Below are positions 1 to 62,478 of a stretch of 62,478 nucleotides of DNA, in pieces. Below the pieces are notes generated by a model that was given only the letters and a program-made list of their open reading frames with translations, ran no database searches and was not told where the DNA came from. The stretch comes from Alcanivorax sp. DG881 (GTDB lineage: Bacteria > Pseudomonadota > Gammaproteobacteria > Pseudomonadales > Alcanivoracaceae). The stretch spans positions 1,128,558-1,191,035 of the forward strand of contig NZ_DS989915.1 in the NCBI RefSeq assembly GCF_000155615.1, written 5' to 3'. The position numbers and the translations under genes were made by a program. Every line of letters starts with the position of its first letter. The first letter of the stretch is position 1.

Positions 1-66
1 TCGCACGGTTTGAGTGGCCCGCTCAATAAATACCGCGGAAATAACATGGGCTGCTGGCATAAAAAA

Positions 67-88
67 ACGGGATGCCGAAGCATCCCGT
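67..88. terminator. Bidirectional rho-independent terminator after the OmpA-like gene
   Basis: A perfect 9-bp stem (67-75 with 80-88) closes a CGAA tetraloop. It is flanked by an A run on the left and a T run on the right, so it can terminate in either direction. It lies just past the stop codon of the OmpA-like gene, which reads toward it on the minus strand. Confidence 0.9.
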
Positions 89-110
89 TTTTTGTTTCTA
101 CATCACGCGT

Positions 111-1217
111 TTATTTGAACTGCGCTTCTTTCTCTTCAGTTTCCACGATGATGTCCGCGCGGCGGTTCTTCGCACGACCGTCAGCAGTGCTGTTGTCGGC
201 CACCGGTTTGCTCTCACCGAAACCTTCCGTGGTGATCTTGTCAGCCCCGACGGAGAAGTCCTTCATGAGGCGGTCTTTCACTGACTGGGCACGACGCTCG
301 GACAGGCCCTGGTTGTAATCGGCCGGACCAGTGCTGTCAGCATGGCCTTCCACACGGATGCGCCCTTGCTCGCCCGCATTCAGACGATCTGCCACACCTT
401 TGATTTCATCGCTGAACTGACCCTGAATGGTGTCGCGGTCAAAGCCGAAGTAGATCACCGAGGTTTCACGATTCTGCATGGACTCGTAGACCTGACAGCC
501 GTCCGCATCCACCACCGCACCGGAAGCGGTGTTCGGGCAGCGGTCCTTGTCGTCATTGACACCATCGCCATCACTGTCGCCAGTCACCACTTCCGCGGGG
601 GTTGCAGCAACCACTTCATCGTCACTGCTGCCACCGTCGTCATCGCTGATGCCAAACGCCAGATTAATACCGGCATAAACCTGGCCTTCCCAGTATTCAC
701 GGTCCTGGCTGTATGCCTGACGGGTACCCAGATCCAGAATCACGTGTTTGAAGAACGCGCGCTGCACACCCAGTTCCACACCGGTCATCAGCTCGTCGTT
801 ATCGTCACTGTTGGGGTTATTCAGGCTTTCAATCAGCTGCTCGCCCACATTGATACCAGCATAGGGTTCGAAACCCAGCAGGCCATGGTCATCAAAGTGG
901 TAACGGCCACTGACGTAATAATTTTTCATGTCCAGACGACGACCGGAGTTGTATTTACTCTCCGCGTCACCGTCTACTTCTTCGTACCAACCCTGCACGG
1001 ACCAGTTTGGAGCGAAACGCCAACCCAGCTGAGCGCCATAAAACGGCACATCGTCCAGGCCATCACCACCATTACCGATGACGTCATTGTCATAAAAAGT
1101 ATAGTAGCTGGCATGCCCACCGATGTACCCGTATTTGTCAGGCACATTTTCCCCAGCGAATGCAAAGGGGCTGATCAGCAGAGGCACCGCAGCGGTCATA
1201 CGCAAAAAGGTTTTCAT
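111..1217 (-). CDS. OmpA/OprF-family outer membrane protein
   Basis: This 368-aa porin-like protein tethers the outer membrane to peptidoglycan. Residues 1-21 form a Sec signal peptide ending in AFA. Residues ~28-190 fit an OprF-like eight-strand barrel. Residues 213-240 are an acidic thrombospondin type 3 calcium-binding linker (DSDGDGVNDDKDRCP). Residues ~253-362 are the OmpA C-terminal domain, with the NQGLSERRAQSV helix and the NRRADI motif that bind diaminopimelate. The ATG at 1217 is preferred because AAGGAA lies 6 nt upstream and the signal peptide starts there; longer frames add an implausible N-terminus. It is a single-gene unit ended by the hairpin at 67-88. About 200 bp upstream are free of genes and should hold the promoter, which I could not define. 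Confidence 0.93.
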   Translation of the reverse strand: MKTFLRMTAAVPLLISPFAFAGENVPDKYGYIGGHASYYTFYDNDVIGNGGDGLDDVPFYGAQLGWRFAPNWSVQGWYEEVDGDAESKYNSGRRLDMKNYYVSGRYHFDDHGLLGFEPYAGINVGEQLIESLNNPNSDDNDELMTGVELGVQRAFFKHVILDLGTRQAYSQDREYWEGQVYAGINLAFGISDDDGGSSDDEVVAATPAEVVTGDSDGDGVNDDKDRCPNTASGAVVDADGCQVYESMQNRETSVIYFGFDRDTIQGQFSDEIKGVADRLNAGEQGRIRVEGHADSTGPADYNQGLSERRAQSVKDRLMKDFSVGADKITTEGFGESKPVADNSTADGRAKNRRADIIVETEEKEAQFK

Positions 1218-1421
1218 GGCAGATTCCTTTCCAGTTGTTCCCGAATTTCTTAGGGAATTTAAACACTGGAAAGGAAAACAAGCAGCCACAAAGAGGCGCC
1301 AGGCCCCTGAATTTACCGAAATTTAACCCCTCTACTATCAACGGTTTACACTAAACTAGTACGAAAACATTACCTGGAACTTTCATCCCAATGCTTTGGT
1401 AGAAAAACTTTTTTTATACAA

Positions 1422-1745
1422 TTATTTTTCAACCCACTGACCACCCGGCGTCTTCACGTACTGCCCGGCTTCGGTTTTATCAATCGCTTTTTGGCCCGCC
1501 AGCCTGGCCACCTGCTCCAGCGTGATGCCGTTTTGTTTGGCAATGCGTTCGTAAGCGGCCCGACGTTTCTGATTAATATCCGCCGCCAGCTCCACCGCCG
1601 CCGGTGTCGCTTTCACAACGCCCAGGTAACCATCCGTCTGCTCACCGACCAGACCCTGGCTTTTCGCTGCGTCCAGATCCAGCGCAAACGCGGCCATACT
1701 CAGCAGCAAGGCCACCATGGCCAATGCAGATTTCAACATTTTCAT
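1422..1745 (-). CDS. ydbL: YdbL-like DUF1318 periplasmic protein
   Basis: A 107-aa protein with a Sec signal peptide (cleavage near AFA-LDLDAA) and a DUF1318 body containing LAADINQKRRAAYERIAKQ and a C-terminal TPGGQWVEK. In enterobacteria YdbL is encoded with YdbH and YnbE and modulates that envelope-spanning complex. The ATG at 1745 has AAGGAG 5 nt upstream; a GTG two codons earlier is in frame but worse placed. It is the third gene of ydbH-ynbE-ydbL, 9 bp after ynbE. Assignment rests on sequence and operon order; its biochemical role here is inferred from the family. Confidence 0.88.
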   Translation of the reverse strand: MKMLKSALAMVALLLSMAAFALDLDAAKSQGLVGEQTDGYLGVVKATPAAVELAADINQKRRAAYERIAKQNGITLEQVARLAGQKAIDKTEAGQYVKTPGGQWVEK

Positions 1746-1754
1746 ACCCACTCC

Positions 1755-1949
1755 TTAAAACAGGTCGCTGTCTTCACTGAACAACTGATCGATATCCTTT
1801 TCCACTTTCAAACGGATTTCATGATCAATTTTCACATTCAGGTTAATAGTGATGGGATCTTCCGGTGCTTTCAGGGCCACCGTGGGCGTACAAGCCGCCA
1901 ACAGCCAGCCGGCCAGCAACACCGTGCCCAGCCCGAGTTTTTTCATCAT
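1755..1949 (-). CDS. ynbE: YnbE-like small outer membrane lipoprotein
   Basis: A 64-aa lipoprotein. The lipobox LAAC places the acylated Cys at residue 20, followed by a short beta-rich mature part (ITINLNVKIDHEIRLKVEKDI). YnbE is the outer membrane partner of YdbH in a bridge thought to carry phospholipid between membranes. Its ATG overlaps the ydbH stop as ATGA, so translation is probably coupled. Size, lipobox and position between ydbH and ydbL all match the family. Confidence 0.9.
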   Translation of the reverse strand: MMKKLGLGTVLLAGWLLAACTPTVALKAPEDPITINLNVKIDHEIRLKVEKDIDQLFSEDSDLF

Positions 1950-4612
1950 CGATTCTCCGTGCGCAGTTGTTCAGTGATTTCATCGCCAATGCGCAAGCTG
2001 CGCATCAACGCCAACACGTTTTCCCGGTGTGTGTAGTTAAACACTACCGGCAGACTTTTTCTTTGCGGGTTTATCCCTTTAATGGTGATCGCCGCATCCA
2101 GCCAACCCACTTTATCCATGGCCATACGCGCCTGGAAGTCGCTGATCAACAGGGTGCTAAGGCTGTCCAGCGCCAACTTCACCGCCTGATTGGAGTCGGC
2201 CATGGCTTGCACGCTGGACGAAGCAGGAATGATCAACGACAGAGGCTCTTCGTTGGCTAATCGCCCCTGTTCGATGACCAGAAAATCCGCTCCCAACTGC
2301 AAGGGGACATAGCCGCCGATTCGCCCGGACAGGGACACCGGTGGCGGGTTTTGCAATGCGGCCACTTCGGCGAGATCAATACGGCTGATCACCACCGGTT
2401 GCGGGCGGGCGGAGGGCCAGTCCAGTGCCGGGGATCGCAAATAACCGCCCAACAGATCGGCCCGGATATCAGTAAATTGCCATTGAGACAGGTCGCTATC
2501 CACGGTGAGAGCCAGATCAGTGATCGGCGTGCCGATATCCAGGGTGTCCACCGTCACGGGGCCGGCGCTGCTAAGCTGCACTTGGCCGTTATCGTATTCA
2601 CCATGAAGCACCCCGGCAGCGCCACGGACCGTCACGCTGCCCCAGTCCAGATCCGCACCGGTGAGCGTGATATCCCCGGAAGCTTTCAGCGTCTGCCGCC
2701 ATTGCCAGCGGCCGCTGCCTTCCAGCTGACCTTGCCGTGGAGTAGCGGCCAGGCCCACCCCCATGGCTGGCACCAGCGCGCTGCGCATGGTCAAGGTGCC
2801 GCTCGCACCACCATTATTCTCAAGCGCACCCTTGGCCCGCAATTCGCTTTGCCACTCACTCACGGTTAACCGGCTCTGCACCCGCTTGCCTTTCATCGTC
2901 GCCGTTCCTGATATCGGCGGCAGGCGCCAGCGGGCGGCCAGTAAGCCACCGCCATGAATGGCCACGGTGCCGGTGATGCCCTGTCCATTGATCTGCAACG
3001 GCCCCGTTGCACGCAGCGATACCGGCCGGATCAAGGCCTGCCCGATAAGCCCTTCGGAAATTGACGCCTGACTCCCTGCCGCCACGCTGACCGTGCCATC
3101 CGCCAACGACCAGGGGGCCTTTACCGTCACCTGCCCGCCACGCTCAAACTGCGGCAAGGTGGTACTGGCCTGGAGCGTACCGGCCCAGCCGGCCCCGGAC
3201 TGGGCAAAAGCCAGGGTGCCGTCCAGCGGGTAACCGGACATGTTGCCGCTCACCTTGGCCTCGGCACCATACGGGGCCTGCTGCAAGGTATTTACCGGCA
3301 TCAGAAAGCTCAGACGATCGCTCCCTTGCCGCGCCGTGAGCTTGACGGGCTCACCCTCCAGCCCATTACTGCCGACAGCGCCCTGCCACTCTCCTTGCCA
3401 TTGGTAGCCCTGCCACTGGCCCTGCAGCGACAGATCGCCCGCCCACTGCCAATCGAGCTGACTCGCGTCTTCAGCCCCTGCCCGTTGCCACTGAATCTGG
3501 CTGGAACCGGTTTTCACGTTCAAGCCGTCGTAACCCAACCGCAACGGCAGATCGGCCCGGCCGGAACGGGCCATGGGTATCTGCAGTGGCTCCTGCCACT
3601 GCGCGGTAAGATTTTGCGGCAAGGTCAGCGACGCCGGCTCAAGCACCAGCACGCGATCCTGCCAATGAAAGTCCAGCTGACCGCCCAGGCTGTCGCCCTG
3701 CAACAGCAACATCCCCCGGCCCTGTTCAAGCCCCGCCGGGTTGGTTGCGTCGGGATCATTATGAGCCTGCAATGTCACCGTGCCCGGCGGGCCTGCCAGT
3801 TGCAGCTTGCCCCTGGCGTTCGTCAACGCGAGGCCGTTGCCCGCCACCTCAAGGGGCTCTGCGGCGGTCAGTTGCCAGTCATTGTTCAGCGCCAATGGCT
3901 GGGCCAGATCCGCCTGCAGCTGCCAGTCGACTCCCTGAAAATGGGCTTGCGCGATCAGGTCCGCCCGTTGCGATTGCGTGACCGGTCCGGCCGAGCGCAT
4001 CTCCAGCTGTATCTCCCCGTCTGGCTCTCCTTGCCAACGCCCTTCGCCATGCAGTTGCCAGTGGCCCTGCCAATCCGGCAACAGCGCGCTTAGCGCCCCT
4101 TCACTGTTGATTGTCCATTGCCCCTCGGCGCGTTGGTATTGCGCCTGTAGCGCCACCTGCGGTGCAGACGCTTGCAGCTGCCAGCGCTGCTCCTGTTGAT
4201 TAAGCTGCATCGCCATGACGGGAAGGGGGGTATCAATCAATGCAGACAGGTCCAGCTCGGCAACCTGCAGATCAAAGGGCGGCGTCCAGGGAAGCCCGTC
4301 GGGGAATCTCTCACTGGAAGCCCCCGAGGCGCTCCCGGCACTGCAATCGTAGACGGCAAGCACCCGCTGCTTGATCTTGAGCGGCCAGACGTCCTCGAAC
4401 GTCAGGTCCGTGCCACGGGCGGCCACACAATCGTCGCGTATCAGGCGCCACTGCCCCAGTGTCAGGCCTTGCTGCCAACCCGGTTCACTGACGCGCACGC
4501 CTGCACCATAGGCCCAGCCCACCGCCACCAGAATCAGTAGCAGCACGGTGGCCAGCAGTAACAACAAGCCATATGCCCAGCGGCGAAGCATGCGCGAGGA
4601 TAATCGAACCAT
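1946..4612 (-). CDS. ydbH: YdbH-family AsmA-like envelope lipid-transport protein
   Basis: An 888-aa protein anchored by one N-terminal membrane helix (~12-36) with a long periplasmic beta-rich body. This is the AsmA-like bridge architecture shared with TamB and YhdP. The C-terminal third (NPPPVSLSGRIGGYVPL, GWLDAAITIKGINPQRK, FNYTHRENVLALMRSLRIGD) matches the YdbH 'dicarboxylate transport' domain (PF11739), a misleading historical name. In E. coli YdbH acts redundantly with TamB and YhdP in moving phospholipid to the outer membrane. It is followed by ynbE with an ATGA overlap and then ydbL, the known operon order. The start at 4612 gives a basic N-terminus (RLSSRMLRR) ahead of the helix. Confidence 0.88.
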   Translation of the reverse strand: MVRLSSRMLRRWAYGLLLLLATVLLLILVAVGWAYGAGVRVSEPGWQQGLTLGQWRLIRDDCVAARGTDLTFEDVWPLKIKQRVLAVYDCSAGSASGASSERFPDGLPWTPPFDLQVAELDLSALIDTPLPVMAMQLNQQEQRWQLQASAPQVALQAQYQRAEGQWTINSEGALSALLPDWQGHWQLHGEGRWQGEPDGEIQLEMRSAGPVTQSQRADLIAQAHFQGVDWQLQADLAQPLALNNDWQLTAAEPLEVAGNGLALTNARGKLQLAGPPGTVTLQAHNDPDATNPAGLEQGRGMLLLQGDSLGGQLDFHWQDRVLVLEPASLTLPQNLTAQWQEPLQIPMARSGRADLPLRLGYDGLNVKTGSSQIQWQRAGAEDASQLDWQWAGDLSLQGQWQGYQWQGEWQGAVGSNGLEGEPVKLTARQGSDRLSFLMPVNTLQQAPYGAEAKVSGNMSGYPLDGTLAFAQSGAGWAGTLQASTTLPQFERGGQVTVKAPWSLADGTVSVAAGSQASISEGLIGQALIRPVSLRATGPLQINGQGITGTVAIHGGGLLAARWRLPPISGTATMKGKRVQSRLTVSEWQSELRAKGALENNGGASGTLTMRSALVPAMGVGLAATPRQGQLEGSGRWQWRQTLKASGDITLTGADLDWGSVTVRGAAGVLHGEYDNGQVQLSSAGPVTVDTLDIGTPITDLALTVDSDLSQWQFTDIRADLLGGYLRSPALDWPSARPQPVVISRIDLAEVAALQNPPPVSLSGRIGGYVPLQLGADFLVIEQGRLANEEPLSLIIPASSSVQAMADSNQAVKLALDSLSTLLISDFQARMAMDKVGWLDAAITIKGINPQRKSLPVVFNYTHRENVLALMRSLRIGDEITEQLRTENR

Positions 4613-4683
4613 AAACGTTAGAGGGTCGGCAGCGTCAATGGTTCGATAGTGAGACGTCAGGGCGGGTTTGGAAAGGCCGGGGT

Positions 4684-5244
4684 TCAGTCTGTGGCCGGTT
4701 CTGCCTGTGAGGCTATGACGTGTTGATGGAGCAGCAGAGCCATGGCCGCCACGCGGCTGACGGCATCCACCGACAGGGTGGCGCCGGTAATACCATCCAC
4801 CTCACGGGACAGGCTCAGGTCATCCTGCAGGGTGATCCCGACAAATTGCTGACGAAAAAACGCCTGGTGCACTTCCCCGCCCCGGGGTTCGCGGTATACC
4901 AACACGTTCAGGTGAGTAATGCCGGCCGGCCCCACGGCCACGGCCAGGGTCATCGGCATGTCCTTGCTTTTCTCGTCGATGATCCAGGTCGTCACGTTCC
5001 CCTGCTGCCAGTAACGCAAACGCAGGCCGCGATACCGATGCCCCAGTGCCGTCTCTACCTGGTCACGCAGGTCGCCACGTAACGGCAACAGAGACATCCC
5101 CGGCAATGGCTCGCCATAGACTTGGGACAAAAACGCATCCACCGTCATAAACTCGGTTTCATCATAGCCGCTGATCGCCAATGCCTGCGCACTCATGACA
5201 AGCCACAGCGCCGTCATCACCAGATTGATGCCGCGCCTCTTCAA
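4684..5244 (-). CDS. Secreted FMN-binding domain protein (covalent flavin, RnfG/NqrC type)
   Basis: A 186-aa exported protein with a signal peptide ending near AQALA. The motif DGITGAT at residues 150-156 matches the site where ApbE links FMN to a Thr through phosphoester, here Thr156. Such domains serve as periplasmic electron carriers. There is no further membrane helix, so it should be soluble in the periplasm. The likely start is TTG at 5244, overlapping the stop of the upstream lipoprotein gene as TTGA; it gives a basic n-region (KRRG), whereas the next ATG (5217) would remove all positive charges. Coupling to the LolB-MpaB fusion suggests it passes electrons to that oxygenase; this is inference. 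Confidence 0.82.
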   Translation of the reverse strand: MKRRGINLVMTALWLVMSAQALAISGYDETEFMTVDAFLSQVYGEPLPGMSLLPLRGDLRDQVETALGHRYRGLRLRYWQQGNVTTWIIDEKSKDMPMTLAVAVGPAGITHLNVLVYREPRGGEVHQAFFRQQFVGITLQDDLSLSREVDGITGATLSVDAVSRVAAMALLLHQHVIASQAEPATD

Positions 5245-6905
5245 TTGACCAGCCGCTCCTTATCGAAGAAGGCTTCAATCAACCACTGGTTATAACCGCC
5301 CAGCCGCTCACCTTCCAGACGCGCCTGTGCCTCATGATAAATCGGGTGATGCTCCATGCTCTTCGGCATCAACACCTGGGCGGTCCAGGTGGCGCCACGA
5401 ATCCAGCCATAGTTGAATTTCTGCCACCAGCCATACTTCATGTCGTACTGATCCCGAATACGCGGTGGCAATTCAGCAGCGGTGATGATTTTCTGCCCCC
5501 AGAGTGGCGCGATCATCCAGATGGATTTGGCGTCAAACAGGTCTTCCTTCAATTGCATGGCATTGGGAGTCACCGTCAGCTGCGGGCTTTCCCACATGGC
5601 GCGGTTATAGTCCATAAACGCGTCCCAGTCTTTAGGCAAGGCGCTTTCCGGAATCCCGAACAACATGGCAAACAATTTGGTTTCTTCGTAGAACTGGTTC
5701 TTCTCTTCCGGAGTCAGATCATCTTCCAGCTTTTCGTACATGTGGACGATGGTTTCCCACAGTGTTGCATGCACCCAGATCATGGCGTTGATTTCGTTGG
5801 CCCGGTATTCGGAACCCCGGTGGAAAGCACCGGCCTCTTCAGTCATTTCACCGTCAATTTCCTCATGGATATCCCGCACCTGGTTCGCCGAGGCCATCGC
5901 CTGGGGCATACTGCCAAACACCATGCTGGAGATATGATAGAAAGTACGACGGGCCCGCCCCATGGGGTCATTGCGCACTTCCGAGTGCTGATCAATACCT
6001 GCGGTTACCCAGGGGTGTGCTACCTGCAACAACAGTGCACGACCGGCACCAAAGGCGGGTGGCGCGCTCAAACCATCCAGTTTCCACATCATGGAATCCG
6101 GGCCAAAAAGCCCCTCGCGGGGATTGGGCATTTTGTTGTTATGGACCTTGGCCAGCTGTTTACAGAAGTTGGCTTCATCAATCCACAGCGGCAACGGCGC
6201 GCTGCCATCTTCGGGCACCAACCGCTTCACCGCATCATCGCTGGCATAGTCATAAGCACCGTCAGGGTTGTCCGTTTTCTGATCATCGGCTATGCCCTGA
6301 TCACAGGGGCTGGTGAGAAACCCGGTTTCCGCTCGCACCAGTTCCAGATCCAGAGACGCGCCCTCAGATTTCATTTCCATATCTGCAGGCAAGCGATAGC
6401 CCCCCTGCACGGACATGTAATCCTGGTAAGCAATCTTCCACCCGTTTTCTTCGATGGACTCCGGCAGGTATAGATTCTCCTGATAGATCACCGCATTGGC
6501 GGTGGCAGGCAGCCCCCGCACCCAATAGGACAGATCTCCCGCCTGGAGCTGGGCATGCAGGTGCTCAGCCACTTTCTTGGCGCTCGCCCCACCGATCACA
6601 TCCAGCGTTTCCTCTTGCGGCGCATAGACATTGCCGCTGATCACCGCCTTGGGGGCACCCACTGGATCATCCATCAACACGGCCAGCTGGTAATTTTCTC
6701 CCAGCTGCTTGAAGTAAAAATAGCTTTTGCTTTTTATGCCATCCGCACGCAGCACAAACTGACCTTCCACCATCCACTCATTCAGTGTTTCCGGAGAGGT
6801 AGGCACATAGCTCGACTCTTGTAGGGAAGAGCAGCCCTGCAGGCCAAGCAGCAGGACCAACAGCATTTTTTTACCCTGTTGAGGCAGCAAGGAGATCATC
6901 ATCAT
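5241..6905 (-). CDS. Lipoprotein fusing a LolB-like domain to an MpaB-type (DUF2236) oxygenase
   Basis: A 554-aa protein with two recognisable parts. The N-terminus is a lipoprotein signal with Cys25 (LQGC). Residues ~40-200 resemble LolB: WMVEGQFVLRADG, a FKQ strand, DDPVGAP, YWVRGLPA, NGWKIAYQDY and YRLPADMEMKSEG line up in order with the LolB fold. Residues ~225-554 are a DUF2236/MpaB domain with the signature QVAHPWVTAGIDQHS followed by NDPMGRARR. DUF2236 proteins include MpaB and the b-type heme latex-clearing protein Lcp, which oxidatively cleave isoprenoid double bonds. The fusion would tether an oxygenase to a membrane surface. The start among three adjacent ATGs (6905-6899) is uncertain. 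Confidence 0.82.
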   Translation of the reverse strand: MMMISLLPQQGKKMLLVLLLGLQGCSSLQESSYVPTSPETLNEWMVEGQFVLRADGIKSKSYFYFKQLGENYQLAVLMDDPVGAPKAVISGNVYAPQEETLDVIGGASAKKVAEHLHAQLQAGDLSYWVRGLPATANAVIYQENLYLPESIEENGWKIAYQDYMSVQGGYRLPADMEMKSEGASLDLELVRAETGFLTSPCDQGIADDQKTDNPDGAYDYASDDAVKRLVPEDGSAPLPLWIDEANFCKQLAKVHNNKMPNPREGLFGPDSMMWKLDGLSAPPAFGAGRALLLQVAHPWVTAGIDQHSEVRNDPMGRARRTFYHISSMVFGSMPQAMASANQVRDIHEEIDGEMTEEAGAFHRGSEYRANEINAMIWVHATLWETIVHMYEKLEDDLTPEEKNQFYEETKLFAMLFGIPESALPKDWDAFMDYNRAMWESPQLTVTPNAMQLKEDLFDAKSIWMIAPLWGQKIITAAELPPRIRDQYDMKYGWWQKFNYGWIRGATWTAQVLMPKSMEHHPIYHEAQARLEGERLGGYNQWLIEAFFDKERLVN

Positions 6906-6937
6906 TCACCTGATTGTTGTTGGTATTCGGGCTGCTT

Positions 6938-8608
6938 TTATGCGGTTTTTCGCAAGGCTTTCTTGTCGATCTTGCCCACGGAGGTAAGAGGGATGGCATC
7001 AATGAAGAAAACCTCTCTGGGTACCTTGTAAGGCGACATATTGGCTTTGCAGAACGTGGACAACTCTGCTTTAAGGTCTGACTCGGACGCCTGATTGTCC
7101 GGCATGCGCTGAATATACAGCTGCACCACATCGTTACCCGGCCGGTCATGATCCGGGCGGCCGACAACTGCGCACATGGCGACCCATGGCAGGCTCTGCA
7201 CCTTGCTTTCCACTTCCACGGAAAACACCTTGTAGCCGCCGACAATCAGCATGTCCTTGCTGCGGTCACAGACGCGAATAAAACCGTCTTCATCCATGAC
7301 GCCAATGTCACCGGTGTGCATCCACGTCTGACCATCCATCACCCGCAGTGCCTTTTCAGAGGCTTCCGGCATGGCCAGATAGCCCTGCATGATCTGTGGA
7401 CCCGCTGCGATGATTTCTCCGGCTTCGCCCAGGGGCATCGGGATATTGCCGTCTTCAGCATCCACGATGCGCACATCCGTGCCCGGCAGCGGAATCCCCA
7501 CGTGGGCTTCCTTGAAGTGTGATGCCGGATTCAGCGTGATCACCGGGCTGGTCTCCGTCATGCCGTACACTTCGCAAAACTTGCCGGCACCGACCACGCT
7601 TTCCAGTTTCTGTACTTCTTCCTTGGCAAACGGTGCGGCACCGGAAATGGCCATGCGCAAGCCGCTGAAATCCAGTGATTTGAAGGTGTCGTTAGCGCAC
7701 AGCATTTGGTACAACGCCGGCACCGCCGCCAGCACCGTCGGTGTCCGCTTCTGCATTTCGCCAACAAAATGATCAATGTCCCGGGGATCCGGGATCAGCA
7801 GGAACGTGGACGCTGTACGCAGGGCATTGAACAACACGGCCGCCCCGCCGATATGAAACAGCGGGAACGCCGAGGCGACGGTTTCTTCACCGGTGCGGTA
7901 GCCATAGAACACGTTGGCTTGCAGGTTATTCATGAACAGGTTGAACGAACTGAGCCGGGCCCCTTTCGGCATACCAGTGGTGCCACCGGTGTACTGCAGA
8001 TACAGCACGTCATCCATCGCTACCTTCGTGTTGACCGGATCCGCACTGGACGGCAGGTGATCATGCAACGACATGACATTCACACCGTCCCGGGATTCCT
8101 CCACGCTTTCTCCCTGGCCAGTAACCAGATCCATGGGCCCGGACACGATTACCGTGCTCAGGCTCTCCACCTTGCCCAATACCGGTGGAATGGAGGTCTG
8201 CCAGAACGACATCAGTGTCATCAGGATTTTCACTCTGGCATCGCTGGCCTGGTGAATAATTTCCGGCGGAGTCATTAAAGGCGAGATGCTGGTACTGACC
8301 ATGCCCAGACGCGCCGCCGCAATAAAGGCCACCACATATTGCGGGGTATTTGGCATCTGCAGGCCCAGAACGTCGCCCGCTTTGGCGCCCTGTGCCACAA
8401 ACAACGCCACCATGCGATCAGCCATCTCATCCAGTTGCCGGTAGCTCATGGCATGCCCCAGAAACACCAGCGCTTCGCGATTCGGAAACTGCTCCGCATA
8501 CCCTCGCACATAGTCCGACAGGGTTTTCTCGGGCAGCTCTGGCAGGGTGTGCCAGTCATGGCCCATCGATTCATAGGTAGACAACCAGGGGCGAGTATCC
8601 GACTTCAT
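6938..8608 (-). CDS. AMP-binding acyl-CoA ligase (FadD-like)
   Basis: A 556-aa adenylate-forming enzyme that activates a carboxylic acid to acyl-AMP and then acyl-CoA. Core motifs appear in order: YTGGTTGMPKGA (A3, phosphate loop), YGMTETSP (A5), HTGDIG (A7), VGGYKVFSVEVE (A8 hinge) and GKIDKKALR with the catalytic A10 lysine. Length and motifs fit medium to long-chain fatty acid ligases; the substrate cannot be read from sequence. The ATG at 8608 is chosen with AAGGTG upstream; a GTG at 8617 is in frame. It sits 11 bp after the second MpaB-type gene on the same strand. It probably activates acids produced by the two oxygenases; that link is inferred from context. Confidence 0.9.
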   Translation of the reverse strand: MKSDTRPWLSTYESMGHDWHTLPELPEKTLSDYVRGYAEQFPNREALVFLGHAMSYRQLDEMADRMVALFVAQGAKAGDVLGLQMPNTPQYVVAFIAAARLGMVSTSISPLMTPPEIIHQASDARVKILMTLMSFWQTSIPPVLGKVESLSTVIVSGPMDLVTGQGESVEESRDGVNVMSLHDHLPSSADPVNTKVAMDDVLYLQYTGGTTGMPKGARLSSFNLFMNNLQANVFYGYRTGEETVASAFPLFHIGGAAVLFNALRTASTFLLIPDPRDIDHFVGEMQKRTPTVLAAVPALYQMLCANDTFKSLDFSGLRMAISGAAPFAKEEVQKLESVVGAGKFCEVYGMTETSPVITLNPASHFKEAHVGIPLPGTDVRIVDAEDGNIPMPLGEAGEIIAAGPQIMQGYLAMPEASEKALRVMDGQTWMHTGDIGVMDEDGFIRVCDRSKDMLIVGGYKVFSVEVESKVQSLPWVAMCAVVGRPDHDRPGNDVVQLYIQRMPDNQASESDLKAELSTFCKANMSPYKVPREVFFIDAIPLTSVGKIDKKALRKTA

Positions 8609-8619
8609 AAAAAGCACCT

Positions 8620-9510
8620 TCAGTTATTGCTGTTATAGGCTTCAGGGTGGCGCTGCGCATCCGTGTAGGCTTTGCGGGCCAGTGGAATCAATCGCCACTT
8701 TTTCGGTGTCAGGGCATGCATGGTGCGATAAGTGCCACACCACAGACGGAAAAGGCGCTCGTCATTAGTCATCCAGGGAATATGGAAGGTTTCGCGGAAC
8801 GCATCGGGCAGCGTTGCGCGCAAATTGAATCGCATAAAGCGCCCCATCACGGCGAGGATCATGCGCCAGGCGGTATCGGGTATCTTGCTGTTTGGGGGCT
8901 TGGGGATTTCCAGATAATGCTCGGGGCGCATGAGATCCTGCACCACCGCTCCCCACTCAAGCTTGTCGCGGATCATGCCGTGGAAGTAATCCCAGTATTC
9001 GCTCTCCGTGGCGGGCAGGTCCTTGTCACGGATGCCCATCAGTTTTCCCAGTTGCCGCCATTCGGCAAACATCGCATGGCGCTGCCGGGTGGTGGGCGAC
9101 GTGCCGTAAAGCTCATGCATGCGAAGGGTGGCGTCGTAACCGGTGATGTGCACCCAGCTGTAGGCCTCCGGGTCCAGCGCAAAGTACTTTTTGCCGTGCT
9201 TGTCGACGCCCTTGATGGAGCGATGCAGGTCGTACAGTTTCACACCCATCTCGATCGCACGCTGGGGGCTCGCATACACGATGGGCCACAACAATTCCGT
9301 GGACCGTTTGGCGCGGCCCCAGGGGTCCGTTTTATAGACGGAGTGTTCCCCCACACCCGCATCAATAATCGGGTGCGCCACCTGCAACACAAAAGCCTGT
9401 GGCAGCATCAAATGAAAACGCCAGGAACCGAAATCCTGCCAGGTCAGGGAATCAGGCCCTAAAGGTTGAAGGTCCAGGCGTCGTTCTGTTTGTTCGGCGG
9501 TCTGTGTCAT
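8620..9510 (-). CDS. MpaB-type (DUF2236) oxygenase, stand-alone
   Basis: A 296-aa DUF2236 protein with the same signature as the fusion protein downstream: QVAHPIIDAGVGEHS, then TDPWGRAKRS, an SWVHITGYDA segment and a C-terminal FHIPWMTNDERLFRL block. There is no signal peptide or lipobox, so unlike its paralogue it is predicted to be cytoplasmic. DUF2236 members with known activity are heme-dependent oxygenases acting on isoprenoids. It lies upstream of the acyl-CoA ligase and 166 bp from the TetR gene, likely the first gene of the operon reading to 4684. The ATG at 9510 is taken; a GTG at 9525 is possible. Confidence 0.83.
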   Translation of the reverse strand: MTQTAEQTERRLDLQPLGPDSLTWQDFGSWRFHLMLPQAFVLQVAHPIIDAGVGEHSVYKTDPWGRAKRSTELLWPIVYASPQRAIEMGVKLYDLHRSIKGVDKHGKKYFALDPEAYSWVHITGYDATLRMHELYGTSPTTRQRHAMFAEWRQLGKLMGIRDKDLPATESEYWDYFHGMIRDKLEWGAVVQDLMRPEHYLEIPKPPNSKIPDTAWRMILAVMGRFMRFNLRATLPDAFRETFHIPWMTNDERLFRLWCGTYRTMHALTPKKWRLIPLARKAYTDAQRHPEAYNSNN

Positions 9511-9676
9511 GAAACATTCGATCACTGGCTGTGAGACAAATTAAAAAATACGTCTCACTCAGACCGAAAAGCAACCCATGCATACAGCTTTCCGCATTAT
9601 GTTTAGAACAAAAGGATCAATTACCCGTTACTTTGAGTCAGGAAGAATTGGGTTAGTAAGAGGGTCAGGAAAGCTA

Positions 9677-10303
9677 TCAAGGAGCCAGAAGCGGGCGCAG
9701 GTAGTCTTCTGCTACCTGACGAACGCTGGCCGCATCGGCCGGGTTCAATATGCCATCAGGGGACAGCACCATGGATTGCATAAGCCGTAGCATCAGCTCA
9801 GCCATGGGCTCCATGGGCTGCTGCCGTATGGCGCCGTTGTCTTGCTCCACTTGCAACAGCCCGGCCAGATAGATGCGAAAGAATCCCATCATTTGCCACA
9901 GCCGTTGCGTCAGTAACGGCAAAATGGTTTCCGGTTCCGAGGTCAGCAACCGCTTCAGCAACGGGTGCCGATGGGCTCGGGTTACCGCCAGTACAAAGGA
10001 CTCTAGAACGCGTTCAAGACCATCGTCCACTTTCTCCAGGTCGCTCTCTATCATCGCCAGTTGCTGCTGGCATTCGCGCAAAATCACCACCTGAATCAAC
10101 TGGTCCTTGTCCGCAAAGCGGCGATAGGCCGTCGCCCGACCAATGCCCGCCCGGGTCGCCACATCCTCCATGGTGGTACGCCGCAGGCCGAATTCCACAA
10201 ACAGCGCCAACCCGGCATCGAGAATTTTCTCGTAGGTTTTGTCGCCCTGGGGAACCTGAATATTCTTGAGCAGTGCCTCCGATGCGATATGTTTGCGCGA
10301 CAT
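9677..10303 (-). CDS. TetR/AcrR-family transcriptional regulator
   Basis: A 208-aa regulator. The N-terminal helix-turn-helix reads TTMEDVATRAGIGRATAYRRF, the typical TetR operator-reading helix pair, followed by a variable helical ligand domain. The start MSRKHIASEALLKN at 10303 fits family length; the reading frame runs 34 codons further but without supporting features. It lies between the oxygenase/ligase genes and the acyl-CoA dehydrogenases, all on the same strand, so it is a plausible local repressor responding to an acyl-CoA or related ligand. No operator palindrome was identified with confidence in the 166 bp after it. Confidence 0.88.
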   Translation of the reverse strand: MSRKHIASEALLKNIQVPQGDKTYEKILDAGLALFVEFGLRRTTMEDVATRAGIGRATAYRRFADKDQLIQVVILRECQQQLAMIESDLEKVDDGLERVLESFVLAVTRAHRHPLLKRLLTSEPETILPLLTQRLWQMMGFFRIYLAGLLQVEQDNGAIRQQPMEPMAELMLRLMQSMVLSPDGILNPADAASVRQVAEDYLRPLLAP

Positions 10304-10405
10304 TCCAACTCCCTGTGATTCAAACCGGATACACGAGCACCCCAAGCGAACGCCCTCATCAGGGGTATATACCTTATGGCTTCCCGGCCCGCAATCATCA
10401 CACAC

Positions 10406-10429
10406 GGCGGGGGCGGCCAGGCCCCCGCC
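10406..10429. terminator. GC-rich hairpin after the acyl-CoA dehydrogenase genes
   Basis: A 9-bp all-GC stem (10406-10414 with 10421-10429) lies 11 bp past the stop of the acyl-CoA dehydrogenase gene on the minus strand. No strong T run follows, so terminator function is likely but not certain. Confidence 0.5.
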
Positions 10430-10440
10430 CCGGCATCGAT

Positions 10441-11565
10441 TCAGGCAGGCTTTACCATCCCCCTTAAATGCACATCGGCGTTACCAAACAGCCCATCCGC
10501 TGCGGTCAGACGCTTCACGAAATGGCCCACACCCAGTTCATCGGTCATGCCCATACCGCCATGGATCTGGATCGCTTCCTGACCAATCTTGCGCCCGGCG
10601 CGGCCCAACTGGGCCTTCATGGCATGCACGGCCTTATCCGCATCAGCGTGACCTTCCACGTATTTCAGTGTCGACGCCAGCAACAGGGAGCGGGTCTGCT
10701 CCATGGCGATGAACATATCCGTCATACGGAACTGCAATACCTGAAACTTACTGATCGGCACGCCGAACTGTTTGCGGGTCTTGGTGTATTCCACCGTATC
10801 ATCAAGTAATACCGACATGCTGCCCACGCTCTCCGCCGACAAGGCCAGCAAGCCTTCCTGCAGAACCGCCTTGGCCACGTGGTAGCCCTTGTTCAATTCA
10901 CCAATGCATGCGTCTTGAGACACGCTCACGTCAGCGAAGCGGATTTCCGCACCCTGACGACCATCCACCATGCGATGCGGCGCACGCTCAATCCCTTCGG
11001 CATTGGCATCCACCAGGAACAGGGACAAGCCCTCCTTGTCACCCGGCTGCCCCGCGGTGCGGACCAGTACCACCAACAAATCGGCCTGATCACCATTCAT
11101 GACCGATGCCTTGGTGCCATTCAGCACTACATCATTGCCTTTCACTGCGCCCTGAAGGGTCGTGTTTTCCAGGCTAAAAACCCGTTCGTATTCTTCAGCG
11201 GCAAACGCCAACTGCAAACGGCCTTCGATCAAGGCGGGAATGGTTTTCGCTTGCGTCGCAGCATCCGCCCGGCGCAGAAACCCGCCGCCCAACACCACGG
11301 TTGCGATATACGGCGACATAATCAAACCTTCGCCCAAGGCTTCTAACAGCACCATGGTTTCCAACGGCCCCATGCCCATGCCGCCGTGTTCTTCCTCAAA
11401 CGGCACCGCCAGCCAGCCCAGCTCTGCAAGCTGCTGCCAGGTGGCTTCATTCAGGGGCATCAGTTTTTTATTCTGCCGATGGCTTTCCACATTACTGTTG
11501 TCACGGACAAAACGTTTGGCACTGTCCGCCAACATCTGCTGCTCTTCACTCAATTGAAAATTCAT
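10441..11565 (-). CDS. Acyl-CoA dehydrogenase (FAD), 374 aa
   Basis: A 374-aa member of the acyl-CoA dehydrogenase superfamily, which introduces a trans-2,3 double bond into acyl-CoA and passes electrons to ETF. The N-terminal helical domain begins NFQLSEEQQMLADSAKRFVRDN; the C-terminal domain carries YTKTRKQFGVPISKFQVLQ and IHGGMGMTDE, typical FAD and substrate contact segments. It is the shorter partner of the next gene (27 bp apart). Such pairs often form heteromeric dehydrogenases, for example in sterol side-chain or branched acyl degradation. Pairing and substrate are inference. The ATG at 11565 is preceded by GGAGAGATCG. Confidence 0.9.
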   Translation of the reverse strand: MNFQLSEEQQMLADSAKRFVRDNSNVESHRQNKKLMPLNEATWQQLAELGWLAVPFEEEHGGMGMGPLETMVLLEALGEGLIMSPYIATVVLGGGFLRRADAATQAKTIPALIEGRLQLAFAAEEYERVFSLENTTLQGAVKGNDVVLNGTKASVMNGDQADLLVVLVRTAGQPGDKEGLSLFLVDANAEGIERAPHRMVDGRQGAEIRFADVSVSQDACIGELNKGYHVAKAVLQEGLLALSAESVGSMSVLLDDTVEYTKTRKQFGVPISKFQVLQFRMTDMFIAMEQTRSLLLASTLKYVEGHADADKAVHAMKAQLGRAGRKIGQEAIQIHGGMGMTDELGVGHFVKRLTAADGLFGNADVHLRGMVKPA

Positions 11566-11592
11566 GACGATCTCTCCTTTATTGGCGGACGT

Positions 11593-12795
11593 TTACAAAC
11601 CCAGCACAGCTTTGGCGATAATGCCACGCTGGACTTCGTTGGAGCCGCCGTAAATGGAGCAGGCCCGAGAATTGAGATAATGAGGCATCGCCGTGAGCGC
11701 ATATTCCGGCCCGATAATCGGCTGCTCGTCACCGGGCACCAGCGCCTGGGGCTGCCAGATCGTCGCCTGAGCCCCCAGAGTTTCAATTCGCAGCTCCGTG
11801 ATGGCCTGCAGCAATTCCGTGCCCAGGATCTTGGTCATGGATGACAGTGCGCCAGGGTCCTTGCCGGCTGACAGTGCCGACTTGATACGCATTTCCGTAA
11901 ATTCCAGAGCCAGCACATCCGCTTCCAGCTGAGCCAGCTTGTACTGCCACACCGGGTCATCCTGCAACGAACCGAATACTGTCTGTTGTCTGGAGGCCAT
12001 CATCTTGATCTTCTCCAGCTGCACATGAAGGCTGGGAGCATACTCCTGACCTCCACGCTCGAACGTCAGCAGATATTTGGCCACAGTCCAGCCATCGTTT
12101 TCTTCACCGACCCGGTTCTTCTGCGGGACGCGGACATTGTCGAAGAATACCTGGCACTGCTCCGGGACTTCATCCAGCCCCACGATGGGCTCAATGGAAA
12201 TGCCCGGCAGATCCATATCCAGCAACAGAAACGTGATGCCCTGTTGCGGTTTGCCGTCTTTGCGGGTGCGCACCAACGCGAACATCTTGTTGGCATGGTG
12301 CGCGTAGGTGGTCCAGATCTTGGTGCCATTGATGATGTAGTCATCACCGTCTTTCTCGGCAAAGGTTTTCAGTGATGCCAGATCGGAACCGGCTCCGGGC
12401 TCGGAGTACCCCTGACACCAGAAATGTTCGCCACTGAGGATCTTTGGCAGGTATTCCTTCTGCTGCTCTTCGGTGCCGCAGCCAATCAGGCAGGGCCCGC
12501 ACATGTGCAGCCCCATGGGTACCAGCGGGGGCGTTTCCGCACGCACCAGCTCTTCGGCGAAAATGGCCCGCTGGGTCACACTCCAGCCAGTGCCTCCAAA
12601 CTCTTTTGGCCAATGCGGTGCCGCCCAGCCCTTGTCATTCAGGATCGTCTGCCAGGCCATGGCCTCTTTCGCCGGTGAAAACACCGATGTCACCATCTTG
12701 CCTGCCTCGCGAATTTCATCGGTGAGGTTTTCCTCCAGAAACGTTCTCACCTCATCCCGAAATGATGCTTCCTGTTCCGGCACCTGCAGATCCAT
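11593..12795 (-). CDS. Acyl-CoA dehydrogenase (FAD), 400 aa
   Basis: A 400-aa acyl-CoA dehydrogenase. The PROSITE-type signature is visible as CQGYSEPGAGSDLASL, with FADSEGSD-like spacing, and the C-terminus contains YGGSNEVQRGIIAKAVLGL, the FAD-binding tail. It is the first gene of the pair with the 374-aa dehydrogenase. The ATG at 12795 (MDLQVPEQEASF) is preferred over a GTG at 12807. The upstream 205 bp separate it from the divergently transcribed rbgA and should carry both promoters. Confidence 0.9.
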   Translation of the reverse strand: MDLQVPEQEASFRDEVRTFLEENLTDEIREAGKMVTSVFSPAKEAMAWQTILNDKGWAAPHWPKEFGGTGWSVTQRAIFAEELVRAETPPLVPMGLHMCGPCLIGCGTEEQQKEYLPKILSGEHFWCQGYSEPGAGSDLASLKTFAEKDGDDYIINGTKIWTTYAHHANKMFALVRTRKDGKPQQGITFLLLDMDLPGISIEPIVGLDEVPEQCQVFFDNVRVPQKNRVGEENDGWTVAKYLLTFERGGQEYAPSLHVQLEKIKMMASRQQTVFGSLQDDPVWQYKLAQLEADVLALEFTEMRIKSALSAGKDPGALSSMTKILGTELLQAITELRIETLGAQATIWQPQALVPGDEQPIIGPEYALTAMPHYLNSRACSIYGGSNEVQRGIIAKAVLGL

Positions 12796-13000
12796 GACGC
12801 ACTCCACTGTTTATAGACTCAATCAGGTCAGTGTACGGGAGGCCATATGAGACACTAATGACGATTCGTGTCACCGGGCTGGCCAAAACCGTCAAAAGCC
12901 CGGGAAATCTGTTTCCAATATGCCCCCAGCCAACCCTCAACATTCTCCCGCCCACCTGGTTTATACTCCCTCCACATTCAATGAACACGATACGGCGCCC

Positions 13001-13939
13001 ATGAGCATCAACTGGTTCCCCGGCCACATGAACAAGGCCATCCGCGAAATCCGCGACATTCTTCCCAAGGTGGACCTGATCATCGAAGTGGTAGACGCCC
13101 GCCTGCCCTATAGCAGCGCCAACCCGGTAATCGAGCAATTCCGGGCCGACAAGCCCTGTCTCAAACTGCTTAGCAAAAGCGACCTGGCCGACCCCGCCGT
13201 CACCGAACAATGGCTCGCCCATCTGGAACAGGATCCAAGCGTACGCGCCCTGGCCATCACCACCGAAAAGCCGGAACAAATCCGCAAGCTGGTGGATACC
13301 GCCCTGAAAATGGCCGGCAAACGCACGGATCGCGCCACCAGCGTCACAGCCCTGATCACCGGCATTCCCAACGTGGGCAAATCCACCCTGATCAACAATC
13401 TGGCCAGCCGCATCATCGCCAAAGCGGGGAATGAACCGGCAGTGACCCAACGCCAACAACGTATCGACCTGCGCAACGGCCTGGTGCTCATCGACACCCC
13501 AGGCATCCTCTGGCCGAAAATCGAAAACCCGGACAGTGGTTACCGCCTCGCCCTCTCCGGTGCCATCAAGGCCACCGCCATGCAGGAAGACGACGTGGCC
13601 CTGTTCGCCGCCGAATACTTTATGCAGGCCTACCCGGAGTTAATGAAGGAGCGCTTCAAACTGGAGGCTCTCCCGGATGAAGGCGTACCTTTCCTGGAAA
13701 CCATCGGCAAGCAACGCGGTTGTATCGGCAAAGGCGGCCACGTGGACTTCGACCGCACCGCCGCCCTGCTGATAAACGAATACCGCAGCGCCAAACTCGG
13801 CCCCATCACCCTTGAGAGCCCGGCCATGGCGGAGAAAGAGCATGTAAAGGTGGCGGAGATTCGGCGTAAAAAAGAAGAAGAAAAAGAGGCAAAGAAAAAG
13901 GCACGCAAAGCGGCGTATAAAGCGAAGGGAAAACCCTGA
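13001..13939 (+). CDS. rbgA: Ribosome biogenesis GTPase RbgA/YlqF
   Basis: A 312-aa circularly permuted GTPase that assists late assembly of the 50S subunit. Motif order is permuted as expected: the G4-like SKSD at 58-61 comes first, then the P-loop GIPNVGKSTLIN at 121-132, then G3 DTPG at 165-168. The N-terminus INWFPGHMNKA is diagnostic for YlqF. The C-terminus is very basic (RRKKEEEKEAKKKARKAAYKAK), suited to rRNA contact. The start at 13001 is set by the INWFPGHM motif; an upstream in-frame ATG adds 27 unsupported residues. It is transcribed toward the tRNA-Pro attachment site and ends before the hairpin at 14018. Confidence 0.93.
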   Translation: MSINWFPGHMNKAIREIRDILPKVDLIIEVVDARLPYSSANPVIEQFRADKPCLKLLSKSDLADPAVTEQWLAHLEQDPSVRALAITTEKPEQIRKLVDTALKMAGKRTDRATSVTALITGIPNVGKSTLINNLASRIIAKAGNEPAVTQRQQRIDLRNGLVLIDTPGILWPKIENPDSGYRLALSGAIKATAMQEDDVALFAAEYFMQAYPELMKERFKLEALPDEGVPFLETIGKQRGCIGKGGHVDFDRTAALLINEYRSAKLGPITLESPAMAEKEHVKVAEIRRKKEEEKEAKKKARKAAYKAKGKP

Positions 13940-14017
13940 TCGGGTGCCCCTCAAGCGACGGACGCACCGCGTACCCCTCTGGAAAAACACTCCGCCCTCA
14001 AACGCCAGGCACAAAAA

Positions 14018-14046
14018 AGCCCGACTGTTACCAGTCAGGCTTTTTT
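14018..14046. terminator. Terminator left of the island; probable original tRNA-Pro terminator
   Basis: A ~10-bp stem (AGCCCGACTG with CAGTCAGGCT, one G-T type mismatch) around TTAC, with an A run on the left and a T run on the right. It can end rbgA transcripts. Because it abuts the tRNA-Pro 3' fragment, it was probably also the native terminator of tRNA-Pro (minus strand) before the island inserted. Confidence 0.82.
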
Positions 14047-14055
14047 GTATCTCGA

Positions 14056-14101
14056 TTGGTCGGGACGGGAGGATTCGAACCTCCTACCCCTTGCACCCCA
14101 T
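14056..14101 (-). repeat. Left attachment repeat: 3' fragment of tRNA-Pro
   Basis: This copy matches 56368-56413 except at 14085 (T here, G at 56397). It holds only the CCA end, acceptor 3' strand, T arm and part of the anticodon arm, so it cannot make a tRNA. The mismatch falls at tRNA position 48, conserved as pyrimidine; the intact right copy has C there in the RNA, so this left copy is the one that drifted. Confidence 0.93.
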
Positions 14102-14125
14102 AAAGGTTACAGCTTGTCCGTCGCC

Positions 14126-14212
14126 GTCCAACAGAATCTATAAACCATTAAATATCAGTAAGTTAGTTAAAAATACATCTTTGCATTGTCCAACAACGTC
14201 CACTAGAATCCA
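14126..14212 (+). repeat. Repeated GTCCA-type motifs beside the left attachment site
   Basis: GTCCAACAGAATCTA (14126-14140), GTCCAACA (14188-14195) and GTCCACTAGAATCCA (14198-14212) are related direct repeats within 90 bp of the attachment repeat and before the integrase gene. Their layout resembles arm-type integrase or excisionase binding sites. That function is inferred. Confidence 0.55.
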
Positions 14213-14221
14213 CCGAAAGCG

Positions 14222-14250
14222 ATTGAGAAACGGTGACGGAACGGTGACGA
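14222..14250 (+). repeat. 29-bp terminal direct repeat, left copy
   Basis: A 29-bp block identical to 56253-56281 and in the same orientation. Internally it holds two copies of ACGGTGACG spaced 11 bp apart, with the second followed by A. It lies 121 bp inside the left attachment repeat and 16 bp before the integrase start codon. It is a candidate integrase arm site and may also bind near the int promoter. Confidence 0.85.
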
Positions 14251-14265
14251 GATTTCGGAGCATAC

Positions 14266-15606
14266 ATGGGCATCATCACAGATAGACACCTCACTCCAAA
14301 AGACCCCAAAGATGCCTGGCTAACCGAAGACGGCCCACGTGGGCATGGTCGATTCATGGTCAGACTTCAGCCAAACGGGAAGCATCTCTTCTACTTCCGT
14401 TACAGTGACCAGACAGGTAAACGCCAGTTTCACCCGCTTGGAGTTTACTCACGCACTGGCACCACCGGGCTCACTCTCAAGCAAGCCCGCACCCAAGCCA
14501 GCGAGTTATCGCGGCTCTACGTCTCAGGCATCAAGAACATTGGAGAGCACCTTAACTCAGAACGGGCCGCTCGAGAGGCCGCTAGGCAAGCAGAGCTATC
14601 ACGCCTTGAGCAAGAAGCGGCACAAAAAGAGGCCGAGGCCGCTGCACTGGCTTCTCGGCAAACCGTTTCCCAGCTCTTTGAGCGATGGATGGAAATTGAC
14701 GTGTCACACCGGAAAGACAAGGGTACAGAAGTCCGGCGCATGTTCGAGAAGGACGTTCTCCCCCTCATTGGCCAAGTCTTTGTCGCAGACATCCGTAAAG
14801 GGCACATCACTCAGGTGACAGATGCCATGGCGGCACGGGGTGTCACCCGCATGGTGAAAGTCGTATTCAGCCTGATGCGACAGATGTTCCGCTTTGCCGT
14901 GGACCGAGACATCATTGAATTCGACCCCAGCAGCAGTATTCGGAAAGCCAAAATCGGAGGTAAGGAGACTGAACGTGACCGAGTGCTATCCGAGGACGAG
15001 ATTCGACAACTGACAAACGCCCTACCCTCTGCCAACCTGCTGAAAACCTCTGAATTGGCTGTCTGGATAGCACTTTCCACCTGTTGCCGCATTGGTGAAC
15101 TTCTGGCGGCACGCTGGGAGTATATTGACCTAGAGCAAAGAACTTGGCTTATTCCTGCCGAAAACAGCAAGAACGGCAAGCCTCATCAAGTACACCTGTC
15201 AGCCTTTTCTGTCAGTTTCTTCCAACAGCTGCAGGAAATGACAGGCCTGTCCCCATGGTGCTACCCGAACAGAGCGGAAACCGGCCCTCTCTGCTCAAAA
15301 ACCATAACCAAGCAGCTTTCTGACCGACAGCGCCCGTCAAATAGTGGCACCATGAGCAATCGCACTAACAACGCGCAAGCTCTTTGTTTACCCGGTGGCA
15401 AGTGGACACCTCACGACCTTCGCAGAACCGGCGCAACCATGATGACCGCTCTAGGCGTACTTCCTGAAGTCGCAGAACGCTGCCTGAACCACACCGAAGA
15501 AAATAGGGTTAAAAGGACCTATCAACGCCATAGCTATACCAAGGAATGCAGCGAGGCTTGGGAGAAATTGGGCTCCCGGCTCCAGGATCTGACAGAACCA
15601 AGATGA
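14266..15606 (+). CDS. int: Tyrosine integrase of the tRNA-Pro island
   Basis: A 446-aa P4-type tyrosine recombinase that should catalyse integration and excision at tRNA-Pro. The N-terminal DUF4102-like arm-binding part (IITDRHLTPKDP, RFMVRLQPNGKHLFYFRYSD) is followed by a charged coiled linker rich in Ala, Glu and Arg, a core-binding domain, and the catalytic domain. Catalytic residues are visible: Arg275 (CRIGEL), a Lys in NSKNGKPHQ, His383 and Arg386 (HDLR), His409 (LNHTE) and the nucleophile Tyr424 (RHSYTKE). It is complete. It sits beside the truncated tRNA copy rather than the intact tRNA, the reverse of the more common arrangement. Confidence 0.95.
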   Translation: MGIITDRHLTPKDPKDAWLTEDGPRGHGRFMVRLQPNGKHLFYFRYSDQTGKRQFHPLGVYSRTGTTGLTLKQARTQASELSRLYVSGIKNIGEHLNSERAAREAARQAELSRLEQEAAQKEAEAAALASRQTVSQLFERWMEIDVSHRKDKGTEVRRMFEKDVLPLIGQVFVADIRKGHITQVTDAMAARGVTRMVKVVFSLMRQMFRFAVDRDIIEFDPSSSIRKAKIGGKETERDRVLSEDEIRQLTNALPSANLLKTSELAVWIALSTCCRIGELLAARWEYIDLEQRTWLIPAENSKNGKPHQVHLSAFSVSFFQQLQEMTGLSPWCYPNRAETGPLCSKTITKQLSDRQRPSNSGTMSNRTNNAQALCLPGGKWTPHDLRRTGATMMTALGVLPEVAERCLNHTEENRVKRTYQRHSYTKECSEAWEKLGSRLQDLTEPR

Positions 15607-15811
15607 TAGCTGATGCGTTAAATGGGAGTTTTCGCTCCAAGTGACATCTAGAGCTCAACTAAGCATTCAGGCTACCTACTCTTTCTATGAAGAATATACT
15701 CACATATTTGACCCACGCCTAAATAACACGCCTATTATTGAATTCTGACAGCCAGCAATCGACATTAGTCTAAACAGGATTGGGCAATTTTCCGCAAAAT
15801 AGTCGCTTTCC

Positions 15812-16162
15812 TCACCATAGATCAATTCCCCAGCGTTTTACCAAGAAAGCAAGCAGAGCAAAACAAAATACGGTCAAAAAAGCTGACACTAATAAAGCCA
15901 GCCAAAATCCCCAGCGCTCAAGCATTGCTGGGAATAAGGCGAACATGGGCAGCGTTGGGAGCACATACCAAAAGGTATACCAAGCATGATTGGCCAGTTT
16001 GGCAGTGGGTTGGCCCTCAAAATAAAGCCACACCAAGACCATTAGTGTAACGACAGGCAGTGACGCCAATAGCGCCCCCACCCTATCACTCTGCTTAGCT
16101 AGCTCGGAAACCAAGACTATAATTGCGGCTGATACTAGGTATTTAATGACTAGCATTGACAT
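15812..16162 (-). CDS. Small DUF3147-like integral membrane protein
   Basis: A 116-aa very hydrophobic protein with about four membrane helices and almost no soluble part (LVIKYLVSAAIIVLVSELA, LLASLPVVTLMVLVWLYFEG, and two more). It resembles the DUF3147 family, whose function is unknown. The start at 16162 follows a perfect AGGAGG with a 7-nt spacer. It is the last gene of the minus-strand czc cluster, 30 bp after the DUF6488-like gene, so it is probably co-expressed with metal efflux. The 205 bp between it and int hold no gene. Confidence 0.75.
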   Translation of the reverse strand: MSMLVIKYLVSAAIIVLVSELAKQSDRVGALLASLPVVTLMVLVWLYFEGQPTAKLANHAWYTFWYVLPTLPMFALFPAMLERWGFWLALLVSAFLTVFCFALLAFLVKRWGIDLW

Positions 16163-16192
16163 AATTTTTCCTCCTGATTCCCTAGCCTAATA

Positions 16193-16540
16193 TCAATCAA
16201 TTCCTTTGAACTCACCAGTGAAGTTTACGTCGTACACGTTACCCGTGTTGGACATAAGTATATAAAGCGTTCGCTCCTCATCTTCATGATTCATAGCCAC
16301 AATGTAATATCCGGGGCCAGATTTACTGATACCCACGCTCTCGTCGGGGATCTCTCTCCAGCTTTCGTCCAGTTTGCCAAATCCCATACCCCGATCTTCC
16401 TCGGTGAGCTCGACAGCCACATACTTGGCTACTTCCTCCGCCTGATCGGCGGTTACCGTGGCATGCCCTCCGCCGTGAGAAAACACCGGCGAGGCAAAAC
16501 TCAAGGCCATCATCGTCATCAAGATTTTCATCCATCTCAT
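16193..16540 (-). CDS. DUF6488-like small periplasmic protein of the czc cluster
   Basis: A 115-aa exported protein with a signal peptide ending near VFS and a mature N-terminus starting HGGGHATVT, a potential metal ligand. The remainder (AKYVAVELTEEDRGMGFGKLDESW, TLYILMSNTGNVYDVNFTGEF) resembles the DUF6488 family found beside HupE-like and RND genes. The ATG at 16540 has GAGGA upstream; the frame is open 9 codons further without a signal peptide fit. It may be a periplasmic metal carrier or sensor; that role is inference from the His cluster and from context. Confidence 0.72.
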   Translation of the reverse strand: MRWMKILMTMMALSFASPVFSHGGGHATVTADQAEEVAKYVAVELTEEDRGMGFGKLDESWREIPDESVGISKSGPGYYIVAMNHEDEERTLYILMSNTGNVYDVNFTGEFKGID

Positions 16541-16572
16541 AACATTTTCCTCATAAAAACAGATCAAATTTA

Positions 16573-17466
16573 TTAATGTACATGGGCTTCGCCGTCACCA
16601 TGGGCGTGAGGATTAGAGGCACTGTTTGGCAACTCCTCCGGCTCACGACCCTCTGTTTCAACCTCACCGTTAACACTATCCTCTGCATCCAAATCAAAGC
16701 GCTTCTCGTACCCGGACAGCGGAGAATTAGCAACCCCCATGTCTTCATGAGTATGCTGGTGATCATCCTTGTTCAGCGGAAATTCATCAGGATTGCTTGA
16801 GTGTAGATATCCATGCAGCTGCATCAACAGCAACAGCAACCCCAACACCATCAGCAGCCCATTGGTCGCTTGACTGAAGCGTTTGAACGATGCCATGCGG
16901 CGCCAACCAGACAATAAAAACAACATGATGGCCAGCGCAGCAATCTGCCCCAACTCTACGCCAACATTGAAAGCCAGGATGCGAAAAACCAAACCATCTT
17001 CTGCCAGAGGTAATTGCTGCAATCGCGTCGACAGTCCAAACCCGTGAATAAGACCGAAAGCGAAAACCATCCACATTAAGTTTGGTGACTTCATCTTCAG
17101 ATAAGTCTTGAAACCGCCAAGGTTATCAAACGCCTTATAGCAGATAGTCAGAGCGATAACCGCATCCACTAGGTAGTAATTCGCCTGAATACTATAGAGG
17201 GTGGCAAACACCAGAGTAATCGAGTGGCCAATGGTAAACGCGGTTATAAAACGAACAATGTCACTGAAGCGGGTCAGAAAGAACACCACGCCGAACAGAA
17301 ACAGTAAATGGTCATAGCCTGTGACCATGTGCATCGCTCCAAGCTCAATGTACTCCATGAAACCGGCATTGAGCGCCCTCGCCTTATCCTCTGCTGACAT
17401 GCCATGCCCCATGGCGATGCTGCTTGCCAAAATGGATAGAAGACCAATCCAGTATTTCAATTTCAC
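16573..17466 (-). CDS. HupE/UreJ-like membrane protein with His-rich tail
   Basis: A 297-aa polytopic membrane protein of the HupE/UreJ_2 type, a family linked to nickel or cobalt movement. Family motifs are clear: GYDHLLFLFG, FTIGHSITL, FGLIHGFG and FNVGVELGQ, with buried His, Asp and Glu. An N-terminal signal sequence precedes GHGMSAEDK. The last ~60 residues form an acidic, His-rich tail (DDHQHTHED, NPHAHGDGEAHVH) able to bind divalent metals. It begins 3 bp after the czcA stop, so it is in the same transcript. It may widen the exporter's range to Ni or Co; direction of transport is not known. Confidence 0.82.
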   Translation of the reverse strand: MKLKYWIGLLSILASSIAMGHGMSAEDKARALNAGFMEYIELGAMHMVTGYDHLLFLFGVVFFLTRFSDIVRFITAFTIGHSITLVFATLYSIQANYYLVDAVIALTICYKAFDNLGGFKTYLKMKSPNLMWMVFAFGLIHGFGLSTRLQQLPLAEDGLVFRILAFNVGVELGQIAALAIMLFLLSGWRRMASFKRFSQATNGLLMVLGLLLLLMQLHGYLHSSNPDEFPLNKDDHQHTHEDMGVANSPLSGYEKRFDLDAEDSVNGEVETEGREPEELPNSASNPHAHGDGEAHVH

Positions 17467-17469
17467 AAC

Positions 17470-20400
17470 CTAAACTCCCTTGTTGTTGATTTGCTGCGCT
17501 GCCTTCCCATTGACCAGCCGGTACAGGGCTGGCAGGACAAATAGCGTTAGCAAGGTAGAAGAAATAATGCCGCCAATAACGACAGTCGCCAGTGGTCGCT
17601 GAACCTCAGACCCGATACCCGTATTCAGCGCCATCGGCACAAAACCCAATGATGCCACCAGTGCGGTGGTTATAATTGGCCGTAATCTGGTCACCGCGCC
17701 TTCAATAATCGCGTCATCCAGCGTTACACCTTCATGCATCAACTCACGGATAAACGACACCATTACCAACCCATTGAGGATGGCAATACCCGAGAGCGCG
17801 ATGAAACCCACAGCTGCAGAAATGGAAAAGGGGATATCTCTGAGAAACAGCAGTAGCACACCGCCCGTCAACGCTAGCGGCACACCAGTAAAGATCACGA
17901 GTGAATCCTTGATAGAACCCAGTGCAAAATACAGCAGCGCCACAATCATCAACAATGTCAGTGGCACAACCAGCGTCAGTCGCTGACTAGCAGATTGCAG
18001 TTTTTCATAGGTGCCGCCGTATTCCACCCAGTAACCTGCCGGCACCTGTACGGTTTCATTGATGCCTTCGCGAATTTCCTCCACAAACGAACCTAGATCT
18101 CGGCCACGCACATTAGCGGTGACGACCACCCTACGCTTGCCATTTTCACGGTTGACTTGGTTGAATCCATCAACCAAGTCAATACTAGCCAGCTCGCGCA
18201 AGGGAATCGAACCGAAACCAGGAACCTGAATAGGAAGATATCCCAAGCCTTCCATGTCGGTTCGATATTTTTCAGCCAGTCGAACGACGATATCGGCTCG
18301 ACGATCACCCTCATAGAAACGCCCTGCCACTTCACCCCCTAATGCTATAGACAACTGGGATTGCAGCGTTGACTTATCTAGGCCATACGACGATAACACT
18401 GGCTCCTTAGGTGTAATCGTCAAAACAGGTAGGCCAGTTACTTGCTCCATCTGAATGTCCGCAGCCCCGTCTATTTCAGACACCACACTTTCAATCTGTT
18501 TTCCCACTGCCTCAAGCTGTTTGAAGTCATCACCGAATACTTTAATAGCCAGCTCCGCGCGAACACCGGCAAGCAGCTCGTTAAAGCGCATCTGTATCGG
18601 TTGCAGAAATTCATAACGACTACCCGGAACAGTATCGACGATGGCAGATAAATCCTCGACGACTTGCGCCTTGGATTTCCCTGGATCTGGCCACTGGTCC
18701 CTAGGCTTGAGAATAATGAAGTTGTCCGCAACACTGGGTGGAACGGCATCGGTTGCCACATCGGCTGTGCCAATTTTGGCGAAAACTCTCTCCACTTCAG
18801 GCATCTTCCGGATTTTTTCTTCCAGCGTTCTCTGCATCGAAATTGCTTGACCAAGGGAGGTTCCAGGGATGCGAAGGGCATGCATAGCAATATCCCCTTC
18901 ATCCAAATTCGGCACGAACTCACTGCCAAGACGACTGGCCATAAAAATTGATCCGAGCACAACGAATACAGCCAAAGAGACAACCACCATACGCAGATCT
19001 ACGGCTTTTTTTACCAGACGTTGGTAGCCATTTCGCAACCCTATCATGGCTCTATTTTCCTTCTCTTCCACTCCATTGCGAAAAAGCAAAGCTACACAGG
19101 CAGGCACAAACGTTACTGACAACAACATGGCGCTAGCCAAGGCTATGATCACTGTCAGCGCCATGGGGTGAAACATCTTCCCTTCTACACCGGACAAGGA
19201 AAATATCGGAAGATAGACGGCGGTAATGATAAAGACACCAAACAGTGCAGGCCGCATCACCTCTTTGGTTGCCGTAAAGACAATAACCAGACGCTCTTTC
19301 TGACTTGGTGACGACCCCGCTCCCTTCGCTTGGCTCAGTCGGCGCAGGCAATTCTCCACGATGATGATTGCACCATCCACCAGCAAACCAAAATCCAGCG
19401 CACCCAGGCTCATCAAATTTGCACTTACTCGCGCATGTACCATGCCAGTAATGGTCATTAACATGGCAATGGGAATCACAGCAGCAGTTAGAAGCGCTGC
19501 ACGAACATTACCCAGCAAAAGGAACAGGATAACGATGACCAGCAACGCCCCTTCCAATAGGTTTTTTTGTACAGTTTCCAGGGTTTTTTCTACCAGACCG
19601 GTGCGGTCGTAGACAGCGGTGGCGGTAATACCTTCCGGTAGGCCAGCCTTGATTTCCTCAAGCTTTTCACCCACTGCGCTAGCGACCGTTCGGCTGTTTT
19701 CACCGACCAGCATAAACACCGTACTCATTACTACTTCGCGGCCATTCTGGGTTGCCGCTCCCGAACGTAACTCCAGCCCCTCTTCTACCGTAGCCACATC
19801 CTTAAGTCGTAACCGACTGCCATCCTCTGCCGTCACAAGGGTATTGGAAAGAGCCTCAAGTGAGACAACTTGACCCGGCACCCGCAGCAACCATTGAGAG
19901 CCGTTCTGCTCTACAAATCCCACACCACGATTTTGATTATTGGCCTCCACAGCCTCTACGATCTGTTGCTGACTGATACCGGCTGCAAGTAACCTACCCG
20001 GATCAAGAGCCACCAAAATTTCCCGCTTATAGCCCCCAATGGGGTTCACCTCAACAACACCGGGCACACGCAACAATTGCGGGCGAATGATCCAATCATG
20101 CACTGAACGCAGGTCCGTGGGTGTAATGGAATTGCCCTGTGCATCAACGGCACCGGGTTCCGCATCCACCGTAAACATAAAGATCTCACCCAGCCCGGTA
20201 GCGATTGGCCCCATCTCTGGTTGCAAACCCATAGGCAGATCCGAACGGGCACCTGATAACCGCTCACTTACTAGTTGTCGAGCAAAGTAGACGTCAGTGT
20301 CGTCACTGAAAATTGCTGTTACTTGAGATAAGCCATAACGGGAGACCGAGCGGGTATATTCGAGCCCAGGTAGGCCAGCCAACGTGGTTTCAATCGGATA

Positions 20401-20598
20401 GGTAACCCGCTGCTCAACTTCCAACGGGGTATATCCCGGCGCCTCAGTATTGATCATCACCTGGACATTTGTGATATCCGGCACCGCGTCAATCGGCAAG
20501 CGACTGAAATTCCACAATCCAAGAAAAGACAGAAGAGCGACAACCACCAGCACCAAACGGCGGCGCTGGATGGCGTGTTGAATTATGATTTCTAGCAT
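17470..20598 (-). CDS. czcA: CzcA-type heavy-metal RND efflux pump
   Basis: A 1042-aa proton-driven inner membrane RND pump of the HME class. It has the usual twelve helices in two halves, two large periplasmic loops, and the TM4 motif DFGLLVDGAIIIVEN. That DFG-x-x-VDGA form is typical of HME1 pumps for Zn, Co, Cd or Ni, unlike the Cu/Ag pump further along. N-terminal LPIDAVPDITNVQV and LSGVEGKMFHPMALTV are standard HME segments. It is the third gene of the czcC-czcB-czcA order, 12 bp after czcB. Metal range is inferred from the TM4 motif and from the HupE neighbour. Confidence 0.92.
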   Translation of the reverse strand: MLEIIIQHAIQRRRLVLVVVALLSFLGLWNFSRLPIDAVPDITNVQVMINTEAPGYTPLEVEQRVTYPIETTLAGLPGLEYTRSVSRYGLSQVTAIFSDDTDVYFARQLVSERLSGARSDLPMGLQPEMGPIATGLGEIFMFTVDAEPGAVDAQGNSITPTDLRSVHDWIIRPQLLRVPGVVEVNPIGGYKREILVALDPGRLLAAGISQQQIVEAVEANNQNRGVGFVEQNGSQWLLRVPGQVVSLEALSNTLVTAEDGSRLRLKDVATVEEGLELRSGAATQNGREVVMSTVFMLVGENSRTVASAVGEKLEEIKAGLPEGITATAVYDRTGLVEKTLETVQKNLLEGALLVIVILFLLLGNVRAALLTAAVIPIAMLMTITGMVHARVSANLMSLGALDFGLLVDGAIIIVENCLRRLSQAKGAGSSPSQKERLVIVFTATKEVMRPALFGVFIITAVYLPIFSLSGVEGKMFHPMALTVIIALASAMLLSVTFVPACVALLFRNGVEEKENRAMIGLRNGYQRLVKKAVDLRMVVVSLAVFVVLGSIFMASRLGSEFVPNLDEGDIAMHALRIPGTSLGQAISMQRTLEEKIRKMPEVERVFAKIGTADVATDAVPPSVADNFIILKPRDQWPDPGKSKAQVVEDLSAIVDTVPGSRYEFLQPIQMRFNELLAGVRAELAIKVFGDDFKQLEAVGKQIESVVSEIDGAADIQMEQVTGLPVLTITPKEPVLSSYGLDKSTLQSQLSIALGGEVAGRFYEGDRRADIVVRLAEKYRTDMEGLGYLPIQVPGFGSIPLRELASIDLVDGFNQVNRENGKRRVVVTANVRGRDLGSFVEEIREGINETVQVPAGYWVEYGGTYEKLQSASQRLTLVVPLTLLMIVALLYFALGSIKDSLVIFTGVPLALTGGVLLLFLRDIPFSISAAVGFIALSGIAILNGLVMVSFIRELMHEGVTLDDAIIEGAVTRLRPIITTALVASLGFVPMALNTGIGSEVQRPLATVVIGGIISSTLLTLFVLPALYRLVNGKAAQQINNKGV

Positions 20599-20610
20599 AT
20601 CTACAGGCCT

Positions 20611-21843
20611 TTAGTGATCGTGGGAAGCGCCGGACTTTTCGACATCGGCCTTGAGAAGGAAGCTGTTCTCACTGACATATTCGGTGCCGGGCTTCAAACC
20701 ACCGAGCACCTCCACCCACTCTTTATCCTGGCGACCCAGCTCCAGCATGCGCACCTCATACTGCTGCCCTACCTTGGCAAACACTACGGTAAAATCCCTG
20801 AATCCCTGCAACCCAATACGTTTCACAGCAAGGTCGACCGGATGCTTAGCCACTTCGATTTCAGCAGCCACAAATTGCCCCGGCTTCCAGCCTAAAGGAA
20901 GCTTGTCTAGTTTTATTAGCACGTTCTGGGACTGGCCTGAGACAGCCATAGGTTCAATAAAGATCACCTCGCCAGACACCGGCGTCTTGCCACCTGCCTG
21001 CTTCAACATGACCCGGTTACCCTCTTTTACCCGCTGGCGGTCAAGAGGATAGACCGCGACTTCTGCCTGGGTTTGCTCGATATCTACTATGACGGCCAAG
21101 ATACGTTCTCCGGTCGCCTCACCAGCCCCCCCATCCATAAAAGCGATCACACCGGGCATAGGGGCACGCAATGAGTAAGACCGTAGGCTATCGTTACTTT
21201 CGATAGTAAAAAGAATATCTCCACGGGAAACCGTATCACCAAGTTTTTTGTGCACACGGACAATCTGTCCTGTAAAACGAGCTCGCAGCTCTCGCTTTCC
21301 AGAAGGAGGAAGCTTCAGCTTTCCGTAGGCAGAAATAGTCTCATGCAAGAGAGCGGGACCAGCGACCTCCGTGACAACACCCATGGAGTCAGCGACTTCT
21401 TGATCGATGGTTGTGCGGCCTTCAAAACTGTCATACTGCCATTGGTAGTTCTTCCCCTGATATTGCGCGGTTACCGTCACCTTGAATGAATGAGGCTCAT
21501 ATATTTCCATATCTCCGCGCAAAAACGACTCCTGAACAGTAAAACCGATTTCATCACGCACGCCGCCAAGCCGTGTCAGCACAACCTCAAGTTCCACTAC
21601 TTCCGGATCCACTGCCTTACCATCGTCGGTTATCCAGGCGCGATACTCTGGCGGCACTCCGGTCTCAAAGATAGCCAGCTCCACCACAAAACTTCCTTCG
21701 CGAAGCATCAGACCGTTATTGGGTCCCTTATCAGGCTCGGCCTCTTCATTTTCAACAGCACCAGCAGCAATACCAACAGTAGGGAGAATCGCCAATAGAC
21801 AAACCACTAACAGCAGACCAATATTTTTTATTGCTACTTTCAT
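20611..21843 (-). CDS. czcB: CzcB-type periplasmic adaptor
   Basis: A 410-aa membrane fusion protein linking the RND pump to the outer membrane channel. A signal peptide (ending near GIAAGA) is followed by an extra N-terminal domain of ~110 residues (MLREGSFVVELAIFETGVPPEYRAW), found in CzcB-like rather than CusB-like adaptors. Then come the lipoyl-type halves (RFTGQIVRVHKKLGDTVSRGDIL, LRAPMPGVIAFMDGGAGE) and the beta-barrel. It ends in SHDH. The hairpin domain is short. Its ATG and the czcC TAA overlap by one base (TAATG), so the two are coupled. Consistent with a Zn/Co/Cd/Ni exporter. Confidence 0.88.
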   Translation of the reverse strand: MKVAIKNIGLLLVVCLLAILPTVGIAAGAVENEEAEPDKGPNNGLMLREGSFVVELAIFETGVPPEYRAWITDDGKAVDPEVVELEVVLTRLGGVRDEIGFTVQESFLRGDMEIYEPHSFKVTVTAQYQGKNYQWQYDSFEGRTTIDQEVADSMGVVTEVAGPALLHETISAYGKLKLPPSGKRELRARFTGQIVRVHKKLGDTVSRGDILFTIESNDSLRSYSLRAPMPGVIAFMDGGAGEATGERILAVIVDIEQTQAEVAVYPLDRQRVKEGNRVMLKQAGGKTPVSGEVIFIEPMAVSGQSQNVLIKLDKLPLGWKPGQFVAAEIEVAKHPVDLAVKRIGLQGFRDFTVVFAKVGQQYEVRMLELGRQDKEWVEVLGGLKPGTEYVSENSFLLKADVEKSGASHDH

Positions 21844-23153
21844 TAATTTTTCTCCTTACTGTTTGCAGAGAGAGGTATTCCGGTGAGACGTTCAATTTCT
21901 GTGAGATTAACGTGGGAGCTCAACTGCGCACTGATCAACGCCAATCGAGCATCCAGCAATTCCTGCTTAACGGATTGCCATTCCAGATAAGTAAAACGGC
22001 CAACCGAATATGCTTTATTTGCCTCAGCCACCGCCTTCTGTAGCCGAGGAATAATTTCTTCATGCAAGGTGCTTGTCTGATGCCGGCTGTGCTGTAAGGC
22101 TTGATACAACTCAAACAGCCTGGCTTTTAAACGCGATTCCTCGCTGATCGCCATGGCTTGATTGACTGATCGTTTAGCCTGCAATTCGCTGACCCTCACT
22201 TCATTGCGCCGATTTTTACCCAGAGGAATCGCAACACCGGCCACTACGCCAAAATCATCTGTCGCCTCATAGCGACGCACACCCGCAGAAAAGCGCCAAC
22301 TTGCAAGCGCATCAGACTTGGCTATCGCCATCTCCGATTCATTCACCCTGGCTCGGGTTAGGAAGATTTTGACTCTAGGGCTGTCTTTGAGTCTGACTTT
22401 CAGATCCTCCATGGATACCAGCGTCTGATTTGTCTGAAGCTGTCCGAGGAGCTCAAAGTCCGCTGAATCACTGTTACCCCATTGCGCTGCAAGCTGCTGA
22501 CGGGCTATCGCCAGCTCATGCTCCAGGTCTTCCACATCAAGTTCACGGCGACGCAATTCCACCTCTGTACGCAGGACATCCACTCGGGATGCCCCCCCTG
22601 CCCGACCACGGCGACGTATCTCTTCAAGAGATTGGGCCGCACTGTCTCTTGCCCCTTCGGCTACAGCCAATCGTTCCTGGTAAGACAGCGCAGTGAGAAA
22701 TGCTTGTGCGGTACGCGCTCCTACATCAAATCGCTGGCGCTCAAGCTCGATGGTAACCAGAGACTGGCGCGCTTCAGCGGCGCCGACCCGACTATCTATC
22801 TGTTTACCTTCCAAAGCCCAGCTCAGACTCAAGGTCGCCTGGGCGCTGTCAGCCCCTTCGTAGACACCGCTACCGAGCGCATCTTCTACTTCGAACTGGA
22901 CTTCGGTAGCGGTTCTTAATTTGGCTTGGTTAATTTGTGCCTGTGACGCGCCAGCACGAAATGACATGGCTTCCAGTTGCGGATGCTGAGTGAGGCTGCG
23001 CTCAATCGCTTGCTGTAGAGTCAGCGAGGCTGCCGCCGCATCCTCCACTAAAGCGGTCTGACCTATCAGCAGTAAAATGGGCAGCATCAAGTGCGACAAA
23101 TACCGATTGGCAATCGGTTTTTTACGCGTAAAAAAAACAGAAATCCAGCTCAT
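21843..23153 (-). CDS. czcC: CzcC-type TolC-family outer membrane factor
   Basis: A 436-aa outer membrane channel of the TolC family. The mature part begins ASLTLQQAIERSLTQHPQLEAM, the standard first repeat, and contains two OEP repeats with long helices such as RAGGASRVDVLRTEVELRRRE. A signal peptide is present but unusual: about 20 basic residues precede the hydrophobic core LMLPILLLIGQTAL. The ATG at 23153 avoids overlap with the M56 gene; the frame extends 19 codons further. It is the first structural gene of the czcCBA unit and 10 bp after the M56 protease gene. Confidence 0.86.
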   Translation of the reverse strand: MSWISVFFTRKKPIANRYLSHLMLPILLLIGQTALVEDAAAASLTLQQAIERSLTQHPQLEAMSFRAGASQAQINQAKLRTATEVQFEVEDALGSGVYEGADSAQATLSLSWALEGKQIDSRVGAAEARQSLVTIELERQRFDVGARTAQAFLTALSYQERLAVAEGARDSAAQSLEEIRRRGRAGGASRVDVLRTEVELRRRELDVEDLEHELAIARQQLAAQWGNSDSADFELLGQLQTNQTLVSMEDLKVRLKDSPRVKIFLTRARVNESEMAIAKSDALASWRFSAGVRRYEATDDFGVVAGVAIPLGKNRRNEVRVSELQAKRSVNQAMAISEESRLKARLFELYQALQHSRHQTSTLHEEIIPRLQKAVAEANKAYSVGRFTYLEWQSVKQELLDARLALISAQLSSHVNLTEIERLTGIPLSANSKEKN

Positions 23154-23163
23154 CTGAACTCTC

Positions 23164-24126
23164 TCAATGAAGGAAAAGGGTTTCGAATAAATGATGGAGC
23201 ACGTCAACACCGGCCGCGCTGCTTAATGTTGCAGAAATAGCAAGCACTACAACAGTCACCACAGGCAAAGCACGATATTCACTGACGCCTAGCAGGTGAT
23301 GAACACGCCGTTCAACCGCATGGCGGGCAAAATAGCTATATGCATCATCTGCTTGCCTGTCTTGAGCGTTTACGGCGATTTTCTCCACCTGGAGTAACGC
23401 CTGAGCGATAATTGCAGGCTGGGGATAGCGCTGCACAACCCACTCATCAGCCAACTGTTCAATCGCCAGCTCAAACTCGGCCTGCAGGAAACGGCGTACA
23501 CCGGGGGGATACAGGCACGTCAACAGGGAGAAGGCGAACTTGGCCAACGGATCGCGGCGACAAATATGAGCCTGCTCATGAAGACTAATAACCCGCCGCT
23601 CTTTCGCACTGATTCTGGAGGCAAGGCCTCGAGTAATATAGGCCTTGGGACTCCACAAACCGGCCACAAACGCCATTGGCACAGGGGTGTCTAGTTCTGC
23701 TAGTCCATCTTTGTCGCGCTCACTGAGCAGTCCGAGAAGTTGCTGACGCTGAACTTCGGACACCCCTTGCCAGCCCCTCCAAGCAAACAAGGCCAGCAGC
23801 CCAATAAGGCAAAAAAGCAAGAATACCCCATGCCAGGATGCGGGCGAGAAAAGATAGGCATGATGCCAATGAATAATGTCGGCCAGCCACAGGTTCGCTT
23901 GAGGCTTCCACTCAGGGAGGTAGGAAAGCAACGCTGCAGCCACCCCGGCAAACAGCGGAAAAACGGCAAAGGCCCAAAGTAGGTTTCTTCGTATAGCCAA
24001 TTGATAGTGCGGCAGACGACTGGCAACCAGACGAACCAGCAGACTAGCCATCATCGTTCCTGTGACCATTCCCAAGATCAGGATCGTCAACAAGTGAAGA
24101 AACAACGCCGGATAGCCGAATATCAT
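23164..24126 (-). CDS. M56-family (BlaR1-like) membrane metalloprotease
   Basis: A 320-aa membrane protein with three or four N-terminal helices and a zinc protease motif HEQAH (HExxH) in ISLHEQAHICRRDPLAK, followed by the downstream glutamate region FELAIEQLADEWV. Like BlaR1 and MecR1 it should cleave a partner repressor, but it lacks their penicillin-sensor domain. The ATG at 24126 overlaps the blaI stop as ATGA; a TTG two codons upstream is possible. It lies between the BlaI gene and czcCBA, so metal stress rather than a beta-lactam is the probable cue. The signal is inferred. Confidence 0.85.
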   Translation of the reverse strand: MIFGYPALFLHLLTILILGMVTGTMMASLLVRLVASRLPHYQLAIRRNLLWAFAVFPLFAGVAAALLSYLPEWKPQANLWLADIIHWHHAYLFSPASWHGVFLLFCLIGLLALFAWRGWQGVSEVQRQQLLGLLSERDKDGLAELDTPVPMAFVAGLWSPKAYITRGLASRISAKERRVISLHEQAHICRRDPLAKFAFSLLTCLYPPGVRRFLQAEFELAIEQLADEWVVQRYPQPAIIAQALLQVEKIAVNAQDRQADDAYSYFARHAVERRVHHLLGVSEYRALPVVTVVVLAISATLSSAAGVDVLHHLFETLFLH

Positions 24127-24512
24127 CAGCAACTACTCTTCGAGTCGGCAGCCCGGCGCGCTTCAATCAGCTTTTCCAGGGCCGAAACCTGATCATCCGA
24201 CAGCTTTTCAGAAAAGGTGCTGAAAGCTGCAATAAGGGTACTGCCAGGATCCGCACTGTAATCTTCGCCAATTTCTTCGATAAGCTTGGCGATAAAAGCT
24301 TGGCGATCCATGGCTGCACTATATTGAAAGGCATGCCCTTGTTTTTCACGGGAAAGGAGCCCTTTTTTGAACAATCGATCCAGCGTGCTCTGGATAGTAT
24401 TCAAGGTACCTCCGCGCTGCTTCTCGAAATGCGCATAGACAGACTTTGCGTCTGCCGTCCGCCCCTTCCAGAAGTATTGCAAGACTTGCTTTTCTAGTTC
24501 ACCCAGCTGCAT
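24126..24512 (-). CDS. BlaI/MecI/CopY-family repressor
   Basis: A 128-aa winged-helix repressor. MQLGELEKQVLQYFWKGR opens the DNA-binding domain, TIQSTLDRLFKKGLLSREKQG is the recognition helix and wing, and the C-terminal half is a dimerisation helix region. The ATG at 24512 matches the family N-terminus; the frame extends 22 residues upstream with no support. The end, SCC-like Cys at the C-terminus (SKSSC), could be a metal ligand as in CopY, though no CxCxnCxC motif is present. It forms an ATGA-coupled pair with the M56 protease and probably controls the czc operon and itself. Confidence 0.88.
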   Translation of the reverse strand: MQLGELEKQVLQYFWKGRTADAKSVYAHFEKQRGGTLNTIQSTLDRLFKKGLLSREKQGHAFQYSAAMDRQAFIAKLIEEIGEDYSADPGSTLIAAFSTFSEKLSDDQVSALEKLIEARRAADSKSSC

Positions 24513-24531
24513 GAATCCTAACCACTTAGAG

Positions 24532-24550
24532 ATTATCAATCTGGTAATCA
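24532..24550. promoter_or_regulatory. Candidate operator upstream of blaI
   Basis: GATTA and TAATC form an inverted repeat with a 9-nt gap about 20 bp upstream of the blaI start, overlapping a GATAAT that could be a -10 element on the minus strand. The position suits autoregulation by the BlaI-type repressor. The classical TACA-x2-TGTA box is not present here; only a partial TACAGGTGCT occurs nearby. Confidence 0.4.
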
Positions 24551-24660
24551 GACTGACACACCTAAAACCGATCGTCAATCGGCTTTTGTATGACTAGCTC
24601 CCTCTCCCACCATCACACGGACAAATTTTGTCTTTAGCACCTGTAACCCCCCGCCGATTA

Positions 24661-24692
24661 TTAGTGTCAGATCAGCACTGATCTGACACTAA
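24661..24692. promoter_or_regulatory. Perfect 32-bp palindrome between blaI and cusA
   Basis: Two perfect 15-bp arms (TTAGTGTCAGATCAG and its complement) are separated by only CA. It lies 150 bp upstream of blaI and 85 bp past the cusA stop. There is no T run after it on either strand, so it is a poor terminator. A long regulator-binding site or a structured RNA element is more likely; see findings. Confidence 0.6.
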
Positions 24693-24777
24693 GCAGGGTG
24701 CCAAGACCAGAAGATTGCGATCCTTATGTGCTCTATTTACTTATTCACAATCGCAACCACCCAAGCTTTAAGCTTGG

Positions 24778-27700
24778 TTAACCTGGATTCCTGTTGCGTC
24801 GTTGCATCAGCAGATAGGCTGCGGGCAGTACGAAAAGTGATAACAAAGGTGCTGTTACCATCCCTCCTACCATGGGCGCAGCAATGCGGCTCATGATCTC
24901 ACTACCTGTGCCTCCCCCCCAGAAAATCGGAAGAAGGCCGGCAATAATAACAGCTACAGTCATCGCCTTAGGTCGAACACGTAATACCGCGCCATCACGG
25001 ATAGCACCCATCAAGGCAGCTTCACCCTTTTGGCCCTGCTCCTGTCTCTCCTGCCACGCCTGCTTTAGGTACAGCAACATGATTACGCCAAACTCGGCAG
25101 CGACACCCGCCAGGGCGATGAAGCCGACACCAGTAGCCACCGACAAGTTGTAGTCCAGCAGATACAAGAACCAGATACCGCCGGTCACCGCAAACGGTAA
25201 CGTCGCCATAATCAGCAAGGCTTCACCTACACGGCGAAAGGTCAGGAATAACAGTACGAAAATGATCAGCAAGGTCGCCGGCACCACCACTTTCAGTCTC
25301 GCATTGGCCCGCTCCAGGAACTCAAACTGACCGGCAAAGGACAAGCTGACCCCCTCTGGCAGCCTGACTCCATCATTCACTGAGACACGTAGATCATCCA
25401 CTACCGAGGCCAGGTCACGCCCCCGCACATCGATATACACCCACCCAGACAGTCGGCCATTCTCACTTTTTAACATCGGTGGCCCATCGGTAATCTTGAT
25501 ATCCGCCACAGTTCCTAGGGTAATTTGTTTTCCTTCGGGAGTGACTATGGGCAAATCGCGTAAGCGATGCACCGTGTCGCGCCACTCGCGAGGATAACGA
25601 AGGCTGATCGGGTAACGCTCCAGCCCTTCCACTGTCTCACCGATGTTTTCACCACCAATCAAACCACTGACCACCGACTGAATATCCGCGATGTTGAGGC
25701 CATACTGAGCCGCAATGCCACGCCGAATATCGATATCCACATAACGACCACCAGTCAACCGTTCAGCCAATGCTGAGGAGACACCGGGTACTTGTTTGGC
25801 TACCTGTTCGATTTGACGGCTCACCTGGTCAATGATCTCTAGGTCATTACCCGCTACTTTGATGCCAATTGGGCTCTTGATGCCAGTGGCAAGCATGTCG
25901 ATACGATTGCGTATCGGAGGAATCCAGATATTTGCCAGTCCAGGCACGCGTACAATACGGTCCAGCTCTTCGACAAGCTTCTCCGTTGTCATGCCTTCAC
26001 GCCATTGGTCCTTGGGCTTGAAACGGATGGTGGTTTCAAACATCGTCAATGGTGCAGGGTCAGTCGCTGTCCGCGCACGCCCCGCCTTGCCGAACACCTG
26101 CTCCACCTCAGGCACCGTTTTGATCAACCGATCGGTCTGCTGTAGAAGCTCGGTAGCTTTTTGTGCTGACAAGCCTGGTAAGGCACTTGGCATATACAGC
26201 AAATCGCCCTCATCCAGCGGTGGCAAAAATTCACCACCAAGCTGACTTAGCGGCCAAAAGGCGGTAACAAAAACTAAACCGGCAACCAGCAAGGTGGTTT
26301 TCGGCCACGCCAAGACTCGCTCTAGTACGGGTTGATAACAACTAATCAAAAAGCGACTGATTGGATTACTTTCCTCGGAAGGTATCTTTCCCCGAATCCA
26401 GTACCCCATTAACAGTGGAACCAATGTCACCGATAGGCCGGCTGCCGCCGCCATAGCCCAGGTTTTGGTAAATGCCAGTGGGCCAAATAGCCGCCCTTCC
26501 TGTGCTTCCAAGGTAAAGACAGGAATAAACGACAAGGTAATAATTAGCAACGAGAAGAACAGCGCCGGCCCCACTTCGACAGCTGCTTGCTCTATGACTC
26601 GCCAATGCGCATTACCAGTCAGAGATTGCCCTGGGTTATCCCGATGCCAAATCTCAATTTTCTTGTGGGCGTTCTCGATTAACACCACTGCTGCATCCAC
26701 CATCGCGCCGATAGCGATAGCAATGCCGCCAAGCGACATGATATTGGCATTGATGCCCTGGTAACGCATCACAATAAAGGCAGCAAGGATTCCCAGCGGT
26801 AGGGAAATGATGGCCACCAGTGACGAACGCAAATGGCCAAGAAACAATACGCACACCAGTGCGACTACAATGAACTCTTCAATCAATTTGTAACTTAGGT
26901 TTGTGACTGCTCGATCAATCAGCTCACTTCGATCATAGGTAGTGACGATTTCAACCCCTTCCGGCAAGCTTTCCCGCAGTGTCTCAAGTCGCTCATGCAC
27001 GGCAGATAGCACAGCGCGGGCGTTCTTGCCCGAACGCAGAATGACGACCCCGCCGACGACTTCCCCTTCTCCGTCCAGCTCGGCAATACCACGCCGCATC
27101 TCCGGACCAAGGCGAATCTGCGCTACATCTCCAAGTTGTACTGGCACCCCATCAACCAGTTTTAGTGGGATTTTTCGGAAATCTTCGAGTGATTGAAGGT
27201 AGCCACTGGAGCGCACCATGAACTCCGCTTCGCCCAGCGTCAGCACTGCTCCCCCGGTTTCTTGGTTAGCTTGTTCTATCGCCTTGCGTACTTGTTGATG
27301 ACTAATCCCATGGCTGGCGAGTTTGACCGGGTCAGGGACTACCTGATATTCACGTACCATGCCACCGATGGTTGCCACTTCTGCAACGTCAGGCAGAGTC
27401 TGCAGCTCGTATTTTAGAAACCAGTCCTGTATCGAGGTTAGCTGCGATAGATCATGCTGGCCGGTGCGATCGATCAATGCATACTGATAAATCCAGCCGA
27501 CACCGGTAGCGTCTGGCCCAAGTGATGGTCGTGCTGTACGCGGCAATTCAGACTGGACCTGACTAAGGTATTCCAACACCCGTGAGCGTGCCCAATACAA
27601 GTCGGTACCATCTTCAAACAACACGTAAACATAACTATCACCGAAGAACGAGTAACCACGTACTGTGCGCGCACCTGGCACGGCCAGCATGGTGGTGGCA

Positions 27701-27906
27701 AGTGGATAGGTAACCTGTTTTTCCACCAGCTGCGGTGCCTGACCTGGGTAACTGGTGCGGATAATCACCTGTACATCGGACAGATCCGGTAAAGCATCTA
27801 CGGGGGTATTGTTGATAGACCAGATTCCCCACGCACTCATGAACAGCGTCGCCAGCAGCACCAAAAATCGGTTAGCCAACGACCAGCGAATCAGGGTAGC
27901 GATCAT
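24778..27906 (-). CDS. cusA: CusA-type Cu(I)/Ag(I) RND efflux pump
   Basis: A 1042-aa HME-RND pump. The TM4 motif [18 protein letters not shown] is the HME4 signature of Cu/Ag exporters. Methionines for the periplasmic relay occur in [26 protein letters not shown] and [14 protein letters not shown], equivalent to the CusA three-Met site. The N-terminus [15 protein letters not shown] and the C-terminus [13 protein letters not shown] are usual. Its ATG overlaps the cusB stop as ATGA. It is the last gene of cusC-cusB-cusA on the minus strand. Substrate assignment is from the TM4 motif, the methionines and the CusF domains in cusB. Confidence 0.94.
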
Positions 27907-29642
27907 GGTGCAACCTCCTGTTTGTCGAGAGACACCACAGTCAAGCCATTATCGGTATCTTTGACGCCGACGCGCACACGATCGCCCACTGCTATATCGC
28001 TGGCCACCTGTTCGCTGGCAAGACGAAAGCGCATGGTCATGCCAGGCATACCGAGCGTCTTAAAAGGACCGTGTTTAAGCTTGACCTTGCCGTCGGATAG
28101 CCCCTCGATAACCCCCTCGGCGTAATGCAACGAATTCACTTGGGTGTCTTTTTGTTCCGCCACCTGCTTTTCTAGGCGCTCCACAATCAACCCTTTGTCT
28201 GTATCACGAATGCCAATGCGCACGCGATCACCTACCGATATCCCTTTGCCTACTTGTTCATTCGCCAGGTTAAAACGCATGGTCATGGCAGGCATGGACA
28301 AGCTCTTGAAAGGGCCATGGTCCAGCATTATTTTGCTGCCATTCAGTTGCTCGACAACACCTTCGGCATAGTGCAGTGCGTTCATCATTTCCGTCTCATC
28401 TGACATAGCCAGCTCCTGAACGGCAATGCCTTGCAGGCTGGCTTCGGAATCGAGCAGGAACTGACCACTGACAACCACCTTCTGGTCTTCCTTCAGCCCT
28501 GCCAGGATCAGCGTTTGGTCTCCCAGCTCGCCCCCCGGCAACACTGCCTGCGGACGATATCGACCCTCCCCCTCATCAAGCATCACCAGGCTGCGCTTTC
28601 CTGTATGCAATAAGGCTGCGGTTGGTACGGCCAATGCTTTCTGTGTGGCTTCGCCATGAATGCGTACCTGAGCGCTCATGCCCGGACGCAGATCACCCTC
28701 GTCATTGGACAAGGTCACTCGCACCGGCACAGTTCGGCTGGACTGATCCACCAGAGGCAGAATGTCGGCAACTTGCCCCTCACGCAGTGCTGGCTTCACT
28801 CCTTGAACGGTCACGTCAACAGCGTTACCACTACTGACTTGCCCCAATTGGCGTTCCGGGACTGCTATCTCCACCCACACGGGGTTGAGTGACTGAATCT
28901 CCGCCACGGGAGCACCGGCCGACAGCGTCATGCCAGCACGAGCATTGAGACTGCGTATCACGCCATCATGCGGAGCTGTCACCGTCCAGGTTTCCAGCGG
29001 TTTACGTTGGCGTTCAATACTTCGGATCAGGGATGCAGGCATGCCCAATGACAACAGGCGCTCCCGCCCGGCGACGATCAGTTCGTTGTTGCCGCTGCCG
29101 AGCACGGCCAGCCATTCATGCTGAGCTCCAGTCCAGGCCGGAACTCTCAATTGCATCAGCGGCTGACCACTGGAGATAGTGTCGCCCTCAGCCAGAGGCC
29201 AGACCTTGTCTACGAAGGAAGGCGCGGGGCTTTGCAGGCGTGTCAGGGCGCGGTCGTTGTAAGCAATCAACCCCGTGACATCAAGCTGAGATTGTGACTG
29301 AGCCACGACCACCGAGGCACTGCGAATTCCCAGATTTTGTACCATGGCTGCATCAATACGGACCGTTGGCTGATCGCTATCATCACCACCATTGGCATAA
29401 CGGGGCACCAACTCCATATCCATGAAAGGTGAGGGCCCGGGCTCGTCAAAGTGCTGCTGGGGATACATAGGGTCATACCAGTACAGCACTTCCTTTTCAT
29501 CCGCTTTGCTGTTGGTTTCACCGCTGTCCATCGCCATCGATATACTGCTCTGCGAAGGGGTGACGTAACGGCCCAAATATATTCCGGCTAGCAACAACAG
29601 CGAGGCAGCCAAACCGATCAAGGCATTGCGTTTAATGTTCAT
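27903..29642 (-). CDS. cusB: CusB periplasmic adaptor carrying two C-terminal CusF domains
   Basis: A 579-aa adaptor, far longer than E. coli CusB (~400 aa). After an N-terminal helix, residues ~51-82 form a heavy-metal-binding segment ([25 protein letters not shown]). The lipoyl and beta-barrel core follows to about residue 410. Two CusF-like domains follow: ~419-501 ([16 protein letters not shown]) and ~502-579 ([16 protein letters not shown]). Each keeps the Cu(I) ligands His and MxM, but the Trp that shields copper in E. coli CusF is replaced by Met. The start at 29642 is the ATG of [10 protein letters not shown], overlapping cusC by 11 bp. Adaptor and metallochaperone are thus in one chain. 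Confidence 0.93.
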
Positions 29643-30927
29643 TATCTTGCTCCTCGCCCACCATGCCGTGGTGGTCGTAGGTAAAATGGAGGGCGGCTGC
29701 CTGCTGGTCATACTGCCCGCTGAGATCAATCTCCTTCAGTTTGGCGTCCAGCCATTCGCTACGTGCCCGTACAAGATCGGCCAAACTGCCATCACCGCCG
29801 CGCCAAGCGGCCCTAGCCAATCCCACTTTCTCTTTTGCCAGAGGCACCAGTCGCTCCCGTTGCCGGGCAAGCGTGCGTTCCTGGCGTTCATATTCGGCCA
29901 GATCGCTCTGCAGCATCGCTTCATGTTCGCGACGTACCGCCTCTGCACGAGATTCCAGTGCTTGCCACTCAGCTTCCGCCGAGGCAATGCGAGGCCCCTG
30001 GCGCGACCGGCTGAACAATGGCAGGTCCACATTGACCTGTAGCATCGCCATGTCACTGAATTCTTCACGATTCATATAAGCCAGAGTTAAAGCCCAGTCC
30101 GGCTTCTTGGCGGCACGAGCCTCGTCCGCGTTAGCCTGGGCGACAGAAGCCTGACGCGACGCTATCTCAAGTTCAGGGTGCTTATGCAGGCTATTCAGTA
30201 ACTGTTCAGCATTGATGGCGAAATCAGGTGCTTGGCCAGCCGGTGATTGCCGGCCGGCTTCCCCCAGCCAGCGTATTAAACGAGCCTTAGCCTGGCGTTG
30301 CCTGGCCAGAAGAGCATCTCGCCGATCCAGTAATGTCACGGCTTCCTGCCTGGGTGCCACGCTATCAATAGCCTTTCCTTGACCCGATGAAAGCCGGGCA
30401 CGCACTGCCTTGTCGAACAAACGATTTTCAGCAATGAGTTCTTCCAGCAGGACTAGTTGACGATCCAGAGTGTGGAGCTCAATCCAGGCTTGAGCGGTCT
30501 GACGCAGCACGGCCAGACGAGTGGCCTCTTTCGTGGCCTCCGTTAAGCCGATTTGCTGTCTGGCACCTTCTGCCCTTGCTGTGCGTTTGCTGCGATTGGG
30601 GAAACGCTGGGTTACACCAATACGCTGCATGGTCATGAAATCACTCGACAGGCTGTAACGATCGGCGCCATCCACAGGTACATTGTCGAGGCCAAGAATC
30701 AGGGTGGGATCGGGCAAAGCATCGGCAGGCCCTTCTGCCTGCTGAGCGGCCTCGACGCGGGCCGATTCCGCCCGCAATTCCGGTGATTGACGTAAGGCGA
30801 GCTGTAGCGCCTGATTAAAAGTCAGGCCTTCTGCCCCAAGCGCCTGGACACTAGCTAGCAGCAGGGAGGGCGCTAGCCAGCCGAGTGCGCGCCGATACCG
30901 GCCGGCGCTCAGAAATATCCAATACAT
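29632..30927 (-). CDS. cusC: CusC-type TolC-family outer membrane channel
   Basis: A 431-aa TolC-family protein. The signal peptide ends near QALGA; the mature part starts EGLTFNQALQLALRQSPELRAES, the usual first OEP repeat. A second repeat contains INAEQLLNSLHKHPELEIASRQ. MNREEFSDMAMLQVNVDLPLFSRSRQGPR is a typical strand-turn segment. It is the first gene of cusCBA, 73 bp after the small Cys/Met-rich gene, and probably shares its MerR-type promoter. It is unrelated in detail to the czcC channel, in keeping with separate origins of the two pumps. Confidence 0.88.
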   Translation of the reverse strand: MYWIFLSAGRYRRALGWLAPSLLLASVQALGAEGLTFNQALQLALRQSPELRAESARVEAAQQAEGPADALPDPTLILGLDNVPVDGADRYSLSSDFMTMQRIGVTQRFPNRSKRTARAEGARQQIGLTEATKEATRLAVLRQTAQAWIELHTLDRQLVLLEELIAENRLFDKAVRARLSSGQGKAIDSVAPRQEAVTLLDRRDALLARQRQAKARLIRWLGEAGRQSPAGQAPDFAINAEQLLNSLHKHPELEIASRQASVAQANADEARAAKKPDWALTLAYMNREEFSDMAMLQVNVDLPLFSRSRQGPRIASAEAEWQALESRAEAVRREHEAMLQSDLAEYERQERTLARQRERLVPLAKEKVGLARAAWRGGDGSLADLVRARSEWLDAKLKEIDLSGQYDQQAAALHFTYDHHGMVGEEQDNEH

Positions 30928-31000
30928 GTGTCACTCCAACACGGATCATGGCGCGCAACGCGCCCTCAGTGGGCCCAGACCAGGCCGGACCCCGAAAAGA

Positions 31001-31375
31001 TCAGTGAGAAAGTGCTAGAGGCGGTCGCCAGATGGTAGATAAGGCAAGGGGGAGATAGAGAGGGTTAGAAAAATGAGGGGTAGCCGGATTTGCTGCCTGA
31101 AAAGAAACCGCCGGAGCCGTATTCATGATCGAGAGCTGCCCAGCATGGCACTCCTGGCCAGGCTTGCAAACCGGGCCGCTGTGCGTGTTGGATTCACCAT
31201 CCAGACAACAATCGTTTTGTGGCATGGCGGACATCATGCTGCAACGGTCATCCATGTCTGCCTGCATCATGGTTTGTTCCATGGGGCAAGGCTGCGCCAA
31301 TTGCACCGCTGCCATCCCCTGCAAGGAGATGCTAAGCAGAAATAGGCAACTAATGAAAAACCGAGCAATAAACAT
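31001..31375 (-). CDS. Small Cys/Met-rich exported protein upstream of cusCBA
   Basis: A 124-aa protein with a signal peptide (ISCLFLLSISLQGMAA). The mature part is rich in potential Cu ligands: CPMEQTMMQADMDDRCSMMSAMPQNDCC, then CKPGQEC. The C-terminal half is hydrophobic and Pro-rich. It is not a family I can name with confidence; similar small Cys-rich proteins (CopL, DUF2946-like) occur beside copper genes. It is the first gene after the MerR-type promoter at 31413-31443 and is followed by cusCBA on the same strand, so copper buffering or sensing in the periplasm is a reasonable guess. Confidence 0.7.
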   Translation of the reverse strand: MFIARFFISCLFLLSISLQGMAAVQLAQPCPMEQTMMQADMDDRCSMMSAMPQNDCCLDGESNTHSGPVCKPGQECHAGQLSIMNTAPAVSFQAANPATPHFSNPLYLPLALSTIWRPPLALSH

Positions 31376-31412
31376 ATGGTGTCAGCATAGTCCGAAGCAA
31401 TGTGCTATTAAC

Positions 31413-31443
31413 AACATAAACCTTGGGGTAGCCCCCATGTCAA
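31413..31443 (-). promoter_or_regulatory. MerR-type promoter for the cus operon
   Basis: On the minus strand TTGACA (31443-31438) and TATGTT (31418-31413) are separated by 19 bp, the overlong spacer used by MerR-family activators. The spacer holds a dyad, TGGGG-GCTA-CCCCA, with flanking AAGGT as in CueR sites. The predicted transcript starts ~30 nt before the small Cys/Met-rich gene at 31375. No intact regulator gene is adjacent. Confidence 0.68.
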
Positions 31444-31627
31444 CGTTTAATATTGAGCTATGTAACTATTGATCGCCAGCTCTGCTCCCTCTGGCATGCT
31501 CTTCTGCTACGCCACAGCCTTCAATAGCATTACTTGATGAAGCGTGAAAGTGTCTCTCGATGCCATTCCAGGCGCCTGTTGGCATGCTGGGTACCGAGGC
31601 TTATGTCGACAGGTGGCGGCGTGGTTA

Positions 31628-31635
31628 AGAACTAT
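31628..31635 (+). repeat. Target site duplication, left copy
   Basis: AGAACTAT immediately precedes the left inverted repeat and is repeated exactly at 35008-35015 after the right one. Eight bp is the normal duplication of ISL3-family elements. Confidence 0.95.
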
Positions 31636-31659
31636 GGGTAAGCGGATTAAATGGTTGAT
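31636..31659 (+). repeat. Left terminal inverted repeat of the ISPpu12-like element
   Basis: It reads GGGTAAGCGGATTAA then ATGGTTGAT and pairs with the complement of 34984-35007 at 21 of 24 positions. Confidence 0.93.
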
Positions 31660-31722
31660 CTTACCTTTGCATGAGAGTGAGACAGACCGGCATCTCATCG
31701 GATTATCTGGTTGATGCTTCAC

Positions 31723-32130
31723 CTACTGCTGGTGCATGTTTCCTTCGCTAATTCCAGCAAGAACCCCACACGCCTCAACTTCCCGGTCATCGTTGCAACT
31801 CGCTCTCAGTGAAACGAGTTGTTTCTCAAGCGCTTGCAGAGCGGTTATCTGCGACCGCACATGAGAGATGTGATCATCGAGCAAGGTGTTGACGGCGGTA
31901 CAAGGCTGATGAGGGTCGTCCTGATAGCTCTGTAGTTCGTGAATCTCAGCCAGTGACAGGCCCAGGATTCTGCAGCGACGGATGAAGGCCAGCCCCTCAC
32001 CATGCTTCTCGGTATAGACACGGTAACCGTTGTCCTGCCGATCAGGCGGCGGCAACAAGCCCTGCTGTTCATAGAAGCGGATCGTCTGTGTTTCGACCCC
32101 TACCAACTGCGCCAACTGACCAATGCGCAT
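31723..32130 (-). CDS. cadR: CadR/PbrR-type MerR-family regulator
   Basis: A 135-aa MerR-family activator. The N-terminus MRIGQLAQLVGVETQTIRFYEQQGLL is the winged helix; then comes a dimerisation helix and a short metal loop. Cys77 (HQPCTAV), Cys112 and Cys121 match the three thiol ligands used by CadR/PbrR for Cd(II) or Pb(II). The His-rich tail of some CadRs is missing. The start at 32130 matches the family; the frame adds five residues upstream. It is divergent from the CDF exporter across a MerR-type promoter, as in ISPpu12. Confidence 0.92.
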   Translation of the reverse strand: MRIGQLAQLVGVETQTIRFYEQQGLLPPPDRQDNGYRVYTEKHGEGLAFIRRCRILGLSLAEIHELQSYQDDPHQPCTAVNTLLDDHISHVRSQITALQALEKQLVSLRASCNDDREVEACGVLAGISEGNMHQQ

Positions 32131-32161
32131 CAGCCTCCTCCCCAACGGATTCTTTACTCTA

Positions 32162-32192
32162 TTGACCTTATAGTAGCTTTATAGTTTTAAAT
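32162..32192 (+). promoter_or_regulatory. MerR-type promoter of the CDF-lspA genes
   Basis: TTGACC (32162-32167) and TTAAAT (32187-32192) have a 19-bp spacer, with an imperfect dyad around ACCTTATAGTAGCTTTATAGT. The site is expected to bind the CadR-like regulator encoded divergently from 32130. Confidence 0.72.
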
Positions 32193-32225
32193 GGTACCAC
32201 AACATTGTTCAAGTGGAGTCGTATC

Positions 32226-33122
32226 ATGAGCAAATCCTGTGGTGGCGCCTGTGGCGGTGATGCAACGTCCGCAGCGGATACCGATATACAGGCCTCCTCC
32301 GAGGCGCCAGGGAGATGGGTCAGTGTTTATGCCGTGCCGAAGATGGACTGTCCATCAGAAGAACGAATGATTCGCCTAGCCCTGAACGGCTTTGAGGAGA
32401 TTCGGGCGCTGTCCTTCGACTTGTCGAACCGCCGGCTGAAGGTCGTGCATGACGGCGAGGTCGAGCCCGTCACCTCGAAACTGAAGACCTTGGGGCTAGG
32501 CGCCTCGCTTCAGGAAACCGTCGCTGCAAATCCGGAGACCATCAAGGCCGCCGAGTTTTCGGCAGCTTCTGCTAAGCAAGAATCCGGGACCCTGCGCTGG
32601 TTGCTCGGCATCAATGCACTTCTGTTCGTGGTGGAAATGACTGCCGGTCTGATCGCCCAGTCCACCGGCCTGATTGGAGAATCCCTGGACAATTTTGCCG
32701 ATGCGGCGGTGTACGGGCTTGCCCTTTATGCGGTTGGACATAGCGTGAAAATGCAGGTACGTGCCGCGCATCTTGCTGGTGTACTGCAACTGATCTTGGC
32801 TGTGGGCGTGCTCGTAGAGGTGGTGAGACGCTTTGTATTCGGTAGTGAGCCTGAATCGCTGGTGATGATGGCTATCGCATTCGTCGCGTTGATTGCCAAT
32901 ACCAGTTGTCTGCTGCTGATAGCCAAACACCGGGAGGGCGGAGCGCACATGAAGGCAAGCTGGATATTCTCGGCCAACGACGTGGTGATCAACCTGGGGG
33001 TCATTACCGCCGGCGTTCTGGTCGCGTGGACCGGCTCCAATTATCCGGATCTGGTTATCGGTAGCATCGCGGGGCTCGTCGTGCTTAACGGTGCCAGGCG
33101 CATTCTGGCGCTCAAGGGTTAA
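32226..33122 (+). CDS. CDF-type cation exporter with N-terminal HMA-like domain
   Basis: A 298-aa transporter. The N-terminus has a Cys motif (SKSCGGACGGD) and an HMA-like fold without the CxxC (VSVYAVPKMDCPSEERMIRLAL, residues ~30-95). Six membrane helices follow. TM2 carries ESLDNFADAAVYG and TM5 carries SANDVVINLGV, placing the paired Asp residues of a CDF metal site. The usual C-terminal cytoplasmic CDF domain is absent; the protein stops right after TM6. Expected substrates are Cd, Zn or Pb, judged from the CadR neighbour. The ATG at 32226 has GGAG upstream. LspA follows after 3 bp. Confidence 0.88.
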   Translation: MSKSCGGACGGDATSAADTDIQASSEAPGRWVSVYAVPKMDCPSEERMIRLALNGFEEIRALSFDLSNRRLKVVHDGEVEPVTSKLKTLGLGASLQETVAANPETIKAAEFSAASAKQESGTLRWLLGINALLFVVEMTAGLIAQSTGLIGESLDNFADAAVYGLALYAVGHSVKMQVRAAHLAGVLQLILAVGVLVEVVRRFVFGSEPESLVMMAIAFVALIANTSCLLLIAKHREGGAHMKASWIFSANDVVINLGVITAGVLVAWTGSNYPDLVIGSIAGLVVLNGARRILALKG

Positions 33123-33125
33123 AGC

Positions 33126-33638
33126 ATGCCCTTTATTGGCAACAATCTCTCGCCGTATGTCCTGTTTTCCATATCCGGCCTGATAGCAGCATCGGACCAA
33201 ACTGTAAAATGGCTGGTTCAACAAACAATGGCTTATGGCGAGTCGATCGCGGTGACCCCGTTCTTTAACTGGGTGCACGTATGGAACACCGGTGCCGCAT
33301 TCAGTCTGTTCGCAAATGCTGGGGGCTGGCAGCGCTATTTTTTTATCGGAATCGCGGTAGTGGTCTCGGTCGTGCTGATCAAGCTGATTCGTGAAAAAGG
33401 TCATAATGGAGACGCCATCGCTTACAGTCTTATCCTCGGTGGCGCCATGGGCAATCTGATTGACCGGATCTTTCGCGGCTATGTTGTGGATTCCTTTGAT
33501 TTCTATTGGCGAGACTGGCATTGGCCGGCCTTCAACCTGGCTGATATTGCAATTGTCCTCGGTGCCTTACTTTTCGTTTCCAGCAGCTTGTTGGGTAAAA
33601 AAGCAAACACCAATGCCGAGTCGGATGGATCTGACTGA
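33126..33638 (+). CDS. lspA: Prolipoprotein signal peptidase II (cargo copy)
   Basis: A 170-aa LspA with four membrane helices. Catalytic aspartates are Asp122 (VVDSFDFYW) and Asp140 (FNLADIAIV); GNLIDR and NTGAAFSLF are also conserved. LspA removes the signal peptide from lipidated prolipoproteins. Accessory lspA copies are typical of cad/pbr-type clusters and of ISPpu12, so this is element cargo rather than the chromosomal housekeeping gene. It starts 3 bp after the CDF gene and is followed by the transposase 21 bp later. Confidence 0.94.
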   Translation: MPFIGNNLSPYVLFSISGLIAASDQTVKWLVQQTMAYGESIAVTPFFNWVHVWNTGAAFSLFANAGGWQRYFFIGIAVVVSVVLIKLIREKGHNGDAIAYSLILGGAMGNLIDRIFRGYVVDSFDFYWRDWHWPAFNLADIAIVLGALLFVSSSLLGKKANTNAESDGSD

Positions 33639-33659
33639 CACCTACGCCTATACAACACC

Positions 33660-34949
33660 ATGACCGAACTTCCCGACAACATCCTTCACCTGCCGCAATA
33701 CCAAGTACTGGGCTGCAAATCAACCGACGACGAAATGCACTTCCAGGTGGACGTGCCCGATCCCATCGCCTGCGAGGAATGCGGCGTGCAGGGTGAGTTC
33801 GTACGGTTCGGCAAGCGTGACGTTCCCTATCGTGATCTGCCCATCCACGGCAAGCGGGTCACTCTCTGGGTGGTCCGCCGCCGATACACCTGCCGGGCCT
33901 GCAAGACAACATTCAGGCCCCAGCTACCGGAGATGGTGGACGGATTCCGTATGACACTGCGGCTGCATGAGTACGTGGAGAAGGAATCCTTCAACCACCC
34001 CTAAACCTTTGTGGCGGCACAGACCGGCCTGGACGAGAAGACGGTGCGCGACATCTTCAACGCCCGCGCCGAGTTCCTGGGGCGCTGGCACCGCTTCGAG
34101 ACGCCCCGCATCCTGGGCATTGACGAGCTATACCTGAACAAGCGCTACCGCTGCATTCTGACCAACATTGAGGAGCGAACCCTGCTCGACCTGCTGGCCA
34201 CCCGCCGCCAGGACGTGGTGACCAACTACCTGATGAAGCTGAAAGACCGGCAGAAGGTCGAGATCGTCAGCATGGACATGTGGAACCCCTACCGGGCAGC
34301 GGTCAAGGCTGTGCTGCCCCAGGCCCGTATCGTGGTCGATAAGTTCCATGTGGTGCGCATGGCCAACGATGCCCTAGAGAGAGTGCGCAAGGGCCTCAGA
34401 AAGGAGCTGAAACCGTCCCAGAGCCGGACTCTCAAGGGAGACCGGAAAATCCTGCTGAAACGCGCTCACGAAGTCTCAGACCGGGAGCGCCTCATCATGG
34501 AGACCTGGACAGGCGCGTTCCCGCAACTGCTGGCCGCCTACGAGCACAAGGAGCGCTTCTACGGCATCTGGGACGCCACCACACGGCTCCAGGCAGAAGC
34601 CGCCCTGGACGAGTGGATAGCCACCATCCCGAAGGGCCAAAAGGAAGTCTGGAGCGATCTGGTCAGGGCAGTGGGAAACTGGCGCGAAGAGACCATGACC
34701 TACTTCGAGACGGACATGCCCGTCACCAACGCTTACACGGAGTCCATCAACCGACTGGCCAAGGACAAGAACCGTGAAGGGCGCGGTTACTCCTTCGAGG
34801 TGATGCGGGCACGAATGCTCTACACCACGAAGCACAAGAAGAAGGCACCGACTGCGAAGGTCTCTCCTTTCTACAAGAAAACCATCGGTTACGGACTGCC
34901 GGACTTCGCAGAGGAACTCAACTACGGAGTCGATCTATCAACCATCTGA
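33660..34949 (+). pseudogene. tnpA: ISL3-family transposase split by an in-frame stop
   Basis: The reading frame runs as one 429-codon ISL3 transposase except for TAA at 34002-34004. The N-terminal part (33660-34004) holds the Cys-rich zinc finger (CEECGVQ, CRACKTTF). The rest (from GTG at 34011) carries the DDE residues in GIDELYL, VVDKFHVVR and TNAYTESINRLAK. Both halves are in the same frame with no missing sequence, so this is a nonsense change, perhaps of a Tyr codon, not a frameshift. Restart at the GTG could yield a truncated protein with the catalytic core but no zinc finger. Confidence 0.9.
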
Positions 34950-34983
34950 GGGTGGTATCAGATTGATGGGGTGAAGGTGCCCC

Positions 34984-35007
34984 ATCAACCATTAAATCCG
35001 TATACCC
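34984..35007 (-). repeat. Right terminal inverted repeat of the ISPpu12-like element
   Basis: Complement of the left terminal repeat with three differences. It lies 34 bp past the transposase stop and is directly followed by the AGAACTAT duplication. Confidence 0.93.
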
Positions 35008-35015
35008 AGAACTAT
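35008..35015 (+). repeat. Target site duplication, right copy
   Basis: AGAACTAT, identical to 31628-31635. Confidence 0.95.
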
Positions 35016-35032
35016 AAAATCGACACTTTGAT

Positions 35033-35172
35033 CTATTGCGGTTGTACGATGCCTTCGCTGATGCCTGCAAGAACCCCGCAAGCATCAACTTCACGGCCAT
35101 CGTTGCACCTCGCTCTCAGGGAAACGAGTTGCTTCTCAAGCGATTGCAAAGCCGTTATCTGCGACCGCGCAT
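35033..35172 (-). pseudogene. 3' fragment of a second cadR-like gene
   Basis: Read on the minus strand this segment encodes RRSQITALQSLEKQLVSLRARCNDG followed by REVDACGVLAGISEGIVQPQ and a TAG stop. That is the C-terminal end of a CadR-type regulator, including the last two metal-binding Cys. The DNA is close to but distinct from the cadR at 31740-31880. The 5' two-thirds are missing and the sequence upstream is unrelated. It lies outside the IS, 18 bp beyond the duplicated target, so it is a separate remnant of an older metal-resistance locus. Confidence 0.85.
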
Positions 35173-35206
35173 CAGCAGACTTCCTGTTATAAGCAACCTG
35201 TTGGCT

Positions 35207-35548
35207 TTACACACCTAGAGAGTTAATCACAATGAGTTGGATTAAAGTTGAACGGGCTGAGCAAACCCCGTGGAACTTGATCACGGTCAACAGATCACGG
35301 ATGAAGTCGCTTAAGGCGCCAGCTATGGCAAAATAGCCCCTACTCGAGGCTCCACGCCGATGGCCTAGGATTGCATGCCCAAAGATCCGGTAGGCAGGTA
35401 TTTCCGTGCCCAGCTTCTCCTTCATCGTGGTTTTGACGTCGATTTCGATCAGCACCCCGAAGCAGTTATCCGTGAGAGACTGACGCGCTCGTTTGTCAAC
35501 CGCCTCAAAATCAGCATCTTCTATGGTTCGATCAATAGTGTACGGCAC
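35207..35548 (-). pseudogene. Decayed DUF302-family gene
   Basis: The N-terminal half reads like DUF302: EAVDKRARQSLTDNCFGVLIEID followed by VKTTMKEKLGTEIPAYRIFG. After that the frame is lost. A one-base shift gives CNPRPSAWSLE then a stop, close to the family's ACNPPLAHRALE. The open frame then continues as unrelated residues. DUF302 proteins are small and of unclear function, often near copper or sulfur genes. This copy is frameshifted and lacks a proper C-terminus, so it is probably non-functional. It sits next to the copA ATPase on the same strand. Confidence 0.7.
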
Positions 35549-35557
35549 CAGCGATTA

Positions 35558-37867
35558 TTACTTAGGGCCAAGCTTGATAACTCGCAGGCGCAATGCATTC
35601 ACAATCACGCTGAAAGACGACAGCGACATTGCAGCAGCCGCGAAGATCGGTGAAAGCAGTATCCCGAAGAACGGGTACAAAACCCCCGCCGCAATCGGAA
35701 CGCCCGCGGAGTTGTACACAAAAGCAAAGAACAGGTTCTGTCGGATATTGCGCATGGTCGCCAGCGACAGACGACGCGCTTCTACAATACCCATCAAGTC
35801 GCCGCGCAGCAGCGTAATGCCCGCGCTTTCGATGGCCACATCTGTGCCGGTGCCCATGGCCACCCCCACGTCCGCCGTTGCCAATGCAGGCGCGTCGTTA
35901 ACGCCATCACCCGCCATCACGACAACACCCCCTTCATCTTTCAGACGCTGGACGATCTTGCCCTTATCTTCCGGCAGTACCTCCGCTTCCACTTCATCGA
36001 TATGCAATTTGCGAGCAACCGCCTCGGCCGAGGTGTAGTTATCGCCAGTCAGCATGACCACTCGAATGCCGTCTTTTTGCAGCGCGACAATAGCAGCGTG
36101 GGTCGTTCTCTTGATGGGATCGGAGATGGCCAACAGCCCAGCGATTTTTCCATCGACGGCGGCAAAAATCACGGTAGCACCATCTTTGCGATGCTCGTCG
36201 GCATCGCTGTCAAATCTAGTGGTGTCGACATTCTCCGACTCCATGAGAAGACGATTACCAAGCAGCACCCGCTTGCCGTCGATTTTTCCTGTTACCCCTT
36301 TACCGTTGGGAGAATCGAAGTCTTCCGCATCCGGCAGCTTCAGCTCCATGCCCTTGGCTTTGTCCAGAATGGCGTGGGCCAGTGGATGCTCACTGCCTTT
36401 CTCGAGTCCGCCCGCAAAACGCATCAAAGCATCGTCATCGTACCCATTCGCTGTAACAATTCGGGTGATTTGTGGCTGCCCCTCTGTCAACGTGCCGGTC
36501 TTATCCACTACCACCGTATCTACCTTTTCCATGCGTTCAAGGGCTTCCGCATCGCGGATCAGCACACCACTTTGGGCGCCGCGGCCAACACCTACCATGA
36601 TCGACATCGGCGTTGCCAGACCCAGTGCGCAAGGGCAGGCAATGATCAGAACACTGACCGCCGCAATCAGCCCGAACGCCATGGGCGGTGTCGGCCCAAG
36701 GAATGACCAGGCTATAAAGGCAACAATGGCAATTAGGATCACGGTGGGCACAAACCAGCTCGCCACCTTATCGGCAAGCCCCTGGATCGGTGCGCGGCTG
36801 CGTTGGGCGCTGGCCACCATCTGCACGATTTGGGAAAGCATGGTGTCCCGGCCAACCTTGTCGGCCCGCATGATAAAGCTGCCCTGTTGGTTAATACTGC
36901 CGCCAATCACTTGGTCGCCAGACTTTTTGCTGACTGCAAGAGGCTCACCGGTCACCATGGACTCATCCACGTTGGAGCTGCCTTCAAGTAACTCACCGTC
37001 CAGCGGCACCTTGTCCCCCGGGCGCACTCGCAGGCGATCACCCACCTTGACCTGATCCAGCGACACATCGGACTCGTCGCCCTGGTCATCCAGCTTTCGG
37101 GCCGTCGCCGGTGCCAGATCCAGCAGCGCCTTGATCGCGCCCGAGGTTTTCTCCCGGGCCCGCAGTTCAAGCACCTGGCCTAACAGAACCAGCACCACGA
37201 TGACCGCAGCCGCCTCGAAGTAGACGGCGACAGAACCGTCTTCCTGCCGAAAGGCGTCGGGGAAAATCTGGGGCGCCAGTGTCGCCACCAGGCTGTAGAT
37301 CAGCGCCACGCCAGTACCAATGGCAATGAGCGTGAACATGTTCAGATTGCGGCTGACGACGGACTTCCAGCCTCTGACAAAGAAAGGCCAGCCACACCAG
37401 GCCACTACTGGCGTCGCCAACACCAGTTGAATCCAGTTGGACATTTGTGGGGCAACGATCTGGTCAAGGCCGGTGAGATGTCCGCCCATTTCCAGCACCA
37501 ATACCGGCAGGGCCAGCACCAGGCCAATCCAAAATCGACGGGTCATGTCTTTGAGCTCTGCCGAGGGCCCGTCATCCAGACTTACCTGCTCGGGCTCCAG
37601 GGCCATACCACAGATAGGGCAATCTCCGGGGCCCTGCTGGCGAATTTCCGGATGCATCGGGCAGGTGTACATGGTGCCCGGAGCCACGGGTTCGTCCTGT
37701 TTCTGTTCTCCACTGAGGTAGTGTCCCGGGTCGCCGTCAAACTTCGATTTGCACCCCGAAGAACAGAAATACCAGGTTTTCCCGCCATGCTCGCTGCGAT
37801 GTTCCGCCGAGTGTGGATTCACCGACATGCCGCAAACAGGATCTTTGACCGTGTGCTCAGCCGTCAT
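35558..37867 (-). CDS. copA: Cu(I)-exporting P1B-type ATPase with YHS and HMBD metal domains
   Basis: A 769-aa P-type ATPase that pumps Cu(I) out of the cytoplasm. The N-terminus lacks the classical HMA CxxC domain. It has a YHS domain (~8-50: [20 protein letters not shown]) and a heavy-metal-binding segment (~68-92: [18 protein letters not shown]). Core motifs: TGEP (actuator), [10 protein letters not shown] (P1B-1 metal path), [10 protein letters not shown] with the phosphorylated Asp, EHPLAHAI (HP locus) and [10 protein letters not shown]. It ends at 35558 in a basic tail. It is the distal gene of the minus-strand cop block, 30 bp after the APC permease. Confidence 0.94.
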
Positions 37868-37897
37868 GGCCGATCCCTCCCTATCGAGTTCTGGTGA

Positions 37898-39250
37898 TTA
37901 GTGATGATGAGCATGAGATTCTTTGTGTCCCGCTTCTTCGGCTTCTGTGGCCTTTTTCAGGAACAGTTGCTCGGCCACTGCGATAACAATCATGGTGACA
38001 ACCGCCACGCCAATAACAAACAGGTCAGTATTCAGTTTGACCCAAACGAAGCCACCAAGAGCGAGCAAATCCAGAACAATTGCCACCGTGGGCACCCACA
38101 CATTGGCCTTCACATCCTCCCGTAAATAGCGCAGAACGCCCCAATGGATAGCAATGTCCATGATCAGGTAAAAAATGATGCCCAGCGCTGCAATTCGGGA
38201 CAGGTCGAAGAAGGCCGTGAGGATAAGCCCAAGCACCACGGTATAAACCAGCGTGTGCTTCTGGATGCTACCGGGCATGCCGAAATGACTGTGGGGGACC
38301 AGCTTCATTTCAGTCAGCATGGCCAACATGCGTGAGACGGCGAAAATACTGGCCAGAATGCCACCGGCGGTGGCCATCATCGCAATGGCGACGGTAAACC
38401 AGACGCCGTAGTCGCCCAATGCGGGACGCGCAGCGGCCGCCAGAGAGTAGTCCTGCGTTTTGATGATTTCCGCCAGGGACAGGTTACTGGCAACGGCGAA
38501 ACCGACCAGGGTGTAGATCACCACGCAGGCTGCGATGGAAATAATAATCGCTCGCCCCACGTTTCTCTTGGGGTCTATGACTTCCGAGCCGCTGTTGGTG
38601 ATGGTGGTAAAACCTTTGAAGGCCAGAATGCCAAGGGCCGTTGCCCCCAGGAAATTGCCAAAGGTTCCAGCCTCACCGGGGCTAGAGAAATCAACAGAAA
38701 CACTGTCGGCAATCCAGATACCCACCAGCCCGAAAACCAGAATGCCTCCGATCTTCAGGATACCTATAAAGGAAGCCACGCCCTGAATCATTCGGTTGCC
38801 CAACAGATTGATCAGAAACGCGGCCAGAATTAGTGAGACGCCAAGAATGGGCACCATGCGGCCACTTTCATCGCCATCGAACAGTTGCATGGTGTAAGAA
38901 CCGAAGGTTCGCGCAAGAAAGCTCTGGGCAATCACCATCGAGAAATACATCAGCAAAGCATTGAAAGCCGTCGGTAACCGATTGCCATAGGCTTTGTGCA
39001 GGTACATGCCTATGCCCCCGGCTGACGGGTAGGCATTGGAAATTTTGATGTAGGAATAGGCACTGAAGCTTACGATTACCGCCGCGGCCAGAAACGCCAA
39101 CGGGAAAAGAACGCCAGTCATCTGCGCCATCTGCCCGGTAAGGGCGAAGATACCGGCGCCAATCATGACACCGGTGCCCAGCATAACAGTTCCCGGAAGT
39201 GTAAGACTGCCTTTCTGATAGCGCGTGGTTCTGTCGTGCGTGCTGCTCAT
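37898..39250 (-). CDS. APC-superfamily permease with His-rich C-terminus
   Basis: A 450-aa transporter of the amino acid-polyamine-cation superfamily with about twelve helices. The TM1 substrate motif GTGVMIGAGIFALTG is intact, as is SAYSYIKISNAYPSAGGIGMYL. The C-terminus ends in HKESHAHHH, which could bind metal. APC permeases are not standard copper genes, yet this one lies between the Cu ATPase and copB on the same strand, so co-expression is likely. It may supply a Cu-binding amino acid or export a Cu complex; neither is shown by sequence. The start is ATG at 39250 with AGGAGG upstream. Confidence 0.85.
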   Translation of the reverse strand: MSSTHDRTTRYQKGSLTLPGTVMLGTGVMIGAGIFALTGQMAQMTGVLFPLAFLAAAVIVSFSAYSYIKISNAYPSAGGIGMYLHKAYGNRLPTAFNALLMYFSMVIAQSFLARTFGSYTMQLFDGDESGRMVPILGVSLILAAFLINLLGNRMIQGVASFIGILKIGGILVFGLVGIWIADSVSVDFSSPGEAGTFGNFLGATALGILAFKGFTTITNSGSEVIDPKRNVGRAIIISIAACVVIYTLVGFAVASNLSLAEIIKTQDYSLAAAARPALGDYGVWFTVAIAMMATAGGILASIFAVSRMLAMLTEMKLVPHSHFGMPGSIQKHTLVYTVVLGLILTAFFDLSRIAALGIIFYLIMDIAIHWGVLRYLREDVKANVWVPTVAIVLDLLALGGFVWVKLNTDLFVIGVAVVTMIVIAVAEQLFLKKATEAEEAGHKESHAHHH

Positions 39251-39379
39251 ACAACCTCCTGTTGTTTTGAACGGCGTTTGATACTCAATAAATAGCCAAT
39301 GCTGGCTTGGGTAGATCTCACTTGCATCAATGTCGAGAAAAACGGGCCAAAGAAATATCTTTAGCCCCTAAGTACCTGA

Positions 39380-40129
39380 TCAGAGTGCGATGCGCGCTCC
39401 AATCACAGCAAACCAATCTGCTGTACTGCCGCCGTCCGCTTCGGCAAAGTCGGCACTATCGCCGTATTTGCGCTCATGCACCACGCCCACATAAGGCGAG
39501 AACGCACGGTTGATCAGATCATAGCTCAACCTGAGTCCGGTTTCGGTAGAAACCAGTCCTTTACCAACGCCAATTTCCCGGTCCTCGCTAAACGCAACCG
39601 TGGCATCCAGCGTTGCCGCCAGAATCCAGTAGTTGGTGAGAAGCAGCTCGTACTCTGCATCCAGTTCGGCTGACGTATCGCCATCCTTACTGACATACAG
39701 GTTTGCATCGATCTCAAACCATTGGGGAGCCAGCCCGGCTACACCGAGAACGGCATATGTACGGTCCGGCCCCTCGGGCGTATCGAAACGTACGCCCGCT
39801 TTGGCGTCGAAGAACTTGGAGATGGGGATCTGGCCGACCAGCTGGTTTTCCAGTGTTTCGTAGGCCTGCTCCTCTATCTCGTACTCCCCGGTTGTGAGCA
39901 ACCGGACTTTGAACTCGTCGGTGCCATAGAAAGCATCCGCATTCCAGACGCCCAGTTCCTCGTCATCGTCGCTGTAGCGGTATTCAAACTCCTCGAATTG
40001 AACACCCCAGGTTGTGAGCGGCTGTTTACGAGCGGTGGTGTCGGAGATCATTTCCTGAGCTGTCACCGCCGTTGAGAATCCGATAGAGGCAAAGAAACTG
40101 ACCGCAACAAGTGATCGAATACAACTCAT
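39380..40129 (-). CDS. copB: CopB/PcoB outer membrane copper resistance protein
   Basis: A 249-aa outer membrane protein. The signal peptide ends near VTAQE. The body is a CopB beta-barrel: TTWGVQFEEFEYRYSDDDEEL, DAFYGTDEFKVRLLTTGEYE, SPYVGVVHERKYGDSADFA and a C-terminal WFAVIGARIAL with a hydrophobic last strand. Many CopB proteins have a long Met/His-rich N-terminal repeat; it is missing here, and the repeats appear in CopA instead. Its ATG overlaps the copA stop as ATGA. CopB is thought to help sequester or move Cu at the outer membrane. Confidence 0.9.
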   Translation of the reverse strand: MSCIRSLVAVSFFASIGFSTAVTAQEMISDTTARKQPLTTWGVQFEEFEYRYSDDDEELGVWNADAFYGTDEFKVRLLTTGEYEIEEQAYETLENQLVGQIPISKFFDAKAGVRFDTPEGPDRTYAVLGVAGLAPQWFEIDANLYVSKDGDTSAELDAEYELLLTNYWILAATLDATVAFSEDREIGVGKGLVSTETGLRLSYDLINRAFSPYVGVVHERKYGDSADFAEADGGSTADWFAVIGARIAL

Positions 40130-41883
40130 GCCTCACCTCCTTCTTCAGCAGCCGCGTCTGTTTTGGCCTGCGTCGACTCTGGCCCACCTTCAACAATCAC
40201 CTTACGGAACATACCAGCGGCCGCGTGGTAAGAGAGGTGGCAGTGGAACGCCCATTGGCCTGGCTCGTCGACTTCGGTTTCCATGTAAACGGTGGTGCCG
40301 GGCTGCACACTGACCGTGTGTTTGATCGGATTCCACTGGTCTGCGCCAACATCTAGAATGGACCACATACCGTGCAAGTGCATGGGGTGAGTCATCATGG
40401 TTTCGTTGACAAACTTGAAGCGGACCCGCTCACCATATTTCAGGCGGATCGGATCGGCATCTTCGTACTTAACGCCATTGATACTCCAGGTGTACCGCTC
40501 CATATTGCCGGTCAAACGAAGCTCTATTTCTCGAGTCGGTTCGCGGTCTTCATACAGTGGATCTTGGGCCTTGAGGTCAGCGTAGGACAGGAACTTGCCG
40601 CCATTGGCTGCCGTGGGGACGAGGCCACTTCCCTTCGCATAGAAGGGGTCGCTTGGACCTTCTTTTCCCATCGCCATGGAACCATGGTCCATGCCGGACG
40701 TGCCCGAATGATCCATTCCTTTCATATTTGAGTGGTCCATGTTGCTCATGTTTGCGTGATCCATTCCCTCCATCGAAGAATGATCCATTCCGGACATCCC
40801 TTCTGAGCTATTCATATCCATGTCGCCATGGTCCATACCGGACATACCGCCCATATCAGCCATAGTCAGGCGGGCCGGTTCACGCAGTTGCGGCACGAAC
40901 GCTTCCATACCCTCTTCTGGGGCCAGTGTCGCTCTGGCATAGCCCGAACGCCCCATGGATTCGGCGAAGATGGTGTAGGCCTGCTCACCTTTCGGGCGGA
41001 CGATCACATCGTAGGTTTCCGCCACACCGATCCGGAACTCGTCCACACTAACCGGCTGAACGTTGTTGCCATCAGCCTGCACAACGGTCATGTCCAGACC
41101 GGGGATCCGGATATCAAAGTAAGTCATCGCCGAGGAGTTGATGAAACGCAGCCGAATGCGTTCGCCCGGCTCAAAAAGCCCAGTCCAGTTCTGATCCGGC
41201 CCTTTACCGTTGATCAGCCCTGTAAAACCCTGCAAGTCCTCGACATCCGCTTTCATCATCCGCATGCCACCCCAGGCCATACGGTCCCGAACGGTGTTCA
41301 TCAGGCCGTTCTCGGACACGTCAGAGAAAAACTCTCCGACAGTCTGCTGCTCGCGGTTGTAGTAGTCCGGCATCATCTTCAGGTTACGCATGATGCGATC
41401 ACCGGAGTGCGGGTGCTTATCGGTTAGCTGAACTACGTATTCGCGATCGTAGCGGAACGGTTCACGTCCCTCAGGTTCGATAACGATGGAACCGTAGGCG
41501 CCATCCGGCTCCTGAAAACCGGAGTGGCTGTGAAACCAATAAGTACCAGCCTGCTGGATGGGAAATTCGTAGGTGAAGGTTTCACCCGGCTTGATGCCTG
41601 GAAAGCTGATACCAGGCACACCGTCCTGATCAAAAGGAAGGATCAGGCCGTGCCAGTGAATGGAAGTCATCTCATCCAGGTTGTTGGTCACGTTGATCTT
41701 GACGTTTTCGCCTTCCTTGAAGCGCATCACCGGCCCGGGAGATGCACCGTTATAACCGATGCCGTCTTTCACGAAATCGCCGGTGTCAATTTCGACCCGA
41801 TCAACCGTGAGATTATATTCGCCAGCCATGACCGATGCAGACATCAGCAGGCTTAACAACACTGAACCTAAGCGGCTGTTCAT
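40126..41883 (-). CDS. copA: CopA/PcoA periplasmic multicopper oxidase
   Basis: A 585-aa multicopper oxidase that oxidises Cu(I) in the periplasm. Copper motifs are complete: HWHGLILPFDQDGV, YWFHSHSGFQEPDGAYG, THPMHLHGMW and AFHCHLSYHAAAGM, giving the type 1 His-Cys-His-Met and the trinuclear ligands. Between ~360 and 425 a Met/His repeat region contains seven or so variants of GMDHSxM. The signal peptide (MNSRLGSVLLSLLMSASVMAG) is Sec type, whereas most CopA proteins use a twin-arginine signal. The start at 41883 follows GGAGC; the 13 codons upstream are unsupported. Confidence 0.93.
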   Translation of the reverse strand: MNSRLGSVLLSLLMSASVMAGEYNLTVDRVEIDTGDFVKDGIGYNGASPGPVMRFKEGENVKINVTNNLDEMTSIHWHGLILPFDQDGVPGISFPGIKPGETFTYEFPIQQAGTYWFHSHSGFQEPDGAYGSIVIEPEGREPFRYDREYVVQLTDKHPHSGDRIMRNLKMMPDYYNREQQTVGEFFSDVSENGLMNTVRDRMAWGGMRMMKADVEDLQGFTGLINGKGPDQNWTGLFEPGERIRLRFINSSAMTYFDIRIPGLDMTVVQADGNNVQPVSVDEFRIGVAETYDVIVRPKGEQAYTIFAESMGRSGYARATLAPEEGMEAFVPQLREPARLTMADMGGMSGMDHGDMDMNSSEGMSGMDHSSMEGMDHANMSNMDHSNMKGMDHSGTSGMDHGSMAMGKEGPSDPFYAKGSGLVPTAANGGKFLSYADLKAQDPLYEDREPTREIELRLTGNMERYTWSINGVKYEDADPIRLKYGERVRFKFVNETMMTHPMHLHGMWSILDVGADQWNPIKHTVSVQPGTTVYMETEVDEPGQWAFHCHLSYHAAAGMFRKVIVEGGPESTQAKTDAAAEEGGEA

Positions 41884-41971
41884 ACTTTTTGCTCCAAATC
41901 GCTCTTCACTAAGAACCCTCAAAATAAATACCTACAAGCCCACTGGATCAACGCCCCATTAGTGAACTCAG

Positions 41972-42505
41972 TTACTGGACCTTGACGTCACCGTACATCC
42001 CTGCCTGGTAATGACCCGGCACGTTGCAGGCGAACTCGATATTGCTGTTATCGGAAAACTTCCAAATAACTTCCTGCCTCTGGCCCGGTTCCAGCAGGAC
42101 GCTGTTAGGGTCGTCGTGTTTCATGGACTGGCCGTTCCCCATGTCCATTTCCATCATGTCGTGGTTGAGCTTTCCGCCCTGGATGACGCCATGTTCGACC
42201 ATCATCATCATTTCCTCCTGATGCCCCTCATGCATCTCAGGTGTGCCGATGTTGAACTCGTGAACGAGGTTCCCCTTGTTCTCCACCACGAACCGCACCG
42301 TTTCCCCGGGGCTTACGATGATTGATCCCGGTTCATAGTAATTGTCGTACATTTCGACTGTTATGGTTCGGCTGGCCTCTGAGGCTTTGCCGGGCTCACC
42401 ACTCGCAGCGCCGTGATCATGTCCTCCACCATGGGTTCCAGCGGCAAAGGTGGTCGCCGACAATAAGATAGTTGCGGCAGCAACGAGGAATTTTGATACG
42501 GTCAT
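41972..42505 (-). CDS. copI: CopI-like periplasmic cupredoxin
   Basis: A 177-aa blue copper protein. The signal peptide ends near TTFAA; the mature protein opens with a His motif (THGGGHDHG). The cupredoxin core is complete: LVHEFNIG supplies the first His ligand and CNVPGHYQAGM supplies Cys, His and Met. A Met/His loop (HEGHQEEMMMMVEHG, HDMMEMDMGNG) lies between them. CopI proteins are needed for copper tolerance in Vibrio and in Rubrivivax. It is the first gene of the minus-strand cop block, 88 bp before copA, and opposes copR across a 203-bp promoter region. Confidence 0.87.
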   Translation of the reverse strand: MTVSKFLVAAATILLSATTFAAGTHGGGHDHGAASGEPGKASEASRTITVEMYDNYYEPGSIIVSPGETVRFVVENKGNLVHEFNIGTPEMHEGHQEEMMMMVEHGVIQGGKLNHDMMEMDMGNGQSMKHDDPNSVLLEPGQRQEVIWKFSDNSNIEFACNVPGHYQAGMYGDVKVQ

Positions 42506-42708
42506 ATATCTTCTCCTTTGAACAGCTTTGGCCCTGAGGGCCGGGTTGTCTCACTCAAAACTTGAGCAATATCCAGAAGCGGTTGCTACCATCGCTCAGC
42601 AACCTGAATCCAGGCTGAAAATCGGAATTATTTTTTGTTCTGGCACAATTCAGCTTGGGCAGCGACACTGACGGACTCTGATGCTCAATTTAGAAAGGCA
42701 GTTCAGGA

Positions 42709-43377
42709 ATGAGATTACTTCTGGTGGAAGATGACTACCTGCTGACAAATGGGCTAAGCGCCCAACTGGAAAAGGCCGGTTTCAGCGTGGATACCGCCCG
42801 TACAGCGCGGGAAGCCCGGCACCTCGGGCAGCAGGAAAGTTACCGCGCCGGTATTCTTGACCTGGGCCTGCCCGACGGCAACGGCCTGGACGTACTGAAA
42901 CAGTGGCGGACGCATAAGGTCAGTTTCCCGGTGTTGATCCTGACCGCCAGGGGAGACTGGCAGGACAAGGTCAATGGCTTGAAGGCCGGCGCCGATGATT
43001 ACCTCGCGAAGCCTTTCCAGACCGAAGAGCTGATTGCCCGACTTCACGCCATCGTCCGGCGAAGCGAAGGCAGAATAATGGATACCCTGACAGCGGGCCG
43101 GTTCGAGCTGGACGAAAATCGCCAGACGTTAAGGGCCGGTGACGAGACCGAACATAGCCTGACCGGTACGGAGTTCCGTTTGCTCCGATGTCTGATGAGT
43201 CGTCCCGGGCAGGTTTTCTCGAAAGAACAGCTTCTCGACCAGCTATACAGCATCGACGACATACCCAGCGAGAACGTGATCGAAGCGTATGTGCGGCGGC
43301 TCAGGAAGCTGGTGGGACCGGACACCATCAAGACCCGACGTGGTCAAGGGTACCTGTTCGATGCCGATAGCCGCTAG
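42709..43377 (+). CDS. copR: CopR-type OmpR-family response regulator
   Basis: A 222-aa two-component regulator. The receiver domain has the acidic pair Asp8-Asp9, phospho-acceptor Asp51 (ILDLGLPDG) and Lys101 (LAKPF). The C-terminal winged helix has LTGTEFRLLRCLMSRPGQVFSKEQLL and the wing RRGQGYLF. Divergence from copI and overlap with the kinase gene suggest it activates the cop block when periplasmic copper rises. A clear cop-box palindrome was not found by eye in the 203-bp intergenic region. Confidence 0.92.
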   Translation: MRLLLVEDDYLLTNGLSAQLEKAGFSVDTARTAREARHLGQQESYRAGILDLGLPDGNGLDVLKQWRTHKVSFPVLILTARGDWQDKVNGLKAGADDYLAKPFQTEELIARLHAIVRRSEGRIMDTLTAGRFELDENRQTLRAGDETEHSLTGTEFRLLRCLMSRPGQVFSKEQLLDQLYSIDDIPSENVIEAYVRRLRKLVGPDTIKTRRGQGYLFDADSR

Positions 43378-44731
43378 ACCTCGCTCAGTCAGGGGGATGC
43401 TCCTGATTCTGCTACTTCCGGCCGGTATTGGTCTGATGGCACTGGCTTGGATCATCCATGGGGCCTTGCTGGAGAGGATGACCATGGACTTAGTAGAACG
43501 CCGCTTGAAAGATGAGGTAGCTTTTCTGGAACACCAGATCCGCCAATCCGGTGGCCAGATTGATACACTCCAGACCGGCGACTATTTTCAGGAAGTGCTC
43601 CTCCACGCCTTCGCCATCGCCATCGCTTCTCCGTCTGGGCAGTCCATCTCACCGGAGACCTGGACTCCGATTCTGAGGCCGTTGCTCACCTCCGGGCAGG
43701 AGGGAGCCGTGAGAGCCAGGGATGCTGAGGTACCATCTGCGCCTTCCCAAATGCTTGGGTATCGCCGTGCCTTCACGGTCGACGGAAACCCCTTCGTGAT
43801 CATTGTTGCCGAGGATATGGAGGCGCTTCATCGGAGCCAGGCCAAACTCCATATCTGGACTGCCGTCGTCTCGGTTTTACTGGTCATTCTGATGATCGGG
43901 AGCATATGGCTGGGAATCACTCTGGCCCTGCGGTCAATAGCGGGCCTTCAGATGAACCTGAAAAAACTTCAGTCAGGCGAGCTCTCCCGTATTAACGCAG
44001 ACGGCCCGGAGGAGTTCCGGCCCCTCGTCCGGCAACTCAATCGACTGCTGGATTCACTGGATGACCGGCTGGAACGCTCCCGTGACGCACTTGCCAACCT
44101 TTCCCACAGCGTGAAAACCCCCATAGCGGCTGTCAGACAGATCCTGGAAGACACCAGTCGCCCGCTCGATGAGAAGCTGAGATGGGAAATGGCGGCGCGC
44201 CTCGACGACATAGATGCTCAGCTTGAGGCCGAAATGCGGCGAAGCCGGTTTGCGGGTCCACAGGTCGGCCAAAGTGTATGTCCGATCAAACAGGCCCGGG
44301 ATCTGCTGTGGATGCTTGGCCGCCTCTACCCCGATAAATCTTTTGAATTGTCAACGGATCTGCCTGAAAACCATCGCTGGCCTGTCGAGGAGCATGATCT
44401 GAACGAAATCCTTGGCAACTTGCTGGATAACGCAGGCAAATGGTCATCCCGCTGGGTGGAGCTCACGCTGAGTGAAGATCAAGAGCAGTTAAAAATTATC
44501 ATCAGCGACGACGGAGCGGGCGTATCAGAAACAGCCCACTCACAATTGGGCAAGCGAGGATTGAGGCTGGACGAGCAAACACCCGGTCATGGATTGGGGC
44601 TGGCTATTGTCCACGCAATAGTTGAGCGTTATCAGGGACAGGTTCATTACACGTCCAGTAAGGTAGGAGGCCTTACTGCAGTTGTTGTAATCCCTGGTTC
44701 TGATCGATTCGGCGACCGGTCAGACAACTGA
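43361..44731 (+). CDS. copS: CopS-type membrane sensor histidine kinase
   Basis: A 456-aa sensor kinase. TM1 spans ~13-35 and TM2 ~165-187, enclosing a periplasmic sensor of ~130 residues without an obvious Met/His cluster. A HAMP segment leads to the H box NLSHSVKTPIAAVRQ with phospho-acceptor His249, then the N box NEILGNLLDNAGKWS, DDGAGV and GHGLGLAIV of the ATPase domain. The H box has SHSVKTP rather than the common SHELRTP, as in PhoQ-like kinases. The ATG at 43361 overlaps copR by 17 bp. Confidence 0.9.
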   Translation: MPIAARPRSVRGMLLILLLPAGIGLMALAWIIHGALLERMTMDLVERRLKDEVAFLEHQIRQSGGQIDTLQTGDYFQEVLLHAFAIAIASPSGQSISPETWTPILRPLLTSGQEGAVRARDAEVPSAPSQMLGYRRAFTVDGNPFVIIVAEDMEALHRSQAKLHIWTAVVSVLLVILMIGSIWLGITLALRSIAGLQMNLKKLQSGELSRINADGPEEFRPLVRQLNRLLDSLDDRLERSRDALANLSHSVKTPIAAVRQILEDTSRPLDEKLRWEMAARLDDIDAQLEAEMRRSRFAGPQVGQSVCPIKQARDLLWMLGRLYPDKSFELSTDLPENHRWPVEEHDLNEILGNLLDNAGKWSSRWVELTLSEDQEQLKIIISDDGAGVSETAHSQLGKRGLRLDEQTPGHGLGLAIVHAIVERYQGQVHYTSSKVGGLTAVVVIPGSDRFGDRSDN

Positions 44732-44961
44732 CACCTTCACCCTCCATTCTCTATGCTTCAAGTCAAATTCATCAATAGTTGGGATGATGATTTGGAGTCT
44801 CGTCCAGCCTGTTCAATCTCGACCGCTCTATAATGAGCTTTCCCTGAAGGATACTGAATCTACACCCACTAACACTACTTGCTCTACTTGCAACCCAAAA
44901 CAGCAAACCGATGCTTTTGATCATGAATTTTATACCCCCCCCCCCTTTCACTGCATGCCAG

Positions 44962-44984
44962 AGCCCGCCTTGTGCGGGCTTTTT
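44962..44984 (+). terminator. Hairpin with T run before the radC remnant
   Basis: AGCCCGC and GCGGGCT pair around CTTGT, followed by a T run. An almost identical hairpin lies before the intact radC at 45638. An 11-C homopolymer ends 17 bp upstream (44935-44945). Confidence 0.7.
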
Positions 44985-45004
44985 CATGCCGTTTTGGAGT
45001 TTCT

Positions 45005-45100
45005 ATGGATATTCGAGCGAGCTGGGCCTGTACCACGTACAGGGCTACGTTAATCCTGAGGAGATTATCAGTACGGCGGCCACCATTTTGTATGGCTGAA
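45005..45100 (+). pseudogene. Truncated, frameshifted 5' copy of radC
   Basis: From 44946 to 45100 the sequence parallels 45613-45780 through hairpin, ribosome site, start codon and first codons of radC. The start codon here opens MDIRAS; a short deletion then shifts frame, and GLYHVQGYVNPEEIISTAATILYG appears in another frame and stops. The intact radC reads [23 protein letters not shown]. Only about 30 codons survive. It is a leftover of a partial duplication or recombination next to the zinc-ribbon gene. Confidence 0.82.
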
Positions 45101-45267
45101 AGGTGTCTAGCAAACCGGTGGCGATTCACACACCTGAACTGACTTCCCACTTAGTAATTTCATTTCTGTTACCTAGTCTACGTCTCGATTCCAGATTTTT
45201 TCACCTACATATCACCCCCATGAAGCCAGGAAGGAATGACCTTCCTGACCCATCGCATGGAGGTTTC

Positions 45268-45600
45268 ATGATCATTCAATGTCCCAGCTGCCAATCTATC
45301 CGGATAGCGGCACTCCACAACGGACGCAGAGTGTGCGGCTCTGTCGGCACAGCTGCAGGTGCCGCTAGTGGGGTAGCTGCAGCCACCAGTGGTGCCCGTG
45401 TGGGCATGACACTGGGCTATGTCGCGGGCCCTGGAGGATCTCTGCTCGGCGGCATCGCCGGAGCCGTGATTGGCGGTCTGATTGGAGGTGTTGCCGGCGG
45501 AGAGGCCGGTGCAGCTCTCGGTGACAAGCTAGACCAAACCTTTCTCGACAATCTGCAATGCCTGGATTGCGGCCACGCCTTTCGACTCGACACCGATTAA
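45268..45600 (+). CDS. Zinc-ribbon and glycine-zipper small protein
   Basis: A 110-aa protein with two separated Cys pairs, CPSCQS at the N-terminus and CLDCGH at the C-terminus, that could form one zinc ribbon. Between them lies a glycine-zipper stretch of ~65 residues ([40 protein letters not shown]) able to insert into or span a membrane. I do not recognise a characterised family. The start is ATG at 45268 with GGAGG 5 nt upstream. It lies between the radC remnant and intact radC, so it entered or was trapped during that duplication. Confidence 0.75.
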
Positions 45601-45637
45601 CCCGTATTTCGCATTTCCCCCTTTCACTGCATACCAG

Positions 45638-45661
45638 AGCCCGCCTTGTGCGGGCTTTTTT
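45638..45661 (+). terminator. Hairpin with T run in the radC leader
   Basis: AGCCCGC and GCGGGCT pair around CTTGT and are followed by a T run, 20 bp before the radC start. It may attenuate or process the transcript rather than end it. Confidence 0.65.
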
Positions 45662-45680
45662 ATGCCGCTTTGGAGTTTTT

Positions 45681-46175
45681 ATGGATATTCCCACTTTCGT
45701 AAAGAACGAGCAGGGCCTGTACCACGTACAGGGCTGCGTTAAATCCGAGGAGATTGTCAGTACCGCTGCCACCATCCTGCTGAATGAGCTGACCGGTCGG
45801 GAGGCGCTCACTGCGCCTACCGATGTTGCCCAGTTCCTGCAGATGGCCCTGGCCCAGGAGAAGAACGAAGTCTTCGCCGCTATCTTCCTCAACAACAAGC
45901 ACAAGGTGCTCAGTTTCGAGCCCTTGTTCAGCGGCACCATTGACGGCGCGGCGGTGTATCCCCGTGTGGTGGTACAGCAGGCTCTGGCCTGCAATGCCGC
46001 TGCCGTGATCTTCGCCCACAACCATCCCTCCGGGTGCTGTGAGCCCTCCCAGGCTGATCGCACCATCACTACTCGGCTCAAGGACGCTCTGGCCCTGATC
46101 GATGTGCGGGTCCTGGATCACTTCGTCGTGTCCCGTTCCGAGTGGGTCAGCCTGGCCGAGCGTGGCTGGCTCTGA
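45681..46175 (+). CDS. radC: RadC-like JAB-domain protein of the element
   Basis: A 164-aa RadC/UPF0758 protein with the JAMM metal motif HNHPSG then SQAD ([18 protein letters not shown]). The helix-hairpin-helix N-terminal part of chromosomal RadC is missing, as is usual for mobile-element copies. Function of RadC remains uncertain; a role in DNA repair or recombination during element transfer is often suggested. The ATG at 45681 follows TGGAG. It opens a plus-strand series with DUF932, a 166-aa protein, YqaJ and an RDF-like protein. Confidence 0.9.
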
Positions 46176-46237
46176 GCTTTTCCTCTTCTGCTTTTGCTCT
46201 ACCCCTGACTCAACCCCCTCTTCTCATTCGTTAAGCC

Positions 46238-46250
46238 GCCCGTTTCGGGC
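46238..46250 (+). promoter_or_regulatory. Leader hairpin before the DUF932 gene
   Basis: GCCCG-TTT-CGGGC, 25 bp before the start codon; one of several like it before genes of this module. Confidence 0.5.
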
Positions 46251-46275
46251 TCATTGCTATTTCTGGAGATTTACC

Positions 46276-47244
46276 ATGGCACATCTTGTCGAAAGCATGG
46301 CCTATGCAGGCCGCACCCCCTGGCACGGGTTGGGTAACCAGCTCGCCACCCAACAACCCCTCAATGTCTGGATGCGCGAAGCCGGCATGGACTGGGAGAT
46401 CCGTGAGACTCCTGTCCGCTTCATTAGTAGCGAGGCCGGGACTCTCGGGCAGATCTCATCCTTCCCGGATCAGAAGGTTCTGTTCCGCTCAGACAATCAG
46501 GCACCTCTGTCCGTAGTGAGCAACCGCTTCAAGGTGGTTCAGCCACGGCAGATCCTGGAGTTTTATCGGGATCTCACCGAGCGTTCTGGCTTTGAGCTGG
46601 AAACCGCTGGCGTCCTTAAAGGAGGCCGCAAGCTGTGGGCCCTTGCCCGCACCGGGCAAACAGGCTCCTTGGCAGGTAATGACCAGACCAACGGCTATGT
46701 GCTGCTGGCCACCGCCTGTGACGGCACTCTGGCTACCACTGCCCAGTTCACCAGCATCCGGGTGGTGTGCAATAACACATTGGCGGTAGCTCTCAATGGC
46801 GCCGGCCAAGCGGTGAAGGTCCGCCACAACACCACCTTCGATGCCCAGGCCGTCAAGAAACAGCTGGGTATCTCCGTCTCTGCCTGGGATGACTTCATGT
46901 ATCGCTTGAAAGCGCTGAGCGAACGACGGATCACCCGCAAGACCGCCGAGAAGGTCATGCGTTCGGTCTTCACCGATGTGAACTACTCATCGGGTGACAT
47001 GCTGGTGAAGCCCAACGAACAGGCCATGAAGAAGGCCATGTCCCTGTATGACGGGGCCGGTCGCGGCGCGGAGCTGCCGTCTGCCAAGAGCACGGCCTAC
47101 GGCCTGCTCAATGCCGTGACTGAGTTCGTGGACCACGAACGCCGCGCCCGCAGCACCGACAACCGGCTGGATTCCGCCTGGTTCGGCAAGGGTGCCCAGA
47201 TCAAGCAGCGGGCCCTGAGCCAGACCCTGGAACTGGTGTCCTGA
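46276..47244 (+). CDS. DUF932 (phage/plasmid TIGR03299-type) protein
   Basis: A 322-aa DUF932 protein. The N-terminus MAHLVESMAYAGRTPWHGLGNQL is characteristic, followed by PLSVVSNRFKVVQPRQILEFYRDL and VRHNTTFDAQAVKKQLG. The family is common on plasmids, phages and integrative elements next to recombination genes; its molecular function is not established. The ATG at 46276 has TGGAG upstream and the length matches the family. It sits between radC and the YqaJ exonuclease gene on the same strand, which suggests a part in recombination or in protecting the element after excision. Confidence 0.88.
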   Translation: MAHLVESMAYAGRTPWHGLGNQLATQQPLNVWMREAGMDWEIRETPVRFISSEAGTLGQISSFPDQKVLFRSDNQAPLSVVSNRFKVVQPRQILEFYRDLTERSGFELETAGVLKGGRKLWALARTGQTGSLAGNDQTNGYVLLATACDGTLATTAQFTSIRVVCNNTLAVALNGAGQAVKVRHNTTFDAQAVKKQLGISVSAWDDFMYRLKALSERRITRKTAEKVMRSVFTDVNYSSGDMLVKPNEQAMKKAMSLYDGAGRGAELPSAKSTAYGLLNAVTEFVDHERRARSTDNRLDSAWFGKGAQIKQRALSQTLELVS

Positions 47245-47277
47245 CTGATTCCCTACCCATTCTTTTCCCTCGGCTAA

Positions 47278-47310
47278 AGCCCGACCCGCTCTGTGCCGGT
47301 CGGACTTTTT
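47278..47310 (+). promoter_or_regulatory. Leader hairpin before the 166-aa gene
   Basis: AGCCCGACC pairs with GGTCGGACT (one mismatch) and is followed by a T run, 19 bp before the start codon. Confidence 0.5.
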
Positions 47311-47328
47311 ATTGTTTGGAGCCTGACC

Positions 47329-47829
47329 ATGACAGAACGTAATCCCGATAGCAGCGCGACACCCGAAGTCAGCCTCTCTGCGCCACCCCTCTCTCCCCAT
47401 CTGGCCGCCATCTGGGGCGCCTTTCTTCATGAAGGGGTGATGCTGAACAAAGAGCGGGGCACCCGGCTTCTGGAGATCTGGGGTAATGGCTGTATCGAAC
47501 TGATCAGCACCCTGTGTGACTTCATCCCCGATATCTGGAAACAGGTGCAACCCTATTGGTACGGCCCGCAAGGGTTTCCTGGGGTATTCGAGTACGAGGT
47601 GGTGTCCATTCTGGGCGAACAGCTGGGCACCTATCTGCTCGAGAATGATGGCAATTTGCCACCCAAGGACGAGATCCAGCAGATGATCACCGATCTGGTG
47701 GTCACCTTCTTCAGCCAAGGCGGCAGTCATGAGATCCCGTCGGATCAGACGCCCCAGACCCATCGGCTGATCAATCTTCATGATCGCTTTACCGAGCGGC
47801 TGATCCAACTGGAAGGAGGTCACTCATGA
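47329..47829 (+). CDS. Uncharacterised 166-aa acidic protein
   Basis: A 166-aa protein I cannot assign to a family. It has a low-complexity Ser/Pro N-terminus (SSATPEVSLSAPPLSPH), then a predicted helical body with many aromatic residues (IWGNGCIELISTLCDFIPDIW, VQPYWYGPQGFPGVFEYEV). There is no signal peptide or membrane helix. The ATG at 47329 has TGGAGCC upstream. Its last bases overlap the YqaJ start as ATGA, so it is translationally coupled to the exonuclease and may be a partner of it; this is inference. Confidence 0.8.
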   Translation: MTERNPDSSATPEVSLSAPPLSPHLAAIWGAFLHEGVMLNKERGTRLLEIWGNGCIELISTLCDFIPDIWKQVQPYWYGPQGFPGVFEYEVVSILGEQLGTYLLENDGNLPPKDEIQQMITDLVVTFFSQGGSHEIPSDQTPQTHRLINLHDRFTERLIQLEGGHS

Positions 47830-48833
47830 GCACGCCCCGCGCTATCAAACCCTCATCCCGTCCTGCCCTACGCCTGGTGTCCACCAAGGGCATGAACCGG
47901 GAACAGTGGCTCAAGGTCCGCAAGCAAGGTATCGGCGCCAGCGATGCCGCTGCGGCGGTGGGGCTCAACCCGTATCAGTCGCCCCTGGAGCTGTGGATGA
48001 TAAAGACCGGTCGGGATGGGCTGTTACCGGCCCCCGACCCGGACGACATCCATACCCCGCTGTACTGGGGCAATCTTCTTGAACCCAAGGTGGCCGAGGC
48101 CTATGCCAAGGCGACAGGCAACAAGGTGCGGCGAGTGAATGCCGTACTCCAGCACCCGGATGCGGACAAGTCCTGGATGCTGTCCAATCTGGATTACTCG
48201 GTAGTGGGCAATCCAGAGGTGCAGATCCTGGAGTGCAAAACCACTGGCCTTAATGGTGCCCGGCTCTGGGCCGATGGCGTACCGGAGTACATCCAGTGCC
48301 AGGTTCAGCATCAACTGGCCGTCACCGGCAAGCAGGCAGCGGACGTGGCGGTACTGATCTGCGGGCAGGAGTTACAGGTGCATCGCATCGAGCGGGATGA
48401 AGCCGTCATCAAGCAACTGATCGAGCTGGAGCTGGCTTTCTGGCACTTGGTAGAAACCGATACGCCACCCGACGCCGATGGCTCCGACTCCGCCGACCAG
48501 GCGCTGCGGGCACTCTATCCCCATGACGATGGCGAATCCCTGGATCTCATTGACGACACTGCTCTCAACGGCGACTTCAGCGAGATGCTGGATATCCGGG
48601 AGCGGCTAGCCCGTCTGGCGGAACGGGAAGCCCGGCTCAAGCAACGCATCCAGCAACGCATGGGGGATGCCGCTCGGGCTTACTTCATAGATGGCCAGGT
48701 GAGCTGGAAGCGCAGCAAGGACAGTATGGTGCTCGACACTGACGCCCTGCTCAAGACTCAGCCCGCGCTACTGCAGCAATTCCCCAAGCATCGGGCCGGC
48801 AGCCGCCGGTTCCTGGTGAAGCCCAGCGCCTGA
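47826..48833 (+). CDS. YqaJ-family recombinase exonuclease
   Basis: A 335-aa lambda-exonuclease-like (YqaJ) nuclease. Segments IGASDAAAAVGLNPYQSPLELW, YWGNLLEPKVAEAY and LSNLDYSVVG...ILECKTTG provide the PD-(D/E)XK active site, with Asp, Glu and Lys in place. QCQVQHQLAVTG is also conserved. Such enzymes resect double strands for single-strand annealing. No recognisable Bet/RecT annealase follows directly; the gene after it is the Cys-rich RDF/hydrolase-like protein. The C-terminal part is coiled (REARLKQRIQQRMG). The start is set by ATGA overlap with the preceding gene. Confidence 0.9.
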   Translation: MSTPRAIKPSSRPALRLVSTKGMNREQWLKVRKQGIGASDAAAAVGLNPYQSPLELWMIKTGRDGLLPAPDPDDIHTPLYWGNLLEPKVAEAYAKATGNKVRRVNAVLQHPDADKSWMLSNLDYSVVGNPEVQILECKTTGLNGARLWADGVPEYIQCQVQHQLAVTGKQAADVAVLICGQELQVHRIERDEAVIKQLIELELAFWHLVETDTPPDADGSDSADQALRALYPHDDGESLDLIDDTALNGDFSEMLDIRERLARLAEREARLKQRIQQRMGDAARAYFIDGQVSWKRSKDSMVLDTDALLKTQPALLQQFPKHRAGSRRFLVKPSA

Positions 48834-48880
48834 TCGTTCTCGCATCACCTCACTCAACACGCCACGCCTAACAGCATAAA

Positions 48881-48899
48881 CGCCGGGCCCTGCCCGGCG
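48881..48899 (+). promoter_or_regulatory. Leader hairpin before the Cys-rich protein gene
   Basis: CGCCGGGC-CCT-GCCCGGCG, a strong 8-bp GC stem 33 bp before the start codon. No T run follows. Confidence 0.5.
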
Positions 48900-48931
48900 G
48901 CTGTGCGGTTTCTTTATAACAGGAGATTCCC

Positions 48932-49813
48932 ATGATCAAAGGACTCGCGATTACGCCCCCCGTGATTGGCCGTATCAGTATTGGCCGCATGGTGGAAAAG
49001 AACGGCAAGCGTCTGCCGGAGAAAGACGACCAATTCACCATCACCACCCAGATCCAGACCCGGGAGGGCTGGCTACCGCATCCGCTAGATGAGGCCCTAC
49101 GCCAGGAGGGTCAGGGCAAGAAGCTACGCAGCATTCCCGTCACCCTGCCCTTCAATGATCCGGACCTGAACCTGCGGGCGGAGTACACCTTCTTCGAGCG
49201 CAAGAGTGGCCGCCCGCTGTGCAGTGGCGACGGTGAGAGCTGTCGACGCCGCACCGACCAGGGCCTAGAGCAGTTACCCTGCCCGTCACCCGACCTATGC
49301 GAATTCGGCGCCCACGATCTGTGCAAACCCTACGGGCGGCTGTACGTGCGGATCGGGGAAGAGGATGAACTGGGCTGCTTCGTGTTTCGGACCACCGGCT
49401 ACAACAGCATCCGCACCCTTACAGCCAGGTTGCGTTACTTCCATGCCATCTCTGGCGGCAACCTAGCCACCCTGCCCCTGGAATTGAAACTGCGCGGGAA
49501 GAGCACTACCCAGAGCCACCGGGCACCAATCTACTACGTGGATCTGACACTGCGCGCTGAGCAATCCATGGAGGACGCCGTCAGCTACGCTAGAGAAACG
49601 GCCAAGGCCAGGGAAAACCAAGGCATCAACCAAGCAGAGCTGGACAAGGTGGCCCATGCCGGCCTGCTCAACACTCAGTTCGAGTACTCGGAGGAGGAAG
49701 GGTTACAGGTCGTGGAGGAGTTCGTGCCGGAAGGGTCTGCCCCACCGGGCAATGCTCAACCGCAGTCGGCACAGGGACTCAGCCAGAAGCTGGCCGGAAA
49801 AAAGGCAGGCTAA
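48932..49813 (+). CDS. RDF-like or hydrolase/metal-binding phage-type protein
   Basis: A 293-aa protein of the group often labelled 'hydrolase or metal-binding' and related to gp3-like recombination directionality factors. A Cys cluster (CSGDGESC, LPCPSPDLCEF, DLCKPYG) is likely to bind zinc. The remainder (VFRTTGYNSIRTLTARLRYFHAISGG) fits the gp3-like core, and the tail is low complexity. It follows YqaJ at 98 bp with its own leader hairpin and AGGAG site. A role in recombination of the element is inferred from context. Its stop adjoins the stop of the opposing XRE gene. Confidence 0.78.
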   Translation: MIKGLAITPPVIGRISIGRMVEKNGKRLPEKDDQFTITTQIQTREGWLPHPLDEALRQEGQGKKLRSIPVTLPFNDPDLNLRAEYTFFERKSGRPLCSGDGESCRRRTDQGLEQLPCPSPDLCEFGAHDLCKPYGRLYVRIGEEDELGCFVFRTTGYNSIRTLTARLRYFHAISGGNLATLPLELKLRGKSTTQSHRAPIYYVDLTLRAEQSMEDAVSYARETAKARENQGINQAELDKVAHAGLLNTQFEYSEEEGLQVVEEFVPEGSAPPGNAQPQSAQGLSQKLAGKKAG

Positions 49814-50139
49814 TCAATCATAGCCAGCAGACCTTGGCGGCGCTTAACGGACAGGCGCCGGTAGCCCTTGAGCAGTTGGGCTTCGGCGTCATTGCGTACC
49901 TGGGCGTCATACTTGGAATTCAGCTCTGAGGCACCCTCGACCGGATCACCGCAGATCAGATGATCCAGCGATACACCGAGGACCGCCTTCAACTTCGGCA
50001 GTAAACGAAATCCGGGCGAATCACGGCCATTTTCCCAGGCGGATATCGTGGATTTGGTCACATGAAGCTCGTCGCCCAACTGCTCCTGGGTCAGACCCAA
50101 CGCCAACCGTGCCGCCTTCAGGCGCTCGGGAAAGCTCAT
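49810..50139 (-). CDS. XRE/Cro-family helix-turn-helix regulator
   Basis: A 109-aa repressor with an N-terminal helix-turn-helix LGLTQEQLGDELHVTKSTISAWENGR, followed by LLPKLKAVLGVSLDHLICG and a short C-terminal helix. It runs against the recombination genes (tail to tail) and is divergent from the GYF_2 gene across 250 bp. The ATG at 50139 has GGAG upstream; the frame is open ten codons further. It is a likely phage-type switch for the element. The intergenic region to 50389 shows no clear operator palindrome. Confidence 0.87.
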   Translation of the reverse strand: MSFPERLKAARLALGLTQEQLGDELHVTKSTISAWENGRDSPGFRLLPKLKAVLGVSLDHLICGDPVEGASELNSKYDAQVRNDAEAQLLKGYRRLSVKRRQGLLAMID

Positions 50140-50389
50140 CACGCCCACTCCATCAATCTGATAGAGCAACGCTACGGCACTGCCATACCTCTGTCGTACC
50201 GGAATACTTGACCCTCAAGGTATAGCATTGCAATACTTTGTGAGTCTTGAATTACATAACACTCAAACTGAGACACACCTTCCAAACCAGCGGACACAGC
50301 GCCTGGGGGAGACCGCTCTTCCCAGGCACAGCACTCGACCTGTGCTTGGCTAAAAACCATGGAAGGACAGCCACTACAAGGAATGAACA

Positions 50390-50950
50390 ATGGAAAACAG
50401 CACCACAGGGAACGAGATCTGGTTCTACGAACTCAACGGGGAAAGGAAGGGGGGCATCTCTGAAACCGATCTCATCACCCTGATCAGGAACGGCACACTG
50501 CGCCACGGATCATCCGTCTGGAAGAAGGGGTTCGCGGACTGGACCAGCATCGAAGACACCCAGCTTCGAGAGCACCTTGATGATACGACACCACCGCCGC
50601 TAACCGGCGCCAAAGTCAACAACACCGTTGTATGGATTCTGGCGTTTGCCCCACTGATCGGTCTCACCCTGGAATACTTTGTGGCCTACATGGTGCACAG
50701 CAGCGAGTACCGTGCCGAGCAAGCCGTTGCCAGCGGCCATTTCATTTTCATCACCCTCATACTCAACATCGCCCTGTCTTTCCTGGATGAAAAGAGACTC
50801 AAGAAAGCCGGCACTGATACCAGCACATTTGGTGGATGGGTGTGGCTGGTGCCCGTCTATCTCTACCAACGATCCCAAGCCCTGAAGCAGAATCTGGCGT
50901 ACTTCATCGTCTGGGTCGTCTGTTTCCTCTTAATTGTGGTTGGTGCTTAA
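50390..50950 (+). CDS. GYF_2 (DUF4339) membrane protein
   Basis: A 186-aa protein. Residues ~10-60 are a GYF_2/DUF4339 domain (IWFYELNGERKGGISETDLITLI, LRHGSSVWKKGFADWTSI), a fold thought to bind peptides or partner proteins. Four hydrophobic segments follow (VVWILAFAPLIGLTLEYFVAY, HFIFITLILNIALSF, WVWLVPVYLYQ, LAYFIVWVVCFLLIVVGA), so the GYF domain faces one side of the inner membrane. The start ATG at 50390 follows AAGGA. It is the first of three plus-strand genes with no known function in the element. Confidence 0.82.
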   Translation: MENSTTGNEIWFYELNGERKGGISETDLITLIRNGTLRHGSSVWKKGFADWTSIEDTQLREHLDDTTPPPLTGAKVNNTVVWILAFAPLIGLTLEYFVAYMVHSSEYRAEQAVASGHFIFITLILNIALSFLDEKRLKKAGTDTSTFGGWVWLVPVYLYQRSQALKQNLAYFIVWVVCFLLIVVGA

Positions 50951-50989
50951 GCCAATCACTTCATGGAACGATTTTAAAAGGGAACCATC

Positions 50990-51778
50990 ATGAAAAACCG
51001 CAAAGTAGCGCTAGCATGCATTTCTCTGGCAGCCCTATCCGGATGTTCTTCTGAAATAGACGTCATTCGGGAAGGGCGCCTTGAATTACTCCCCGAATAT
51101 ACGGTTGGCCAGGCGCTGGATAACCGTAAGCTTTGTGAGAGCACAGACTGGTCTGTCATTGAGGACGAACGGGGCCGAGATGTCGTTCGTTACACCTGTG
51201 ATTTCAAGGACATAGAAAAGAATTACAGGGATACAGCAAATGAAATGATCGATGCTGCAAAAAACGACAGCAGGCTGATCACATTGCAGGAAAGGTTAAA
51301 CGAACTCGAATCAGAAATAGCGAGAGAAAAACAACTATTAAAGAAAGCCCAAAATCATATCGATAACGGGAATTCTTGGACTGAAAGGAAAACAGAAAAC
51401 GGCTCCAGCTATACGGTTTGGCCTCGTGTGAAACAGCAATCAATAACCGATATAGAAAATCACGAAAGAGGAGTCCGGAGCATAAAAAACCAGATCTCGA
51501 TGATTGAAAAAGAAAACCAGGATTCCCTCTCTCTGGCTCAGGAGACTCTTGAGAAATACAAAGGAGCCAGGGCCTTTGAAACCATTGACTGGGTAGTAAT
51601 GGAGGACGGCAGTTTCATGGTCCTTTCCGGCAGCATGCATCACACCAACATATTCAAGGGCGTCATCGAGGAAACACCCCACGAAAATATACAGTCCGCC
51701 CTCTACCTTATCTACAACGAAAACTTCGACACGCTATTTGCTTATGAAGATGCGCTACAGCAGATAGCGGAGCTTTGA
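50990..51778 (+). CDS. Uncharacterised coiled-coil lipoprotein
   Basis: A 262-aa lipoprotein: signal peptide with lipobox LSGC (acylated Cys19) followed by SSEIDVIREGRL. Residues ~85-185 are a charged coiled coil (LITLQERLNELESEIAREKQLL, IKNQISMIEKENQDSLSLAQE). The C-terminal part (TIDWVVMEDGSFMVLSGSMHH) is globular. Codon use is more AT-rich than the recombination genes before it. It lies 39 bp after the GYF_2 gene, so the two are probably one transcript. No family was recognised; a Ser or Asp at +2 for membrane sorting is Ser, suggesting outer membrane placement. Confidence 0.82.
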   Translation: MKNRKVALACISLAALSGCSSEIDVIREGRLELLPEYTVGQALDNRKLCESTDWSVIEDERGRDVVRYTCDFKDIEKNYRDTANEMIDAAKNDSRLITLQERLNELESEIAREKQLLKKAQNHIDNGNSWTERKTENGSSYTVWPRVKQQSITDIENHERGVRSIKNQISMIEKENQDSLSLAQETLEKYKGARAFETIDWVVMEDGSFMVLSGSMHHTNIFKGVIEETPHENIQSALYLIYNENFDTLFAYEDALQQIAEL

Positions 51779-51810
51779 TCATACTTCAATAAAACCCAGT
51801 CGCTGACTTG

Positions 51811-51833
51811 AACGGGCGGCGAATCTGCCCGTT
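51811..51833 (+). promoter_or_regulatory. Leader hairpin before the 118-aa gene
   Basis: AACGGGC pairs with GCCCGTT around GGCGAATCT and is followed by TTAT. It lies 30 bp before the start codon and may end the lipoprotein transcript in part. Confidence 0.5.
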
Positions 51834-51862
51834 TTATCACCTCTTCCAAAAAGGACAACTCA

Positions 51863-52219
51863 ATGAGCAAAGATATTGACATCGAAAAATACACCTCCGA
51901 AGACATCACTACTGAAAAGCTTTCTGAGCTAATCTCCAAGAAAGCCTCTTTTCAAATTGTCGCGGTCAAAAATATTAGCTCCGTGGTAAACAAAGTCGAG
52001 GGCGCTATTGAAAAGAAAGGACTACGTTGCCGGGTATACACTGAATATCGGGCGGCCTCCCTGGCCAGCTTCGCCATCCCCACTGGATTTACCCAGGTTA
52101 CCGGCTTCGCCTCAGCTATTGGTATTGCCGCACATAACCTCGCAACCTTTAACCCTGATTACGAGATCGGCAAGAACAAACCTGCCGGCAAAGTGACAGT
52201 GCTGTATAAGAAAGATTAG
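51863..52219 (+). CDS. Uncharacterised 118-aa protein with an amphipathic hydrophobic centre
   Basis: A 118-aa protein of unknown family. The N-terminal half is charged and helical (IDIEKYTSEDITTEKLSELI). The middle (AASLASFAIPTGFTQVTGFA, SAIGIAAHNLATF) is long and weakly hydrophobic, enough for one or two membrane-associated helices. The C-terminus ends basic (GKVTVLYKKD). There is no signal peptide. The start ATG has AAGGA upstream. It follows the lipoprotein gene by 84 bp with a hairpin between. The shape recalls small membrane-active effectors or immunity-like proteins, but nothing in the sequence settles this. Confidence 0.75.
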   Translation: MSKDIDIEKYTSEDITTEKLSELISKKASFQIVAVKNISSVVNKVEGAIEKKGLRCRVYTEYRAASLASFAIPTGFTQVTGFASAIGIAAHNLATFNPDYEIGKNKPAGKVTVLYKKD

Positions 52220-52451
52220 CGCCTTATTGGTAACAGCACCGTCACGCCGTGTGTGGATACCCGAGCAGAACATCTCTCGGATAGTCCCCGTTTTCCTCGC
52301 CTACTACGCTCCAAGGTCTCGATCAATTGGCATTAAACCTCCCCGGTCCTATTGGTACCGGGGTCTACCATTACAAATTGGAGCCCCCTCCTGCTTTCAT
52401 CTGATACAAAACCTCGCAGCCATCCATGAACAACGAAAGTCCAATAGCCGG

Positions 52452-52649
52452 TCAATGAGGCACTTCCTGGCAATCCCTCTCCTCAATCCTCTCCAGAATC
52501 CAGGCCTCGATTTCATCAGATACCCAGCCAACCGTTCTTCCCCCAAGCGGCACGGGTTTGGGGAATTCCCCCTCAGCAATACGCTTGTAGATAGAAGAAC
52601 GGCCAAGACCGGTATCCTTGATCACTTCTGTTAGCCTCATGAATCGCAT
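52452..52649 (-). CDS. alpA: AlpA-family excisionase-like regulator
   Basis: A 65-aa AlpA protein. The MerR-like helix-turn-helix reads RLTEVIKDTGLGRSSIYKRIAEGEFPKPV, then LGGRTVGWVSDEIEAWI, the complete family signature. AlpA proteins switch on integrase or act as excisionases in P4-like islands. The start at 52649 has GAGGAG 7 nt upstream. It is the last of a minus-strand set with the Gp2-like protein (49 bp apart) and the winged-helix protein. It probably controls excision even though int lies 37 kb away at the other end; those ends are adjacent in the circular form. Confidence 0.92.
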   Translation of the reverse strand: MRFMRLTEVIKDTGLGRSSIYKRIAEGEFPKPVPLGGRTVGWVSDEIEAWILERIEERDCQEVPH

Positions 52650-52698
52650 GAAATTCTCCTCGTCATTCGTTCATGCGATAGCGCAGCAACGTAAAAAC

Positions 52699-53409
52699 TT
52701 ACTCACCTCCTCTCTGGCTACAGCCAAAGTTCCTAAACCCATCGTCATAAAGCTTGGTATCCACCTTTGCCAAGTAGCTCATGCGCCTGAACACCCCCTG
52801 ATATTGCGTGGTATACATAGAAGACCCTTTTGAAATCAGCTGGACAGCGCTATCTGGGAAATGGACTAAACCGATTCCTTGACTCCCAGTCAGACCAAGA
52901 GTGCGACCCCAAGCTCGCTGAATACGCTCTGCCATGTTGCTAACTGCTTGTTCTTCCGCCAACCACCAGGGGAAGTCCGGCTCTTGCTGACCTAAGATAC
53001 GCCCCAACGCGGAGTAAGCATCCCTATTGACCATAATGGCAATATGATAATGGGGCTGCCCTTCCCCACCGAACTCGCGACACCAGATCATACGAACATG
53101 GCAGTCATGAACCCGTTTTCCCTGGCCGCGCTTACGCTTCGAATCGCACCTGATCTGCGAACGAAGAGAGTTGATGAAGCCGCTTGCCTGCCCCCCTTTG
53201 GGACCTGACCAACCGTACGGCAGCCTAGCAACGAAATGGATGACACAGGTTCGTGGATGCTCATTTAAGGCCCGGTCCAAAGTAGACCGGATAGATTTGA
53301 GGTAATTCACCGCGAGTGGACGGTCAGGCCTTGCCAGTACCGGCAAGCCTTCCCAGACGGGTTCATAGTGGAGTTTGAGGTTGGTGTTGCTTGAATGTCG
53401 TTTTCTCAT
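52699..53409 (-). CDS. Inovirus Gp2/YagK-YfjJ-like putative HUH replication protein
   Basis: A 236-aa protein of the inovirus-Gp2/YagK_YfjJ group. It contains features of a rolling-circle initiator: an HUH-like metal motif in GQPHYHIAIMV, and downstream RRMSYLAKVDTKLYDD, where the Tyr followed by xxK resembles motif 3 of HUH endonucleases. MIWCREFGGEGQPHYH and HVRMIW are typical for the family. The N-terminus is basic. It starts ATG at 53409 and is followed by alpA. It may nick the repeat-rich segment directly upstream (53410-53785) to replicate the excised element; that is inference from motifs and position. Confidence 0.83.
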   Translation of the reverse strand: MRKRHSSNTNLKLHYEPVWEGLPVLARPDRPLAVNYLKSIRSTLDRALNEHPRTCVIHFVARLPYGWSGPKGGQASGFINSLRSQIRCDSKRKRGQGKRVHDCHVRMIWCREFGGEGQPHYHIAIMVNRDAYSALGRILGQQEPDFPWWLAEEQAVSNMAERIQRAWGRTLGLTGSQGIGLVHFPDSAVQLISKGSSMYTTQYQGVFRRMSYLAKVDTKLYDDGFRNFGCSQRGGE

Positions 53410-53785
53410 TGTCTGGCACCTATGGTTTCTTCATAGGTACCAGCGCACTGGTTGAAATTTACTCATGAGCAGGCTGGTTTGGTCCAGCCTGCCTGTTACT
53501 CAACCAACTGCACTTACCAGCCTTCACAAGTGGGCTGGCTAAGTGACTTTATGACTATATATATCTATTACCGACACTCAGAGCGGGTTATCAAGTACTG
53601 AAAGCCCACAACAGGGCCTTTACCCCACAGACGGGAGCCCAAATAGCGCTATCCAGTTAAAACAATCGATTACGAGTTCTGGAACGGGGTTATCGTACCC
53701 AGAAGGCCCACAAACCAATAACACTATTGAGCTTGAAGGCTGACATCAATTCACAGCTTAAATCAGTGCTATCCACGGTATGTAA
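53410..53785. other. Repeat-rich 376-bp non-coding segment, candidate replication origin
   Basis: There is no credible gene here. It contains a perfect 9-bp hairpin (GCAGGCTGG-TTTGGT-CCAGCCTGC, near 53470), CCAGCC/GGCTGG around 53518-53540, an AT-rich run ATATATAT near 53565, and paired motifs at a constant 102-bp offset: GGGTTATC (53585 and 53687) and GCCCACAA (53604 and 53706). GCTATCCA recurs at 53648 and 53768. It sits directly upstream of the putative HUH protein gene. Confidence 0.6.
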
Positions 53786-55210
53786 CTACCCCTCATCCTC
53801 AATACCAACTTCCGTGTCTACAACCTCCTTTTTGGTCTTTACACTTGGCTTAACAAGCAGGCCAATTTCATACTGCTCTTTTGTAGACAAGTCTACACGG
53901 TTGATTTCCTTAGTTGATTTTACATAATCGATTGAAGCCCCTTGGTAAATCCCCGGAGTAACATTTCTGCCTGGCGGCGGCGCAACCACAGCCTTTAAAA
54001 TCAACAACTTACCATTCTCTGTTGATCGCAATATCGATATCCTACCATCTGGTGGCATAAGCAAACGCATCACCCCTAGTTTTTTGCTTAGCACTTCAGA
54101 TTTCATGCACGCAGCCCTCCATATCCAGCCAGATAGGAACATCGCCGCTCTAGAGGCCGCCTCATCGCTACCCTTTCTCTCCTTTACACATAGCAATGCC
54201 TCCATTTCTAAGCGCAGATTGATGCTTGGTTCTGGTAGAAATTGACTGCCAATGAATAAGTATCTATCGGTCAATATTTGACCTACATAATCGTCTAAAA
54301 CAGCCTGCAGATATTCTTCAAGCCCATCGAGCACAGCATCTTTGAGTCTTTTAGCAACGTCATCTTCACACTTCACCGGCAACAAATAGTTTCTACGGTC
54401 ATATTCAATGGCAACGTAGGAATCATCCTCACAACCATTACTGAGAATCCTTATCAACTGAGGAATCTCTCGGCCCGGGTGGTACTGATCTTTTTTTTGT
54501 ATATGAAGGACAAACGCCCGACCACACCAGCTAGCCTCAAAAATAGGGTGAGCCAGGTTGAGAAAATAGATGCTCGGGCACTTGCCGATTCCTATATCAC
54601 TCACAATCCCAGCAACCACATCTCGCATGTACCCTAAGCGCCAAAGCTTCCTCAAATGCCGGCGTACTCTTTGAACTGACATCCCCACCTGCTTGGCCAA
54701 GCCAAAAGTCGAACAATTTCTGACTACACCGCAGGAATCCGCCTCAGTCAGCAACACTATAAGAACCAGCTTGCTACCGACACTCAGGGCATCAGGGTTG
54801 GGAGGGCCAAAAGTACGACCTTTCTTTCTCGTGACCTCCAACCCTCCAGGTGAGGGAATACTGAGCAGTGACTTTACCAGCCCCTCATGTCCCACACTCA
54901 CTGGCCCAACCTGGAGATTCAACCGATCGGCAACGAGCTTTGAAAGTCGATAATCGTAAGACGGCCTTCCGGTCCTACCTTCAACGCGCCGGGCATCAAG
55001 AAGACCTTGGTCAACCAGTACCCCTATCGAATGACGGGCTAATCTCTCACTAACTCCCAACTTCCCCGCCAAACGGTCCAGAGACGTTTGAGCCCATTCG
55101 CCTATACCAAATTGATAGATAAAGGCAGTCAAAAAATATCGCTCAGCGGCCTGCAGCTCTTCAGACGACAAGCAGTTAAAGCTGGATACTAGAGCATTGC
55201 CAAGGTACAT
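53786..55210 (-). CDS. Two-winged-helix protein of the element, possible replication or control protein
   Basis: A 474-aa protein. Two helix-turn-helix regions are visible: residues ~37-80 (WAQTSLDRLAGKLGVSERLARHSIGVL) and ~165-205 (NCSTFGLAKQVGMSVQRVRRHLRKLWRLGYM). The rest has no motif that I recognise; the C-terminus is Lys/Glu-rich (KTKKEVVDTEVGIEDEG). Double winged helices occur in plasmid replication initiators and in regulators. It lies between the repeat-rich segment and a divergent gene. Its GC content appears lower than the chromosome's. Function is unknown; Rep-like or regulatory roles are both possible. Confidence 0.78.
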   Translation of the reverse strand: MYLGNALVSSFNCLSSEELQAAERYFLTAFIYQFGIGEWAQTSLDRLAGKLGVSERLARHSIGVLVDQGLLDARRVEGRTGRPSYDYRLSKLVADRLNLQVGPVSVGHEGLVKSLLSIPSPGGLEVTRKKGRTFGPPNPDALSVGSKLVLIVLLTEADSCGVVRNCSTFGLAKQVGMSVQRVRRHLRKLWRLGYMRDVVAGIVSDIGIGKCPSIYFLNLAHPIFEASWCGRAFVLHIQKKDQYHPGREIPQLIRILSNGCEDDSYVAIEYDRRNYLLPVKCEDDVAKRLKDAVLDGLEEYLQAVLDDYVGQILTDRYLFIGSQFLPEPSINLRLEMEALLCVKERKGSDEAASRAAMFLSGWIWRAACMKSEVLSKKLGVMRLLMPPDGRISILRSTENGKLLILKAVVAPPPGRNVTPGIYQGASIDYVKSTKEINRVDLSTKEQYEIGLLVKPSVKTKKEVVDTEVGIEDEG

Positions 55211-55323
55211 ATTTGCACAAATGATATCTATTTTTGCCCATTATCAATTATGATCATATTTACGTCAATTCATACGGTATGATTTACTTGTCATGAAAAT
55301 CTCAAGCATTAGGAGCATTGAAA

Positions 55324-56022
55324 GTGAAGAAACCAATCCCACCGAAAGAGTGGCTTGGCTCCGACAAGGACAAGTCAGATTGGGCCAGGCACTATTTGCG
55401 AAACAACCCCCCATCAGCCCTTTCAGTAAAAGCTCCCCACGAAGAGAACGAGCCGACCTTGATGACACTGGAAAGAATTTGGAATAACGGATTGGGGGCA
55501 GATGCTTTTGCACGCATCAAACGAGCATGGAATGCTTACAGCTACCGGAAGAACAAAAACAAGCGGACTTTCAGTTTTGTGCTACCCGTAGAAGAAGCTC
55601 TGTTTTTGAAACGTACGTCCAAATATCTAAAGGTGTCACAAAGCGCCCACCTGACAGCTCTGATTTGCCAGGATAGAACACATATCGAGAAACTGAGAAA
55701 TGAGCATCAACAAAGACTCGAAGGCGCCAGAAAAACGCGCAATTCACTGGTAGAGGACAGAAAAACCAAAGAGCTAGGTCGCCTGCGGAAAGAAAATACG
55801 AGGCATGCGGGCATTCTCAAGCAATATGAAGAACTTATAAGAAAGCTAGTAGAGAAAGACCTTGTAAGGCAGGAATTAGAAAGGCAGGGATTGCAGGACC
55901 CCATACAACTCGATGCGAACAAAAGGGACGACCTGGACTCTCAAGCCAAAAAGCTGGCAGCAAGACACCTTGAGGATGCTCGAATTGACGCGTCTCGCAC
56001 TTCTAACTACTCAGCGCCCTGA
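55324..56022 (+). CDS. Putative ribbon-helix-helix and coiled-coil protein
   Basis: A 232-aa very charged protein. Residues ~75-115 (NKRTFSFVLPVEEALFLKRTSK followed by YLKVSQSAHLTALI) fit a beta strand and two helices like a ribbon-helix-helix DNA-binding unit. Residues ~120-200 are a long coiled coil rich in Arg, Lys and Glu. The likely start is GTG at 55324, 8 nt after AGGAG; a TTG two codons earlier is too close to that site. It is divergent from the 474-aa gene over ~110 bp. Such architecture suits partition, mobilisation or nucleoid proteins of elements; no family is named. Confidence 0.75.
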   Translation: MKKPIPPKEWLGSDKDKSDWARHYLRNNPPSALSVKAPHEENEPTLMTLERIWNNGLGADAFARIKRAWNAYSYRKNKNKRTFSFVLPVEEALFLKRTSKYLKVSQSAHLTALICQDRTHIEKLRNEHQQRLEGARKTRNSLVEDRKTKELGRLRKENTRHAGILKQYEELIRKLVEKDLVRQELERQGLQDPIQLDANKRDDLDSQAKKLAARHLEDARIDASRTSNYSAP

Positions 56023-56252
56023 CACCACCTCCAAGTGATCCACCCAACGCTGCAACTACAAGCGTCACCCAGCCTCATAGCTATGGAGTACCCTCAACCC
56101 CTTTTCTAGAGTGATCCGGCACAGCTTCAGCCATCTTGCCGGGCATCCAATACGCGCCAGGCCTTTGTAAACGGACCGCCTGACCAATCAGGGAAAACTA
56201 AAGGTCAGTGGCGCGTAAAGTAAAGGAGACAGGCCAGCCACAGGGATTAGCT

Positions 56253-56281
56253 ATTGAGAAACGGTGACGGAACGGTGACGA
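56253..56281 (+). repeat. 29-bp terminal direct repeat, right copy
   Basis: Identical to 14222-14250 and in the same orientation, 87 bp inside the right attachment repeat. It includes two ACGGTGACG units. The 230 bp to its left (56023-56252) hold no gene; only a short CCTGA/TCAGG dyad is seen. Confidence 0.85.
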
Positions 56282-56318
56282 AACACAGAAAAGCATAAGC
56301 GACGCCTAAAAACCAAAA

Positions 56319-56342
56319 AGGCCAGTCATCCATGACTGGCCT
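56319..56342 (-). terminator. Island-supplied terminator of tRNA-Pro
   Basis: A perfect 11-bp stem (56319-56329 with 56332-56342) with a CC loop. On the minus strand it is followed by TTTTTGG, 26 bp past the tRNA 3' end. It lies inside the island, so the island restores a terminator for the tRNA it entered. Confidence 0.88.
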
Positions 56343-56368
56343 ATCTCTTTGTTTTTCCGACCTTAATT

Positions 56369-56702
<334 letters not shown>

Positions 56703-56737
56703 AAAAAGCCCCGGGAGCGAGGCTGCCGGGGCTTTTT
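56703..56737 (-). terminator. Terminator of the ihfA-merR end of the operon
   Basis: AAAAAGCCCCGG pairs with CCGGGGCTTTTT across an 11-nt loop. The T-rich side works on the minus strand, ~40 bp after the MerR-like gene. Confidence 0.9.
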
Positions 56738-56773
56738 GGCCATTGGAGATGGCGGGGAACGATTGGTGCTGGA

Positions 56774-57133
56774 TCAGGAGGCTTTGAGTACGTCGAGCAC
56801 CTCTTCCATCTCCACGATCATCTGCTTGATGAGCTGATGGTACTGGGTGGCCTGCTCCGCGTTGGCACCGCCGGATAGCTGCTGACGGGCACCGCCGATG
56901 GTGAAGCCCTGATCGTACAGCAGGCTGCGGATCTGGCGGATCATCAGCACGTCCTGGCGCTGATAGTAACGACGGTTACCACGGCGTTTCACGGGCTTGA
57001 GCTGGGGAAATTCCTGCTCCCAATAGCGCAGCACGTGCGGTTTTACGTCACACAGGTCGCTGACTTCACCAATGGTGAAATAGCGTTTTCCTGGAATCGC
57101 CGGCAATTCGTCGTTATGACTTGGTTCCAGCAT
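56774..57133 (-). CDS. MerR-family regulator downstream of ihfA
   Basis: A 119-aa MerR-like protein of the kind usually found after ihfA in gammaproteobacteria. The DNA-binding part is [30 protein letters not shown] with RRYYQRQDV; the C-terminal helix ends [12 protein letters not shown]. It has no Cys metal site, so it is not a metal sensor; its targets are unknown. The ATG at 57133 overlaps ihfA by 20 bp, so it is probably translated by coupling; a TTG three codons upstream is possible. Confidence 0.88.
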
Positions 57134-57416
57134 AGGCCTCAACCCGTTGTTTTAATTTTTGTCCTGGACGAAAGGTAACAACCCGACGGGCGGTGATGGG
57201 GATTTCCTCACCGGTTTTCGGGTTGCGTCCTGGTCGTTCGCTCTTGTCCCTGAGATCGAAATTGCCGAAGCCGGAGAGCTTCACCGGGATATTGTTTTCC
57301 AGTGAATGGCGGATCTCTTCAAAGAACATTTCCACCATTTCTTTTGCTTCACGTTTGTTCAGGCCTAACTCTTCGAACAAACGCTCGGCCATATCCGCTT
57401 TGGTCAGCGCTCCCAT
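57114..57416 (-). CDS. ihfA: Integration host factor subunit alpha
   Basis: A 100-aa DNA-bending protein of the HU/IHF family. It has [23 protein letters not shown], the alpha-type [11 protein letters not shown], and the beta arm [14 protein letters not shown] with the intercalating Pro. IHF is often a required cofactor for tyrosine integrases, so this chromosomal gene lies conveniently near an integration hotspot. It lies 25 bp after pheT, the standard gammaproteobacterial order. Confidence 0.96.
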
Positions 57417-57441
57417 TAATAGCTCCCTACCCTTCCTTAAT

Positions 57442-59832
57442 TCAGTCCCTTAAGGCGGCGTTAAACTGTTGTTTTAACTGGGATACTACGGCATCCACCA
57501 GGTCATTCACCTCTTGATCCTTAAGAGTGCGTGAACGGTCCTGGAAGGTCAAGCCCAAAGCAAGGCTTTTACGATTTTCACCAATGCTATCGCCTTGATA
57601 TATATCGAAAATCTTGACCCCGGTGAGACGGTCGTCACAGGCAGAGCGAACCGCAGCGATCAGATCCCCTGCGGGGACGCTGTCTTCCACCACAAAGGCC
57701 AGATCACGACGCATCCGAGGCTGATCAGACACGGCCGCAAAGCTGGGCAGGCTGCCTTGCTGCAACGGCGCCTGCGCCAGTTCGAAAGCGTACAGTTGAC
57801 CCGGCAGATCCAGATCAGCGGCCAGGCGCGGGTGAATCCGCCCCAGGAAACCCACCACCTCACCATCACGTTTCAATGCCGCGGTCTGGCCCGGATGCAG
57901 CGCCGGGTGCTCGGCAGGCTCAAAGCTGAACGCCTGCGCATCGGACAACGCCAGCAACGCTTCCACGTCCCCTTTCAGGTCGAAGAAATCCACCGGGCGT
58001 TTGCCTTCCCAGTTCTGCGGCTGGGCACTGCCGTACAGCAGGCCGGCGATCATCGGCGTCTGCTCCAGGCCGCCTTCCACGTCTGGCGCATCGGTGGGCA
58101 CAAAACGCAGGCCCGTTTCAAACAGACGCAGGCGATCAGCCTGTCGGTTCAGGTTGTGGCGCGCAGTGCTGAACAGGCCAGCCAGCAGCGTGGTGCGCAT
58201 CACGCCCAAATCCGCAGAGATCGGATTAAGCAACGGCAGCGGCTCCACGCGGGGCTCGACTTTCGCCAGCAGACCCGACTCCACAAAGGTGTAGGTAATC
58301 GCTTCCTGGTAGCCGCGATCCATCAAGGCGTCCGCCAGACGGCGCACAGCCACGATCTGTTCCGGCACGGTCTCGCCGGAAGGCGAACCCGCCGGCACCC
58401 GGCTGGGCAGCTTTTCGTAGCCATAAATACGCGCCAACTCTTCGATCAAATCCTGCTCGATAGCCATGTCGAAGCGCCAGCTGGGAGCCAGCACGGTCCA
58501 CCCCAGGCCGTCTTCATTCGAGGAGATATCCATGCCCAGGCGGCTGAGAATGTCTTCCACCTGCTGGGCCGGCAATCCCATGCCCAACAAGCCTTCGATC
58601 CGCTCAGCGCGCAATGTCAGCTCGGCCTGCTTGGGCAGCTGCGCTTCATCCACTGCTTCAGTGACGGGACCCACCTGACCACCCGCAATTTGCTGGATCA
58701 GGGCGGTGGCGTACTCAATGGCATCGCTCTGCAGTTGCGGATCCACACCGCGCTCGAAGCGGTGAGAGGAGTCGGTATGCAACCCATAGGAGCGAGCCTT
58801 GCCGGCAATCGCCAGGGGGGCGAAGAAGGCGCATTCCAGGAAAATATCCTGGGTTTCCGTGGTCACGGATGACGGTTTGCCGCCCATGACCCCAGCCAGA
58901 GCAAGCGCCGCGCTGTCGTCCGCGATCACCAGGGTATCGTCCCGTAGAGTCAGCTCCTGATCATCCAGGGTAGTAAGCGTCTCATCCGTTTTGGCCTTAC
59001 GTACGGTGATACCACCACTGAGCCTGGCCAGATCGAACGCATGCAACGGTTGCCCCAGTTCCACCAACACATAGTTGGTCACATCGACGATGGGGTCGAT
59101 GGTACGCAGGCCCGCACGGCGTAGGCGCTCCACCATCCACAGCGGGGTGGCAGCGTTGACATCCACGCCCTTGATGACCCGGCCCAGGTAGCGAGGGCAA
59201 CCGGCGTTATCCGCCAACGTTACGCTCAATGCATCATCAATGGCCGGCGCCACCTTGCTGATGGCCGCCTCGGTGAGCGGGCTCTGGTTCATGACGCCCA
59301 CTTCCCGGGCGATACCACGCAGGCTCAGGCAATCAGCCCGGTTAGGGGTCAGATCCACTTCGATGATGGTGTCGTCGAGGCTCAGGTAGTCACGAAAATC
59401 GGTGCCCACGGGGGCGTCTTCCGGCAGTTCCATAAGGCCATCGATCAGGTCTTCCAGGCCCAGTTCCGACGCGCCGCACAGCATGCCATTGGATTCCTGG
59501 CCGCGCAGCTTGGCTTTCTTGATCTTGAAGTCACCGGGCAGCACCGCACCGACCTGGGCGAAGGGCATCTTCAGGCCCACACGCACATTGGCCGCACCAC
59601 ACACCACCTGCACCGTGTCGGTGCCATTGGTCACCTGACAGACACTGAGTTTGTCGGCATCCGGGTGCGGTTCGCAGCTTTCCACCTGCCCGACCACCAC
59701 GCCAGTAAAATCCGGTGCGGCCGGTTCCACCGCGTCCACTTCCAGGCCAGCCATGGTCAATTGCTGCACCAGGGTGTCGGTATCCACGGCGGGGTTTACC
59801 CACTCCCGCAACCAGGCTTCGTTAAAACGCAT
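57442..59832 (-). CDS. pheT: Phenylalanyl-tRNA synthetase beta subunit
   Basis: A 796-aa subunit of the alpha2-beta2 synthetase that charges tRNA-Phe. The N-terminus [14 protein letters not shown] leads to an EMAP-like tRNA-binding domain (~39-148: [16 protein letters not shown]), then B3/B4 editing domain ([25 protein letters not shown]), B5, a catalytic-like core and a C-terminal anticodon-binding FDX-ACB domain ([18 protein letters not shown]). Length is normal. It follows pheS by 33 bp on the same strand and is part of the same operon. Confidence 0.97.
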
Positions 59833-59865
59833 GTCGTGATTCCTTTAACTTGTTCGCGGGAGGCG

Positions 59866-61050
<1,185 letters not shown>

Positions 61051-61410
61051 TCAGGCGGTGAGACTCGCTTTGGCTTTTTCGGCCAAAGCGCTAAAGGTTG
61101 CCTGATCACGGACAGCGATGTCCGCCAGTACTTTACGGTCGATGTCGATGGACGCTTTCTTCAGCCCATTGATCAGACGGCTGTAAGACAGGCCGTTCAA
61201 ACGCGCAGCGGCGTTGATACGAACAATCCACAGACGACGGAACTGACGCTTGCGAACCTTACGGTCGCGGTAGGCGTACTGACCAGCTTTGGTAACGGCT
61301 TGTACCGCTACACGGAATACACGGCTGCGGGCACCGTAGTAGCCTTTAGCCTGCTTGAGAATCTTCTTGTGCCGACGACGCGCCTGCACACCACGTTTTA
61401 CTCGTGCCAT
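61051..61410 (-). CDS. rplT: Ribosomal protein bL20
   Basis: A 119-aa 50S protein: [24 protein letters not shown] at the start, then [14 protein letters not shown] and [18 protein letters not shown]-type sequence ([20 protein letters not shown]). Length and order after rpmI are standard. bL20 acts early in 50S assembly and represses its own operon in E. coli. Start ATG at 61410 follows GGAGAC. Confidence 0.98.
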
Positions 61411-61435
61411 TGTTTAGTCTCCAGATCCGTAAAAG

Positions 61436-61630
61436 TTATGCGTAGGGCATCATGCGTTTAACAAGAGCCACATCATTTTCGTGGACTTCCTGCTTCGGAC
61501 GCAGTTTACGAATAGTCTTGGAAGACTTTTTGGTAAGAATGTGGTTTTTAAATGCCTGCTTGCGCTTGAAACCGGAGGCGGTTTTTTTGAAACGCTTGGC
61601 AGCCCCACGGTTTGTCTTGATTTTAGGCAT
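61436..61630 (-). CDS. rpmI: Ribosomal protein bL35
   Basis: A 64-aa basic 50S protein: [20 protein letters not shown], then [23 protein letters not shown] and the ending VKRMMPYA. It lies between infC (38 bp) and rplT (25 bp), the universal bacterial order. Start ATG at 61630 has GAAGGTACC upstream. Confidence 0.98.
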
Positions 61631-61668
61631 GGTACCTTCTCAAGTTGATGAATTAATTAAACAGTCGA

Positions 61669-62214
61669 TCAGGACTGCTTCTTCTTTTTGCCCGGGCCGA
61701 GCACCATGATCATCTGGCGCCCTTCCATGTTCGGACGTTGCTCCACGTGAGCGTACTCTTCGAGATCCTTCTCGACGCGTGCAAGCAATTCACGGCCCAA
61801 TTCCTGGTGAGCCATCTCACGACCGCGAAAGCGGATAGTGATTTTCGTTTTGTCACCGGCCTCGAGAAAGCGGATCAAATTACGCAGTTTTACCTCGTAA
61901 TCGCCTACATCTGTGCCAGGACGGAATTTGATTTCCTTGACCTGAGTCTGGCGCTGTTTTTTACGCCCCTCTTTGGCCTTCTGTTTTGCTTCAAACAGAT
62001 GCTTGCCGTAATCCATGATTCGGCAAACCGGCGGTTCCGCACCAGGGGAGATTTCTACCAAATCCAGCTGCTGTGAAGTGGCCTTTTCCAAGGCGTCCTG
62101 CAGGCTGACGATACCGACCTGCTCACCGTCCACATCAATCAACCGAACTTCGGTTGCCTGGATTTGCTGATTTGTATTGGCGCGCTGCTCGCGGCCTTTG
62201 CCTCCACGCTTAAT
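61669..62214 (-). CDS. infC: Translation initiation factor IF-3 (ATT start)
   Basis: A 181-aa IF-3. The N-domain has [40 protein letters not shown]; the C-domain has [36 protein letters not shown] and [15 protein letters not shown]. The start is the rare codon ATT at 62214-62212 (then KRGGKGREQ), with GGAGG 8 nt upstream. This start is conserved in infC and lets IF-3 repress its own translation by rejecting non-standard initiation codons. A TTG at 62229 lies inside the ribosome-binding site and cannot be the start. Confidence 0.95.
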
Positions 62215-62478
62215 GTCGTGAACCTCCAATCTGTGATCGAAAACGAGGCGAGTAGCCTCACCGCCTCAGTAAATAGGCGCGCATTGTATGCCACCACAAC
62301 GGGCACAACAACCCCAGCCGCACTTGGCCGGCGTACGCAACTGACTGAAACGGAATGAATTCTGGCTGGCTGAGAGACGGATCTCATTTCAGGCAACTGA
62401 GTACACAGGACCTGAATGCCAGCTAAGGGAGCGTATTTTAAGCAAATCTGGACACTTTTCAAGCATCCAGACCCGAAT
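62215..62478. other. Upstream region of infC; no thrS seen
   Basis: About 260 bp to the window edge show no protein-coding frame on the minus strand joined to infC. In many gammaproteobacteria thrS ends just upstream. Here the region is more likely leader and promoter sequence. Nothing else is supported. Confidence 0.5.

Follow-up and report, generated by a model that had tools for sequence, protein, structure and literature searches.

The window analysed here, a stretch of 62,478 nucleotides from Alcanivorax sp. DG881, raises the question of whether a LolB-type lipoprotein has been joined to an oxygenase and, if so, what reduces that oxygenase and what it acts on. A preliminary description had read a lipobox with Cys25, a LolB-like domain and a DUF2236 domain in one frame of 554 aa. 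The features of this frame are as follows.

5241 to 6905, minus strand: LolB-oxygenase fusion lipoprotein, an open frame of 554 aa.
6831 to 6905, minus strand: lipoprotein signal peptide, recognised by eye, with the lipobox LQGC (Cys25 codon at 6831-6833).
6345 to 6779, minus strand: LolB domain, residues 43-187 (Pfam PF03550, E 9.7e-14; LolB structures matched by sequence and by fold).
5415 to 6056, minus strand: MPAB_Lcp_cat (DUF2236) oxygenase domain, residues 284-497 (Pfam PF09995, E 5.4e-49; Lcp matched through profile A4, with weaker fold matches).

The open frame and the Pfam assignments bore out this reading. The fusion scored 52.1 bits for LolB (cut-off 23.7) and 167.7 bits for MPAB_Lcp_cat (cut-off 23). 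Cys25 was invariant in the 25 aligned fusions, and the position after it was S, G or A across the alignment, with Asp absent. The AlphaFold2 model of the fusion, based on 40 aligned sequences, reached a pLDDT of 88.7 and a pTM of 0.86. In Foldseek, LolB structures ranked first (8orn_B, E 2.7e-9, TM by target 0.70), followed by LolA-like folds; the LolB fold expected from the sequence was thus recovered in the model.

We then considered whether the two halves belong to one gene. That two genes were joined through an assembly or sequencing error is already refuted: counting the window's, 24 genomes have the fusion at full length in a single frame, 26 copies in all, with G008 and G012 contributing two each. 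The error reading could point to the copy in G009, whose halves are split over two overlapping frames, and to the garbled frame in G011. However, the 25 fusions placed in a midpoint-rooted oxygenase-domain tree of 43 rows formed a single clade with 100/100 support. Fusions were found in 19 of the 46 genomes of the window's family (Alcanivoracaceae), including 15/17 genomes of its genus, with split G009 and garbled G011 counted, and 4/7 of the genus g4. The order sample (293 genomes) contained 12 with a full-length fusion, 7 of which belong to a second family, f29. Beyond the order, a profile search (E up to 1e-40) of samples of 369 class and 398 phylum genomes found no other fusion; the matches were solo oxygenases only, in 1 and 7 genomes, respectively. 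A plasmid search matched 26 records, none of which reached 80% query coverage.

The following comparisons used two alignments. A1 contains 25 of the 26 full-length fusion copies, leaving out that of G003 as well as the split G009 and garbled G011 copies. A2 has 40 rows, namely the 25 fusions and 15 solo rows chosen from the family and order-sample matches. In the tree, the closest relatives of the fusion clade (support 100/99) were two solo oxygenases of G070, the single genome sampled from its family. Both have an export signal by eye and are without a LolB domain, and one of them adjoins an FMN gene with the motif DGISGAT. Export and pairing with an FMN protein may therefore predate the LolB domain.

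This order of events bears on what the LolB half does. It could be a mere membrane anchor or a sorting leftover, with an ordinary secreted DUF2236 oxygenase meeting a soluble or membrane-dissolved substrate unaided; the exported G070 proteins, one beside its FMN gene, are compatible with such a later addition. So is the divergence of the LolB half: in the 12 copies that differ most (those of G002, genus g4 and family f29), identity to the window's was 32-41% for this half, compared with 58-64% for the oxygenase half. However, the lipobox by itself would suffice for anchoring, and the LolB fold is kept. The place of E. coli Leu68 was hydrophobic throughout, with V in 24/25 and I in 1/25 fusions, and W128 and W156, the two Trp of the LolB half, were present in 25/25. 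The LolB of Xanthomonas also has Val at the Leu68 place (PMC8739992). We consider a passive anchor rather unlikely and prefer a reading in which the LolB fold would have a role of its own, in docking on the membrane or in holding a hydrophobic molecule. A role as the housekeeping LolB was rejected, since the genome encodes a separate LolB (G000:C2:3177918-3178370); the fusion scored 40.1 bits against the NCBIfam LolB equivalog TIGR00548, under the cut-off of 59.6.

The preliminary description had read a full DUF2236 signature in this frame and noted that the family includes heme oxygenases such as Lcp. The heme-site residues of this half are as follows.

5943 to 5957, minus strand: Arg317 (5955-5957) to Thr321 (5943-5945), aligned to Arg164 and Thr168 of Lcp (alignment to 5o1l; invariant in 40/40 rows of A2).
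5865 to 5867, minus strand: His347, aligned to Lcp His198, the proximal heme ligand (alignment to 5o1l; invariant in 40/40 rows of A2).

The Pfam domain agreed with this, and the heme-site residues were matched: counted by hand on the printed alignment rows of 5o1l (profile A4), the triad R164/T168/H198 of Lcp corresponds to R317/T321/H347, the same in 40/40 homologues. The likeness did not extend to Lcp proper. In Lcp, Glu148 lies in the channel and is retained across the characterised proteins, and Lys167 is the distal ligand, found in 59% of Lcps. At the E148 position the fusion has V300 (V or I in 40/40 rows), and at the K167 position R320 (Arg in 24/25 and Asn in 1/25 fusions, never Lys in the 40 rows). 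Since neither residue is retained, the fusion should not be called an Lcp, and that assignment was rejected. Two Lcp studies report that this triad is conserved at 98.8-100% across 495 Lcp homologues, and that activity depends entirely or almost entirely on its residues (PMC6311187, PMC5522427). Given that the triad is both matched and needed in Lcp, the fusion is very probably a heme protein of the DUF2236 (MpaB/Lcp) family, and the same three residues suggest that the heme would be of the b type.

Against the heme oxygenase reading, PDB sequence searches with the fusion alone and with profile A2 returned LolB only and did not find Lcp; only the broad DUF2236 profile A4 (21 chosen rows) matched Lcp, with an E of 2.8e-16. 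In Foldseek, Lcp 5o1l ranked 25 with a weak E-value of 4.2e-3 (TM by target 0.45), and t-anethole oxygenase 8s1j ranked 48 with an E-value, also weak, of 3.2e-2 (TM by target 0.62).

What could reduce such a heme? The gene behind the fusion encodes a candidate.

4684 to 5244, minus strand: FMN_bind protein of 186 aa with an N-terminal signal (by eye); its start overlaps the fusion stop.
4777 to 4797, minus strand: flavinylation motif DGITGAT, residues 150-156, with FMN expected on Thr156.

The frames and Pfam agreed with the preliminary description of this gene as starting within the fusion stop and carrying DGITGAT. The fusion stop and the TTG start share TTGA at 5241-5244, and FMN_bind was assigned with an E of 1.6e-5 (25.9 bits, cut-off 22). 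We take Dxx[ST]GAT to be the flavinylation motif of FMN_bind proteins. The form D[GN]I[TS]GAT occurred in all 23 rows of A3, the alignment of FMN proteins, from which the genes of G003, G009 and G011 were left out and to which one from L078 was added. The modelled protein (pLDDT 90.1, pTM 0.81) has a fold like that of NqrC and RnfG (8a1y_C, E 1.4e-4), and the window's genome encodes ApbE twice.

The pairing of the two genes is conserved. Of 28 fusion copies, a total that includes the window's, the split and the garbled one, 25 have the FMN gene next to them; these lie in 25 of the 26 fusion genomes. G011 is among them, with its FMN gene inside the garbled frame of the fusion. The copies without an adjacent FMN gene are one of the two in G008, one of the two in G012 and the sole copy of G014. 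In the family, FMN genes scoring below 1e-70 against profile A3 were present in 18/19 fusion genomes and 0/27 others. In the order sample they were present in 12/293 genomes, exactly the 12 with a full-length fusion, and in 0/281 others. The high scores arise by construction because A3 was built from those very genes; the absence elsewhere does not. The co-occurrence that the preliminary description had proposed to check was thus found, and its claim that the oxygenase has its own flavin electron donor is supported by adjacency and co-occurrence. That claim was incomplete, as it lacked a likely third partner, a short PepSY_TM protein.

More distant FMN genes of the same family, at loci without a fusion, have another setting. 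Among 25 such loci examined, which are part of the FMN matches in the family and order sample, a short PepSY_TM gene adjoined the FMN gene in every case, and the gene on the other side was a porin by Pfam in 9 of the 10 tested. The FMN gene of the fusion is of the kind usually placed between a porin and PepSY_TM; the window's genome also has such a porin-FMN-PepSY trio, around 3.435 Mb on G000:C2. Nine of the 26 fusion genomes have a short PepSY_TM gene of the same kind directly after the FMN gene of the fusion (Pfam-checked in 5/9), so that the fusion there occupies the porin's place. The other 17, the window's included, have PepSY_TM elsewhere in the genome. In three f29 genomes (G168, G213 and G271) it is not adjacent to the fusion but lies beside a second FMN gene. 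Whether adjacent, apart or beside a second FMN gene, PepSY is thus encoded in all 26 fusion genomes. His residues H9 and H203 of the short PepSY were invariant in 10/10 rows.

Across the family, short PepSY was found in 23 of 46 genomes, identical to the 23 with any FMN gene of the same family, and in 19/19 fusion genomes. Once genomes with a porin-type FMN gene were set aside, it was present in 12/12 with the fusion and 0/23 without; these counts come from related genomes, and Fisher values are only a guide, as they overstate independence. Seven of those 12 (G003, G005, G006, G011, G012, G015 and G016) have PepSY at a distance from the fusion, and the 8.4-11 kb fetched around it held no FMN gene of this family. 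We infer that these 7 genomes lost the porin and its FMN gene and retained PepSY. The short PepSY_TM cytochrome is therefore likely to be the third partner of the fusion and the FMN protein, and the genome comparison supports an electron route among the three. The fusion copies lacking an adjacent FMN gene, and the 17 genomes with PepSY away from the FMN gene of the fusion, count against it. Two surveys assign to PepSY the transport of electrons across the membrane for flavinylated proteins (PMC8238504, PMC11334425).

An alternative is a redox system of PepSY and the FMN protein, for iron or otherwise, that merely shares the operon with an oxygenase requiring no donor. One survey ties PepSY-like flavinylated clusters to iron reduction (PMC8238504), and RoxA, a rubber oxygenase unrelated in sequence with a like reaction, is reported to need no added cofactor (PMC6311187). 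The non-fusion FMN genes examined, which have PepSY as a neighbour and usually, among those tested, a porin on the other side, would also agree with a separate system. However, the fusion-linked FMN clade occurred in 0/27 family and 0/281 order-sample genomes lacking the fusion, and we regard an independent redox system as unlikely. A flavin donor for the oxygenase, the reading that we prefer, would fit the fold, since an anethole oxygenase of P. putida was reported to require flavin and NAD(P)H (PMC3774712); this protein shares its name with one of the fold matches.

The genes on the other side of the fusion offer hints at the substrate.

6938 to 8617, minus strand: acyl-CoA ligase, the upstream neighbour of the fusion (Pfam AMP-binding, E 1.2e-80).
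8620 to 9525, minus strand: second DUF2236 protein, with no signal peptide by eye (Pfam, E 7.5e-57).
9677 to 10405, minus strand: TetR-type regulator and possible first gene of the cluster (Pfam TetR_N, E 8.8e-15).

Two acyl-CoA dehydrogenase genes also lie upstream of the fusion on the same strand. Downstream of the FMN gene are YdbH, a 64-aa lipoprotein frame that we take to resemble YnbE, and a DUF1318 protein, presumably YdbL. A phmmer search of the PDB with the second DUF2236 protein gave nothing beyond two chance-level matches. Neighbours were counted over 25 fetched fusion loci, of which L046 and L073 lie at contig ends. The ligase, whole or partial, was found in 20/25 loci (all 18 Alcanivoracaceae, and L070 and L072 of f29) and the second DUF2236 gene near the fusion in 18/25. 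As the two were not seen in 5/25 and 7/25 loci, respectively, they were rejected as obligatory partners. YdbH, seen in 5/25, was rejected as a partner. In L070 a FadL/TodX gene comes after PepSY. The ligase, second DUF2236 and FadL neighbours would fit the breakdown of a hydrophobic compound. We only tentatively suggest, with confidence somewhat short of even, that the substrate class is a hydrocarbon or isoprenoid with a C=C bond.

The YdbH region allows another interpretation, in which the fusion is a lipoprotein-handling or membrane-repair factor whose oxygenase acts on membrane lipids, quinones or lipoprotein acyl chains and not on a carbon source. Acylated proteins are the cargo of the LolB fold, and ydbH, the YnbE-like frame and ydbL lie downstream here, with ydbH and ydbL also found in G003, G009, G011, G015 and G016. 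However, YdbH was not seen in 20/25 fetched loci, the nearby ligase and acyl-CoA dehydrogenases suggest catabolism, and a separate LolB is encoded at another place in the genome. We hold a repair function to be quite improbable and retain the catabolic reading.

We judge it probable, though well short of certain, that the fusion is a periplasmic heme oxygenase tethered to the outer membrane, reduced by the inner-membrane PepSY through covalent FMN and acting on a hydrophobic substrate. The lipoprotein would most likely be anchored in the inner leaflet of the outer membrane, where its LolB fold may dock on the membrane, or may hold a hydrophobic molecule and present it to the oxygenase as substrate. 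The DUF2236-type domain with its b-type heme would oxidise, and probably cleave, a C=C bond with O2. The heme would be reduced in the periplasm by the covalent FMN of the neighbour protein, itself presumably reduced by the short PepSY_TM membrane cytochrome. The product, an aldehyde or acid, could then enter the cell, be activated by the acyl-CoA ligase and be degraded.

Comparison with known systems sets this arrangement apart. Like Lcp (PDB 5o1l, 5o1m), the fusion has the matched R164/T168/H198 and is predicted to be extracytosolic; unlike Lcp, it has V/I for E148, Arg/Asn for K167, a LolB domain, a flavin partner and a Gram-negative host. It shares the fold of its oxygenase half with t-anethole oxygenase (PDB 8s1j, TM by target 0.62), whereas the solved chain of the latter, at 302 residues, is too short for an extra LolB domain. 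The published assays of the anethole oxygenase used added free flavin, unlike the protein-bound FMN proposed here (PMC3774712). With LolB (1iwm, 8orn) it has in common the fold, the lipobox, the hydrophobic loop residue and the two Trp; it differs in being joined to an oxygenase, in coexisting with a separate LolB gene and in falling below the NCBIfam cut-off (40.1 vs 59.6 bits). The PepSY-like flavinylated systems, as presented in PMC8238504 and PMC11334425, likewise combine an FMN_bind protein bearing DxxTGAT with a PepSY_TM partner, whereas the proposed end acceptor here is an oxygenase. The main text of these two surveys contains no word starting with 'oxygenase'. Full-text literature searches, whose scope was papers other than subscription articles and preprints, found no DUF2236 paper listed as dealing with a LolB fusion, nothing on Alcanivorax with MpaB, and nothing combining rubber oxygenase, lipoprotein, outer membrane and Gram-negative. 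For LolB-oxygenase fusion proteins, the same scope gave nothing on point, as judged by abstract. All the parts come from known families; what appears to be new within the literature searched is their combination and the placing of an oxygenase at the end of an FMN-PepSY pair.

In its broadest form, the proposal is a new extracytosolic system in which the inner-membrane PepSY cytochrome passes electrons to a covalent-flavin protein, and this in turn to a heme oxygenase that is part of a lipid-binding lipoprotein of the outer membrane; hydrophobic molecules would be oxidised there before uptake. The FMN-PepSY pair would then be a portable power supply that once fed a porin-linked task and now feeds an oxygenase. 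We regard the case for and against this wider proposal as evenly balanced. If true, O2-activating heme chemistry would take place in the periplasm with electrons carried across by a covalent flavin, and hydrocarbon-degrading bacteria would oxidise hydrophobic substrates at their outer membrane. Short PepSY/FMN pairs, which are poorly understood, would gain an acceptor that can be tested, and there would be a candidate reductase for the large DUF2236 family.

Finally, the fusion has a pair of cysteines between its LolB and oxygenase domains.

6162 to 6305, minus strand: Cys201 (6303-6305) and Cys248 (6162-6164), a candidate periplasmic disulfide.

A bond between the two is possible and would fit a periplasmic disulfide. 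Both cysteines were invariant in 25/25 fusions. The 15 solo homologues have no Cys at either column, and in 13 of them the Cys201 column is a gap.

The row of genes adjoining the LolB-DUF2236 fusion in the window is an intermembrane lipid transport set, and its members are followed by a gene of the OprF/OmpA type:

1422-4612, ydbH, a YnbE-like lipoprotein frame and a DUF1318 (YdbL-like) gene, consecutive
1755-1949, the YnbE-like lipoprotein frame (64 aa)
111-1289, OprF/OmpA-type gene, next after this row

Both ydbH and ydbL were likewise present in 5 of the 25 fetched relatives.

The fusion occurred twice, as copies near each other, in two genomes, G008 (L036) and G012 (L041), and the FMN gene directly followed just one copy of each pair. 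In G011 (L046), on a contig of 8.3 kb, a single 1192-aa frame spanned the ligase, the fusion, and the FMN protein, and the oxygenase half of the fusion was incomplete within it. This frame is probably an assembly fault. Solo DUF2236 oxygenases, which lack the LolB domain, were found as three consecutive genes in G070 (L080), a genome where relatives of the fusion's oxygenase number five altogether.

The trio of porin, FMN_bind, and short PepSY_TM genes was widespread in the window's order (loci L130-L136 and L144-L161). Seven genomes (L162-L168) carried a short PepSY_TM gene with no FMN gene of the fusion-partner family within the fetched stretch.

Elsewhere in the window, the G+C content was partly lower across 14266-56445, between a YlqF-like GTPase gene and a tRNA-Pro gene:

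14266-15606, integrase-like frame, recognized by eye, not by search
56369-56445, tRNA-Pro

Frames resembling two RND metal-efflux pumps, a P-type ATPase, and a transposase were also recognized there by eye, not by search. This region is perhaps an integrated metal-resistance island.
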